Assembly: GCF_965363235.1 (NCBI RefSeq)
Contig: NC_134842.1
Coordinates: 38,654,458 to 38,718,457, forward strand
Length of the DNA: 64,000 nucleotides
Direction: 5' to 3'
Source: Mytilus galloprovincialis
Taxonomy: Eukaryota > Mollusca > Bivalvia > Mytilida > Mytilidae
A program made the translations under genes and the position numbers. Below the pieces are notes generated by a model, which was not told the origin of the DNA, ran no database searches, and saw only the letters and a program-made list of their open reading frames with translations. Positions 1-64,000 of this stretch are shown here, piece by piece; position 1 is the first letter of the stretch; each line of letters opens with the position of its first letter.

Positions 1-197
1 GTTTCGTGGCAGCCAGTTTTTAGGTGGAGGAAGCCGGAGTGCCCGGAGAAAACCACCTACCTTCGATATGAAAACTGACAATCCTAGTCAATTAAGATAG
101 GAGTTGAGTGCACCTACACGAGGGGGGTTCGAACTCACAACCTCAATGTTGACTGGCTAGTAGTAATTACTTAGACCGCTCAGCCACCAAGGCCCCT
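1..197 (-). mobile_element. tRNA-derived SINE (partial)
   Basis: On the minus strand, bases 197 to about 125 fold like a tRNA head with an A box (TGGCTGAGCGG) and a B box (GTTCGAACCC). The tail to base 1 includes a conserved-looking block (CTCCGGGCACTCCGGCTTCC) of the kind seen in molluscan SINEs with a shared central domain. The 3' end of the element is cut by the window edge. Confidence 0.75.
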
Positions 198-358
198 CAG
201 CAACAACAAGCTACGTGTTTAAACCAGTAAATGGTCTCATTTCCTCTATATCATTTTTGTTTATTTTACAGTTAAAGACACATGTTTTGCAAAAATATAC
301 AAATAGTATGATCTTTCAGTACCTAGGCATGCCTTAAATTAAATTCTTATGCAAATAC

Positions 359-3300
359 CTGTTTTCAGTGAATCCGGAAATTGTCGTTGCCATTCCGACA
401 ACACCACAGCAAAATATAAAGAAATTCCAATAACAGACAAGTTTCTGCTGGATCTTAGTTCAACGTTTTGTAACGCAGAAAGGCCAAGAGAACAGAGTAC
501 TCCCAACATAGCAAAGGTAATGCCTCCTAATACAGGGTCAGGTACCGACGTCATTACTGCACCAAATTTTCCAATAATTGCTAAAACTACTGCTAAAATT
601 CCGGAGATGACCAGCACTATTCTGCTACCGATCTAAAAATGAAAACAATTAATGAAAATAAAGAAAAAGACCAATAAATGTCACTGTTGTAGCAACCTTA
701 ATGTATCGATAGTGTTGAACCTTAATACAAGCGCTCTGTTTTGCTATATTTGTCCTTTCCTGTTGTTGCAGATAATATAATATGAGTGTATATCTGTTTT
801 TAACAAAATGTCTCTTGAAAGTAGACCACAAAGTGGACTCGGAATAAATATATTGCCACTTTGGACCGACAGTAAAACTTTCTCATACTAAAATGATTGC
901 GTCTAATATTTCTGATCTTGTCACCAACTTTCAAGTTTTATTGTGAAAAAGTTATCTTTATTCATTAGTTGTGTTGATTATAACAAATTAATTTTACGGA
1001 CGCCATTACGAGTTGGTTGACCATTATGAAATAACCGTTTCACAGATGATATTGGGTATTTTCGTCATGTCTTAACTACAATCCCCTTCCCTTTTCACGA
1101 ATATAGAATTATAGAATTAGACCGGGTTTGTTACAACATTAGCAACACGACGGGTGCCACATGTGGAGGAGGATACACTTACCCTTCCTGAGTTACTGAG
1201 ATCACCTGAGAACCAAAGGGTTTTGGTGGGGTTCGTGCTGCTTAGTCTTTAGTTTTCTATGCTGAGTATTGTGTTTTTTTATTTGCCTGTTTGTCATTTT
1301 CTTTGTTAGTCATGGCGTTGTCAATTTGTTTTCGATATATGAGTTTTACTGTCCCTCTGGTATTTTTCGCCCCTCTTTCAAGAGGGTTGAGCCGGGCTAA
1401 CTTTAACATTATATGAAGTCAAACAAATTAAGAAAATACCCTTTGGTTACATGAATTGGTATTTACATGACAAACCCCGATATTTTGATCATTGACTGCA
1501 CTTATTTTATTTTTACATCATATGAGGGTTTTTTTAGCACAGATCTTTCAACACATTCAAAAAGGAATATAGTTTTATAGAATAGTATATCAATGTTTGA
1601 GGTCAAAACGTGATAATTAAATTCTTGTTGCAAAACATGCACCGTCTAAAGCTGGTTGAAAAAAGATGGCATACATGTAAATGAAAGTCAATACAGGTGT
1701 TCGGGTTTTATCCAATTCTTGGCACAAACTTAGGATGGAAGGGAAAATGACAATGTTTTGGAATTTAAACAAGAATGAGTCTAAAGTACACGGATGCCCC
1801 ACCTGCACTATCCTTTTCCATGCTCCATGGACTGTACAAATTGGGTAATAATCTAATTTGGCATTAAAATAAGAAAGATTATACTAAAGGGAACATATGT
1901 ACTAAGTTTCAAGTTGATTGAACTTCAATGTCATCAAAAACTACCTTGACCAAAAACTTTAACCTGAACGGACGGACGGACGGACGGACGCACATACGAA
2001 CGGACGGACGCACGAACGGAGTCACAGACCAGAAAACATAATGCCCCTCTACTATCGTAGGTGGGGCATAAAAAAAGAGAAAATCAACATGATGTTGGGA
2101 ACAATAATTCGTACCGAATTGAAACTAAAATCAGATGGATAAGCGTTTCACCTGTAAAAGATTTAAGACATGGGTGTAGTATTTAAATGTTGTTCCTAAT
2201 TGACAGATTAATTAAATCGGAGAAGACCCGTTGTTTTGTCTATCAATGCAATAGATGAACTTCTTGAGTTCCCACTCTATATCTAAGCTTGAAACAACAT
2301 TTCAACGTATCAAGTTATAACTGAGGAATAAAATAAACAACAAGATTTTAATTGGAGAAAATTGATGCTTCAAATAATTCAGATGCACATTTTCTTAAAA
2401 TAGACAAAGAAGATTTATGTAACATTGCTAAACCTCTCAACTGTATGACCATCACATAGAATTGGTAAAAGTGGTTTCGGAGAAGTATTGGGAATCAAAC
2501 GTGTTTTCCAGTCGACAGCTGATAAAGTGAATACAAAAGCATTTTTGTCATATGACATAAACATATTATATGAAATGATAGGTATAAAAACCAGCATTAC
2601 TGTAAAAAGAAAAAAGGCAACAGAAGTATACCGTTGTTTAAAAGTCATAAATCGATTGAGAAAAAACAAATCCGGGTAACGAACTAAAACCGAGGGAAAC
2701 ACATCAACTATAAAAGGAAAACAACGAAACAACAGTAACACTTAAGTGCAACCACAACAAAAACGACAATGCAACACACACAGAAACGAACTATAAGATA
2801 TTAACTGCCATTCCTGACTTGGTACAGGACCTTCTGAGAAAATATGGTGGGTTGTATCTGGATTTGTGACTTTTATGATAATGTTAGATATCGCGCTTTT
2901 ATGACAAGGTTAAATATATCACTAAGATGACAACATTTCATGACAGGTCTACATCACAAATAAATGCAAGATCAATAAGGACAGAGAAATACTCAAATAA
3001 ACAATACAATAGCACATTTCGACATGTAAAAAGTTAATCAATTTATCTCAATTACAAATCACTCTTACTCTGGTTAAACCAAGGAGTGATACTGTCGTGC
3101 TGTATGAAGTTGTTGCGTGACCGGTTCCGAGAGTTCCAGATATTACACTAAATATTCCTTCTATAGCTATTCCTCTGTTCAGCGCATGCCTGGGTACCGG
3201 ATATGCATGACAGACACGTGCTGTTGCTATGTAGTCCCCAACTGATTCGATCACTGATGTTATTACAGCAATCAAAAATCCAAGAAAAATTGCTGCGTTG

Positions 3301-6300
3301 AATTTAGGTGTTCCAAATTGACCTTCATATAAAAGAATGGGCAATTAATCACATCGGAACTTTATTGATGCAGTTCATTTAATGTAATAACATTCGTTAA
3401 AATCATATAATGAATATAAAAAATAAGATGTGGTATGATTGCCAATGAGACAACTCCCAAACAAGAGACGAAATGAGACAGAAATTAACAACTTAAGGTC
3501 ATTGTACGTCTTTCAACAATGAGCAAATCCTATAACGCAAATTCAGCTTTAAAAGGCCCCGAAATGACAAATGTAAAACAATTCAAACGAGAAAAACGAA
3601 CGGCCTAATAGTTCATTTTAATGCGAATCAAATTGAACGTTTATGATGACGCGATGAAATCAAGAATGTTGGATAAGGAACAAACTCGATCGAATTAATA
3701 TCACGATAACATTTTAATATGATACTGATACTATCAACCAGTTCCAAGCAAACGGAAATTTTTTACATTATCCAAAAATGTTTTTAAAATCAAGTCGCTT
3801 AAATATTTGGTTTATACCTCTTATGTTTTCAAAGCGATATTTTGATCGGCTTGGTTTGCTGCTCAAAGCATGTTTAAAAACCTCCACCTCTGGATGATAA
3901 AGGTGAACTCGTATCGTTGAAAAATTGATAGCCAATAATAAGGATTCAAAGGTGAAACAGCAGTTGTTTAATTTCAATAGTAAACCCACGATAAGAAGGG
4001 TTCACTGATTCTTAATATAAATGTGTTTTTGAAATATTTTTTTTTTTTACTTTATTTTGATGTTCGTATTAATTTTGCTTTTCTATGACACATGCAGGAT
4101 ATTAACCAGCTTTGAAGTTTTAAGATCAGCAATCCATACACCTAATCGGTATTAGGCCATTCCGAAAAAAAAATATCAATTTGGACAACTACCTGTTAGG
4201 GTCAAATGTGCAAAACAAAGATGATTAGAATGCGCTGAGAGAGGTGAACATTTAAAAGTTTTGATAGTTAATGAAATAATTTAAAGTTTGTGAAGTTACA
4301 ATGCTTTGTTTAGGGTGCCTTCGATGGTTTTCAACATTCCTGTATAAAAAAAAACACAATATATTGTTTGAACAAGGCACTAGAAGTTCAGTTTGAAAAA
4401 GTTACGTAATTTCCAAACCTAGGTAGATTGGCATAGATAGCGATAAGCGATTACATATCCTACCTGGATAAGGAATGAGTATCCAAGGTGTATCTTGTAT
4501 CACTTTGCTTCTAACATCTGTTCTTGCTTTGAATGACATATCATCAGGGTCATCGGAAAAGACGTTTAGTTTCGTAGATACAGCACACACCACCCACATT
4601 ATTATCAGTGTGAAAAGAACCTGTGAACAGGAAGAAAAATATCTAGTTTGCAACTAATGTATCAATGCATATAACACAAACCAGTAATCGTTAATGAGAT
4701 ATATTATGGTTGGTTGATCTTTTCAAATCCATCAAGGTATCTGAACACCAATGAAATACATACGTTGGTATAACAAAACTAAACACCATAATAAATGCAA
4801 ACAGTCTGACTGATCAAAATGAAGTATTGTAATTAAGTATAATGGATCCTGGTATACCTATCGATAGTGTAGCCATGCGGAATACAACAACATGTATTTG
4901 ATTAAAAAAAGCAGATTCCAGAACAATAAAGCCACTATAACCTAAAAATTTGTGATTACTATTGTGAATTTCTGGTCATGATCCCATTGGTATATCCTTT
5001 GTAAATAGAACGCGACATGCGCATTTATTCAATTCTGTTCAGCGTTGACCGCATAGATTGTATTACCGCTGGTCGTTTTGACATGAAGAGTACGTTTCAT
5101 CAGTTTGCCAGACTATTCATCAAGTCTTTTCGCATTTAAATTGCCATAGTGTGTATATCTTGCAAGCCTTAGTAAATAAAAAGAAAATCTGACATAGAGA
5201 TTTATTTGCTGGTGACATTTCTACTTTAATTTTCATAGGATATCTTCACGGTGTATTGACTTGAGAGTGTCTGGTATACAGTAACATGAGTAACATAGTT
5301 TGCACTAAACAGATGATTTCTGAACAATTTTTGGCGGAATTATTGCACCAAAACAGATGATTCATGTCGAATGCTTACGTTTTGGCGAATTATTGATCTA
5401 AAAATTTATCCGGAGCATATACTTCCTCTATCAAACCAATGTATATAAATAAGTTTAATGCCGAAACTGTCTGCATACTTTTTTTGAATATTTACCATTG
5501 AATAACCCTATAACCTGGTATGATCCTTTTCTTAAACTATCTGCAACTCTGAAATTTATGAGCAATTTTATCCGAAACATTATATAAAAGTTGATACATG
5601 TGTATAAGATTCATATATATATATATATATATATATTAATCAATGCATGTTTCCCCGGAAGCTCCATATTCGTATTGTTTTTTTTTTTCATTTTATTTAT
5701 TTAGAACTGAATTTGTAATTAAGTTATATATACTCACTGGAAATACTTGAAAAACTGGATATGGCTTTGATTTCTTCTCTGACTTCCGTTTGCAGTTCGG
5801 TATAGTAATTTTGATATGCGACATGTACACAGAAAACAGCACAGTGATTCCACAACCTCTAAAGGAAATAACGAATTACAAATCTGTTAATGAAATGATG
5901 TTATAGTTCTAAAAAGACAGCTACAACATATATATATGCACAAGTGACGCCTAGGATTCTTCATGGTTAGACTCAAAACAAACTAAGCACGTTTGTCAAC
6001 CAAACTAAACATGTTTGTACAAAGCATGTTTGCCAACGAATAAAATAAAATTCCCAATAATATTTTAAAAGAACATTTTCACTTTTTATTTCATTAGATT
6101 TGTTTTATTGTCCCATACAAGAATATATATGGTTTACGGGTGGGGATCTCGACCGTTTATGAGTTTGCAAACAGAAGGGGGTGGGGTTGACCCCCAGGGA
6201 CTCCCCAAATAGTTCATTACATTTGTTTTATTGTCCCATACAAGAATATATATGGTTTAGGGGTGGGGATCTCGACCGTTTACGAGTTTGCAAACAGAAG

Positions 6301-9300
6301 GTGGTGGGGTGACCCCAAGGGACTCCCCAAATAGTTCATTAGATTTGTTTTATTGTCCCATACAAGAATATATATGGTTTAGGGGTGGGGATCTCGACCG
6401 TTTACAAGTTTGCAAACAGAAGAGGGTGTGGGGGACCCCCAGGGACTCCCCCAAATAGTTCATTAGATTTGTTTTATTGTCCCATACGAGAATATATGTG
6501 GTTTAGGGGTGGGGATCTCGACCGTTTACAAGTTAGCAAACAGAAGGGGGTGGGGTGACCCCCAGGGACTCCCCAAATAGTTCATTAGATTTGTTTTATT
6601 GTCCCATACAAGAATATATATGGTTTAGGGGTGGGGATCTCGACTGTTTACGAGTTTGTAAACAGAAGGGGGTGGGGTGACCCCAAGGGACTCCCCAAAT
6701 AGTTCATTAGATTTGTTTTATTATCCCATACAAGCATATATATGGTTTAGGGGTGGGGATCTCGACCGTTTACAAGTTTGCAAACAGAAGGGGGTGTGGG
6801 GGACCCCCAGTGACTCCTCCAAATAGTTCATTAGATTTGTTTTATTGTCCAATGCGAGAATATATAATATGGTTTAGGGGTGGGGATCTTGACCGTTTAC
6901 AAGTTTGCAAACAGAAGGGGGTGGGGTAGACCCCCAGGGACTTCCCTTTAATTTCAATAGATTTGTTTTATTGTCCCATTCAAGAATATATATGGTTTAG
7001 GGGTGGGGAACCAAACTTTGTTTGGGAGACTTAATTATTAAATATACAAATGTACTTTACATTTTAATAAGATTATTAAATACAAAAAACAATATATGTA
7101 AACTAAATGTACATGTGTTCCTTCATTTTGTACCCTGCTTTTTCTGCTTTAAATAACTCAGCTAAATTTTTGCCAAATGTGGCTTCATATTCTGATTTTT
7201 TGTTATGCACTATTTTTACAATCTAACATGTAAGTAAAAAAATCTGTTGTACTGTATTCCAAAATTCCTATATATATAATTTATAAAACATTTAAAATGA
7301 TTTTAAAAAACAAATACATATCTGTTTCTGGTTACAATTGGTTGAAAAATTTGGTAGGGAGGTTTAGAAGTTATGTTTCTATATACATTGTTGTATCATG
7401 TATTAATAATTACATTAGATGTATGTTTCATTATAATATTTTATTCTGATTGGCTAACTGCACATCACGTGTTATTCCGTAAGCAGTTGCATTGCTCAAT
7501 ACAACTTTTCTTTCATGGTAACACGTGCTCCAACAATAAAGTGCACAGGTGAATTAAATAATAAAATATATAAAATTCGTGTTTTCATGATCATAGCTAA
7601 AAAATGTAATTATAAGTATTGAATGCTTCTTTTTGTAACTTTATAGGGCTGTACAAGCGTTGACCGTGCGTACATTTTTAGAATGAAGCGCTTCCGCGCT
7701 TCATACAAAATGTACTTCGGTCAACGCTTTTACACCCCAATAAATTTACAAAAAGAAGCATTCAATTCTTAAATATGTTACATTTTTATGATTTTTATTT
7801 ACTAAAGAATTATTTTTATCTAACATGTTATTATTTTTTGTTGTATATTTTGTTTGTTGTTTTATCAATTTTATTTATTCTTTCATTATTTACATGAGAA
7901 TTTAACTTGATTTTATGAGTTTTCTTATTCTAGTCATTACATTTAGTTAAAAATGCAAAATTTTATTGACATTATTTTTTAATTCAATTTATTAAAACAT
8001 TACAGTCATTTCTTATAATTTAATCCTAAATTCCATTTTAAACCGTAGAAAACCATGAAAAAACGTTGATGACTAAATGATGTCTATGGACTTATAACAA
8101 AATAATGTCAGCCAATCAGAAGACACGTTACATCCAAAATTAAATTATTTCAAAGTAACCGTTAGAAAAAAAACTTGTGTCCTATGGATATTATCTGTGA
8201 AAAAAGTGATGTCCCAACAAAAGCGATTCCGGAAAAAAGTATCTGTCCTACTGCACTTTGCACCGTTCCTATGTGTAGATAAATTTTGACCGGTCCCTAA
8301 TGGTGCAAACCTCAGATCCTTTCTTATTTCTATTGTAAAACTTTTCCTTTGTCTGAAGATAACGAATCATTGATATAATGATATTTATGATTACCACATA
8401 CACAAACGATATCCCCCAATGTGCTTTACACAGGAAAATAGCTACAGGATATAATGAGTATCCTAAACAGAAGAGTGTTACTCCGATCGTGATTGGTGAT
8501 ATAAATTTCATCAGAAGTCCAATTAATCCGGTTAATCCAATTACAACTTCAAACATAGAGGCTGCTATTAGGCTTCCTTGGAGCTGAAATGTCAAAATAA
8601 TGATTAGAAAAGCTTCTTTTTCGTGTTTAACATGATCGTCAAAGTTTTCTTATTTTCAAACATTTTGGAAATATGCTGCAAATTTGGAACCGTTTATGTT
8701 ATAACACAGTATCTAGGTACACATATATAGAACTGTTTATTCCATTTTTCATTGTTCGATTGTACTTATATTTATGTTATTGTCGACAGCTGAATGCAAA
8801 ATCAAGCATATGCTTCCTTTTTTAAGAATCTTACGAGTTACATTCGTATGTGTATTGTGGTTATTTTTTTATTCGTCATTTTTGAGAGTTGAGTATGTCG
8901 TCCAATAGCTACTTTTACATTTGAATCATGCTTTCTGCATTCCATTCAAGATTACGCATTATGAAAGTTTTTAGAATAATTCAAAGTTTTAAAACCATTA
9001 CACTATTCAAGTTTTCCGACCTTCGACTTGACCCTGACGACCCCATTCCCATTCATGTGCACAATGTAAAACCAGTATTGTCGACATTGCGATATCAAAA
9101 ATAGTAACACACTATCGTGTCAACACTGTTAACATTGTAAGAAAACTTTTATACGGATTGTTTAATTTTTCGGACAAAGCGGCTGATTGATGTGTGTTTT
9201 AACCACTAATTATAATAAGGTAATTGAAACACTTCGTACCTAATTTAGTTTGACCATAATATTTTGTAAATTAGTTAAGAGATGAAAAAATATATGGCCA

Positions 9301-12300
9301 TTAACTCATATTTAGACACTTACAGTTACTGAACAAATAATGAACTTGCCGCCAGCTTAATTTTCAGTTTGAATACATATACGGAGTTAAACATTATCAC
9401 TGAAGAAGACCGAGAGAAAAACATGATAAAATTTGACGAAAACCAAAAAGGATTTGTTCAATAAAAATAATTACACATTGTAATACATACTTACTTCTGC
9501 TAATCTATCGTATACAATGTTTGTTGTCAGTGAATTTGAAATGTTGCTTGTTGTTAAATTAGTCATATTACTTTCTGAAAACAAGTTATCAATAATTATT
9601 GCATGACTTTCTAACTGATTAATTGACGATTGGTATTGGTTAAGAACGCGCCAGCATAAATGGACTATGGAGCAGCGAATTCAATCGTTAGAAAAGGGCA
9701 GTAACATGATTTAGTTTACTTTTATTCATGATTAGAATGGAGGAAAAAGTTTACGTATTCGCTTTTCATAATACTAAGTATAGCATTAGTCAGTGATTAG
9801 ATAGTACATGATTCATTGTAAATAATTGTGAATGATATTATATAGACCATTTATTTAATGACATCGGGTTCCTGTGATTCAAGCATTTAGGGTTTGTACT
9901 TCGTATACTTAAACTTATTTTAATCTGAAACACTCATTTTGATCTTTAACAGCTCATTAAAGACTGAACAATAAATAGTTCAATTATTTCCAATCCTTCA
10001 GTCAATTTTCAGACTAATACAATGTGGTAAATACAGTACTGTTAAGACTATTCGCTTGCAGTCAATGAAATAAACCATCATAGATACCAGGACTAAATTT
10101 TGTATATACACCAGACGCGCGTTTCGTCTACAAAAGACTCATCAGTGACGCTCGAATAAAAAAAGGCCAAATAAAGTACGAAGTTGATGAGCATTAAGGA
10201 CCAAAATTCCTAAAAGTTATGCCAAATACAGCTAAGGTAATCTATGCCTAAGGTAGAAAAGCCTTAGTTTTTCAAAAATTCAAAATTTTGTAAACAGTTA
10301 ATTTATAAATATAACCATATCAAATCAAATTTATAAATATAATCATATCAATGATAATTCATGTCAGCACAAAAAGTGCGGACTACTGGGCTGGTGATAT
10401 ATTCGGGGAAATAAATCTCCACCAGCAGTGGCATCGACCCAGTGGTTGTAAATGAACTCATCATAGATACCAGGACAATGTTGTAAATACAGTACTGTTA
10501 AGACTATTCACTTGCAGTCAATTAAACTCTGTTCAGTTTATATTCAGTAGAAAAAGTATCAACAGAAGTACCAAACTATATAAAGGTATATCCAAAAACG
10601 ATAAGTCAACAAAAAACTAACAAAATCAAAAGTTTATCAACCAACATAATGAATGGAAGACCGTTGTCATATTCCTGACTTAGTACAGTCATTTACCGAG
10701 AAAAAAATGGTTGTCCTTGATAGCTGTCATTTACCCATACTTATCAATAACATACTATTTTTTTTTTTTTCGGAAAGATACTGAACAGCACTAAATTAAC
10801 TACCAGAAACATGTCTGTATAATACTGGACAAGTCAAAGTCCGGTATACTTTATCAATTTTGTTAGGCAATCCGCATCGATCAATTGTAAATGATGTACG
10901 GTGTTGTAGGCCTATAATGTCTTTTTAATGAATATTTCATTGGTTTTTCATTTCATTTCTATAAAGCCAGCCGACTAGTGCTGCTTAGAATTTCTTTATT
11001 TTAATGCACAAATAAAGCAGCTATTAATAACTTATTATCTTGTTACTCCTCGTCAAGGCAGTGTCAGTTAATTTTCGACTTACGAGTTTCAACATCCATT
11101 TTGGTATGTTTTTTCATCTCCTTTTTTAACATGAAATTGATGAAATATTAGGTCGCCCTCTATCGGATACATTTACTTAACCTTTAAAATCTGATGGACA
11201 TTTCCATGTTTCTGAGCTTTGCAAAGCAATAAGTGGTACCATAAATGATGATGAAGCACCTTGGAAAACTGGTAACCTAAAGAATTAACATGTAAACAGT
11301 GATGTATATTACTTTCGATAACCATTTTTCATGATAATTAAGGAAGGAAAGTTTATATTCTCGAAATGCTTAAAAATAGACATGCTAAATTTAGACCCAA
11401 ACTTTGCTCCCTTTCCAATGAATAACGACCTATTTAAACAAATACACGTATGCATAATCAAGAAATACAAGATGTAAAATTTTAAGTGTTTAATGATGTT
11501 TGAAATTAAAAAGGAAGTAAAGATAAGAACCATCTATAGATCTAAGCTAGTTTACTTAAAATACGCATTTCCCTCTTGAGCAACAGAATGTAGAAACGAA
11601 TAAAAGGATGTGCAAGATATGCGTCAATGAGAAATGACAAAACAAACCACAAAAGAAAACTCGTTTGTGAATTTAAACTTTGCTTGTAAAGCTAAATATA
11701 GTTGTTTCGATAAGGTTACATCGGCCTTTTCCGAAACATGCATTAATGTTTAAATTAAAACATGTTGTACTTGACAATACATTTAATGAATGTAATCCAG
11801 TAACCTACTAATACATTAGGTCCATATACATGAATATTCCTGGTGCAATTACTTAGCCACTATGTCAACTAATTCACATTGATATAGTATGTCTCATCAG
11901 CCTACTTTGTCTGTTTGGGTGCTCGCCTAGTCTTGGCAAGATAACAGACTTATCAAAAACTGTCACAGTGGAAGTTTTACATGTAGTTACATGTATATAA
12001 CAAGCTTGAGACCACCGGTTCCCTCTTTTATAAATGTTTTTACCAAGTCAGCAATATATGACGGTTGTTTATTATTCGTTTCGATAAAGGTCTATGATAA
12101 AATCTTTTATAGTATTGTCATAGTTTTTATGGACTTTCCTTTTTTATTTACGTTGGAGTATGACATCAGTATTTTTGTTTACTTTTTTGTTAACACATAT
12201 TATTTAATCAAAATCAACCTGAGAAAAATAAAAAATAAAAACATCAAATCAAAAGTAATCAAAACGATCCTAACCTAGTTATTATGCAAAATCTAGCAAA

Positions 12301-14291
12301 TAATGTGTAATGGTGTTTTGAAACGATGTACACTTCATAAATTAAAAAAAAAAAACACCATCTCATGTTGACCCAGATTTATTTTCTGGTTTTTTTTCAG
12401 ATGAGACATTATAACTTGTTTTACCAATTAAACCCATTATGTTACCTGAGCCCAAAGTAAGACTGTATAGCTGTAGAAAGTCCAATTACCAGAATGGAAG
12501 AACTAAATAGAATGGACCGTACAGGGTCGTTCAAATCTGCACATACTACATCAGAAAGTACTGTGACAATTGCTAACACAGCTCCAACACACAAGAATGT
12601 ATGCTGCAATAAAAATTATCATTACAAATGCATCTCTATTGGGCATGGTACAAAATTAAGGCTACAGTAGTTCAATACTCATAATTTGATTAAGCAAAAG
12701 AAATCCAGGCAACAAATTAAAACCAAGGGAAACACATCAAATATAAAAGAAATACAACGGAACAATAAAAACACTGATCTTCAACAATAGGAAACGCCAT
12801 CATACATAGAAATAAATTGTAGATAACAAATACCATATTAGTTATACTTGAAACGAAATATGATTATAATTGTTCTGCAAAGGAATATAAAAAAAGCACG
12901 GACAGTGTAACGTTTACGTCATTTTTCAAGGTAAAGATGAATGATGCATTGAAATATGAAACCATGGTCTTTTTCTTACCAGCAGTAAAACTCTCACAAA
13001 TGTATGCTTATGCTGTATAAACTCACAAAGAAGTCCGATCAGACTTGGAACGTTCAATCCATTGAATGTTGTCGAAATAACGGAAAGCTGCTTTCTGCGC
13101 GTTCGATATCATTTGTAACTAATATAATGCCGTTACAACATGCAATGATTTCCTTTTGCAGTTCAATTAAGAGCCCTTCATCGTTGTCGTTCCCTTGCAT
13201 AACTTTGCTATTTTATTAACTGCAATTAGTTTTCTTTCCTGAATATACATACAATATGTGCCACTCTTATCAATCAACAATCAATCAATCAATCAATCTC
13301 ATTATAGAGGGATTCTTATTGTTTACAAACGTATTACTCAAGTTGTATCAACGTGCATGTACACTTGCAAATTATACTTTGTTTAACATATGACGACCTG
13401 GTATATTTCACAACTTACTTAGAAAGCTGTGGTAATTCACTACCTTAATAAACTCATCATAGGAACTAGGGTTGAAATTTTGTATATGCGCCAGACGCGC
13501 GTTCCGTCTACAAAAGACTCATCAGTGACGCTCGAATAAAAAAAAAGATCAAAGATCAAATAAAGTAAGAAGTTGAAGAGCGTTAAGGACCAAAGATTTC
13601 TTACAGCTTTGACAAATAAAGCTAAGGTAATTTATTCTTGAGGTAGAAAAGCTTTAATATGTTAAAAATTCTTAAGTTTTGTTAACAGTAAATTTATAAC
13701 TATGGCCATATCAATGATAACTCTTGTCAACACAGAAGTGCTGACTAATGGACCACAGAAGTGCTGTCTATTTGAACACAGAAGTGCTGACTACTTGAAC
13801 ACAGAAGTGCTGACTACTGGACCACAAAAGTGCTGACTATTGGATCACAGAAGTGCTGACTACTGGATCACAGAAGTGATGACTACTTGAACACAAAAGT
13901 GCTGATTAAGGGACCACAGAAGTGCTGACTATTGGATCACAGAAGTGCTGACTATTGGAACATAGAAGTCCTGACTACTAGAAGACAGAAGAACTGACTA
14001 CTGGAACACAAAAGTGCTTACTACTGGATCACAGAAGTGCTGACTATTTGAACACAGAAGTACTGACTACTGGATCACAGAAGTGCTGATTATTTGAACA
14101 CAGAAGTACTGACAACTGGATCACAGAAGTTCTGACAGTCCTAACATACTTAATTAACTCACTTGAAATGCTGTTGTTATGGTAACAAACCATGGTGGCC
14201 GTTCATCAACATCATACGCCAAACTTGCGTCAAACTCCTCTACTTCAATCTTCTGACTTAGCAGACTTTCTTTGTTCACTGTTCCATTCAT
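359..14291 (-). CDS. SLC23: SLC23-family nucleobase/ascorbate transporter, 3' end beyond window
   Basis: Predicted multi-pass membrane transporter of the SLC23 (NAT/NCS2) family, which in animals carries ascorbate with sodium, or nucleobases. Nine exons join in frame on the minus strand: 14291-14163, 12603-12446, 11276-11182, 9574-9495, 8583-8408, 5858-5738, 4620-4464, 3322-3069, 632-359. They give 481 residues; the C-terminal part (family usual about 600) lies left of base 1. The start ATG at 14291 is followed by an acidic N-tail and then the family's PPW motif; a TAG lies directly upstream. Family landmarks are QG after TM2-3, HWGI, ARTDxR (here 'ARTDVR'), PYPGQFGTP, SVIESVGDY and VPDPVLGG. 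Exon 4 (NMTNLTTSNISNS) is an Asn/Thr-rich extracellular loop with NxT/S sites. The exon 5 donor (C|GTTTGT) is weak but preserves length after HWGI compared with vertebrate SVCT. The family signature near 3069-3098 is altered (see findings). Substrate cannot be told from sequence. Confidence 0.9.
1065..1400 (-). repeat. Dispersed mussel repeat, family R3
   Basis: An inverted copy of the repeat at 34140-34480. Shared stretches include the block with CCACATGTGG and the 'ACTGTCCCTCTGGTAT' end. It lies in the last SLC23 intron seen here. Confidence 0.6.
1768..2070 (-). repeat. Dispersed repeat, family R4, with GGAC-type microsatellite
   Basis: An inverted copy of the element at 24479-24960. It ends in CTATCGTAGGTGGGGCAT and contains a (CGGA)n run at about 1972-2005. 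SLC23 intron 8. Confidence 0.65.
3069..3322 (-). CDS. SLC23: SLC23 exon 8 with E-motif and altered NAT signature
   Basis: This exon encodes the substrate-site half of the transporter. The TM8 motif SVIESVGDY is intact, including the glutamate that contacts substrate in family structures. The last codons read TTVSLLGLTR, where vertebrate SVCTs have PNIGVLGITK; the NAT signature Asn and Gly are therefore Thr and Ser. The acceptor is phase 1 and the donor is AGA|GTAAGA, so the reading across the junction into IGSR is secure. Confidence 0.9.
3425..3612 (+). repeat. Dispersed mussel repeat, family R1
   Basis: Begins GATGTGGTATGATTGCCAAT and continues with AACAATTCAAACGAG. The same family recurs at 17786, 20903, 43447, 48507 and 56535, and in reverse at 40691-42092. 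SLC23 intron 7. Confidence 0.65.
5613..5636. repeat. (AT)n microsatellite
   Basis: Uninterrupted AT dinucleotides, 12 units, in SLC23 intron 6 side sequence. Confidence 0.95.
6093..7010 (+). repeat. Tandem array of 122-126 bp units
   Basis: About 7.5 direct copies of a unit containing ATTTGTTTTATTGTCCCATA, GGGGTGGGGATCTCGACC and GACTCCCCAAATAGTTCATT. Unit starts (at TTTG) fall near 6099, 6222, 6344, 6468, 6590, 6712, 6836 and 6962, so the period is 122-126 bp. The last unit breaks off after GGGGTGGGGA. The array lies inside SLC23 intron 5. Confidence 0.95.
7614..7770. mobile_element. Foldback (palindromic) element
   Basis: Imperfect inverted repeat with about 75-bp arms and a near-zero loop at GAAGCGCTTCCGCGCTTC. 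The arms begin ATTGAATGCTTCTTTTTGTA on each strand. It may be the core of a larger element, because TCTGATTGGCT (near 7448) and AGCCAATCAGA (near 8111) also face each other. SLC23 intron 5. Confidence 0.8.
10085..10465 (+). repeat. Dispersed mussel repeat, family R2
   Basis: Contains CCAGACGCGCGTTTCGTCTA and ACTCATCAGTGACGCTCGAA, ending near AACTCATCATAGATACCAGG. It carries one copy of CACAAAAAGTGCGGACTACT, the unit that is expanded at 13731. SLC23 intron 3. Confidence 0.7.
13440..13730 (+). repeat. Dispersed mussel repeat, family R2
   Basis: Same family as 10085-10465 (CCAGACGCGCGTTCCGTCTA). It runs directly into the 23-bp minisatellite at 13731. SLC23 intron 1. Confidence 0.7.
13731..14136 (+). 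repeat. 23-bp minisatellite grown from an R2 repeat
   Basis: About 18 copies of a 23-bp unit, CACAGAAGTGCTGACTACTG plus three bases, with point variation between copies. It ends 27 bp from the donor site of SLC23 exon 1 (14163). Confidence 0.95.
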
Positions 14292-14613
14292 CTATTGAAA
14301 AATCGTCACATTAAAAGTACCCAACAGTTGTTGAAGATTAAAATAATTAAAATAAAATGGGAATAGATTTTCGACGTTCAAATATTTCCTATCAATAAAT
14401 GTCTTTATTCTATATTGGAATTATTTTAGTAGGTTTCTCTATATGAATTGGATTTTGAATAAAAAAGCATATTCACCTGAGAAAGTGTTATTCACCGCGC
14501 TAAACGTCACGCGCTTTTACATGCAACGTTATGGTAAAATGTTTCGTGTAAAAATTTGTTTTAGTATATGTTTGTCATTAAATACATTTTCTTTTCTCGG
14601 AATATGGAATAAA

Positions 14614-14760
14614 ACAATTACTGTCTTTTGTTTGGGTAAATATGGGGTTTTATTGACTTTTGAAAAACTGATATTCACTTCGGCCGTCGGCCTCAGTGAA
14701 TATCAGTTTTTCAAAAGTCAATAAAACCGCATATTTACCTCATCAAAAGACAGTAATTGT
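14614..14760. mobile_element. Foldback element
   Basis: Inverted arms of about 70 bp (ACAATTACTGTCTTTTG... facing its complement) with a GC-rich centre, TTCGGCCGTCGGCC. It lies about 320 bp upstream of the SLC23 start codon. Confidence 0.8.
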
Positions 14761-15484
14761 ATAGTATTCTTGTCCATCATTTTGCTAATGAGCTTTGTCT
14801 ATAAAGCTTTTGTGGTTTCTTCGTTACATATTTGATTGTTTTTATAGTGATTAAGATCATAACACAATCTTGACTGTTGTACCTCTTTTTTTAATGTGTT
14901 CACAAAACGGATTTATCCGGCTGAACTTACTTTAGAAAAGTCAATAATAACAATGACCACTACCCATTCCTGGGTTTTGATATCTATATTTTAACGGAAA
15001 TCTTAATGCTAAAATTTGCTATTGCCAAATATACTTTTTGATGATGACGTTCCCTTGGCACTATCTTATAATGTTTATATATATCAACATGTTGGATTCG
15101 TTGTGTGTAACAAAGAAAACATGTTTAATATTATGCGTGCACCTGGTTTTCAATTTTTGGTGATATAAACGTTCTTGATATGTTATTTCATTTTTTTCTG
15201 CAATAACTTTACTGATATGTTATTTCATTTTTTTTCTGCAATTGCATAACTGGTTTGTATATTTATTTTAGATATAGTCTAGTGTTATTCCAGTCTGTCA
15301 ATTTGGCATATGGTACTGTGATAATTTACACGCAGATATTGGATAATGTAAAGCATTTTTGATATCAACAGCTTTTCAATTTCGACATTTGATAGTCTGT
15401 GTTATTCAAAACAAAAAACTTGACATTTCCAATGATTAACATAAAGAGGATATAATTAAATCATTAGATTGGTGTATAGCACTT

Positions 15485-15750
15485 TACCTTACATGAACTG
15501 CGTCGATGAGAAATCGACCTTATGCAAGCACAAGTGTACTCACATGTATAAGACTTTGGTTAATTTTGGAAAATTCAAATACGAAAGCAAAGATGAAATT
15601 TGAATGTATTTTTTTAGGATCTTTATAGCTACTCTATTTTCAACCATTTGAAGACTTTTCGTTAAGATTTTTATACCCGAAAAAGGTTATCATATGGATA
15701 GATATTTATTCCATAAAGTCTTTTCTATCCGACGCAGTTCATATAAAGCC
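15485..15750. mobile_element. Possible MITE
   Basis: Terminal inverted repeats ATGAACTGCGTCG (15493-15505) and its complement (15730-15742) bound about 225 bp of AT-rich sequence. Short repeats only, so moderate support. Confidence 0.5.
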
Positions 15751-16060
15751 ACGAGCAAGAACACTTGCCGATATAGACACAATTACAAGCAAAATCATAG
15801 TCAACGATAGTGTATATCACCTGATTATCAAAAGAAGGCACGGCGTATAGTCTGATGGAATAGACAGAACACCTTTCTATCCCCTGAATAACGATGCTAT
15901 TATATAATTATATATAGATAATGTTTTATTCCGGAATAGATTTTAATATACAGACCTTTGTTTGGAATCTGAAAGAGCTACTATCTTTTCACATCAAGCT
16001 GTGTTCGAACGAGTTTAGAATAATGAGCATTCAACTTTATCGTTGTGAATTTAATACTTA

Positions 16061-17283
16061 CAGTTGGGTGCAGACCAAGCATTACATAAAGTAAACGCAA
16101 GTTAACGCGGCGTGCACATATTTCGTTAGTTAACTTTAAATTTCGCGTTTACTAGTAAACGCCCGTTTACTTCATTAACGTTAACGCGGTCAAAATGGAA
16201 ATTTCTAATGTCTACTCGAGTAAACGCGCGTTTACTCTGTGTCCGTTTAGTCAGTAGTAAACAGCCGTTTACTTCAGATTTCACAAGTTTAATTTTACGT
16301 GCACGTAAAAGTAAACGGGCGTTTACTACAGATTTCTCAATTGTATTTTTACTTGCACTTGAAAGTAAACGCGCGTTTACTTTTCGCGTTAACTAATTGT
16401 GTATCTTATAAAATAATCGTCGTGTGCATTTGTACATTTATTTATGTTGTTAAAATGACTTAATATTTTACGTATATGTGTTTTGAACCTTAACATTCAA
16501 AAACACTTTTTATTAGAAATATAAACATTTATCTAGCGGATATTTCTAGATCATTAGGAATTGTTTCGTCAATAAATTCTAGATGTACTTCCTGTAATAT
16601 TTTCTGTCTAGTGTTAACTTTAAAGTCAGTAACAGATCCACTCTGACGAAAACGTCGTAGAAATGCACTTATCCCCTAGAAACTTGAACATTATCTGATC
16701 GTATCAACTCATCTCTAACTTCAGTATGTTTTTGCCAGATCTTCTTATACTTAATATCCTCTCACAAATGGTTTTACAGCTCCAGGACGAATTTCCATTT
16801 TGTTTTTATATGCAATGATTAATTTTCAATAAATTAATTAAAGAGGTGTCATTTCATTAAATGCAATCGTCAATGTGTTGATCGAAAATGGACAGATGGA
16901 TATTTTGATGTACCTTATCATGTGATATATTAGGTCAGTGTATCCAGGATACGAGGTCAATCTGCGTTAACGCGAGTTTACTACAAACAGTAAACGGGCG
17001 TTTATATTTTTTTTACAAAAATAGAAGACACGCTTTTTTCGCGTTAACGCGAAGTAAACGCGAAAGTAAACGCCCGTTTACTTTTTACAAAATTAGAAGA
17101 CGCGCGGTTTTCGCGTTAACGCGGAGGTAAACGCGAAAGTAAACGCCCGTTTACTATTTATGTCTACTAATATTTCGGAGTTAACGTAGAGTTAACGCGG
17201 CGTTTACATGAAGTGCACGCGAGTAAACGCCGCGTTAACTTTTTAGGCCCGTTTACATGTAATGCTTGGTCTGCACCCAACTG
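16061..17283. mobile_element. TA-flanked DNA transposon with palindrome array
   Basis: A 1,223-bp element with 27-bp perfect terminal inverted repeats starting CAGTTGGGTGCAGACCAAGC, flanked by TA on both sides (Tc1/mariner-style). There is no transposase frame. Both ends (16090-16395 and 16965-17240) are filled with the 16-bp palindrome family GTAAACGSSCGTTTAC and the word GTTAACGCG; the centre lacks them. Confidence 0.9.
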
Positions 17284-17785
17284 TAATCAGATGGTTATAA
17301 AGCACTGTTGTTAGAAATTTGTTCATCAGAAGTCGTACATATTTACAACTGTACCACCTGGAATAAATGGATAAATTTGCATGATATTATATCTAACATA
17401 TCTATTCTGATCGTGATTATACATTAAAACAAAGGTTTAACGCATAAAATTTATAAGAATATAAGATGTATAATACGAAATTTAAGGTAAAATGATAAAT
17501 CGACATTCATTCCTTTCAGTGAGCCGGGGTTTCATTATTTAGTATCAAAAATATTGTTTTAATTGGTTTACTAAATAAAGATAAATTATCAATTTCCTTG
17601 AATGAATTTTAAGCCAGGGCCACACTCAAATTAAAGAATATATCTGTATATATCCTTTGTTGTTCTAATATTGATAATATAATGGATTATTTATTGATGA
17701 TAGTTCACAAATCCCTCTTATTAAATAGAATTTGAAGATTTTTTTTCCAAAACAAACATTTTGTTGGAGGTATACTATACTGCAT

Positions 17786-17965
17786 ATAAAGAAGATGTGG
17801 TATGAGTGCCAATGAAACAACTCGATCTCAATCCAAGTCAAAATTTGTAAAAGAAAAAAAGAAAAAAAAATCATAGGTAAAAATACGGCCTTCAACACAG
17901 TGCATTGGCTCACACCGATGCAATAAGCTATAAATAATAGTTTTGATGTGTACCAACCTTCATCC
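17786..17965 (+). repeat. Dispersed mussel repeat, family R1
   Basis: AGATGTGGTATGAGTGCCAA followed by ACGGCCTTCAACACAGTGCA. Intergenic. Confidence 0.6.
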
Positions 17966-20124
17966 TTACCTGAAACAATAGTGTAATAGCAAAATATAAA
18001 AAGACACACTTTAAAATTTCAACTGAAATGGCTTAACTTAATTAATCAAAAGACATATAGATAGAAGTGAACATTCACCGACTACACTTTATATTATTTT
18101 GGTTAGTTTGTCAATGAAGAACATAGCTTACAATTCAAAAATAAAATACCAAATTCCAAGGAAAATTCAAAACCCAAAGTCCTAATCAAATCTCATTTAA
18201 TCGAATCAAATGTATGTTATATTTAAGGCAAAACTTACAATTAATGGAATAGATAGTACCGACAAACAGGTTTAAACAGATAATGGATGGTGAAGTGAAA
18301 CCGAATATAATGCATTTTGCAATGACGTATAGAAATTTTAACTTATCACAAGTGTAACAAGAGCAAATATAAGACTAGATATAATAAAAGTGTTTCGTAG
18401 CTAGACATCGAATCGGTAATTAGTTAAAAAAAAAAAAAAAAGTAGATGAAAAGGTATGCACAAAATCTTGCTCGCTTTCAATAATATATAGCCAAAAGCG
18501 TCAACTTTTTAATGTCAAAATAAATTCAAGGCGTCAGGAGTTTTGATTCTTGATAAATCGCAGAATGGCACTTTATGTTGTATTAGTTCGAAACTTCATC
18601 TAATCCATTCTAATTTTAAGATGTTTGTTTCTCATGACTAAATGGATGTCAAGTTCGATATTGAAGATTTTGAATATTTTGACATTGTTTGCAATTCAAA
18701 AAGGTATCATCCTTGTTTCTTTGGAAATGCTTTATGTTCTTTTATGAATTTGAGTGATATAGCTGAGCTTTTGATTTTACAATTAGATTGGCAATGATTG
18801 GAGATTTCCAATTTGATTATCCTTGGTTTTGTTTTGGCTATTTTATTTTTATTCACCAGCCCAGTAGCCTGTACTTTGGTACGGTCATGAAAATACGGAT
18901 TTTGTGTGATAAAAGTTTGCTTTTACACAATTTTGGAAATTATCTTAAATTCAGAAATATACCTTCCGCAAGCAAAACTTCGATTCCCTGTCAGGCTTTA
19001 TAGATACTTGTTTGCCCTTTTTGGTTTAGGGTATTTTTCTTTCTATTAATTTTGAATTTCAAATATGTTGGCTTTGATTATCAGTGATTCAGAGAAGACA
19101 TAAATTATCGAAATATGCATCTGGTGCAAAAGAATTGTTTCTGGTAATGTTATAGTAACATAATGTCTTCATTGTTTGCATTTATATTTCTAAAGCGGAC
19201 ATAAAGTTCGTTTAATCAATGTTAAGAACAAGATTCCAAGTTACAGGTTAGATTTAATTTTACTCATGAATTATGAATTTTGTAAGTAACAATTGTTATA
19301 CTTATACTGACAAATTTTAATAAGTTTTTAAATATAAGGTAATGTGATAAATTGTTTTTCATTGCAAAAGTGCAATAATCTGTCGACTTGAAAACAGAGG
19401 GAAAAGTAGCATGTAATGCTTCCTTTACACCTCCTTTTTACTCTTCTATATTTTGTGCCCAGGTGTTCTTTGTTTCACATAAAAAATGATGTCAATATTC
19501 AACTTAAAAGCTTTCTTTTTTTCAAAAGTAAAGTAAATTCGTTAGTTAAGTTTTGAAGAATGTATAATAGGCTTTCGTGGGACTAAATAGGAAGTCTAAA
19601 CTTAGAAATATATCAGGAAACAGTCGTGTGTCATGTGGATCTATCAATCAAGAAATCCATGGGAATCATATGAACGAACTAAGCGAAAATTGAGACAACA
19701 TAGAAGGTGTGATACCATCATTGATTTTCCCAAATTCGTTTTTGTTAAATTTGCACTTTTCAAATAATTGTGCAGAATTTATCTGTTTCAAAAAAAGAAA
19801 TACTAGACATGGGTCAAGTTTAATTCTGTCCAGTACTATAGAAAAACAAGCACAAAATGTTTCATTGTATGTAAGAAAACACCCACCACTGGAAGTTACC
19901 AAATCAACTTTTTACCCTTTTTCTTCCTGTGTGCAAGCTTTAGTAACCATGTAAGCTCAAGTTTCCAAATATTCTATAGAAACACAAAAGAAAAAATAAT
20001 GGTGCTTTCAAATACCTAAGATATATGTTTATGACACAGATTTTTTTTTACTGCAATGAAATGTAGGGTAAATTTCCTACAACTGTCAATTTCAATGGCG
20101 TAATTTTTTTTCGACCCTTTATGG
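17966..20124. other. Intergenic AT-rich DNA, no gene seen
   Basis: Lies between SLC23 and the STYXL1 3' end. It contains a poly(A) run near 18425-18441 and scattered short open frames without splice or family support. I see no gene or clear repeat. Confidence 0.5.
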
Positions 20125-20380
20125 TCATTTTTATAAATTGTCTATTTACAAAACTTTGATTTTTTTGAAAAACTAAGGATTTTTTTATCCCAGGAGTAGA
20201 TTACCTTAGGCTTATTTGGCACAATTTTTAGGAATTTTGGATCCTCAGTGCTCTTTAACTTTGTACTTGTTTGGCTTTTTAACTGTTTTGTGATGAGTGT
20301 CACTGATAAGTCTTATGTAGACGAAACGCACGTCTGACGTATTAAATTATAATCCTGGTACCTTTGATAACTATTTTGTA
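20125..20380 (-). repeat. Dispersed mussel repeat, family R2 (inverted)
   Basis: Contains AGACGAAACGCACGTCTGAC and TGATGAGTGTCACTGATAAG, the reverse of the R2 core. Confidence 0.65.
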
Positions 20381-20902
20381 TGCCATCGAATATGACATAC
20401 TATATTTTGGTAGTATTACACATAGAAGGAATGTGTTATAAAGCACATGTCTTCAGGAATTCAATTCAAGCAAATATATATCAAGACAATCATCCATATT
20501 TATTGCAGACAAGACAAAAACTAGACATCTCTAAAAAATATTGTCCTAGGATCTAAAACTTAAAATGAAAAATTTCAATTACAATAAAACAAAGTAAAGA
20601 ATGATTTTATTGATAATCATTTTAACATCAACTACATGTATATATATATCACAGATAAACAATTGTCATTATAAAGCATCCAAAAAATAACTAATGATAC
20701 TTTATCTTATTTAATTTAATTGTTACATGATTTTCACCACTTAAATATAGTTCAGTGATTTTTCCCACTTACATTTTGAAAAGAATTATTTAAGACCTCA
20801 CTTTAAATGTAATACATATCCTAAGACAACAGTCTTTCCTCATTATATACAATTTAAAACCTGTCATTTATTAAAAGTAAAAGAGAATGAAAATATATAA
20901 AA

Positions 20903-21065
20903 TAGATGTGGTGTAATTGCCAATGAGACAACTCTTTCTAAGAGAACAAATGACATAGAAATTAACAACTATGGGTGACCATATCTATATTGCCCAATTA
21001 AAATAAATAAATAGCAAAGATAGGCAATATTAAAACAAATATAACAACCTGAAAATAAAAAGAGA
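20903..21065 (+). repeat. Dispersed mussel repeat, family R1
   Basis: GATGTGGTGTAATTGCCAAT followed by AGAAATTAACAACTATGGGT. It lies 3' of STYXL1 and may be in its 3' UTR. The rest of 20380-22190 is AT-rich with no gene seen. Confidence 0.6.
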
Positions 21066-22191
21066 ACACATACAGTTGAATTATTACTGAAACAATTTAA
21101 CAGTTTTGTCTATTTCATGTCAGATAACTAAAAGACGTTACATATTTCTGAATTATCATTTAGTTATATTATGTTCTTCAGAGAGCACAAAGCAATAGAA
21201 GTAGAGCTTAATGGAATAGGGACCTAGTGCTAACACTAGGCCAACCTTTAAACGTTATAAAAATTACATAGCAACATCTCTAGACTCATTCATGAATTCT
21301 ATAAACACTGTCTGAACAGCCTAATTCCTTTTCTTTTAATCCATGTTAGATGCAATGATGGACAAGGAAGCTTTTTAGGAGTATATTAACTGTAGAGATA
21401 ATTTCAGGATGTTAAGACCAATATTATGTATCATATATAACATATTACCAGACAGTACAAAACAAAACAAAATACAAACAATTTGGCAGCTTATGCTTTA
21501 TGTAAATCATCAACATGACATACTATTGGCATTTAAGATCTAAACTGACTCAATTAGAGAAAAGTTATGCGACTCATTTCACAAAAGATCTTATGAGTAA
21601 AAAGATTCATAAGTCATGAACATTTAAGTATATGTTACAATCAATTTAGTCATAAATTTTTTGGTGAAAAGAGCCCCTGTATTTAGCCACATTTACTAGT
21701 ATGAATGAATACCAGTAATGTACTATGGTAAAAATTAAATTATGTTATCATTTACCTAGCCAGTTTTAAAATGTTTGCCATAATAGGAGATGAAAACAGT
21801 CTTCAAGAATTCCATTTATCAAGCTGAAGTATAAATAAACTCATCATAGATACCATCATAAATTCACCTTCAGACAAAATGTATTTGTAGCTACTGGTTC
21901 ACACAGTACTCTTATGGTGATCTTTGTCCTATTCTATGTTTACATATACATAACTGATAAAGATCTAATTTTTGGCACAATGCTGTTTACTTTGACAAAT
22001 AAAACATTGCTTCAGAATTTTAAAACAACACAGCTGTTAAAGCAGTAACCTTTTTATAGTAAAATAAATGTAGGCCACTACTTTTTGTCTGTCAGGGCAC
22101 AGCAAGACACTATTGATGTTAACATAATGTGTTTTATCATGATCTCCATTAAATGAATTTTACAAATACACATTTCAGCGATGTCATGCAT

Positions 22192-25100
22192 TTAGTAATT
22201 TGGATCATCAATATTTGTTGCCTTTTTGCCCAGTACATCTTGCTCCCATTTAGATAGTTGTTCTATAAATCCTCTGTATGGTCTTACTGTACTGCTACAA
22301 CTTAACACCATATTATATGCATCCTGAAAATTAAAAAAAGATAAAAATAAATTGGAATGTTAAAGAGAATATTTCTTTTCTTCTGCATAAATAGACCAAA
22401 GATTCTAATGCAACAACATTTGTAACGTTCATTTTGATTGGATAACGTCACTTATTTACATGGAATCAATTGACAATTGATGCTATGGGACGTTCGTGCA
22501 AGCGCAGACGGCTTATCAGACTTTAAATACATGTTTTAACGTTATTTTCTGTCAGTTTCATTAGAATGGAGATAACAATATTGTATTTTAAGATCCGACG
22601 GCATCAATTGGGGATTTGATGTCGCAAATACCCGTTTACTCCCCAATTGATGCCGTCGGAGCTTAAAATACAATACAGTTATCTCCTAAATGTTGAGCAG
22701 CTGTACCAAGAGTAAAGACCTTATTCTGTTTTTTTTTTCATTCATTTTTTACAAACAACATAATCAAATATTGAGTTTTCACTCCTTAATGGTCCAAAAA
22801 GAGTAAAAAATCTAAAAAAAAACTTGTGGGCTTTAAAATACTCAACATTGTGTACTGCAATTGTGAAAAAAAAAATACATTAAAGCAAATTAAAATTTGT
22901 GATATATAATTTAATGGTAAACTTTAATGATTGAATTTCAAACTACTGATCCATTTGTCATTTTGAACAATAAAATATGTTTAAACTACTACTAGATAAA
23001 GAAATATGATAATTTAACAGGTTTCCGCCAATAATTCTGGAAAAACTAATTTAAAATCTTAAATAATGAATAAGTTCACTGAAGATGCTTGGACACATTG
23101 GACAGTGGCTATAAAAAATAACAGTTATTATTTCCATAATATGTTAATGAGATTAAACCCCGCTTTAATAAGTTTTAATACTTGAAAGAAAAATTACCAT
23201 TCAAATTAAGTTATATCACTGTTTATCAACGCTAAGAAAAGTTTTCAGATATCAAGACATTTTTTTCTTTTTGTTAGTAACATATTACATACCTCTAATG
23301 ATTTTTTGAAATGTCGCATCAAGAAGGCTACCACAACTGTAACACATCGACTAATTCCTAAGTTGTCAAATACAAGGACAGCTTCATTCTTTTCTATGTG
23401 AGTATCTATAAAATAAAATATACTCATTTGAAGGAGACAAATGATTTCTGTCAAAAAATATAGCCTTCTAATCTTGAGTGCTGTTGAACAAATTCATAAA
23501 TTTTCATTTGCTTCCAAACCTTACATTACATACTCATGACGATTGTTCATATTTTTTAGCAGTTCTTGTCAGATCCACAAGATCTATTAATCAAAACATG
23601 CATTTCGTAGATATCAAAATCCATTATGTTTAGGTCTGAAAACTGGATGTAGTCCAAATAAGTTGATAAATTATTCACGCAGCAAGCTAGAGAGTCTAAA
23701 TTTTCATTGTATCTGTTGAATTCAGTTTTTAATTCTAAATACAATTATGTCCAGATTTCCCTACTTTGATCTCAACAGCTTGTTATTTTTTTTTTATATA
23801 TGTGGGTTGCTGTCTCATTGATATTTATCTCATATCTCCTTTTCTTTCTTCATAAACAAGGGAGATAATTTACACACATTTGTCACCAAATTGCCTGTAC
23901 AACTTTTATCTAGAGGCATATCTGATTTAATGCTTTTACTTTTTGATGTTATTTTACAATCCCTCCGTTAATATTTAGATTTCATTAAGACATTTTAAGG
24001 GTTGTTCCAGTATTAAATGCATGGAAGTCACTTTGTTTATTCCCCAAACACTTATAAAATAAAATTCGTACAAATATTAAGAAAAATGCAAACACAAATA
24101 ATTAAGTATGTTTAGTTCCTCCCATCCTAAAACACAAAACCCCTATAAGTTATCATTTGTGGCAGGGGGTAGACAGTAAACTAGATGAACACAAACAAAT
24201 ATTGTTATGTACCAAAACTTCAAAGCAAAGTATGATAATGGAATACCAAATATTTCATCCTCACCTATAAACTGACAAGCTGTTTGGAATTTACTATATA
24301 AATCAGCATCATTGTCATCTGATACTTGGCAGTGTAATAAATGTGGACCAGGCTCTGAAAAACTGTAAAATTATATACATGAATATTGGTTCAAATAAAT
24401 CTAAGAAACATTGCTGACTTAAGTTTTGAAAATTGAATTTTAAAATGTTATTATTAACTTATTTTTCTTTTTTTTAATTTTTATGCCCCACCTACGATAG
24501 TAGAGGGGCATTATGTTTTCTGGTCTGTGCCTCTGTTCGTCCGTCCGTCCGTCCGTCCGTCCGTCTGTGCCTTCGTTCGTCCGTCCGCTTCAGGTTAAAG
24601 TTTTTGGTCAAGGTAGTTTTTGAAGAAGTTGAAGTCCAATCAACTTGAAACTTAGTACACTTGTTCCCCATGATATGATCTTTCTAATTTTAATGCCAAA
24701 TTATAGTTTTGACCCCAATTTCATGGTCCACTGAACATAGAAAATGATAGTGCGAAGTTCAGGTTAAAGTTTTTTGGTCAAGGTAGTTTTTGATGAAGTT
24801 AAAGTTACATCAACTTGAAACTTAGTACACATGTTCCCTATGATATGATCTTTCTAATTTTAATTCCAAATTAAAGTTTTGACCCCAATTTCACGGTCCA
24901 CTGAACATACAAAATGATAGTGCGAGTGGGGCATTCGTGTACTATGGACACATTCTTGTTTATTACATAAAATACAAAAGTAACAACATTGGGGAAAATC
25001 TCCTAATGAGTATTTACTGAAGATATTTGACATTCTAACTACTGTTGATATGTTTCTTTGATGGTCTTCCTTTTTTTACAACTTTAATGACTGTACCTGC

Positions 25101-28100
25101 ATAAAAATGTTCTATTTTCAATCATTGTCCATTGAATATTGATTATGCTTTTAAAAATTATGACCAAATGGTTTAGCATCTTTTCGATATTTATTAAAAA
25201 CTTTTGAAAATTCATCATGTCCTTTATAATATATATAGATCTGTGATTTTTTTGTCTCAGAGAGTTAAAATTGTAAATTGCAATTAACAAGTATTCAGTT
25301 TGATAGATTTATTGTTACTTGGAAAAAAATCATCTGTCAAACTGAATTCTGATGTAACTATTTAAATCAAGCCTTTTCACTATGTAAATATTCTTACAAT
25401 GTTTCAGCCTCTACACAACAGTTGACATGGCCTTTGATTTTCAGATCTTTCTGTATGTATTCAGCATTGCCTTGTTTCCAGTTACCAAAGTATAACAGAC
25501 CAGGTATAACTTCTATTGGGTATGGTTTTATTTCATCCATTTCCTGTATAAAAAAAAACACAGTGTTTACAGATTTATAAAAATGATAAAAGAAACTACA
25601 GTTCACAGAACATAAAGCATCTCAAACGAAGAGATATCTTCCAAAATATAGGAAATACTGTGGATTCAATTTTATTTGTTGGATATAATTTTTTTTTATG
25701 TTGTGGGTTAACGGAAACCCCTTATTTAAAAGTTAAGCTTAGTTCAAATTTTCTTTAGTCTTGTATGCAGACTGGCAAATCAATGAAATCAAATATACAC
25801 CCAGTGGCGGATCCAGAAATTTTCATAAGTGGGGGCCCACTGACTGACCTAAGAGGGGGCCCGCTCCAGTCACGCTTCAGTGATTCCCTATACAAGCAAC
25901 CAAATTTTTTCCCAAAAAGGGGGGGCCCGGGCCCCCTGGGCCCCCTCCTAAATCCGCCTCTGACACCAAAATGCTAATTTTCTCCGATCTACAAAAATAA
26001 ATTAATCCATAGAACATACATATATAATATTTTTATTTCATGTATATTTGTTGTTCATTCATATCGTATGTTTGAAAAAATAAATAAATATGGTGTCACA
26101 TCTTACATCCATACTGATGTTATTTAGATAAAGCTATTCTTTCAATATGAAGTAGTTAAATAAAACATGCACTCATACACAAAATGATGAAAAGACGAAT
26201 CATCAATTGTCAATTTTGAATTTCTCTTTTTAATGCATTAGCTATATAGGTGTTAAAAAATTCCTCTTTATTTTTTTCTGTGGCTGTAGATTTTTTCCTA
26301 GGGTATATCCTTTTCAAGGACAATAAGAATCAATGCTGTTTATAGCTATTTTTTAAAATACACAAATATTTGAAAAGTAGGATTACCTCTATTTACTCAT
26401 ACTTTTATACAAAGCAGTAAAGGTTTGTACTATAAAATTTGTAATTATACAACATAGTAAAGGAAGTCTACCAGCACTGATCATGATCCGTAAATTAAAT
26501 AATAAAAATACATGTAAATCAAAAAAATTCCTGAGTAAAAAAAATAATCACAACTAATCTAGTCAGCAGCTCCAACTTTGCTGTGTGTTCTAATGCTTTT
26601 TCATTAAAAAACTTCCTTACCTTAGGCATAAACATAATCTTTTGTGTTCGTAAAAATGGATATAATTTTGAAAATTCTTCGTATCCACCTAAAAAAGAAG
26701 CATATTTAGTCAAAGATCATTAAACAGACTGCAAATGTTAACTTACACTGGTGTGTTTTTTTCTTACATTTGAGAAATAAACTTTTACTTGGTCAATAGT
26801 TTAAAATGAATAGTGAAGTCCATTCTAGCATTCATCTTTTCTAAAATAATGGCTTTCATTTCACATGAAAACAAGTTAACATTTCAATGAAATTTACTGT
26901 AATCATGAGATTTTGATAAACATTTTAAATAGGTAACAAACTATTTCTGTTAGTTGGTAACTTGCAATTCTAAAATACCAAAAAAAATAAAGCCAAAAAG
27001 ATAAAAGATACTGCATGGAACCCTGGAAAAGGGAGATAATTTGAATATTTCACTTCAATAAATGTAATTACCTTTTAAGATTTTCACTTTATTTCTGCTA
27101 CCATTATCCCACATTCTCATACCACAAAGTAAAGCAGGAGCTAAAATAAAAAATAAAAAATGTTCATGTATGTCAGACAAGGTATGCTATCCTAATATTT
27201 TTGACAAAATAAAAATAAAAAATAAAAAATGTTCATGTTTGTCAGACAAGGCATGCTATCCTAATATTTTTAACATAAATTAATTTACTCATTGTGCATA
27301 TAATTTGTAGTATTAGAGATTGTGCTAATGTAAGACAGTCCATGATTTTAGAGTGTAGGAAAGCATACCTAAGTAGGTCATGTACTTTAGGTATATATTT
27401 TCAGTCACCGTAATCTTTCTTTGATAAAGTATAATATAGTTCATTAATGTTTTGTGGGAACTTGTTGTCTGTTATTTTGTCATTTTAGAGATACTTGAAG
27501 TACTATATCTGTGCTTTTAAATTGTAATTTAAGCTTACAGCCGATTTCAATGAGTATGTAGCTAAGCCGCAGTGTTCTCCCCAGGCCATTTTAGCGCTGT
27601 GCTTTTCAGCGCTATCACAATTCCCGCTGTTCTATTGCACTGACCGCAGAACTTTCCAACGCAAGCGCCTCGCTATATTTTTTTTCGTAATTTTTCAAAT
27701 TTCCAGCTTATTTTTTACTTCAGATCATGTGATCGACTGGTTTACTATTTCTGAATGAATTATTTCCGTTGTATTAAGTAACTCTGCAGGACCAGTCTTA
27801 TAAATTTTACAAAATGGCTACTTTGAAAGATAAAAATAAACAAAGATTTCAACATTGGCATCTATTGTTTTACTTTAAAGAATATATATAGAGGCATATA
27901 TGAATGAAATGAGATGTAATAAATCGACCGCATTTCCCGACGAAACTCACATACTTGTTTTTCCAACTTTGAACAAACAATGATTTTAAAATCGATCAAA
28001 CACAGTCACAGGGGTTTGTTACAATTTGCTGGGTTTTAATACTGTCCATACGAACTCCGAAAATGAGCAAGTCTTTGAAGTATTTATTATCACCTATTCG

Positions 28101-31100
28101 AACAGAAAATTTGTTTAGTCAGCAATTCCACAGTAATGAATTTTACCATTTGAAAACAATTAAGAAGATATGATTAGAAAAACAAACCCCAAGCTGATAC
28201 GACTTGAGAAATTCACTTTCTCGATTTCAAGCTTGGATGAAACTATTTAAATATATACACATGGAAAAAAGTATTGCAACACTTTGATTTTTTAAAACTT
28301 GAAAAATCAGCCTCTCATTTTGGATGGAATATGATAAAATATTTGTAAAATAATATTGAAACGTAGTTAATGATATCATTGGCATTAAAAGGAACAAAAA
28401 ATAAATGAAAAAAAATGTTTTATCTAACCAAAATTTTTATAACAAAATGATGTGTTTTTGCACAAAAAAATGCATTTTACATCTTTTACTGTAGTCTAAT
28501 TTTACAATGTCAGACATTTCAAATTAATCTTTAGATAATTGTTCACATCATGGTTGATCGTTATACGCCAAAGAATTTGTACTTTGTGTGCAGCCTCCAT
28601 TCAAACGGATAACCGCATCTTAACGTCTTCTGATTCCTATTTTCCTGAAGAGTATTGTTTATTTCATAACGTGTTTGAACTGGGGTGTCCTTTCGTGCAC
28701 TTTAAGTTCAATAGTGTCCCATACATGCTCAACATGATTCAAATTTGGGCTACGATGGGACCAAGGAAGATAAACCGAATTCCATTGGAACAATGGATCT
28801 TCCTCCATTATGTTTTTTCCAACTTTGGCGAGCTCTGCACTATATTGGATATGGACAACTATGTGTCTGTTTGTAGGCAAAGGTCTTATCGCACGATAAC
28901 CAGTAGCGATGAGCCAATCTCGAACAGTTCTTGTTTAAAGGCTCATGTATGGTCATCACTCTCTTTTTAGGATTAAACTGTTTGCAAAGGGTTACCTTCT
29001 GACCAACCTTAATATTGCTTGATTTTCCCTAGCAGATGTTAAAGGGGGTCTTTTTGATCTTGGAAGGTCTTTAACATTGTTTGTTGCCTGATTTTTATTC
29101 TCAAAACGACTTATAGTGAAATGGTGATGACCAACAATACGTGCAATTGTCACAGCGACATACCTGCTTCTCTCATGCTGATTATCTGCCATCTTGCTGC
29201 AGTTATGAGTTGTGGATGACCAATTGCTAGGTGTCAATCACATAACTTTATAAACTTGGTCACTTAAAGTGTTGAAAACAATGAGGATAAAAACATCTGT
29301 TTTACTGTTTACGAGTACAGTAGCTGCATGTGCAGATAGAACTCCTCGAGTCAATATTTATTGATTAAACTCAGGTGATATCTAAATAATGTTTAACTAG
29401 TTCTATTTCAACAAATTATATCACCAAAAAATAAAGAGTGCTTTTTTAATTTGAATTTCAATTTAGTGTTGCAATACTTTTATCCATGTGTATATATTAT
29501 AAAACGTTAAGGTCAGAAAAATGAGAAATCATTATGCTAAAAAAATGTCAATTCCTGTCAAATGTCGTAAGGTTAACAGTACACTGCTACAGTAGGTCAC
29601 AAAACCAAACACAGAAGCTGACAATGACTTTATTGTTGGTCCTACATGTTCTGCAACATCACCTGTTAGTGCTAAGAAATCTTCACACAGGCAGTCTGGT
29701 ATAGACCCATAATGGAAAAAAACTTCTCCTTTCGTTTTATACACAGATAATATGAGGATTATATGAATTTACAATGGAGAGAAAAAGACTCTTCTTCTAT
29801 ATCCAGACAATAAAATAATATTTAACAAATAGGTAACTTCCATGAGCATGATGTGGACATCCTTACAAGAGAAAACATCAAAAGCATAATATAAGATAAA
29901 ACACATAACAAATCAATTATAAACAAACCGGGCGCCGCAACACAACAGTTACTGAGAATTGTCGAAAAATTATGCGCTTACCATAGCGCTATCCAAAAAT
30001 CCTGGGGAGTACACTGTAAGGGTAATATCTTTGGTTAGCTTGCTAGCTAGATGAACCGTAAAATCATTGTTAGGTAAGGTATATTATCCTCCTTTCGAAG
30101 TAGCTTTGTCCTTAAGACAGATAGATTGATTATCTGTCGGACTAGTCTACTCTTAAAGGAGGGTAGTTTACCTAACCTAACAATGACTTCATGGTTCAGC
30201 TAACAAGTAAGCTAATTAAAGATATTACCTTTAGCTACAGTACTCATTGAAATCGGCTGTAACACTTATTCTTGTATTGTTCAAGGTCAAGAACCTTGTA
30301 AATGAATGTCTAATGCTTTTTAGTTAAAGGGAAACTTCGCAAAAAAATCAAAAATTGATATTATGTCCATTCTGTATAGAAATGCTCAAATTTATAGATA
30401 TTAAAGTTTTATTCCGCTAGATAAGAGATCACCATCGATTTTAAATTTAGAGTATCAATTCTCTGCGTTCCGCCATTTTGTCGTCTTCCCCGATTAAAAA
30501 TCACGATGTGTCTATAAACCACAAAGGACCAAAACTACAGTAACCGATGTAGTCGTAATTACGTGTCGATATCTTGTCAATCGTACGGTTGTTTTATCTG
30601 ACAAACTAACTTGATACGGAAAATGTTCTTATTTTTTTTTAAATAACCATAGTCTGTTATTTTTAAACTGTTAATATTGGAATTAGTTAAAAAGTCAAAG
30701 TTTAAATCATAAATAAGTGTTCCGTGAAAACTGTTTTCGTAAATCTAATTCGTTTATAATTCTTTAAAGTAATAAATTTTATTCAAATAAATTCGGATCT
30801 TCCCTCATCTGATCACCAGCATGACTAAAGGTATTACACCCAAAGGTATTGTGAGGGGTGTGAGGTGACACGTCCAGGTATTCAAGCGATTTCCTGTCGG
30901 GCTTGCAAGTTCATGCATCGTTTCACTTCTGTAGGTATTGATCAGTGTACACGGCCGGTAACTTATAACTCTCCATTTTGAACTATCAGGTGTATAAAAT
31001 ACATCTCTGTCTTGCGTGTTCGAAAGTGATATGATATACTAGTCATTACTAAACTCATACGCTTGTTTATAAATAACATTACTGGTGTAAAGAATATTAT

Positions 31101-34100
31101 TTATAAAAATATAAATAATACCAAAAAAAAACAGATTTGATGAAATAAAAATCTATTTACATTTTTTTTCCAAGGTTTAATTTGGGAAAATGTAATATAT
31201 ACTCGTTGTCAATAGTAAAGGACAGATTGGAACATACCAGAAATATTGATTTTAAAAAAAATGTACGCACTTGTCGACGATTGGTTTCTACGCCTGGATA
31301 GAAAGTTACGGAGCTATATCGCAATTTAAAATATATACATGTATACATTGAACATAAGAAAGAAACATACATTTTGTGTAAATTGGGGTAACAGTTTTGT
31401 AAATAGACTAGTCCACGTATGCCAACAGTATGTAATCATCGAATTCGATAGACTATTGTATACCAAAAGAAGAAGAAGAAGAGGACCAATTTGATTTAAA
31501 TACAGGTCGATATAATAACTTGCTTCGGTTCATCGAAGTTATGAACATAGTAAAATCACAAATTTATATATCAATAAGATCGTTCTCCAATAAAGGAAGA
31601 AATTCGACATCATCACAATTGTTCTGACATTCATGTAAAACATAAGCAACTGGACATACACTAATAAACCCCAAGGGATGTGAATATTTTCTAGGAAAAC
31701 TTTTGAGTATTAAAGTTTCAAATTGATTTCGGGATTTATTTTCTTTCTTGATATTCAATGACAGCAGTTTAAAGAATAAACTGCTTGTCCACTTTAGGGG
31801 TATTCTTGCCAGTTGAACAGACTTATAATTACATTCAAAAATAGGGAAATTAAGATGACATTAAATTCGTTGTCTTTTTTTTTTAAACATCGTTGGTCTG
31901 CAAATAGTTAAAGTATTATTCATTGTGAGAAGAAGACTATTTTAATAAGGACGCTCCCGATTATGAATAAATTTGGTTGACGTTTTTCACACTTGAAAAG
32001 AATATCTATTCGTAATTTTTTGATTCCATTCCAAGAGGATCCTTAAATTTCCTGTCAATTTTTTAAAACATCTTTTTTTTCAAATAGCTGAAGTATTCAT
32101 GCGTTGTGAGATTTAAAATATTTTGATGAGAACATTAATTCCTAAATAGGTAAATAAAGATCGCTTTGGATGGGCTAAATTATATAATTGCAATCTGTTT
32201 GAAATATTAAAGGTTGGCGATTTTAATTTAAAAAAGTACAATTTTTAGTTCATACACTCGTGTTTAGAAGGCTATTTTTATTTATAAATTTATTCAATTA
32301 AAATAATTCAGTATTTTATCGTTACAAAACTAATCAGAAGTCATAATTCATTTAAAAGTGAGCTTATGCAAAATATATAAAAATATACAACAGCTATCCA
32401 GTTATTGTGCGACCTTATTTCTCCCGTAAATTCATTTTAATTCTTTTTCTTACATTTCTGTGTCTAAAACTATAACTGACTCCCGTATATCATTCATACG
32501 AAATGTTGTTCACACCTGAAATGCTGAACCGTGACGCCTAGGTGTCACTGAATGAAGATCAAAAGATTAGAATTACATAATGCTAATCTTTTAATTACCG
32601 TGAGTTTAACTACGCATTCAACATTCACTAAGTGTCACAAATTAATACACATTTAATTTCCACAGTACAAGCAAGTGAAAATGTTTTCTGGAATGAAGCA
32701 AAAAGTTCAGAATACAAACATGTATTTTTTAATACACTATCGATCGTGTCAGTTTCATATGTTTGTTTAAAGTATTTGAAGAAAAAAAATCATAAAAAGG
32801 TTCTATTGTATTATTTACTTTAATTACTAGAATTCGTATAAAAAATCCACACATGAATCCTACAATCTAATTTAAAAAGTTGCATGGCTATCACTTACTT
32901 TTCGTTGGTTAATAGCTACACCAAAAGTCGTCGATGCGCTTTAAATAGCGTTATTAGATGGTTAACGAACAAGACTTAAATGAGATTAATTTCACTCCCG
33001 GCATGCTCAAAGACTTAAACTACGTCACATAAGTCAGGAAGTTTGATAAAATAAAATTAATAATTCCCAATTTTCTTCTTTATTACTTTTCATATCGAAA
33101 TAAAACTTGGTGAATATGTTTTTTATGGTATTATGAACTTAATAAGATGAAAAGTGAAAAATCGCGAATTATCCCTTTAAGTTATTTGTTATTTAAAGAA
33201 TAAAGTTTTTATGGCAGATCTTTGATAGATTTGTGTTTAGCTTATTCATAGGTTTTTAAGACTTGTGAATCTTAAATGTTAAGACAACTGTTTACGGTTG
33301 AAGACTGTAAGTTGAGAACAACAATGAAGATGTCTTTTTCAGTTATGTGTTTGACTGGGTTGCTGTCTCATAGATGTATACCCTAGTCTTATTCTATTCA
33401 ATGGTATAAAATGCAAATGTTTAAAATAAATATTTAATCAATCATCCAAATTATTTGCACACAATAACAACCTAAAGGAGGACAATTGCCACTTATTCAA
33501 TCAATTTGATTTCCTACATCAAATGGTTTTTTAATGTCCTGCAAGTCTTAAAAATGCCATGTATTTGGAATAGCAAAAACTTCATACTTCCATACACAAC
33601 ACACTGAGTACTTACGAAAATCTTCTTCTCTAAGTGTTGATGATTTACTATCATATACAACAACATTCTGTTTACATTCTAATTCCCCATCGTATGGCAC
33701 CATAAAATGACCTGTTTTATCCTGCAAAGATAATTTTTGAAAAATTGAAATCATGGAATTTAGTGAAAAAGTTTAACTATTTTTATTTGACATTCAGTGA
33801 CGAACTTATAAAAGAATTTGGCAAAAAAAACATTAAAAATAAAAACAAATCAAGTTTAGGAATTTTTATACCATTAGAAATAAAAAAACACAACATTTAA
33901 TGCCTATTTTCTAAAGCTATAATGCTTGTCACAGCTTGTAAATCTTAATTGATATCTTTTTGATACAATCTGAAACAAACATCTACATCATTTGATAATC
34001 TGCTAGAATATTTATCTCATTGGCAACTGTATTAGTACATCTCCTTATTTTGTATATGTAAGTAGTTAATAAATCATGACAAAATTATAACTGATCAATT

Positions 34101-37100
34101 TTTTGCTTTTAATCTTTTTGCATTGAATGGCATTGTTGTTTCCCAAGCATTTAAAAGAGGGACGAAAGATACCAGAGGGACAGTCAAACTCATAAATCGA
34201 AAATAAACTGACAACGCCATGGCTTATTAAAAAATGAAAAAGACAAACAGACAAACAATATTACACATGACACAACATAAAAACCTAAAGAATAAACAAC
34301 AGGAACCCCACCAAAAACTAGGGGTAATCTCGGGAACCTGAAGGGTAAGCAGATCCTGCTCCACATGTGGCACCTGTCGTGTTGCTTATGTAATTACAAA
34401 TCCGGCATATAGTCTTATTCTGTAGGTCACATTCATGAAAGGGAAGGGGATTGTAGTTACGATGTAAGGAACATAAACCTGCTCATTGCTGAATTTCAAA
34501 TAAAGTGTCTAATTATTATCTCCCTTAGTAACTGTTACTAGTATACTCATAACTGTTAAATATACTGTTGATGGTTCACCTTACATGTATATGATATACA
34601 TGTATGCAGTCCTTAATATACATGTGTACATTATAACTAGTTGAAGATTTACATATCTTTTGTAATATTGTTTTTGTGCTAAATTGTGTTTTCTTGAGCC
34701 ATGTTTAATAGCAGTCTCTGAGCATCAATAATAATTAATGATTTAACTTTTGTTCTTTCTTATAGCCATCAAGACATGGATCAATGTGCATAAGAACACT
34801 AAATGTACTTTTATAGCTGTTGTGACGAAGTCATTAAGAATAAATATATTTTATTAAGTAATTACAAAGTCAAGAAAGATACTAAAGTTCAAATGTTGAA
34901 ATGTTCACAAACTGTTTTTAAAGTTCAATTGTTCGAATGTTCAATAGTTCACAATGGCACGAGATCGTATAGTTTTATAAATGTTCAGTCCTTATGGATT
35001 ACGTTCGGATATTAAGCGCATGATTTCCAGCCTACCCACGATGGGGAAGACCTTGGCGGAATCTCCGGTACCAATAGCTTGTACCAATCTGTCCTCCTTC
35101 AAGTCCAAAGCTGGATCTTATATAGTCCAATGGTCCATACACATGTCTATAGCTGTAGGCCGGTTGTATAATCATCTGGTTATCGAGTACTATTTACATG
35201 AGGTTAATTGTCAAATAATGTAATTAACCCCTGACGGATAAATGTTATTTTAAAGTAAACATGGTCATTTATGGGCTTCGGGGTATATATGTCCATAGTA
35301 TATGAACAGATTGTTATTAGTGTCCAAAGGTTTCCTGCTATTTAATGTATTCACAGATTGTTATTAGTGTCCAAAGGCTTTCTGCTATTTAATGTATTCA
35401 CAGATGGTTATTAGTGTCCAAAGGCTTTCTGCTATTTAATGTATTCACAGATGGTTATTAGTGTCCAAAGCATACATGATTGTCATTGAATTGTTTATTT
35501 CCTTTTTAATAAATTTCCTAATTAATACTCCTTGATAATTAATTAATGTTACCAATTGTGTAACATGATTCCTTCCCTCGCAATAAGAACGAAAGTTCGG
35601 AAAATACGATAATCCTTCTTCATTTATGCTATTGTAAATCCAGTAGTTCCATTGTTAAGTTTTTTTTTGTAACCATCACCACATATATAGTTCATAAAAT
35701 TCGGCAAGTCCAACATCTGAATATATTTACACATAGGTCATTTGAAAATATTTCGATATACATAGTTCGTGTTTTATTTCCGTCACCATCAAAGTATAAA
35801 GTTCATCAACTGCTGGAAAGGGCGCACATCTTTGTACAAGTGTCGTCATCATCATCTCCATTACGCAGTATTTGACGCATCTAGCTATTTGGTTCGTCCT
35901 TCTTAAGAGGCTGTTAACATCGACATTCGGTTAAGTTTTGTCCTTGACCAATGGCACGGAGGAAAACATCTCTCTGTTGTCAGTAACATCTATTCCAATT
36001 GCGAAGACACCATTTGTTTTTACCAAATTGTTCGTGGCATTAGAACCAGAACTCACCACATTCTTTTTGGCTAACCAAGATATATTCCTAATTAATTAAC
36101 AGTACAAAAATATGGCTATTCCAATGAAGATGGCACCTAAACCCCACTGATAAATTTATCCCAATTTGGACAAACTAAAACTTGTTTACTTCCCCTTAAT
36201 TTCCTATTTTTTTTTTTTATTTATCAATCAGATAATTGACAGTTTGTTAGCTCGCCTTAAGTTCAAAAGTTATCTAAGCCTAGCAAAATTAAGTTTTCAC
36301 AATTTCTACGTATATAAATCAATACGTTCTTTTTTATATCAAATTATCTATTTAAAACAAATACGTTCTTTTTTTTTTTATATTAAATTGTCTATTCAAA
36401 ACAAAAACAAAATAAAAGGGGAAAACTGTCGTATACAACTTCTACAAGTTTTTAAAATCCTACATAATAAAAACAAATATATGTTTATTAACACAAGACA
36501 TAAAAAATAGATTTAAAAATTCACAAATTAAAAAAAATATATATAATGTGATCCTTTTCTATAACCCCTACACCTACATAATACCTATAACAAATAATAT
36601 ATACTAAATATTATATGTGTTACTTTGTTCCCAATTGTAATACTTTTACAGTTTTATTTTGTTTGCTTCATTAATTAATCTTAACGTTAGATATAGACCA
36701 AAAAATTAACAACATTTAAGATTCCATTAATAAAATTTTAACTACCTCTTGCGCAATTTGTTACTGACTCTACATTTCATATTTGACAACAAAAACACCT
36801 TATTGCGAAAAAAAATGTCGTTCTCTGTAATGTATTACATTTTTCTAAAATTAGTATATAGTTTCCTTATACTATTTCCTTTCTTTTTTATATATCTATT
36901 TTTCATTTGTTTTAAAATTTCAAACCTACTGCCTATCCCTTTTATACATTTACATACGACTATGTTGAGATCTGAGTTTAAAAATAGTATATACATTTAA
37001 AACTTAACTAACCTCTTAAAACTAAAACCATTAAAAAAAAATCTATGACTACTTATGAACAAAACACATCGTTAAGATTCTTTTTTTTCAACTCCTTAAA

Positions 37101-39662
37101 TAATTGTTTCCTTATTCTTATTTCATGATTATAATCCTCATCATTGTTTACTTTTCAATTTCAATTTTACTTGAATGCTAGTTTTCCTTTTATATCAATT
37201 ATCTATTTCACTAAAATTTTGTCATTAAGTTCTAAAGTTCATATATTTCTTATTTTTTCTTTACAAATATCAGTCTACTACAACAATACTAGTAAATCCC
37301 TAAGGGCAAACATATCCATGTTTTTCTTTAATGTGCTACTTTATGAAGATACTTCTCTTAATCTATTAACAATATGTAAATATGGCGTAATCTAACACCA
37401 TAAAAAAAAACTTGCACCATTTAATAACTTAACATCACTTATGTTAATCATCCGAAGAAGGGGTTGGAATCTAAAATTATAGACTATTTGTTTTCTCTAA
37501 ACAAATGTGCGTACACACTACCAACCTACGTAAATCCATACTTATCAATGGCTAAAATACGCAAACAATGTATCCTCAATGTACCCTTAACTTCATCTAC
37601 CAAAGGTTCTAATTCAACCTTAATTTACACCGGTGCTCTACTCATTTTACGTAAAACATATGTTTTCTAGAATAATTGAGTGTATCTTCAAAAAAACAAC
37701 CCATAATATGACCAAAAACCACCATTAAATATGGAACAAAAAATGCTAATGTATCAAACATTTTATCTTTTTACAAATTTACTTTAAACGAAAAACTAGC
37801 TTCTCTTGAACTTCACAAAAAAAAAACGGTTTATTATTTTTTTTTTAAGAATCATATGTGTAATCTATCCTATTTCTTAAACAACACGTACTGCATAAAA
37901 ATTAACACCAAAAAATAACCTTTCATTCTGATAAAAAAAATGTGTATAATATTCATAATTTTTAAATTGACCTATAATACTTTGAAACACCCAATAAAAA
38001 GTTTCATTTGAACCATATCTCGTGAACAAACTTCAGATTTTCAGCCTTTTAAAAATACGGCCTCAATTCCTTTAAAATAAAAAAACTTTACTTAATATGT
38101 GTGCCATCCCTTGAAAAGCCATTTCTATATGTTGTACTGACATAGAAATACCTTGATTGTCCATTAAGAAAAATGAAAGTAACTGAGTTCTTACCTTTTA
38201 TATTCCTTCGCGTTATTTTAGACAATCCAAGTCGATCGTGGTCAAACGGCATCAAAACGTGACTTATGTGACGAAGTCATTAAGAATAAATATATTTTAT
38301 TAAGTAATTACAAAGTCAAGAAAGATACTAAAGTTCAAATGTTGAAATGTTCACAAACTGTTTTTAAAGTTCAATTGTTCGAATGTTCAATAGTTCACAA
38401 TGGCACGAGATCGTATAGTTTTATAAATGTTCAGTCCTTATGGATTACGTTCGGATATTAAGCGCATGATTTCCAGCCTACCCACGATGGGGAAGACCTT
38501 GGCGGAATCTCCGGTACCAATAGCTTGTACCAATCTGTCCTCCTTCAAGTCCAAAGCTGGATCTTATATAGTCCAATGGTCCATACACATGTCTATAGCT
38601 GTAGGCCGGTTGTATAATCATCTGGTTATCGAGTACTATTTACATGAGGTTAATTGTCAAATAATGTAATTAACCCCTGACGGATAAATGTTATTTTAAA
38701 GTAAACATGGTCATTTATGGGCTTCGGGGTATATATGTCCATAGTATACGAACAGATTGTTATTAGTGTCCAAAGGTTTCCTGCTATTTAATGTATTCAC
38801 AGATTGTTATTAGTGTCCAAAGGCTTTCTGCTATTTAATGTATTCACAGATGGTTATTAGTGTCCAAAGGCTTTCTGCTATTTAATGTATTCACAGATGG
38901 TTATTAGTGTCCAAAGCATACATGATTGTCATTGAATTGTTTATTTCCTTTTTAATAAATTTCCTAATTAATACTCCTTGATAATTAATTAATGTTACCA
39001 ATTGTGTAACACTGTCCTAATTAAGATGGATCTTAAATCAATGTTTTATTGTTTATGACATACCTTTTGTGCTTTTTTAGCTGTAACAACATGACTCTCA
39101 TTATATTCATTCTTGTCTCTAGCATCTGTTAAAAAAATAAAACTCATTTTTTATTGAATAGTTAATACTCAACAAGTCCTCGGTATGGATTTCGACTAGT
39201 AATGAAGTTGGCATTTTCATACAAGAAATAGTGCTAAACTACATTTTTTTTGTACAAATGTACTTGTTACGGGATATCTGCTCATTTATCATACATCGTT
39301 TCCTAGCTAAACATTTAAATATAATAATAATAATAACATCGCAAAGTAATGACATGAACATTATATAGACCCCGTCTCCTATCACAGGTCACAAAGACCT
39401 CATATTAGCAAGTGTGAATACTGGCGCACTAACCCAGTGTGAATAGAAATAAGGTTGAAGGTAACTGTCGGGGTAGAGACCTGATTTTTTTTAACACAAC
39501 CTTACCTATAAGTAGGAGAAAATTTGGGTCGCTTAAATTTGAATATACAGTTGATTGCTGCAATAAATTATATAAATCAGTAGGCTCCAACAACTCTAGA
39601 TTTTCGGTACATTGATTTGCGAACTCCTGCCAATCAGTGTATTCTTCCCTTCCATCTTCCAT
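22192..39662 (-). CDS. STYXL1: STYXL1 (MK-STYX) pseudophosphatase, complete
   Basis: Serine/threonine/tyrosine-interacting-like protein 1: an N-terminal rhodanese/CDC25-homology domain and a C-terminal dual-specificity-phosphatase fold that has lost catalysis. Mammalian MK-STYX is a signalling scaffold reported to bind G3BP1 and PTPMT1. Nine exons join in consistent phase: 39662-39506, 39125-39064, 33721-33616, 27140-27072, 26688-26621, 25543-25398, 24362-24265, 23405-23293, 22323-22192. They give 316 residues; human is about 313. Landmarks shared with vertebrates are EPTDLYNLLQQ, NEYNESHVVTA, VVVYDSKSSTL, KGGYEEFSKLYPFLRTQKI, YPIEVIPGLLYFGN, IQKDLKIKGHVN and the ending ATNIDDPNY. The first exon adds about 25 N-terminal residues rich in Glu/Asp. 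The gene is head to head with MDH2. Its 17.5 kb length is due to transposon-filled introns 2 and 3. Confident orthologue call. Confidence 0.95.
22568..22686. mobile_element. Foldback element in STYXL1 intron 8
   Basis: Inverted arms of about 50 bp, GGAGATAACAATATTGTATT facing its complement, include CCGACGGCATCAATTGGGGA. The loop is about 20 bp. Confidence 0.85.
23293..23405 (-). CDS. STYXL1: STYXL1 exon 8: degenerate phosphatase P-loop
   Basis: Active DSPs carry HCxxGxxR. This exon reads VFDNLGISRC, so the His is Phe and the catalytic Cys is Asp, while Gly, Ser and Arg of the loop remain. Human MK-STYX has FSTQGISR at this place. The frame is open, with an ATAG|AT acceptor and a GAG|GTATGT donor, so this is a conserved pseudoenzyme and not a decayed gene. 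Confidence 0.93.
24479..24960 (+). repeat. Dispersed repeat, family R4, with (CCGT)n
   Basis: Begins ATGCCCCACCTACGATAGTA, has a CCGT microsatellite at about 24537-24565, then two tandem copies (about 150 bp) of a block with AGTTTTTGATGAAGTT/ACTTGAAACTTAGTACAC. STYXL1 intron 6. Confidence 0.7.
25802..25962. mobile_element. Short MITE with CAGTGGCGGAT ends
   Basis: A 161-bp element with imperfect terminal repeats CAGTGGCGGAT and ATCCGCCTCTG, flanked by ACACC on both sides (25797-25801, 25963-25967). It includes a G/C-only stretch (GGGGGCCCGGGCCCCCTGGG). STYXL1 intron 5. Confidence 0.8.
28258..29490 (-). mobile_element. Degenerate Tc1/mariner-like transposon
   Basis: A 1,233-bp element with terminal repeats CACATGGAAAAAAGTATTGC (one mismatch) flanked by TA. 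The minus strand keeps pieces of a Tc1-type transposase: an N-terminal helix-turn-helix region (29237-28992, ending SKRPPLTSARENQAI), a TVRDWLIATGYRAIRP piece (about 28940-28890), and the C-terminal NLNHVEHVWD block (28880-28659). The pieces are in different frames and the DDE core is largely missing, so it is dead. Confidence 0.9.
28659..29237 (-). pseudogene. Tc1-like transposase remnant
   Basis: See the enclosing element. The helix-turn-helix half and the C-terminal half are recognisable, but frameshifts and an internal deletion separate them; the usual length is about 340 residues and only about 170 remain. Confidence 0.8.
30328..33176. mobile_element. TTAA-flanked DNA transposon, non-autonomous
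   Basis: A 2,849-bp element with imperfect terminal repeats AGGGAAACTTCGC and its complement-like GCGAATTATCCCT, flanked by TTAA (30324-30327, 33177-33180). TTAA targets with AGGG ends suggest Kolobok, less likely piggyBac. No transposase frame is recognisable. STYXL1 intron 3. Confidence 0.75.
34140..34480 (+). repeat. Dispersed mussel repeat, family R3
   Basis: Contains ATACCAGAGGGACAGTCAAA, AAACTGACAACGCCATGGCT and CACATGTGGCACCTGTCGTG; inverted copy at 1065-1400. STYXL1 intron 2. Confidence 0.65.
34821..35565 (-). repeat. LTR copy 1
   Basis: Begins TGTGACGAAG and ends GTGTAACA. It aligns with the copy at 38267 at a constant offset of 3,446 with one substitution seen (35303 T versus 38749 C). 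It contains three and a half 47-bp tandem units (CAGATTGTTATTAGTGTCCA...) at 35306-35470. Confidence 0.95.
35566..38266. other. LTR-element interior, strand-skewed and non-coding
   Basis: Roughly 35566-36150 has mixed composition. From about 36160 to 38200 the plus strand is strikingly poor in G relative to C. Several open frames exist but are low-complexity Phe/Leu/Ile strings, and none resembles a retroelement protein. Confidence 0.7.
38267..39011 (-). repeat. LTR copy 2
   Basis: The partner of 34821-35565. Followed directly by the CTGT target duplication and then STYXL1 intron sequence. Confidence 0.95.
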
Positions 39663-40001
39663 TTCGCCCGTTTAGCGTATTTTTACTTTATTCACATGTA
39701 CAGATGTATCACATCGAAAATATACAAATGTTCTTGCGCCTAAAATATAATCCTACATAACAATCTCAGTTTAATTCACCAATTGTATAAAATACCAAAT
39801 AAAAAACAATTTATATTTTCCATCTATACTTTGACTTCCAATTTATGAAAACACATGACATTAATTCATCAAAATTATTTTTTGAACATCAGTTTGGTCG
39901 TCAAGTGCGGATTAATTTTAAAATTTTCGTACGCATGTCACAACTTTACATTTCCACTTCCTGTCATTCAGCAAGGACACCGGTTAAAATTTTATATAAA
40001 A
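39663..40001. promoter_or_regulatory. Divergent STYXL1/MDH2 intergenic promoter interval
   Basis: Only 339 bp separate the STYXL1 start codon (minus) from the MDH2 start codon (plus). The promoters and 5' UTRs of both genes must lie here unless upstream non-coding exons exist. I see no TATA box, CpG cluster or clear repeat in it. Confidence 0.6.
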
Positions 40002-43000
40002 ATGTTTTCAAGACTAGCAAAACCGAGTACTGTCACATTTATTGTTAGCAGGTCATTCTGCAAATCTTCACAGGTATAAGTCAAATTGAACGGACGCCAA
40101 ACAATAAGCGGGAATTAAAACATGTTTAAAAATGCATATCCTTGACAGTTGTGATCAGTCATGTCTGTTGTCGGTTGATGATGCAAAATTGCCTCATCAT
40201 CAATTTAAGCCAACTATCCTTGATCACAACACACGATACTTGTCTTTCTTAATTTTAAGTAGAGTGTGCAGCATTTGGATGTCTCTTCTTTTGTAAACTG
40301 TCAATGAGACAGTTGGTACATGATCAGCACTAGAACAGCTGATCCTGAAGGTTATTCATATTATTGCCTCTTATAATATTATTGATGCATGTATGCTTAA
40401 TTTTTCATTTTTTTAGATATTAGTTATATGGTTTCGAAGTTGATGAAAATTGTATGCTCCTGTATCAATGTGTATAATATTTAACAAAAAAAAAAATTAA
40501 AGTCAAGAAAAGAAATGAAAACTGCTAAAAGTTATCGCCAAGGGGTCAGTTAAAAAAATAAAACTAGTGTGTATTAAAAATATTTATTTATGCTCTCACA
40601 TTGTAATTACATTTAATCTAATTAAGCTTTTGATTCTGGGTCTTTCTTAAATCGGTTGACACATTCAAATTATCTTTCTGTAAACTTACATTGTCATTTC
40701 GGGGCCTTTTATAGCAGACTATGCAGTATGGGCTTTGCTCATTATTGAAGGATGTATAGCAGGGCTCACGCTACCAGGCGACTTGGGCGAAGAAGTCGCC
40801 TTCCCGACCGTCACTTCGCTTTCCCCGACCCCCAAAAGCGAAAACAAGTCGCCCTGTTCTTGACGATAGTCGCTTTCAGTCGCTTCCGTCATCGGACATT
40901 TTCAATTTTTACCAAGTTGATGAAACATCAATTTTTTATTGATAATTAAAGAAATTCAGACATAAACGATTCATTATCTTTAGAAAAGAGGTTGAAGCAT
41001 TGTCTTCGTAGTGTGTAGCATGTTATTTGATAAAAATACAACTTTTTATCACTTCGTGCATTTCTACAAGTTCCGGTGCTTGTTACTCGAAAACGTACAT
41101 CAACCTCAAATTCGGCGGCAACATCAGTTTGTTACTTCATTTAAACGTGATAAAAGTTGCCTCCAGTAAATTTTTAATCCATTTATTGCATTAAAAACGT
41201 CATGTTCCTTTCCAAATAACTTGTCAAACATCGTTTATTTTTGTAAATTTTCTTGCATTCGTCCGCCATTGACCGATTTCTAAACTCCGGATCTGAACCG
41301 GACCAGCTATGACCGAAATCCGTACTTTTACAATAATTACTACAGACGCACGGATGGAACAGCTGACAGAAGAATATTGATCCCAAAGGGAAAAATAAAC
41401 ATTCCACACGCATTAAAAGACTTTTGGTAACATCTAATTGATTGGCGTATATAATTCCCTATATTTTTTATGGATTGTTTCAAACTATTGATTAAAGTTG
41501 CTTAACTCTGAGACTATTATACTAATATCAATATATTCTGGCCCAGCTTAATAACTTTTATATTTTTTTTATGAGAAACACTGAATGTCATACACAAGAT
41601 AATTTTTAATTAAATTGTAATTGATATATTATAATTTCTTTACATTTTTTAAAATAATTTTTTTTTTTTAGTGCTAGATATTTAGTTGGTAGTTTCTCAC
41701 TGAGACTACTATAACACATGTGTTATAGTAGTCTCAGTTTCTCACAAGAACCTTAGTAAAACTTAAACAACTTTTAATTTCAAATGTTACTTTAATTGTA
41801 ATTTTTTTACTCAGATATGAATTGAACAATATAAAAAGAACATTATTTACATATGGCCCTTTATACTATTGTAAAATCCAAACATTGTATCGCACCGCAC
41901 GAATGAGCACTTCTCTTTCAAATCTCACCACTTCTCCCTATCAGTTTTAAAAAGAGAAGTCACTTCTCCCTATAATTCTGAAGTAGTGTGAGCCCTGGTA
42001 TAGTGACCTATAGTTGTTAATTTCTGTGTCATTTTGGTCTGTTGTGGACAGTTCTCTCATTGGCAATCATACCACATCTTCTTTTTTATATTTGGTGATA
42101 ATTTAATTTCTACATAGTATTCACTAGTAGATTTGCTTATAAAGTGTCCTTTCTATTCTTAAACATATGGAGGGATGTTAAGTGCACTGCTTCCTTAACA
42201 CTTTTAAATGTAATGAGTCTTTGTTTCCGTTTCATTGCCCTGATTTGCACACACTAAAAAATTGTATCAAATTAAAGCCAATTATAATTTATTTCATATA
42301 CATGTATCTATATCATTTATATATGAAAGAACTTTTTTTGTACCATGTTAATGATATAAACTAGTTTGAATTATTATCAATTCAGTTTCAGAATATACAT
42401 CATGTACATGGAAGTAATAAAATATATATCATTAATTGATTTCTTTCAGGCTTGGCAGTCTCCAAAAGTTGCTGTACTTGGAGCCGGTGGTGGTATTGGT
42501 CAACCTTTATCTTTGCTTTTAAAAAATTCAGCAAAAATAGCAAGTCTGTCGTTATATGATATTGCTCATACACCAGGTGTCGCTGCTGATTTAAGTCATA
42601 TTGATACAAGAGCCCATGTCACTGGTCATCTTGGTCCAGCATCATTGGAAGCATGTCTGACAGATGCAAGTGTTGTACTGATACCAGCTGGTGTTCCAAG
42701 AAAGCCAGGTAAGTTTAAATAAAACTGAGAATGAAACAGGGGAATGTGTCAAAGGATTTTTGTGCAACCATACAGTATGAACCCTTCTGGGTGCTGAATT
42801 TTTTCACTGCATTTTCTTCTCTTTGGTCAGGTGCTTGTCTCTTTGACTCATTCCCTGTTTCCATTCCCTATTCCCAATTCTACATTTAATGAGTTTTTAT
42901 TTACAATAGTTACTAACACGTGACTAACTGGTTAATGAGAATTTTGGAATTTGTTTCCCCCTTACAAGCATGAATAAGTTTTCAGAAACGTACAAACATG

Positions 43001-46000
43001 ATGTACATGTACAGTACATGTAAATTTGAATAAACCAAACCTTTCCCAAATACAACTTGTAGAAACCAAACTTAAACATGTGTTAAAAGGTATTTCATGT
43101 ATTTACACACATAATAAATTTGAGTGAATTGAAGGATTTGCCTCAAATAATCTTGTTAGGGTATAATAAACTTGTGATGCATGTAGTCTGCACTAATAAC
43201 TTTTTCAACTACTAGTCCGAAGAACAATATTTTGACATTTTTCTTATGGGTCCAAACAAAGTTTTTCAAAAACTTGCTAGTCCAAATGAAACTTTACTAG
43301 TCTTGGGCATTGGACTAGTGGCTAACCATGCAGACTGTTAAGCATGGCAGTGGTATGTTCAAATTTCTTAAGAGTACATTCTCAATTTCATTGTGCTCTG
43401 GTGACGAGAGAAATACAAAATGATCTCTTTAAAAGAAAGCAGAAAAGATGTAGTATGATTGCAGTAACATGAAAACACTATCCACAAAAGTCTAAAAGGA
43501 TACACCAAAGTGATTCTAAACATTCATATCTGAGAAAGTTAACTCTGGTGTCTGTTTTAAAGTTGAAAACTACCTAATTATACTTAAAAAAGATGAAAGA
43601 ACTTAGATTAGGCCTTCAACAAGGTGCCTTGGCTCACACCAAACAGCAAGCTATAAAGGGCCCGAAATTACTAGTGTCCTGACTTAGGATAGGTGCTAAC
43701 AAATAGCAGGTTTAAACGTTTTAAAGCTAATTCCCTGATGCTTGTACCATAAAACTTAGGTTGGCTTGCTTGCTTTGTTTGTATAAATGCATCTGTGTTT
43801 GCTCAAGCTTTGTAATTGAGATTGACATCTTCAAACAATATAGATAGGCATAGTTAAACCTGTATATATTATATTTAGATTTGATTTGACATTATCCCTA
43901 TACCAATTGTACAATATACAAACAAAGACTTCTGCTGTTGTCTGCTCTATGGTCGGGTTGTTGTCTCTTTGCCACATTCCCCATTTCCATTCTCAATTTT
44001 AAAGCAAGCAAGTTAATCATTGGCTTGCTCTGCATGCATTAGGAAATTAGCTCTAACAGGTGCCAACCTTCACCCTAACTGAACCATTAATAAAACATTA
44101 CAATATAGGATGACACCCTATAAGATATGAAGCATTGTTATGAACAAACATGCTGGTACAAAACATAATTATTTAATAATATTTATAATTAATTCATTGT
44201 TAACATATATTTAATATTGAAGGAATGACAAGAGATGATCTGTTCAACACAAATGCTGGAATTGTCAGAGATTTAGTGTCAGCCATCGGAGATTTCTGTC
44301 CAAAAGCCATGATCTGTATCATTACCAACCCGGTTAGTATTGAAATGTTACTACTCTTTTTTTGAGTACAAGATTGTCAAGAAGTTATATGAAATGAATG
44401 CAGTGTTAATTATTTAATATTGCACTTTATTATTGGGATTCAATGAAAGTGAAAACATAAATGCAAAAATTCCAATATAAAGGCATTTTTGTTTTAACTG
44501 AAATAAGATAAGGGCTATTCCAGAAAAAAATGTATGGGGGTGTTGGAAGGCACTTTTTGTCAGCCCCCACCACCCAGACAATTGTAATTGAGACTATAGT
44601 GCATTATAGTGTGAAAAGTTGCTCTGATACCCATCACCCATGTATTATTAATATAATGTGCCTTCCAACCCCCCCCCCCCCCCCCCCCATACATTTTTTT
44701 CTGGAATAGCCCTAATGAAATGGTCAAAGGTAAAAAATTGATATAAAATGAAAAACAGCAATATCATAATAAAGGGAGACTATAAATCATTATCAAATTT
44801 CATTTGCCGGATATTTAGTGATGTGGTATTGGTTTTAAGATAGAAGAACTCATAAAAAAAATATTAATAAATGTTGATTATATTTATTATATAAAAGTGT
44901 AAGAAGTTATATATGCAGCAATTTATTTGTAATATTTAATATTTGCTTTTCTTACCAAGGTTAACTCCACAGTGCCAATAGCCGCAGAGGTTTTAAAGAA
45001 GAAAGGAGTATATGATCCTAGACGTCTATTTGGTGTTACAACATTAGATATAGTTAGATCAAATGCATTTGTAGCAGAAGCTAAGGTTTGTGTTTTGTAT
45101 TTAACACATTTGATTTGTGCATATATTTTACACATGAATTGAATTGACTTGTTTAACACATTTGACAGATACTGTGGATTTAGTAGGTACAGGTTAACCA
45201 GGGCTTCCAAAACGGTCATATATTCCTGACATTTGATTAATGTCCGGTAGAAGTCCGGCTGGGCAAAGCATGAAACGGTCATATACATTTTAGTTTTCAA
45301 GGCTTTTTCGGTCATTTTAACATAGTCTCGATCTTTTTGACCCAACCTTAATTTTGCCTTTAACATCTACACATTTCCGGTCATAAAAGTGACATGATGA
45401 TTAATTACTATCAAAACAACCCCTACTTCAATACTTTCTAATTTTAATCAAGGCTAATTAGTTGTTGGACAGGTGATATCTACCTGTTCAGGTGACAGGT
45501 AAACTATGTTCAGTATCGGACATCGTATTAATTGATCGGTCTAGTCACAATTATTTTCTTACATTTCAGCGGTTTGTAGCTCATTGATTTAGTCCAAAAG
45601 ATTAAAATTATAAGAAATTAGTTTATCTACATGATTTGATAAAAAATTTTAAAAGGTTTAAATGAAAAATCGTCAGAACTACGTCGAATGAACTAGAACA
45701 AGTGTGCGCATGTGCAAAGGTGGGAAATTCAATTATGCATCCTTTATTTCTTCAAAATGCTAAAATTATCATTGATACCTGTATCTAAACGTTCATTTCA
45801 AGCATTTTGTTGAAGAAATAACGTGGAAAGAGCTTCTTCACTCAGTCATGCTTTGCAAACATACACGGATTTTACGTATCCGTTTACGGTCCATGTTTTA
45901 CCATTGTCAAGTCAACATCTGGTTTTAGAAAAACGTGATTTTAAAAACGAAAATGAAGTTTTTGACATGTCATTTTGCACAAATAAAGAGTCTATGGCAG

Positions 46001-49000
46001 ATATGAGCATGCTGATGTGCACACTTTGAATGATGCACTGCCAATTTAAGAGTTTACATCCAAAACAAAGTAAAGTTTAAAATCGTTTTTTAATCTAATG
46101 TCATTATCATTGGAATGGCCATCTGATTACCATAATTGCCTTTTGTGACTTAGTCTTAAGGGATTAAAATCGGGATCAGATATAAAATGTCCGGCTGGCT
46201 CAAATGTTTTTTGGAAGCCCTGAGGTTAACCATGAATTTAAATGTTCAACAGAGTACAAATTTTCTTTATGTTAGTTCGCAGATTTTTTTAAATACAACA
46301 AAATCATTCATCCACAAAAATATTATTTCCTATAATCCACGAAAAGTGATACCTATGGAAATATATGAATTCACAGTAGACAGGGAACAAAATTGTTCAT
46401 TTGTTACAGTGAAATAATTTTGTTCATTTATCAGAAGCCCTTGACAAAAATCTGAACAGCACTCTTCTATTTCTATTTCCTGTTATCCTATTGGAGACCT
46501 TCTTATAAATATCTGTCCTAGTCAATGATCTGCTAACTAATTTTTTTTAATTAATGGCACATTTTTTTAATATAAGGTTGGGTATATAGCAAAGAAGGAT
46601 AGTCAATGATGAAAATACCAAACATTGAACATGATCATATATTATTTATATAAATCAATTTAGATTGTAGTTGTGTTAGTCATTGGTAGGTATTTTTAAA
46701 ACCAAGATGCTCTCTCCGAGGAAAATTCAATCGGAAAGTCGCTAATCAAATGAAAAAATCAAATGACAAAACAAAATAAATTAACAGTGCATATTTTTCA
46801 ATCAAATGTATCGACCTTTCGTATTATAATTATGAATTAGGGTGATAACAAACAGGCCATTCATTAAGAGGCGGTACCCGGTACTTTTACCCTCCTATGC
46901 TATTGACAAGTACCGCCTAAATGTAGAAATTTTTATATAAGTTATTCATGGAATAAATTGAAAAGTACCACCTAGAAACGTGGAAGTACCAGTCAACATG
47001 AAAGAAAATGAAACCCCTGAATTATAACAATGTAAATGTGTTTTCATTGCAGGAATTGGATGTATCTAAATTGAATGTTCCAGTTATGGGTGGACATAGT
47101 GGAGTAACAATTATACCTGTCATCTCTCAAGCCAACCCAAGTGTTTCATTTCCACCAGTAAGTACCATAGATAACTGTTAAAAATATTATTAATCGGTTA
47201 AACAGATATTGAGGAACAGAAAATATATAAAAAGTATAGCAGATCAATGGTAAATAAATCCTGTTTGGTTACATTTGTATTACAGTTAAATTTCATAACA
47301 AATAACAAAAACATATTTTTTCTCAAAAAACATAAAAAGTGCCTTCCATTCCCCAATACATTTGTTTTTGGAACAGCCTTAATATATTTGACTCATCATG
47401 TTCATACTCAGATTCTGGTAGTAGTTTATTTTTTCATTACTGAATATAACACTGTTTTGTAGGAGGAGAGAAAGAAACTTTCTGAGAGAATACAGAATGC
47501 TGGAACAGAAGTGGTAGAGGCCAAGGCTGGTGCTGTAAGTGAATCACACAACCTTCATATGTACATGTATACACCCATGACACTCTGATTATATTTTTTG
47601 TTTTTTTTTTGTTGGAGAAAATATTTGCAAATTGCTATATATTCTTAAACTCTGAAAAATATCTAACACTTCATATTATATGTCTTATAAATACTTTGTT
47701 ATTTGGTAAACAGGATATCACTTTCATACTTTTATTGAACGAGATGAACTTACAATCAAGTTGAAAAAATCACCACACACGTAAACTCTTTTGAGTCACT
47801 ATCTGCCTTTTTTTGCATCAAAAATTTTAATTTGGTAAAAGGAGATGAGGAGTAAACCAAGTTCAGAGATCATATTAATACATCAAGGGTTTTTACCAAA
47901 AAATAGACCTAATGGTCACTATAAGGTCATAAAACATTTAACCAAATTGCTAGGCCTAAGTGGTCCTGAATTAAGTACCTTTTAGTTCCACCTACATTAC
48001 TAATGGGATAAACTCATAATTTAATTTTGTACTAATATGTATAAATTGGTAATGATATGGTCACTTTTACTATTGCCTGTATAAATTTATATTACTCTTG
48101 TCTTTTGATACTTTAAAAGGAATCAATACTACAACTAATCATACTATCACTCAAAGCATACTGTATAAGGTTTATATCTATAACAGTGCTTACATTAAAA
48201 TATACTTTCTTAAATGTAGATAATGGTCAATATATGCATTTGAATAAATATAGTGTTGTCTTCTCAAATATTAACACTATTTTGCAGTATTATTTAAATA
48301 CTTTCTGGTTTTTTTTTCCAGGGATCAGCAACCTTATCTATGGCCTATGCTGCATCAAGATTTACATTTTCACTGTTAGAAGCTATGGCTGGAGGTGAAG
48401 GTCAAGTAGAATGTGCATATGTACAGTCAGAAGAAACAGATGCTGCTTTCTTCTCAACGCCTCTCTTGTTAGGTGTAAGTATAAAAATAAGAATATATAC
48501 ATGTAGTATGATTGCCAATGAGAAAACTCTCCATCCAACACCAAATGACTTAGAAGTTAGCAGTTATAGGTCACCATACAGATTCATTTATTAGCAAAAC
48601 TATACCACATAGCAAGCTATAAAAGCCCCTGAAATACAAATGTAAAACAATTCAAACGAGAAAAAATAACGACCTGATTTATATACAAAACAACAAATGA
48701 AAATCTAATAATATTTACAGCAAAACAAATATAATATACAGTAGCAAACAATCATCACTAAGTCACAGACTCCTGACTTGGGACAGGCATAAATAAAATA
48801 TATTTATGGGTGCCCAACCTTTTCCTGACTTGGGAGAATACTTACAATTACTGAAAGCAAGTTCAAAGTCTAAATAAACAAGTAAAAGAATCATCTATTG
48901 AAGAAAGTTTACATTGAAATTTGAAAAAAAATTCTTCACAACATTTTTAGTTGTTCATTTCATAATTTTGTGTAGATTTTTTTTTAAATTTTATGTTCAA

Positions 49001-49459
49001 AAGTAAATTGAGGTGGGTTTTTTATGTTTTAGTATTTTAAGACGCTTTTTAATTTGAAATTTCTTTTTATTATTAAATACCTGAAAATATAAGTTTCTTA
49101 TTGTGCATATTTTGTATAATCTGAGAATGAAAGTTACAAGTATTAGAAACTTCAAACACTCAGTGTTACAATGAATACCAATGAATGTAGTAACTTTACT
49201 AAGACTAAAAGCTAATTTTGATTTATACATTTTTGTTTTGCCTCTATTGAAGTAAAATATGTTGGTTTTATCTTTGTCTTATATCACAGAAGTATAAAAT
49301 TAAAAATGCTATTTTATTCTTATTTTCTAGAAAAATGGTGTTGAAAAGAATCTTGGTAGAGGAAAACTCATTGACTACGAAATGCAGCTCTTAGATGCCG
49401 CTATGCCTGAACTTAAGAAAAACATTCAAGCTGGAGTTGACTTTGTAAACAAATCATAG
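40002..49459 (+). CDS. MDH2: Mitochondrial malate dehydrogenase, complete
   Basis: NAD-dependent malate dehydrogenase (malate to oxaloacetate) of the mitochondrial matrix, acting in the TCA cycle and malate-aspartate shuttle. Eight exons join in frame: 40002-40073, 42450-42708, 44223-44332, 44960-45085, 47053-47157, 47463-47534, 48322-48474, 49331-49459. They give 341 residues, close to the usual 338. Exon 1 encodes a mitochondrial targeting peptide ([20 protein letters not shown]: Arg/Lys/Ser-rich, no acid). Exon 2 has the NAD loop GAGGGIGQP and the cofactor Asp in LYDI. PRKPGMTR gives the substrate-binding arginines across exons 2-3. ITNPVNST and GGHSG (catalytic His) follow, and the C-terminus is the MDH2-type AGVDFVNKS. 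All introns are GT/AG. The ATG at 40002 is chosen because only it provides the transit peptide. A related second gene begins at 63592. Confidence 0.97.
40760..41997. mobile_element. hAT-like element with a 6-bp target duplication
   Basis: A 1,238-bp element with ends CAGGGCTCACGCTAC and GTAGTGTGAGCCCTG (one mismatch), flanked by GTATAG on both sides (40754-40759, 41998-42003). Joining the flanks restores the R1 repeat. No transposase. The 6-bp duplication is short for hAT (8), so the superfamily is uncertain. Confidence 0.85.
41692..41745. mobile_element. 36-bp perfect palindrome within a 9-bp direct repeat
   Basis: Bases 41701-41736 are a perfect 18+18 inverted repeat (TGAGACTACTATAACACA facing its complement, no loop). 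GTTTCTCAC precedes (41692-41700) and follows it (41737-41745). It looks like an insertion with a 9-bp target duplication inside the element at 40760-41997. Confidence 0.8.
43158..43345. mobile_element. Possible MITE in MDH2 intron 2
   Basis: TAGTCTGCACTAATAAC near 43182 faces GGTTAGCC/CAGACTGTT-type sequence near 43320-43340, with ACTAGTCC and its complement repeated inside. Weak ends; boundaries approximate. Confidence 0.4.
43447..44090 (+). repeat. Dispersed mussel repeat R1, diverged copy
   Basis: GATGTAGTATGATTGCAGTA, later GGCCTTCAACAAGGTGCCTT and GCTCACACCAAACAGCAAGC. MDH2 intron 2. Confidence 0.5.
44512..44712. mobile_element. PIF/Harbinger-like MITE with a C20 tract
   Basis: A 201-bp foldback element with ends GGGCTATTCCAGAAAAAAAT and the complement, flanked by TAA on both sides (44509-44511, 44713-44715). 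A run of 20 C occupies 44669-44688. A decayed relative (GTGCCTTCCATTCCCCAATA) is near 47340. MDH2 intron 3. Confidence 0.9.
45199..46222. mobile_element. hAT-like element with a perfect 8-bp duplication
   Basis: A 1,024-bp element with ends CAGGGCTTCCAAAA and TTTTTTGGAAGCCCTG, flanked by AGGTTAAC on both sides (45191-45198, 46223-46230). No transposase frame, so non-autonomous. MDH2 intron 4. Confidence 0.93.
48507..48835 (+). repeat. Dispersed mussel repeat R1 near a splice donor
   Basis: GTAGTATGATTGCCAATGAG followed by AAACAATTCAAACGAG and GACTCCTGACTTGGGACAGG. It starts 32 bp after the MDH2 exon 7 donor, in intron 7. Confidence 0.65.
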
Positions 49460-49697
49460 TGTTCTTATTGTCAGATAAATTATAAAAACACAAATTTACG
49501 TTATTATCTGAGGGTAAAGTGGGATTCCAATTTAATGCAATCCGAATATCTTCTTTTGAATTTATAAATAATTTTATTTAACAGTTTTCTTCAACATATG
49601 GTCCTATTTAAGTTTATATTTTCTTTCTTTAGATTTCATCCCATGTATAATCTGTTTGGCATGGTGCTTAAGTCATAGAATCAATTGTTTTCTAAGT

Positions 49698-49703
49698 AAT
49701 AAA
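49698..49703 (+). terminator. MDH2 candidate polyadenylation signal
   Basis: AATAAA lies 239 bp after the MDH2 stop codon. Another AATAAA is at 50309-50314. Which one is used cannot be told from sequence. Confidence 0.4.
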
Positions 49704-49887
49704 AATAAGGAAAATTGTATTTGAAACAAAAGATACTGATTTTTCAGCCAAAATTGAAAATGTAAAATTTACTTATTTTCTCTCCATAAAATCACTTGTG
49801 GCCAGTTATATAACATTCACTTGTGAAATTTGTGAACACGCCTTTGAACAATGTCTAAGTTTTAAATATTTCATATACCGGTTTGTC

Positions 49888-50122
49888 TTATTCATTATAT
49901 GTCAAGGTTAGAATATCAGGTAATTTAATATTATTTATAAAATCTACCTCCATGACATAAAAATACAATTTTTCAGGTAGACCAATTTTAGTTATTGAAT
50001 CTTTCTTAAATTGTTCAGGCCATGTTGAGGTTGGATTATTGGGTAATACATATAAACAATCCATTTTCTGCTTTACCGGTACATGGTATCCAATCAATTT
50101 TTGTTCTCTTGTGAACGCTTTG
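49888..50122 (-). CDS. Exon-like open segment convergent with MDH2
   Basis: The acceptor TTTCACAG is followed by 78 open codons ending in TAA, with protein-like composition (for example PNNPTSTWPEQFKKDS). It starts 428 bp beyond the MDH2 stop, on the opposite strand, so it would overlap a long MDH2 3' UTR. I do not recognise it. It could be the last exon of a gene beginning near 55203, or a chance open frame. Confidence 0.3.
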
Positions 50123-50644
50123 CTGTGAAAGTATGTAACCAAATGTCTGGATTCTCAATGAATATCTTTACTTTTGACTATAAAGTATAAACATGTATAC
50201 CATTACATTAATGAGAGTTTATATTATAGTATAGTACTGTAAAAAGACTTTTTGTGTGCTGAATTTTGTTATGTTGTGAGATATCTTAGAACATAGTTGT
50301 TATACCACAATAAAAAGAATTAATTTTATTGTATCATTTGTTAATGTATATCCTTAGGAATGTTTTCTGTTCAAATAACAAGCTTTTTAAAAGAGGTTTA
50401 TAAATTGATAGTATATGAATTATGGAAAGAAAAAAGAAATAATGGGACTGTGAGCTTGTTTTTGAGATGTTAGCAATTGAATTTGACGGGCAATGATTCT
50501 CTTGAAGGTTTTTATACAACTAACATCTGCAGCTTTTTTTTTCTGAAATACTATAAAAAGAATAACAAGGATTTTCAAATATGGCTTTTAAAACTATATG
50601 CAATATAATTTTGACATAAAAAGTGAGCTTAGTGGTCATTTTTG

Positions 50645-51725
50645 TCGAGCCTGCAACTTTTGTTGCAGAAAGCTCGACATAGGGATAGTGATCTGGCGGT
50701 GGCATTAGCTAACTTCTTAAAAGCTTTATATTTTAGAAGGTGGAAGACCTGGATGCTTCATACTTTGTATATAGATGCCTCATGTTACAAAGTTTCCGTC
50801 AGTCACATGTCCAATGTCCTTGACCTCATTTACATGGTTCAGTGACCACCTAAAAAAAAAGTTCAGATTTATGTAATGTTGAATTCTCTCTTATAAGTAA
50901 TAGTAATAGGATAACTATATTTGATATGTGCATACCTTGCAATGTCCTCATGTCTGTCAGACAGTTTTCACTTGACCTCGACCTCATTTCATGGATCAGT
51001 GAACAAGGTTAAGTTTTGGTGGTCCATATCTCAGATACTATAAGCAATAGAGCTAGTATATTCGGTGTATGGAAGGACTGTAAGGTGTACATGTCCAACT
51101 GGCAGGTGTCATCTGACTTTGACCTCATTTTCATGGTTCAGTGGTTATAGTTAAATTTTTGTGTTTTGGTCTGTTTTTCTCATACTATATGCAATAGGTC
51201 TACTATATTTGTTGCATGGAATGATTGTAAGGTGTACATGTCTAGCGGGCAGATGTCATGTGACCTTGACCTCATTTTCATGGTTCAGTGGTCAAAGTTA
51301 AGTTTTTGAGTTTTTGGTCTTTTTTTCTAATACTATATGCCATAGGTCAACTATATTTGGTGTATGGAAATATTTTATGATCTTTATGTCAGTCGTGCAG
51401 GTTTTATTTGACTGTGACCTCATTTTCAGTTCATTGCACAGTGTTAAGTTTATGTGTTTTTGGTCTATTTTTCTTAAACTATAAGTAATAGATCAACTAT
51501 ATATCATGTTGTATAGAAGCATTGTTAGCTGTACATGTCTGCCTGGCATGGTTCATCTGACTTTGACCTCATTTTCAAGGTTCATTGGTCTTTGTTTAGT
51601 TATCTTGGTTAATGTTAAGTTTATGTGACAGTTGTAATAAAGCTTAGCTTTATATTTAGGACTATCAACATAATATCAATGATTAGTATAGAAGGCGAGA
51701 CATTTCAGCGTGTGTACTCTTGTTT
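50645..51725 (+). mobile_element. Mussel repeat R5 with internal tandem units
   Basis: Starts GTCGAGCCTGCAACTTTTGT, whose first 35 bases are a hairpin, and ends AGTATAGAAGGCGAGACATT. In between, blocks of about 180 bp recur with TGACCTCATTTTCATGGTTC and CATATACTATATGCAATAGG variants (about five units). Downstream of MDH2. Confidence 0.7.
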
Positions 51726-51813
51726 TTGCTGGGCACTAGATTGATAAAACTAGAGGATTTCGAACAAAAATCTGACAAATAGTTAAAAAACAAGAGCAAA
51801 CATCCTTATTTAA

Positions 51814-52110
51814 CCCTTTCCTCCATAATGACGCTTTTTGATGCCACCCCCATTACTCCATAATGACGCCTTTTGAAGCCTGTGTAGTACCTCAGTTGAA
51901 ATGCTTTGACTACAAAATGTCTGCATCAGACTTTAAACAGTTTGTATCCAATATGAAAAGAATATTTATGAGAATATCTGACTTGAATTTCATTGACGAA
52001 ATATTTGTTTTCACAATGCATTAATACTTTAAACCTGATGATTTTTTTTATTGAAAAAAATCCTTATGCGAATCAAGTATGTGAAGAAAAAAAATCCATG
52101 GAGGAAAGGG
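51814..52110. mobile_element. TTAA-flanked MITE (piggyBac-like)
   Basis: A 297-bp element with ends CCCTTTCCTCCAT and ATGGAGGAAAGGG, flanked by TTAA (51810-51813, 52111-52114). ATAATGACGC occurs twice near the left end. No coding capacity of its own. Confidence 0.85.
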
Positions 52111-52330
52111 TTAACAAAAATAAAATTGAAGCTATAAAAAGACATGTATCTGGTTGCGCATACTGCAAGAAAATTCTTTTTGTATTGTGGTCTTCATGTT
52201 TTGCCATCTTCAGACAGTATAAAGATAGGAACAAGCACTGAAGTAAATGATATGATCTTCTTTTGGTGGATACAAAATGGTTAACAGGAAGAAAGGTCCT
52301 AATTATTGGTATTAGAAAGTAAAATAAAAC

Positions 52331-52602
52331 TTAATAATGAATTGTCAATATCCCTTCCAAAATAGATACAATATCGATTGGCTTCACTCTGAAGGTGGTA
52401 CTGCTGCCAATGACCTCATGAATATTGTCAGATGAATGGTAGTTGGCTAGTTGCACATGTAGAAAATGGTTGAAATTGTGGTGAATCTTATGATAAGAGA
52501 TTGATGTACAATATCTATGTTTGAAGTTAACTATGTGTGTTTCTTTTAGTTCATTCTGTTTCTGGTTGTCTTTAATTATTGTCTGGTAAATTTTTGTTGA
52601 CA
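52331..52602 (-). CDS. Exon-like open segment, possibly a terminal exon
   Basis: A TTTCAG acceptor is followed by 89 open codons and a TAA. The composition looks protein-like (mixed charged and polar residues, for example FRVKPIDIVSILEGIL). No family recognised. An open frame of this length can occur by chance in this AT-rich DNA, so the call is weak. It falls between two repeat blocks and could belong with the exon at 55151-55203. Confidence 0.3.
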
Positions 52603-52639
52603 CTGAAACATTAATGTAACAAAAGATTCTAGATTCTGG

Positions 52640-53480
52640 ATTGAGTCAACATTTAGGTTCAGTCTGGTTTCTTATCTTGTAAACTGTCAAGGCTAAACTC
52701 TGCTTATCTTGTAGGAAGACACATCTGCAATCAGCTTATCTTGTAGACTGGTGAGGTTAAGGCTCTCTCCTCCATCCTGCTAGCATTGGAGGTAGACAAA
52801 GCTGTTCTCGGATTATTTTGTAGACTGACAAAGCTACATCCTAATAATCTTGTAGACAAACAAAGCTACTCAGCTTGTAGTTTGACAAGGCTACACCTTG
52901 CTAATCTTGGACCAGACAAAGCTGAACTTTGCTGATCTTGTAGACCAACAAAGCTGCAATCTAGTTATCTTGTAAATAGACAAATCTAGTACCTATTTAT
53001 CTTGTAAACTGATGAGCTTAAGGCTATAATCTAGTAAACTCTGCTAACCTTGTAGACGTACAAAGCTACACTCTGTACTTATCTATTAGACTGAGAAGGC
53101 TACACCCTGCTAATCAAGGAGGCAGACAAAGCTGCACTGTGCTGATATTGTAGGCAAATAAAACTACAAACCTAATAATCTTGTAGACCTACAAGGCTAA
53201 ACTCTGCTAACCTTATAGACCGACAAAGCTACACTCAAATATATTACTTATCTTGTAGACTGACAAGGTTACACCCTGCTCATCTTTGAGGCAGATAATA
53301 GTTATCAAAGATAAATCTACTATATCCCTATAGTGTAGACACTCAAAGCTTCAATTTGTTTAACTTGTAAACAGACAGAGCTAATATATGCTTTTCTTTC
53401 AGACAGACAAAGCTACATTATAATTATACTGTAGACAGACAAAGCTACAACTCTCTTATCTTCAAATACTACCAAGGATT
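52640..53480. repeat. Degenerate minisatellite, about 40-bp units
   Basis: Words like TTATCTTGTAGACTGACAAG and GACAAAGCTACACTCTGCT recur about 20 times with irregular spacing. Heavily diverged. Intergenic. Confidence 0.8.
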
Positions 53481-53649
53481 AAGTCTGCTTAAAACCTGCA
53501 GATAACAAAATAAGTAACTCGTAAATGCTTCTATTGTGTACTGGCAAGACAATTGTTCATTTGACAAAATTGTTTATTTGACAAAAAGTCAAAGCTGCAA
53601 CCCGATAATAAGGTAGACCCACAAAGCTGCGTATTTTTAATATGGCAAA

Positions 53650-53722
53650 AAAGCATTTTGATTGGATGATTTTGGAGTATGAGCACAAACAACTGACTCG
53701 AAAGTTTTATGACCTCAAGGCC
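53650..53722 (-). repeat. Dispersed repeat copy, inverted partner at 59608
   Basis: The reverse complement reads CATAAAACTTTCGAGTCAGT and CATACTCCAAAATCA, matching 59620-59690. Confidence 0.6.
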
Positions 53723-54610
53723 ACTCTGCTTATCATTTACACAAACAAAGCTTAAATTGAAGGCCACCATCCAGATTCCATGATTAACAAGTTTATTTGC
53801 ATCTGAAATACGTTAAACCGGTATTGTTTTATATTTTTTATATATCCCAAAAGTGTGTTATCCCGTAAAACCTTCAATTTTCCTTATCGACAGTGAAATG
53901 TGTGGCTTGGTGCCTTCTCTTTAATCAAAATAATACCAAATATACAAACGACATCACATCAAACTTTTTCGATAACAGATACTGCTTTGGAAAAAAAATG
54001 AATATAAAAGTTTAATGTAAACAGCAGAACTACGAATGATCTAGTAGTTGCATGCCTAATCACTAACATGCATCATCATGATTAAGATTCTAGAAATACA
54101 CAGAAAAGGCAGCTAAGGGAAAGGGAGCTATGATTTTTTATTATGTAAGGTTTGTTTCTCTTCTTTTTGATGTCCGATTGTTCATGTAGTCAAACTACAG
54201 TTATCACTGATGGTGTGTGTTCGAATTTAATAACCTATAGTGCGTAATTACTAGAAGTTTCTCTCATGGCTGGTGCGTTCACCGTCAATTTTAATTAACT
54301 ATAAGTTAAGGTACTTTTCTGGCACCCAGCTTCCTCGACCAATAAAAACTGCCAGTCACGATAGTGCTTGCTGAAACTTGCGCTTATCATCAACAATTAA
54401 TACACAAACAAAAAACCTGTAAAACCAACAGATCATCGCGATAACTAAACAATTTCTATAATAAAAGTATGACCAATTTACTTTGCAATTGCTTCATTTC
54501 ATGACCTGCTGGACAAAAATGGGTTATTATCCGCTGTTGAGGAGTATGCCCGGGGTGGGGGGAGGGGGGTTGTTACCCGGTACTTCCCATATTTTTAGTG
54601 GTATTAGTGT

Positions 54611-54765
54611 GCCGCAAAATAAGGGTTTTTTTTCGTGCCCTGTTGGTAAGAACAGGGTTCCTTTTTCACGTTCTACTGAATAGAACAGGGTCAATTTTTC
54701 ATGGCCTGCTGGTGAGTACAGGGTCACTTTTTCATGCCCTACTAGTGAGAACAGGGTCTTTTTTT
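54611..54765 (+). repeat. 33-34 bp minisatellite
   Basis: Four to five units of AACAGGGTCACTTTTTCATG plus about 14 bases. Translation shows the same repeat (variants of LLVRTGSLFHA), which explains the open frame here. Not treated as coding. Confidence 0.85.
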
Positions 54766-54822
54766 AAACAAAGTATTTGTCTAGTACAGGATCGCTTATT
54801 TAACTGTTTAATAATAATTACA

Positions 54823-54878
54823 TTCAAAATTATTAGAAACGGACCCTTTCACATAGACCCGTTTCTAATAATTTTGAA
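54823..54878. repeat. Inverted repeat, 22-bp arms
   Basis: TTCAAAATTATTAGAAACGG and its complement are separated by about 14 bases. Confidence 0.8.
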
Positions 54879-55150
54879 AAGGAAGGAGTTTGACTTTAAA
54901 TCTTGAATTATGCACAAAATGTTATTAACAAAAGAAAGTTTACGTCGAAACCATGTAAGTATGGCTAATACTGTTCTAATTAAAGCGGAAATAATTATCA
55001 TTTTGGTGGAAAAAGAGTTGCACAACACATAGTCACTAGTTTAAAATGCTAATTAAATATAAAAGGAATACATGTTCGTTGGAATAAGTGGTTTCTAGAT
55101 GACAAAAAAATATCCGAGGATTCCGTGGACACAGCAATTGTATCACTTAC

Positions 55151-55203
55151 CTAACAGATTTGTCTAAATCATCATTATTCGGATCGTCGTCCGAGTCCAT
55201 CAT
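55151..55203 (-). CDS. Candidate first coding exon of an unidentified gene
   Basis: ATGATG starts an acidic peptide, MMDSDDDPNNDDLDKSV, followed by a perfect donor (TTAG|GTAAGT). The surrounding bases are less AT-rich than the neighbouring repeats. I do not recognise the protein. Downstream exons would lie at lower coordinates; two exon-like segments are listed separately, but intron phases do not join this exon directly to the nearest one. Confidence 0.4.
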
Positions 55204-55559
55204 AGGAAAAACGCCGAAAGTCACCGTTGGTTATGTCGGTTAAAAGCTCATATTGTTTGTCTATGTTTTATATACCATGCCGACTCTAAATAAAGCTTAT
55301 TTATTATATTATTATGTGGCAGTATCCGTTTCCGCCAGAAGTGGCCGTTATGGTTAAACACCGTGATGCAGCATGACTAGCACACCACCGTTCATTTTCA
55401 TCAAAGAGCTACTCATTGAATTAGTAAGGGGGGTCCCAATAACAGCAAAACAGCAAATTGATTTGGCTTATAACAGATAACAAGGAATTAAAATGGACAA
55501 AAACAGATAACAGTAAATGAAATATTAAAATAAGTCAGTTCCTGGACTGATTGAAAGAT

Positions 55560-56100
55560 TATGTCTCCATCATATGAAAATCAAGCACAATCCCTCCAGT
55601 TGCTGAATGTTTCCATTAATTGTAACTCATAACAATACAGAAACAGGTCTGCAATACGTGGTGCACAGTTAGTCCCCATAAGAATTCTGATAACTTGACG
55701 ATATATGGAAACTCCATAGCAGACAAAAATGATATTTGTAAAAAAAAATTAAGGGCAGACATGGTATCAAACAATCTTATTAAAAACCGATCTCTCATCG
55801 CTCCTGTTTCTGATATGTCGCGTGGGAGCTCCCACGCGACACATCAGAAACAGGAGCGATGAGAGATCGGTTTTTAATTAGATTGGGTATCAAAGCAGGT
55901 CCAATTGACATAGTTCTTTTGTTTGTTATTACTAAAAAATGACCTGAAAGAGTTTGAATATATATATTTGCATTCTGATTTTTTTTTAAATGCACATTCA
56001 ATGCATGAGGTGTGTGGTTTTTTCTTAATAAGACTATGACCACAGAGGTATATAGGGTAGAAAAATCAAAATCACCAATTATAAGCATGCAATTTATCAA
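55560..56100 (-). pseudogene. Penelope-like element reverse transcriptase fragment
   Basis: Minus-strand pieces match Penelope-type RT: FDFSTLYTS (about 56080-56040) and, in another frame, YRQVIRILMGTNCAPRIADL (about 55700-55640) followed by FLYCYE. Frameshifts, a stop and the 114-bp insertion at 55772-55885 interrupt it. Endonuclease and ends not seen. Confidence 0.7.
55772..55885. mobile_element. 114-bp foldback insertion with a 9-bp duplication
   Basis: Nearly the whole element is an inverted repeat around GTGGGAGCTCCCAC, with arms of about 55 bp starting CAATCT. It is flanked by GGTATCAAA on both sides (55763-55771, 55886-55894). A 9-bp duplication suggests a Mutator-like source. Confidence 0.88.
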
Positions 56101-56534
56101 GTACTTTGAACTAATTTTGAAACTCCAAAAGTAATTTATTCCACTATTTTCAAAGGCTATATTTGAACAATGTATTATCAGTTTTTTTAAGTGAACTAGT
56201 AAGTAGAATACATGATAAAGTAGTGGAACAATGGCTTGAAGACGAACTAAATCTTTGTTTGTAATGAGTTATGTGCAGCTTCAGAACCCAGGACATGGTT
56301 GAAACTTTTATTGTACAATGTATTTGGTTCTGCTTTGAAAAGAATCACAGATCTGAGTCTGTGTACTTTATTATATATGGTTGAAAGGACCTAGTCCTTA
56401 ATTGACATCCTCATCAGATATCCCTAGCCATATATTTCCTTTTTGTCATATTAAGAATTGTTCGAATTTAATATTAACGTACTGGAAACGAGGAACAATG
56501 TCCCCATACGGAAAAAGTTACTACATAGATATAG

Positions 56535-56690
56535 GAAGATGTGGTATGAGTGCCAATGAAACAACTCTCCATCCAAGTAACAATTTATAAAAGTAAACCA
56601 TTGTACATGTAGGTCAAAATACAGCTTTCAACACGGAGCCTTGGCTCACACTGAATAGCAAGCTACATGTTCATAAAAAAAAATAGATTA
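56535..56690 (+). repeat. Dispersed mussel repeat R1
   Basis: GATGTGGTATGAGTGCCAAT followed by GGCTCACACTGAATAGCAAG. Confidence 0.6.
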
Positions 56691-56899
56691 CAAAGGATAA
56701 TCATAAGATATACCGGAGATGTCCTGGACCTAACCGTTCTATTAATATGTTTATGTGATGATCTGTGATGGGTATATGTTTATGAAATCCTTCACCGAAT
56801 ACGGGACCACCATATTACTAGTGGTAGACCCCAATGTTCAACAATCTTCAATTTTTACCGAATATTGGCTGTCAAAACAAATGCTAACATTCCAATTTT

Positions 56900-57065
56900 C
56901 AATAACAGTTAACAACAAATACATTATCACAATAACAGATAACAAAATCCTAATAGTCCAATAACAGCTAACAATGAATAAGACAATAACAGCTAACAGC
57001 AAATATATTTTCAGAATAACATATAACAAAGAATCAAATTGCCCCATAACAGCATAACAGTTAAA
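56900..57065 (+). repeat. Short AATAACAG-type tandem repeats
   Basis: AATAACAGNTAACA recurs about six times with 25-35 bp spacing. The same word occurs at 55437-55525 in the same orientation, so both may be ends of one degraded element enclosing the Penelope-like fragment. Confidence 0.6.
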
Positions 57066-57129
57066 CCCCTTGCCCCCCTCATATATGTAGCGGATCATAC
57101 CCCAAATCACTGATACAGTTATCAAACAT

Positions 57130-58440
57130 GCATAAATGCATTTTAATATATGATGTAATTAAAAAGGAGGGTAATTTTTATATAAAATCTCGCAAAAATT
57201 ATGACCTATATTTTTGGCACATCCCCGCATACCCAATAATAGAAAGTTACCACCCTCCCACCCCCACACCCATACCACCCCGTGACCCTATATTCTTTTT
57301 ATTGTCATAAAACTACTGATATTGATTAAACAAGAGCAGGAGAATTTGAAGTAAGTGAAAATTATAAATGAAAAAAATCTTTACAATACTGCAAAAAAAC
57401 TGGGACTATTATACTAAAATTAAGTCCCAGAAAAAAACTAAAAGCCGGGAAAGAAAAAAAAGGGGGGCAATGCCTCAAGTACCTGTGTTGTATTGACTTG
57501 TCTTAAGAAAACATTGGTGAATTCTCTCAATATAGGGACAATAATTGAAACAATATCTTATGTTACCGGTTTATAACAGACTTTGATAAATAGTATAGTT
57601 AAAGCTCCTCATAGAATGAGACCAGTTCAGCATGTTTCTGTCCCCTACCTAAAGGTCTCCCAATAATTACAGCTGACCTTTTCACAATGTTTACCCGTCT
57701 TGCAAAGCCAAATCATGACATACGGTCAATTTTACAGAAATCATTTTCTATCTCATCACAGGTAATGTAATTATTCACAGATCAACCCATTCGCAGGTTT
57801 TGTGAAGGTCAAAGCCAATAATTTGTCAAAGTAGCGACCGTAGCCGGTGACGGTGTGGGAAAAATTAAATTTTGTAAACTAAATGACTAAAATTATGTAT
57901 GGATTACCTGGAAACAGTATATATGTTCCTGGAACTCGCATTAAACATGAAAAAGGCATCATCATCATCATGACATAAGTAGTGGATCCAGAGATTTTTT
58001 ATTATGGAAAAGGGGAGCTGGGGAGGAGGACTTAATAGAGTGGGGCGCCAATATTCGCCGGGGATACAATTTTGACGTTTTATGATTTTGAAGTGTAAAA
58101 ACTTCAAAGGATGGCTGAAATCGGAGAAATATACCAGTAAATAATATATTTGTAACAAATATGATCATTTTTTAAACTTAGACAAAATTTCGGCACTTAC
58201 TGCAAAGGACCGAAAAAAGGACAACGACTTACGGCCAATTTCCCGAATGAAAAACACAACATCAAAGAAGTATTTCTTAGTAATTCTTTGACTGATTGCC
58301 CTAAATTTAAGTTTATTTAACACCTTTGAAATGTCGATCTGCAATTCATCTATGTTGGTTGCTTAAAGCCTAGTGGCAAATATTTCATGCATATTCAGGA
58401 CGAGAACAAGTTCACAATAAAAACTATAGGTAGGTCTTGA
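57130..58440. other. Intergenic DNA, no gene seen
   Basis: AT-rich with C-rich (57250-57290) and G-rich (58010-58030) patches. AGTGGATCCAGAGATTTTTT near 57982 resembles the left end of the MITE at 25802, but no right end is visible. Confidence 0.4.
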
Positions 58441-58780
58441 AATGATAGAGGACATCTGTTATGATGGTCGGGGAAATTTGGACTGCCACTGTAAAATGAG
58501 GGTATATTGGATAGGGACAGAAATTTTGCCTTGCAACAGGCTACCTACGGACCCCTCAAAGAGTTGTTGCAATGGTTCTTCACATGCAAAGAGCGTGGCA
58601 CTCTCCTTACACGAGGCATCAGATTTAACGTCACCAATCTGACCGGACGTGAATGCAAACTTGATACATCCCGCACAGCCAAACGGACGCCCCACTTCAG
58701 CAAGCGTTTACTGCCAGTCGGAAGAAGACCAAGTGCACATATTTCTATTCCCCAGTCACCCTTGGGGGTCATATAATGAA
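58440..58780. repeat. GC-richer island open on both strands
   Basis: About 340 bp clearly richer in G+C than its surroundings, with overlapping open frames on both strands (58442-58776 plus, 58459-58772 minus). It has the look of a conserved dispersed-repeat fragment. No family assigned. Confidence 0.35.
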
Positions 58781-59239
58781 ATTGAATTGATAAGTCTTGT
58801 TTAAAGCTGCAGTTATTTGATTTTAAATAGATGTATAAAAACGGCGAATATGTCTCCCCTTTGACAAAACATCAGGAAATTTCAAATAGCCTTTAATCTA
58901 ACTTTTCAGATGATTTTTTTTCAAAGAGACATGTTTTCAAGCTAAGAATATTTTGCTTTTCATGTTATCTTCATATAGAAATAGTATATTAACTTCAAAA
59001 ACATAAAGACCTCAACATAAACTACAGAAAACATGGTTTTTTGTGGCGTAATGAGCACCCCACTCTACCTGTAAGATACCTGTAAGATCGTTGTAGGGCT
59101 CATATGGAAGGATCCTATCCTTTTTAGCCCACCATATTTTGGTACATTTTCAAAACTGATACAATCATCAATCCTGCATGATTTGGTGCAATATTTCACA
59201 CAATTAAAAAGTTATATAGAAAACTATTTGTGTCCTCAT

Positions 59240-62200
59240 CAATTACTTAAAGTTCTGATACATGACTGACTCCCATTGACAGTCTATACCAATTTTAAAA
59301 GCTTCCACAATTTTTGATGAAATAACTTCAACTGGTAGGTTATTCCTTAATAAAACATTGTGAGAAATGTCTTAATCGAAAAGAAGTGTTACGTCTAGGT
59401 TTTGCTAATTTCCAATTATTCCCACGGGTATTTGTACTGATGACAGTAAAAAATCTTTCATAAGATATATCTTCGATTCCTTTTAATATTTTAAAAGCTT
59501 GTATCATATCACCTCTTCGCCTTCTTTTTTTTTTTTTTTTATAAAATAAATCTTTTATTGCACATTTCTCTGCTGATTACAACTTACTCGACTCACAGCA
59601 TTCAGTCTGGCCTTGCGGTCATAAAACTTTCGAGTCAGTTTTTTGTACTCATACTCCAAAATCAACCAATCAAAATGCTGGATTTCATCTTTCGAGCCTG
59701 ATTTTTGTGCTCCGAGCACCGAGCAAAGTTTTATGACTTCAACCCCAGGTATCCCTGTAAATTAGTTACTGTTTAACCAGGGAGATTATACAGTAAAAAT
59801 TATTTCTATTAAATGTGATTAGTTATACAATATTAATATATAAATACATTCATTTTGACAATTTGTTTTTTACAGTTTCGTCATATTACATAATTACAGA
59901 ATTTGTACTATTTATTGTCCGATATTGTTTATAAATTAATCGTTGGCCTCTTCTTCTTTCATACATTCCATGTGCGTTCGTACCAACGCAACGTATAGTC
60001 TTAAAAATGTATATTGATCTTTAAAGTTAAAAGTTTGGTTAATCAGCCCAAGTATACTATTGGCTTTAATAATTTTACTTGATATATGTTGTGAAAATTT
60101 AAGATCATTTTGACAAATAATTCCAAGATCCTTTTCTTGTTCATCTTTAGTGATAGCAATATTGTTCATGGTAGAAACATTTTCAGGATCATTTCTTCCA
60201 TAGTGGATTTGTTTACATTTGTTCACATTAAATGTCTAGATCATTTTGTAAAACATCAGATTTAGAAGTAGGTGCATAAATTTTGGTATCGTCTGCGAAA
60301 ATTTTTACTATAGACTCCACAACATCTGGTAAATCATTTATGAATATAATAAAAAATACAGGTCCTAGTACACTGCATTGAGGCACTCCACTAATTACAT
60401 TTTGCCAGTCAGATTTTTCTCTTTTCACCGCAAATTGTTGTTGACATTCTGTTAAAAAGTCAGTTATCCATTCTAATATAGATCCATGAATACTGTATGA
60501 ATACAGTTTCTTTAATAATCTTTTATGTGGCACTTTATCGAAAGCTTTGGCAAAATCGAGATATAATGTGTCCCAGGATATATTATTATCCATATATAAT
60601 GACCAGTCTTCCATAACATAAAGTAATTGTAATATACATGATCTATCAGAGCAAAAACCAAACTGTGAGTCTGATTACAAATTATTGGTTATTTAAAAGT
60701 GATCAATCATTTCCTTCCATATAACCTTTTCCAAAGTTTTGCAAACAATTGAAGTTAGACTGACCGGTCTGTAATTTCCCGCATCCAGTTTACTACCTTT
60801 ATTCCTTAAAAGTGGGGTAACTCTAACATCTTTCCATTCTCTAGGAATTTTTCCAGTGTCAATGGACTTTTGAAATGTCAAAGTCAAAGGTTTTGAAAAT
60901 GTAATTGCCATGTCTCTTTACTATTAACGGATGAATATTATCTGGACCCATAGACTTGCTTCCATTTAATAAAAGTAGATATTTTTCAACTGTGTCTTGA
61001 TTGATCACAAAGTGGTCTAAAGATCATGATTCAAAATTTCTCTCTTCAATATTAGGTATATCATTTGGATTTTCAGCAGTAAATACAGTGGTAAAAAAGT
61101 CATTTAACACAGTCGCTTTTTCCTTGTCAGTAGTAGTTAAGTTCCCATTTGGTTTCATGAGGTTTGATACTGCTGATTTTGATTTCACTTACTTTTGACA
61201 TGCAATTGTATGTCCAAAAATGTTTCGGCTCAGTTTTAACTTTCGATGCCACTAACTTCTCATATTCCTTTTTTGCTTTTCCAACGTTCTCATTTGTCCT
61301 GTTTCTATCATCTTTATAAAAATCAAAATCTACTGCTCGTCTAGTAGCCTGGTATCTTGACCAGGCCTTTTGTTTGCGTTTTATATTGCTCAGACAATCA
61401 AATGTTAGCCATAATGGTTTAGGTTGACAACCCGGTTTAAGATTAGTTTTTGGTACATATGTTTCTACACATTTTTTATATTTATCAGAAAATATTTTCC
61501 ACATCTCGCTTATGTCTTTATCTTCAAAAGAACTATCCCAATCAAAATTGCTAAAGACTTAAGTCTTCAGAAAATTTTTCAAAGTCACATTTGGAATATT
61601 TATATATTTCGATTTACCAGTTTCATATTCATTGAAAGAGTAAAAGTCAAATGTAATGGTAGCATGATCACTAAGTCCCAGTGGAGCATCAATATTAATA
61701 TTGTCAATATTGCTTTCATCTTTTGTAATAACTAAATCTAGAGTTCTACACATCTGATTTTCCCTAAATCTTGTAGGTTTATCTACATCATGTATACGTT
61801 GATATAGAAAATTGTCATGTAAAGCTTCAATAAAAGTATGTTCGTAATGGTCCTCAGAGTGAGGTGAAGTCCAAAAATTCCAATCAATATCATGCATATT
61901 AGTCTCCTGTTATTAAATTATTGTTATACAATCAAGCTGCTTCATTCAAAAGTCCAATAATATTTAAACACAAGTTTTGATCTGATGGGCTTCTGTATCT
62001 TGAGCCTATCAACACAGTCTTATTGTCTTTTACCCAATTACACCATGAAGCATCATCATAAAGCAAATTCATATATTCATTTGGTGAGACGCAAATGACT
62101 TTTTGCATAAATAATAACTCCCCTTCCTGTATTTTTACTCGGATAAGCTGTATAGCCTTCAATGTTAAATAATGGAGAAGTGCAATCTATATCAATATTT

Positions 62201-62335
62201 GTTTTAGGCAAAACTTCTGTTATAAGATAAAATCTGGTTTCACGATCTGTATTTGTGCTTCAAGTTCATCAATATTTTATTACGTAATTGATCAGCATTG
62301 GTGTACATACACTTAAGTTAACTTTGTTTACAATT
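59240..62335 (-). mobile_element. CR1-type LINE, broken
   Basis: Minus-strand fragments in order: endonuclease start (YTNADQLR, about 62310; 62250-61932), endonuclease end with LSDHATI (61897-61559), linker (61504-61127), RT with GNYRPVSLTSIVCKTLEKVI (60911-60693), RT core DFAKAFDKVPHKRLLKK and FADDTKIY (60614-60228), the following block (60226-59936), and a C-terminal domain (RGDMIQAFKILKGIEDI, TRGNNWKLAKPRRN; 59518-59240). Frameshifts and stops between pieces and an insertion at 59519-59935 make it inactive. Confidence 0.88.
59519..59935 (-). mobile_element. Retroposed insertion with an A-tail inside the LINE
   Basis: A run of 19 T (59526-59544) on the plus strand abuts the LINE C-terminal coding region, as a poly(A) tail of a minus-strand retroposon would. 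The body includes the block shared with 53650-53722. The LINE resumes at 59936. Boundaries approximate. Confidence 0.55.
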
Positions 62336-62365
62336 AAAGGGTTGTCTGTACTTTCGGAAGTACTA

Positions 62366-62662
62366 TATAATAAGGGTTATTGCATGAATATTGGGGATTA
62401 TTGTCCCGCGTAGAATTTTATATTGCACGAGCTTGCGAGTGCAATATATGTTCTACGAGGGACAATATTCCCAAATATTCATGCAATAACCCTTTTATTG
62501 TATAGCAATATAATATTTGAAAGTAAAAATTGTTTTAAACTAAAATTTGGTCGTTGGTGACGTCATGAATTTTGAAGATTTATTGCACTAGTGCAATATA
62601 AGAATTTATTGCACGCTAACTTTTGGTTACTTTCTGTGGGAAATATTATATTGCTATACAAT
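62366..62662. mobile_element. Double foldback MITE
   Basis: AAGGGTTATTGCATGAATAT (62381) faces its complement ending at 62495, closing on TATATTGCACGAGCTTGCGA. A second pair, ATTGTATAGCAATATAATAT (62498-62517) and its complement (62643-62662), encloses a GTGACGTCA (CRE-like) word. Just upstream of the LINE 5' end. Confidence 0.75.
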
Positions 62663-63591
62663 AATATCACTTATCACACTACCATAATCGTTTATATCAT
62701 CAGTTTCACTTGCATTGTCATTTTCTGCATTATCAAAATTATTATCAAAATTATTAAAAAATGCATTATCTTGCATACTATCGTTAGTACTTTTGGATGT
62801 ACTGTATATATGCAAAAGAGGTACTCCCTTCATCTAGTCCAATAATTTAAGACTTGGGAGTTTCATATCATTTACATTCATTTACCTTCAACTTGTTTTA
62901 TCAGATATTTTATTTTACTATCAAGGTTAAAACCCTTATTTCAACATTGATAGTAAAAAAAAAAATCCAATGGAGCAATTTTTGAAGGCCTTGCTCAAAT
63001 ACTTAAAAGATCTTTGAACAATCAGTTTCTTTGATGAATTAATGAGATGAAACATTGATCTCTAATAAAAAAAATATGAGCTAACCTGGGAAAAATCATT
63101 AAAGGCATTGATATTACATCTCAAAACTTGAGAATTTTCGTGGGATTGTAAGAAAAATTTACTTATTCAAGTGAAATTTTGTGAAAATTAAGGGGAGATT
63201 ATTCAAACCTCATAATAATCTTATGTGTATTTTTTTTTTACTTCTTCAAGTAAGTATAAATTTCATGAACAAGAAGTACCCCTGACTGACTGTGTTTTAC
63301 TACCTTATGTAGAAACACTTTGATGGAATATTTAGGCATTCATGGAAGCATGTCTGGAGCTGGCCCTCTCTTAGGATCTGCCCCCCTCTTAGGATCTGCC
63401 ATTGATAATCACTTCTCATTAATGTATTTGAATCTCAGGTAATACATTTATATAGACTTTTAACGGCCATCAAATCATAGACTCTCAGTATTCTTGTTAA
63501 TGGTGTTAAAATCCTTCAGGTATTAACTAATAACCACCATCCTCATGATCTCTTCTTAGTAATATTACACACATATATTTGAATCTTCCAG
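62663..63591. other. Upstream region of the MDH paralogue exon, no exon seen
   Basis: AT-rich DNA. I looked here for a first exon encoding a mitochondrial targeting peptide and found none. GGATCTGCC is duplicated near 63375-63402. Confidence 0.4.
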
Positions 63592-63913
63592 GTGAAAAAT
63601 AATCACCAACATCCCCATCGTCACCATCCTGTTCACCACCATCAACATCCTGTCCACCATTCACCACATAAAGTTGCAGTACTGGGAGCAGGAGGGGCTG
63701 TTGCTCAGCCATTGTCTCTACTACTGAAAAATTCCTCCAAAGTTGGCAGGCTATGTTTGTACGATGTTGTTCACTCACCAGGTGTCGCTGCAGACTTAAG
63801 TCACATAGATACAAGAACTGTTGTTACTGGTTACCTAGGCAATGTACAGCTGGAGCCCTGTCTATCAAAATCTGATGTTGTACTTATAACAGCTGGAATT
63901 CCTAGAAAACCAG
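63592..63913 (+). CDS. MDH paralogue exon with histidine-rich N-terminus, partial
   Basis: One exon of a second malate dehydrogenase-like gene. It is an open 322-bp exon with a TTCCAG acceptor and a CCAG|GTAAAT donor. The acceptor is phase 0 and the donor phase 1, the same as MDH2 exon 2, so the two genes share exon structure. The first 27 residues contain 12 His (HPHRHHPVHHHQHPVHHSPH), where MDH2 has only AWQSP. After that comes typical [43 protein letters not shown] and AGIPRKPG. The third Gly of the NAD loop is Ala (GAGGAVA versus GAGGGIG), but the cofactor Asp and PRKPG arginine are kept. An in-frame TGA just upstream means an earlier exon must supply the start; none is recognisable in the window. 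The remaining exons lie to the right. It may be a divergent isozyme or a decaying copy; the intact frame and splice sites favour a gene. Confidence 0.85.
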
Positions 63914-64000
63914 GTAAATTAAATGATCAATTGACAATCGGCAAACACACTACACATAAAACTTATACCACCACTGTTGAAATGTTACAGGCATTTTGTG

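Follow-up and report, generated by a model that had tools for sequence, protein, structure and literature searches.

Two neighboring malate dehydrogenase (MDH) genes are found in the window, by which is meant the whole 64,000-nucleotide stretch of Mytilus galloprovincialis DNA that was analyzed (G000:C5:38654458-38718457). One is an ordinary MDH2 gene. The other is a paralogue that runs beyond the end of the window and whose product, judging from the residues at its catalytic sites, is very likely to be catalytically dead; its second exon begins with a histidine-rich head placed directly before the MDH core. The overall explanation preferred here, with a modest lean in its favor, is that the paralogue encodes an MDH pseudoenzyme of the mitochondrion, whose His head would bind metal and which would act as a scaffold or regulatory subunit. 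The rival explanations weighed below overlap in part.

Structure and surroundings of the paralogue

The MDH2 gene of the window is complete (Table 1), and the M. edulis protein P0127 contains its 341-residue product unchanged. Exon 1 of MDH2, at 40002, is homologous to exon 1 of the paralogue, and the presence of the latter within the window (57687-57761) rules out the idea that the His-bearing exon has no upstream exon. Because exon 1 ends at 57761 with a phase-0 donor, intron 1 can be placed at 57762-63591. Exon 2 is entered in phase 0 through the acceptor tcttccag/GTGAAA (63591/63592), stays open to 63913, and ends at the donor CCAG/gtaaat. The use of an acceptor further downstream, inside KVAV, was considered and rejected, as it would be predicted to remove the first strand of the MDH fold.

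Exons 3-8 of the paralogue, among them those that carry the catalytic sites, lie just outside the window in the same genome (C5:38719355-38727643) and are bordered by GT/AG splice sites. In the genome from which the window was taken, the gene is intact, with eight exons and a spliced frame that is open for 363 codons. The earlier note on this DNA had named a complete lack of transcripts combined with stops in the following exons, or transcripts spliced to an acceptor beyond the His codons, as grounds for abandoning its reading. As far as exon structure and gene models reach, these grounds do not apply: exons 3-8 proved to be open, an upstream exon is present in the window, and splicing in the M. 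edulis model P0121 falls exactly at 63592. Among the best candidates scored in a search of the genome with the M. trossulus protein P0122, all 14 matches fell in MDH2 or the paralogue on C5. The paralogue and MDH2 are probably neighbors in M. edulis and M. coruscus as well, since within each species the contigs that carry them have the same length (93,901,275 bases in M. edulis and 279,045 in M. coruscus).

Exon 5, which bears the GGN motif described below, is present outside the window as three tandem in-frame copies (G000:C5:38724407-38724733; L007 7408-7734). These copies are 93-98% alike over 100 bases, and each closes with a GTAA donor, all of them in one frame. Depending on the donor used, the open product has 363, 400, or 437 residues, with P0121 representing the 400-residue form; between P0121 and the corresponding two-copy form from the window's genome, 4 of the 400 residues are different. 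The triple exon could be a sign of loosening.

Several further features were recorded in the same region. A 147-nt tandem repeat (3.8 copies) occupies 51035-51590, between both MDH genes. Intron 1 of the paralogue contains an antisense reverse-transcriptase fragment (60231-60674, - strand; Pfam RVT_1, E 1.2e-16), and 2.5 copies of the 18-nt unit GGATCTGCCCCCCTCTTA are found in the intron just 5' of the His exon (63356-63400). A search of window positions 54000-64000 against Rfam yielded no matches.

Table 1. Positions in the window of the two MDH genes and of the elements associated with the His-rich head
Feature	Position	Strand	Remarks
Tandem MDH2 gene	40002-49459	+	complete, 8 exons, 341 aa
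MDH2 exons	40002-40073, 42450-42708, 44223-44332, 44960-45085, 47053-47157, 47463-47534, 48322-48474, 49331-49459	+	
Paralogue exon 1	57687-57761	+	presequence-like MFTRLAKPNHDIRSILQKSFSISSQ; phase-0 donor CAG/gtaatg; 25/25 residues identical to P0121
Paralogue intron 1	57762-63591	+	span set by exons 1 and 2
Decayed copy of acceptor and His-exon start	63510-63546	+	72 nt upstream; 28/37 bases identical to 63582-63618; also in a repeat family
Paralogue exon 2	63592-63913	+	His head and start of NAD-binding domain; GAVA replaces GGIG; Pfam Ldh_1_N, E 3.7e-19
His-rich head	63592-63669	+	26 codons, VKNNHQHPHRHHPVHHHQHPVHHSPH, 12 His; same head in P0121 and P0122, shorter in P0123 and P0124
Two 21-nt units, HPVHHHQ and HPVHHSP	63625-63666	+	15/21 bases identical in that register

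Replaced catalytic residues in a fold predicted to be intact

The earlier note had proposed that the exon be searched against proteins, and this search revealed annotated paralogues with a His head in four Mytilus species. The full-length proteins are P0121 from M. edulis (400 aa, 100% identical over exon 2), P0122 from M. trossulus (363 aa), P0123 from M. coruscus (313 aa), and P0124 from M. californianus (355 aa). The query consisted of exon 2 joined to the remainder of MDH2, and matches were scored on exon 2 only. In total, 233 proteins were collected, of which the 223 with 300-420 residues were aligned with human MDH2, and 10, including P0126, were dropped by length. The 120 matches of a separate exon-2 search were left out of the alignment. 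That search was the source of P0001, a database protein that shares the 12-His head, matches exon 2 at 97% identity, and continues into the intron as genomic DNA would.

The catalytic residues of MDH, as given in one paper, are Arg109, Asp168, Arg171, and His195 (PMC4109310). These LDH-numbered sites were placed on the mussel sequences by motif, a mapping of our own. The paralogues read MTEDEQF for MTRDDLF, LNLSR for LDIVR, and GGN for GGH when compared with 219 other MDHs, a set picked as good matches to the paralogue or its exon 2, such that pseudo-MDHs might exist elsewhere. In LDH numbering, Glu replaces Arg109 and Asn replaces His195 in all four paralogues, and Asn replaces Asp168 in 3/3, the M. 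coruscus model being without that exon. The other MDHs retain Arg109 in 219/219 cases, Asp168 in 219/219, and His195 in 217/217 (two are gapped). The same three catalytic replacements are present in the paralogue of the window's own genome.

The changes extend beyond these sites. By the same motif mapping, Leu112 has become Gln and Gly236 has become Asp, and the Gly-loop reads GAVA or GAVS instead of GGIG. Among 82 columns that are at least 98% conserved in the other proteins, there are 16 at which all paralogues with a residue in that column differ. Departures at these columns number 17 for P0122, compared with none for M. edulis MDH2 and 4 for the most divergent of the others. Of the two substrate arginines, Arg171 is kept in 3/3 paralogues (again excepting the M. 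coruscus model, in which the exon is missing) and Arg102 is also unchanged, as are Asn140 and the Gly-Ser-Ala stretch. Both the Ldh_1_N and Ldh_1_C domains are present, and the MDH fold is predicted to be intact. If an active mitochondrial MDH is taken to be a protein that has Arg109, Asp168, Arg171, and His195, the paralogue falls outside this class; with the fold retained and catalytic residues gone, it would belong among the pseudoenzymes.

The gene had originally been read as an MDH carrying a metal- or pH-responsive His tail. An active enzyme of this type would be in keeping with the retention of Arg102 and Arg171 and with scores above the cutoff of the NCBIfam MDH equivalog TIGR01772 (381 bits for P0122 and 386 for P0124 vs 273). 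However, the equivalents of Arg109, Asp168, and His195 are all replaced, and for this reason the reading was rejected as hardly credible. The head is instead carried by a full-length paralogue without the catalytic Arg, Asp, and His. Database names for the paralogue proteins are malate dehydrogenase or MDH2; because the cutoff is passed, automatic naming hides the catalytic loss. Annotators should thus be warned that a protein can clear the NCBIfam MDH threshold and yet very probably be unable to run the reaction.

A further reading is that the pocket has been re-tooled, yielding either an enzyme still active on a new substrate, by new chemistry, or a ligand sensor in which the charge of the pocket is reversed. 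Where Arg, Gly, Asp, His, and Leu would be expected, the pocket has Glu, Asp, Asn, Asn, and Gln, respectively. Several pocket residues changed jointly along the stem and are constant thereafter in the species showing them, and the pocket retains Arg102, Arg171, Asn140, and the nucleotide-binding Asp, which we take to be the NAD-ribose ligand. The paralogue no longer has the family's general-base pair, however, and we know of no LDH/MDH-family dehydrogenase that lacks it, which leaves this reading unlikely. The preferred pseudoenzyme reading draws on some of the same residues: because Arg102, Arg171, and the nucleotide-binding Asp are retained, the paralogue may still bind NAD and dicarboxylates without turnover.

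The His-rich head and its origin

The head is a dense stretch of 8-12 His within 19-26 residues and is predicted to be disordered. It comprises 26 residues with 12 His in both M. edulis and M. trossulus; in M. coruscus and M. californianus, it is 19 residues long, of which 9 and 8, respectively, are His. In the last 26 residues before the core, the four Mytilus paralogues hold 12, 12, 9, and 8 His, vs at most 5 in any other row of the 224 compared, which are human MDH2 and the 223 proteins with 300-420 residues. The original count of 12 His among 27 residues between the acceptor and the MDH core was accurate, although 27 includes the first Lys of the core and the head itself has 12/26. Likewise, MDH2 does have five ordinary residues at this place, since its exon 2 at 42450 encodes AWQSP after the same phase-0 border. 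The inclusion of the His block in the predicted protein also holds; the frame is open to 63913, the block lies between presequence and core, and it occurs in four Mytilus species. The best PDB match to exon 2 is human MDH2 4wle, with an alignment that crosses an HHHHHH stretch of that construct, which is taken to be an engineered tag.

The suggestion that the head grew from a CAY-type short repeat survives in part. The sequence CATCCTGTTCACCA at 63625 comes back 21 nt downstream at 63646 with one mismatch, and CATCCTGT(T/C)CACCA is repeated at this 21-nt spacing (63625, 63646). The seven-residue difference in head length between the species pairs would fit the slippage or duplication of one such unit. 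A pure CAY-triplet expansion, by contrast, is ruled out by this 21-nt unit and by the His codons, which are mixed (5 CAC and 7 CAT).

The acceptor and the beginning of the exon have a decayed copy upstream, and the score of its alignment was reached by 0/3000 window pieces and 0/2000 shuffles. This copy translates as VLTNNHHPHD and later encounters an in-frame stop; therefore, the protein can be made only from the 63592 acceptor. The acceptor-like end of the copy at 63519 was accordingly discarded as a splice site, given this stop and the use of 63592 in the M. edulis model. A possible seed for the head is the HHSNHK that the ordinary MDH P0125 has right before its core, resembling the HHSPHK of the paralogue.

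Such observations bear on a rival explanation in which the pseudoenzyme exists and is maintained, whereas its His head would be a low-complexity expansion that a permissive N terminus tolerates and that has no metal-related or other function. The difference of seven residues, which slippage or duplication of the 21-nt unit would fit, the decayed copy at 63510-63546, and the small HHSNHK already present in an ordinary MDH all speak for it. Yet the head is His-dense in each of the four species, with 8-12 such residues, and the sole difference between the M. edulis and M. trossulus heads, at residue 27, is not at a His; with so few sites, these points carry little weight. Functionless expansion is a real but lesser possibility. 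The tail is given somewhat under an even chance of binding metal and having a role. Because head length varies between species, the exact head is not fixed.

Constraint, possible role, and known parallels

Among the paralogues, only 3/101 MDH-conserved columns (those at least 95% conserved) vary, vs 44/209 others (Fisher p 7e-6, at the protein level); both classes would be expected to vary alike without constraint. Because changes avoid the MDH-conserved columns, the gene is unlike a decaying pseudogene, and its maintenance by selection appears highly probable. The paralogue differs at 27 positions between M. edulis and M. coruscus, compared with 3 in MDH2 over the same 237 columns, once the stretch that is misannotated in the M. 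coruscus MDH2 model has been excluded. Constraint is therefore weaker than on MDH2. Between the paralogue and MDH2, dN/dS is saturated (NG86 dN 0.25, dS 1.65).

This faster change, together with the catalytic loss and the tandem triplication of exon 5, might indicate a decaying or unexpressed duplicate that is becoming a pseudogene. The annotations of M. edulis, M. trossulus, and M. californianus nevertheless include intact proteins, and the 363 open codons, the canonical splice sites, and the constraint at conserved columns led to rejection of the pseudogene reading; continuing decay is considered very unlikely. Separately, both M. coruscus MDH models (P0123 and P0126) are without the exon that comes after NP elsewhere, and P0126 has an odd stretch ahead of GSATLS. 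These oddities look like gene-model errors.

In the trees, the paralogues form one clade (100/100) that is sister to Mytilus MDH2 (96/92; 98/92 in a second tree). Their stem measures 0.65 or 0.53 changes per column and their tips 0.02-0.04, a pattern of rapid change following the duplication and a slower pace afterwards. The alternative of an older duplication, in which Mytilus MDH2 groups with P0125 and P0128, falls just short of rejection (AU p 0.051). Among the best 120 of 7275 matches to P0122, the four Mytilus paralogues rank first, and no loss of catalytic residues was seen in the other proteins of 300-420 aa. As far as the searches reach, the gene is known only from Mytilus.

According to the preferred pseudoenzyme explanation, a tandem MDH2 duplicate would have lost catalysis in the Mytilus lineage and would still be maintained. 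Exon 1 would direct the protein to the mitochondrial matrix and be cut off near the exon 1/2 junction; residence in the matrix is probable. The mature form would dimerize in the manner of MDH, either with itself or with MDH2, and a partnership with MDH2 is rather doubtful. A disordered poly-His strand at each N terminus would bind a transition metal (Zn, Cu, Ni, or Fe), with the likeliest role being that of a scaffold or regulatory subunit that binds metal within the matrix. Counting against this explanation are the faster evolution of the paralogue relative to MDH2 and the fact that its catalytic loss is read from sequence. A more elaborate and improbable scheme envisions a genus-specific metal-sensing subunit that forms mixed dimers with MDH2, with the dead pocket reading the NAD/dicarboxylate state and the poly-His tail reading the Zn or Cu load, which would couple the TCA cycle of a filter feeder that accumulates metals to its metal burden.

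In a study of the blue mussel gill proteome, two mitochondrial MDH spots were matched to entries from other species (PMC5302490), and such matches do not distinguish between the two genes. If the tail does bind metal, the protein would be relevant to metal-stress work in a sentinel species. Furthermore, MDH is a textbook TCA-cycle enzyme, and a maintained, seemingly mitochondrial copy that lacks the catalytic residues and bears a natural poly-His head would illustrate clearly how an enzyme fold can be put to another use. Searches of one open-access library, judged by title and start of abstract, yielded no paper describing this protein or an MDH that joins a pseudoenzyme to a His-rich tail. 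Pseudoenzymes and His-rich tails are each already known, and their combination in one MDH is new within the literature searched.

Some bacterial housekeeping proteins, among them Helicobacter GroES (HspA), SlyD, and HypB, have His-rich tails that bind metal. These proteins likewise have a poly-His extension on an ordinary fold, but their folds are unrelated, and the mussel protein is a putative metal binder. Molluscan omega-crystallin is an inactive aldehyde dehydrogenase. It, too, is a duplicated dehydrogenase that molluscs have retained although it does not catalyze its reaction, but it comes from another enzyme family and has a lens role. We know of no His head on a plastid NAD-MDH. By the titles of PDB entries 8xku and 8j5d, plastid NAD-MDH is part of the Ycf2-FtsHi motor and of the BAM1-LSF1-MDH complex and so provides a scaffold precedent, namely an MDH body within a complex outside central metabolism, although these are plant systems, unlike the mussel paralogue. 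From its closest comparison, animal mitochondrial MDH2 (TIGR01772; PDB 2dfd, 1mld), the paralogue differs by the loss of Arg109, Asp168, and His195, by a Gly-loop of GAVA or GAVS rather than GGIG, and by its His-rich head of 19-26 residues.
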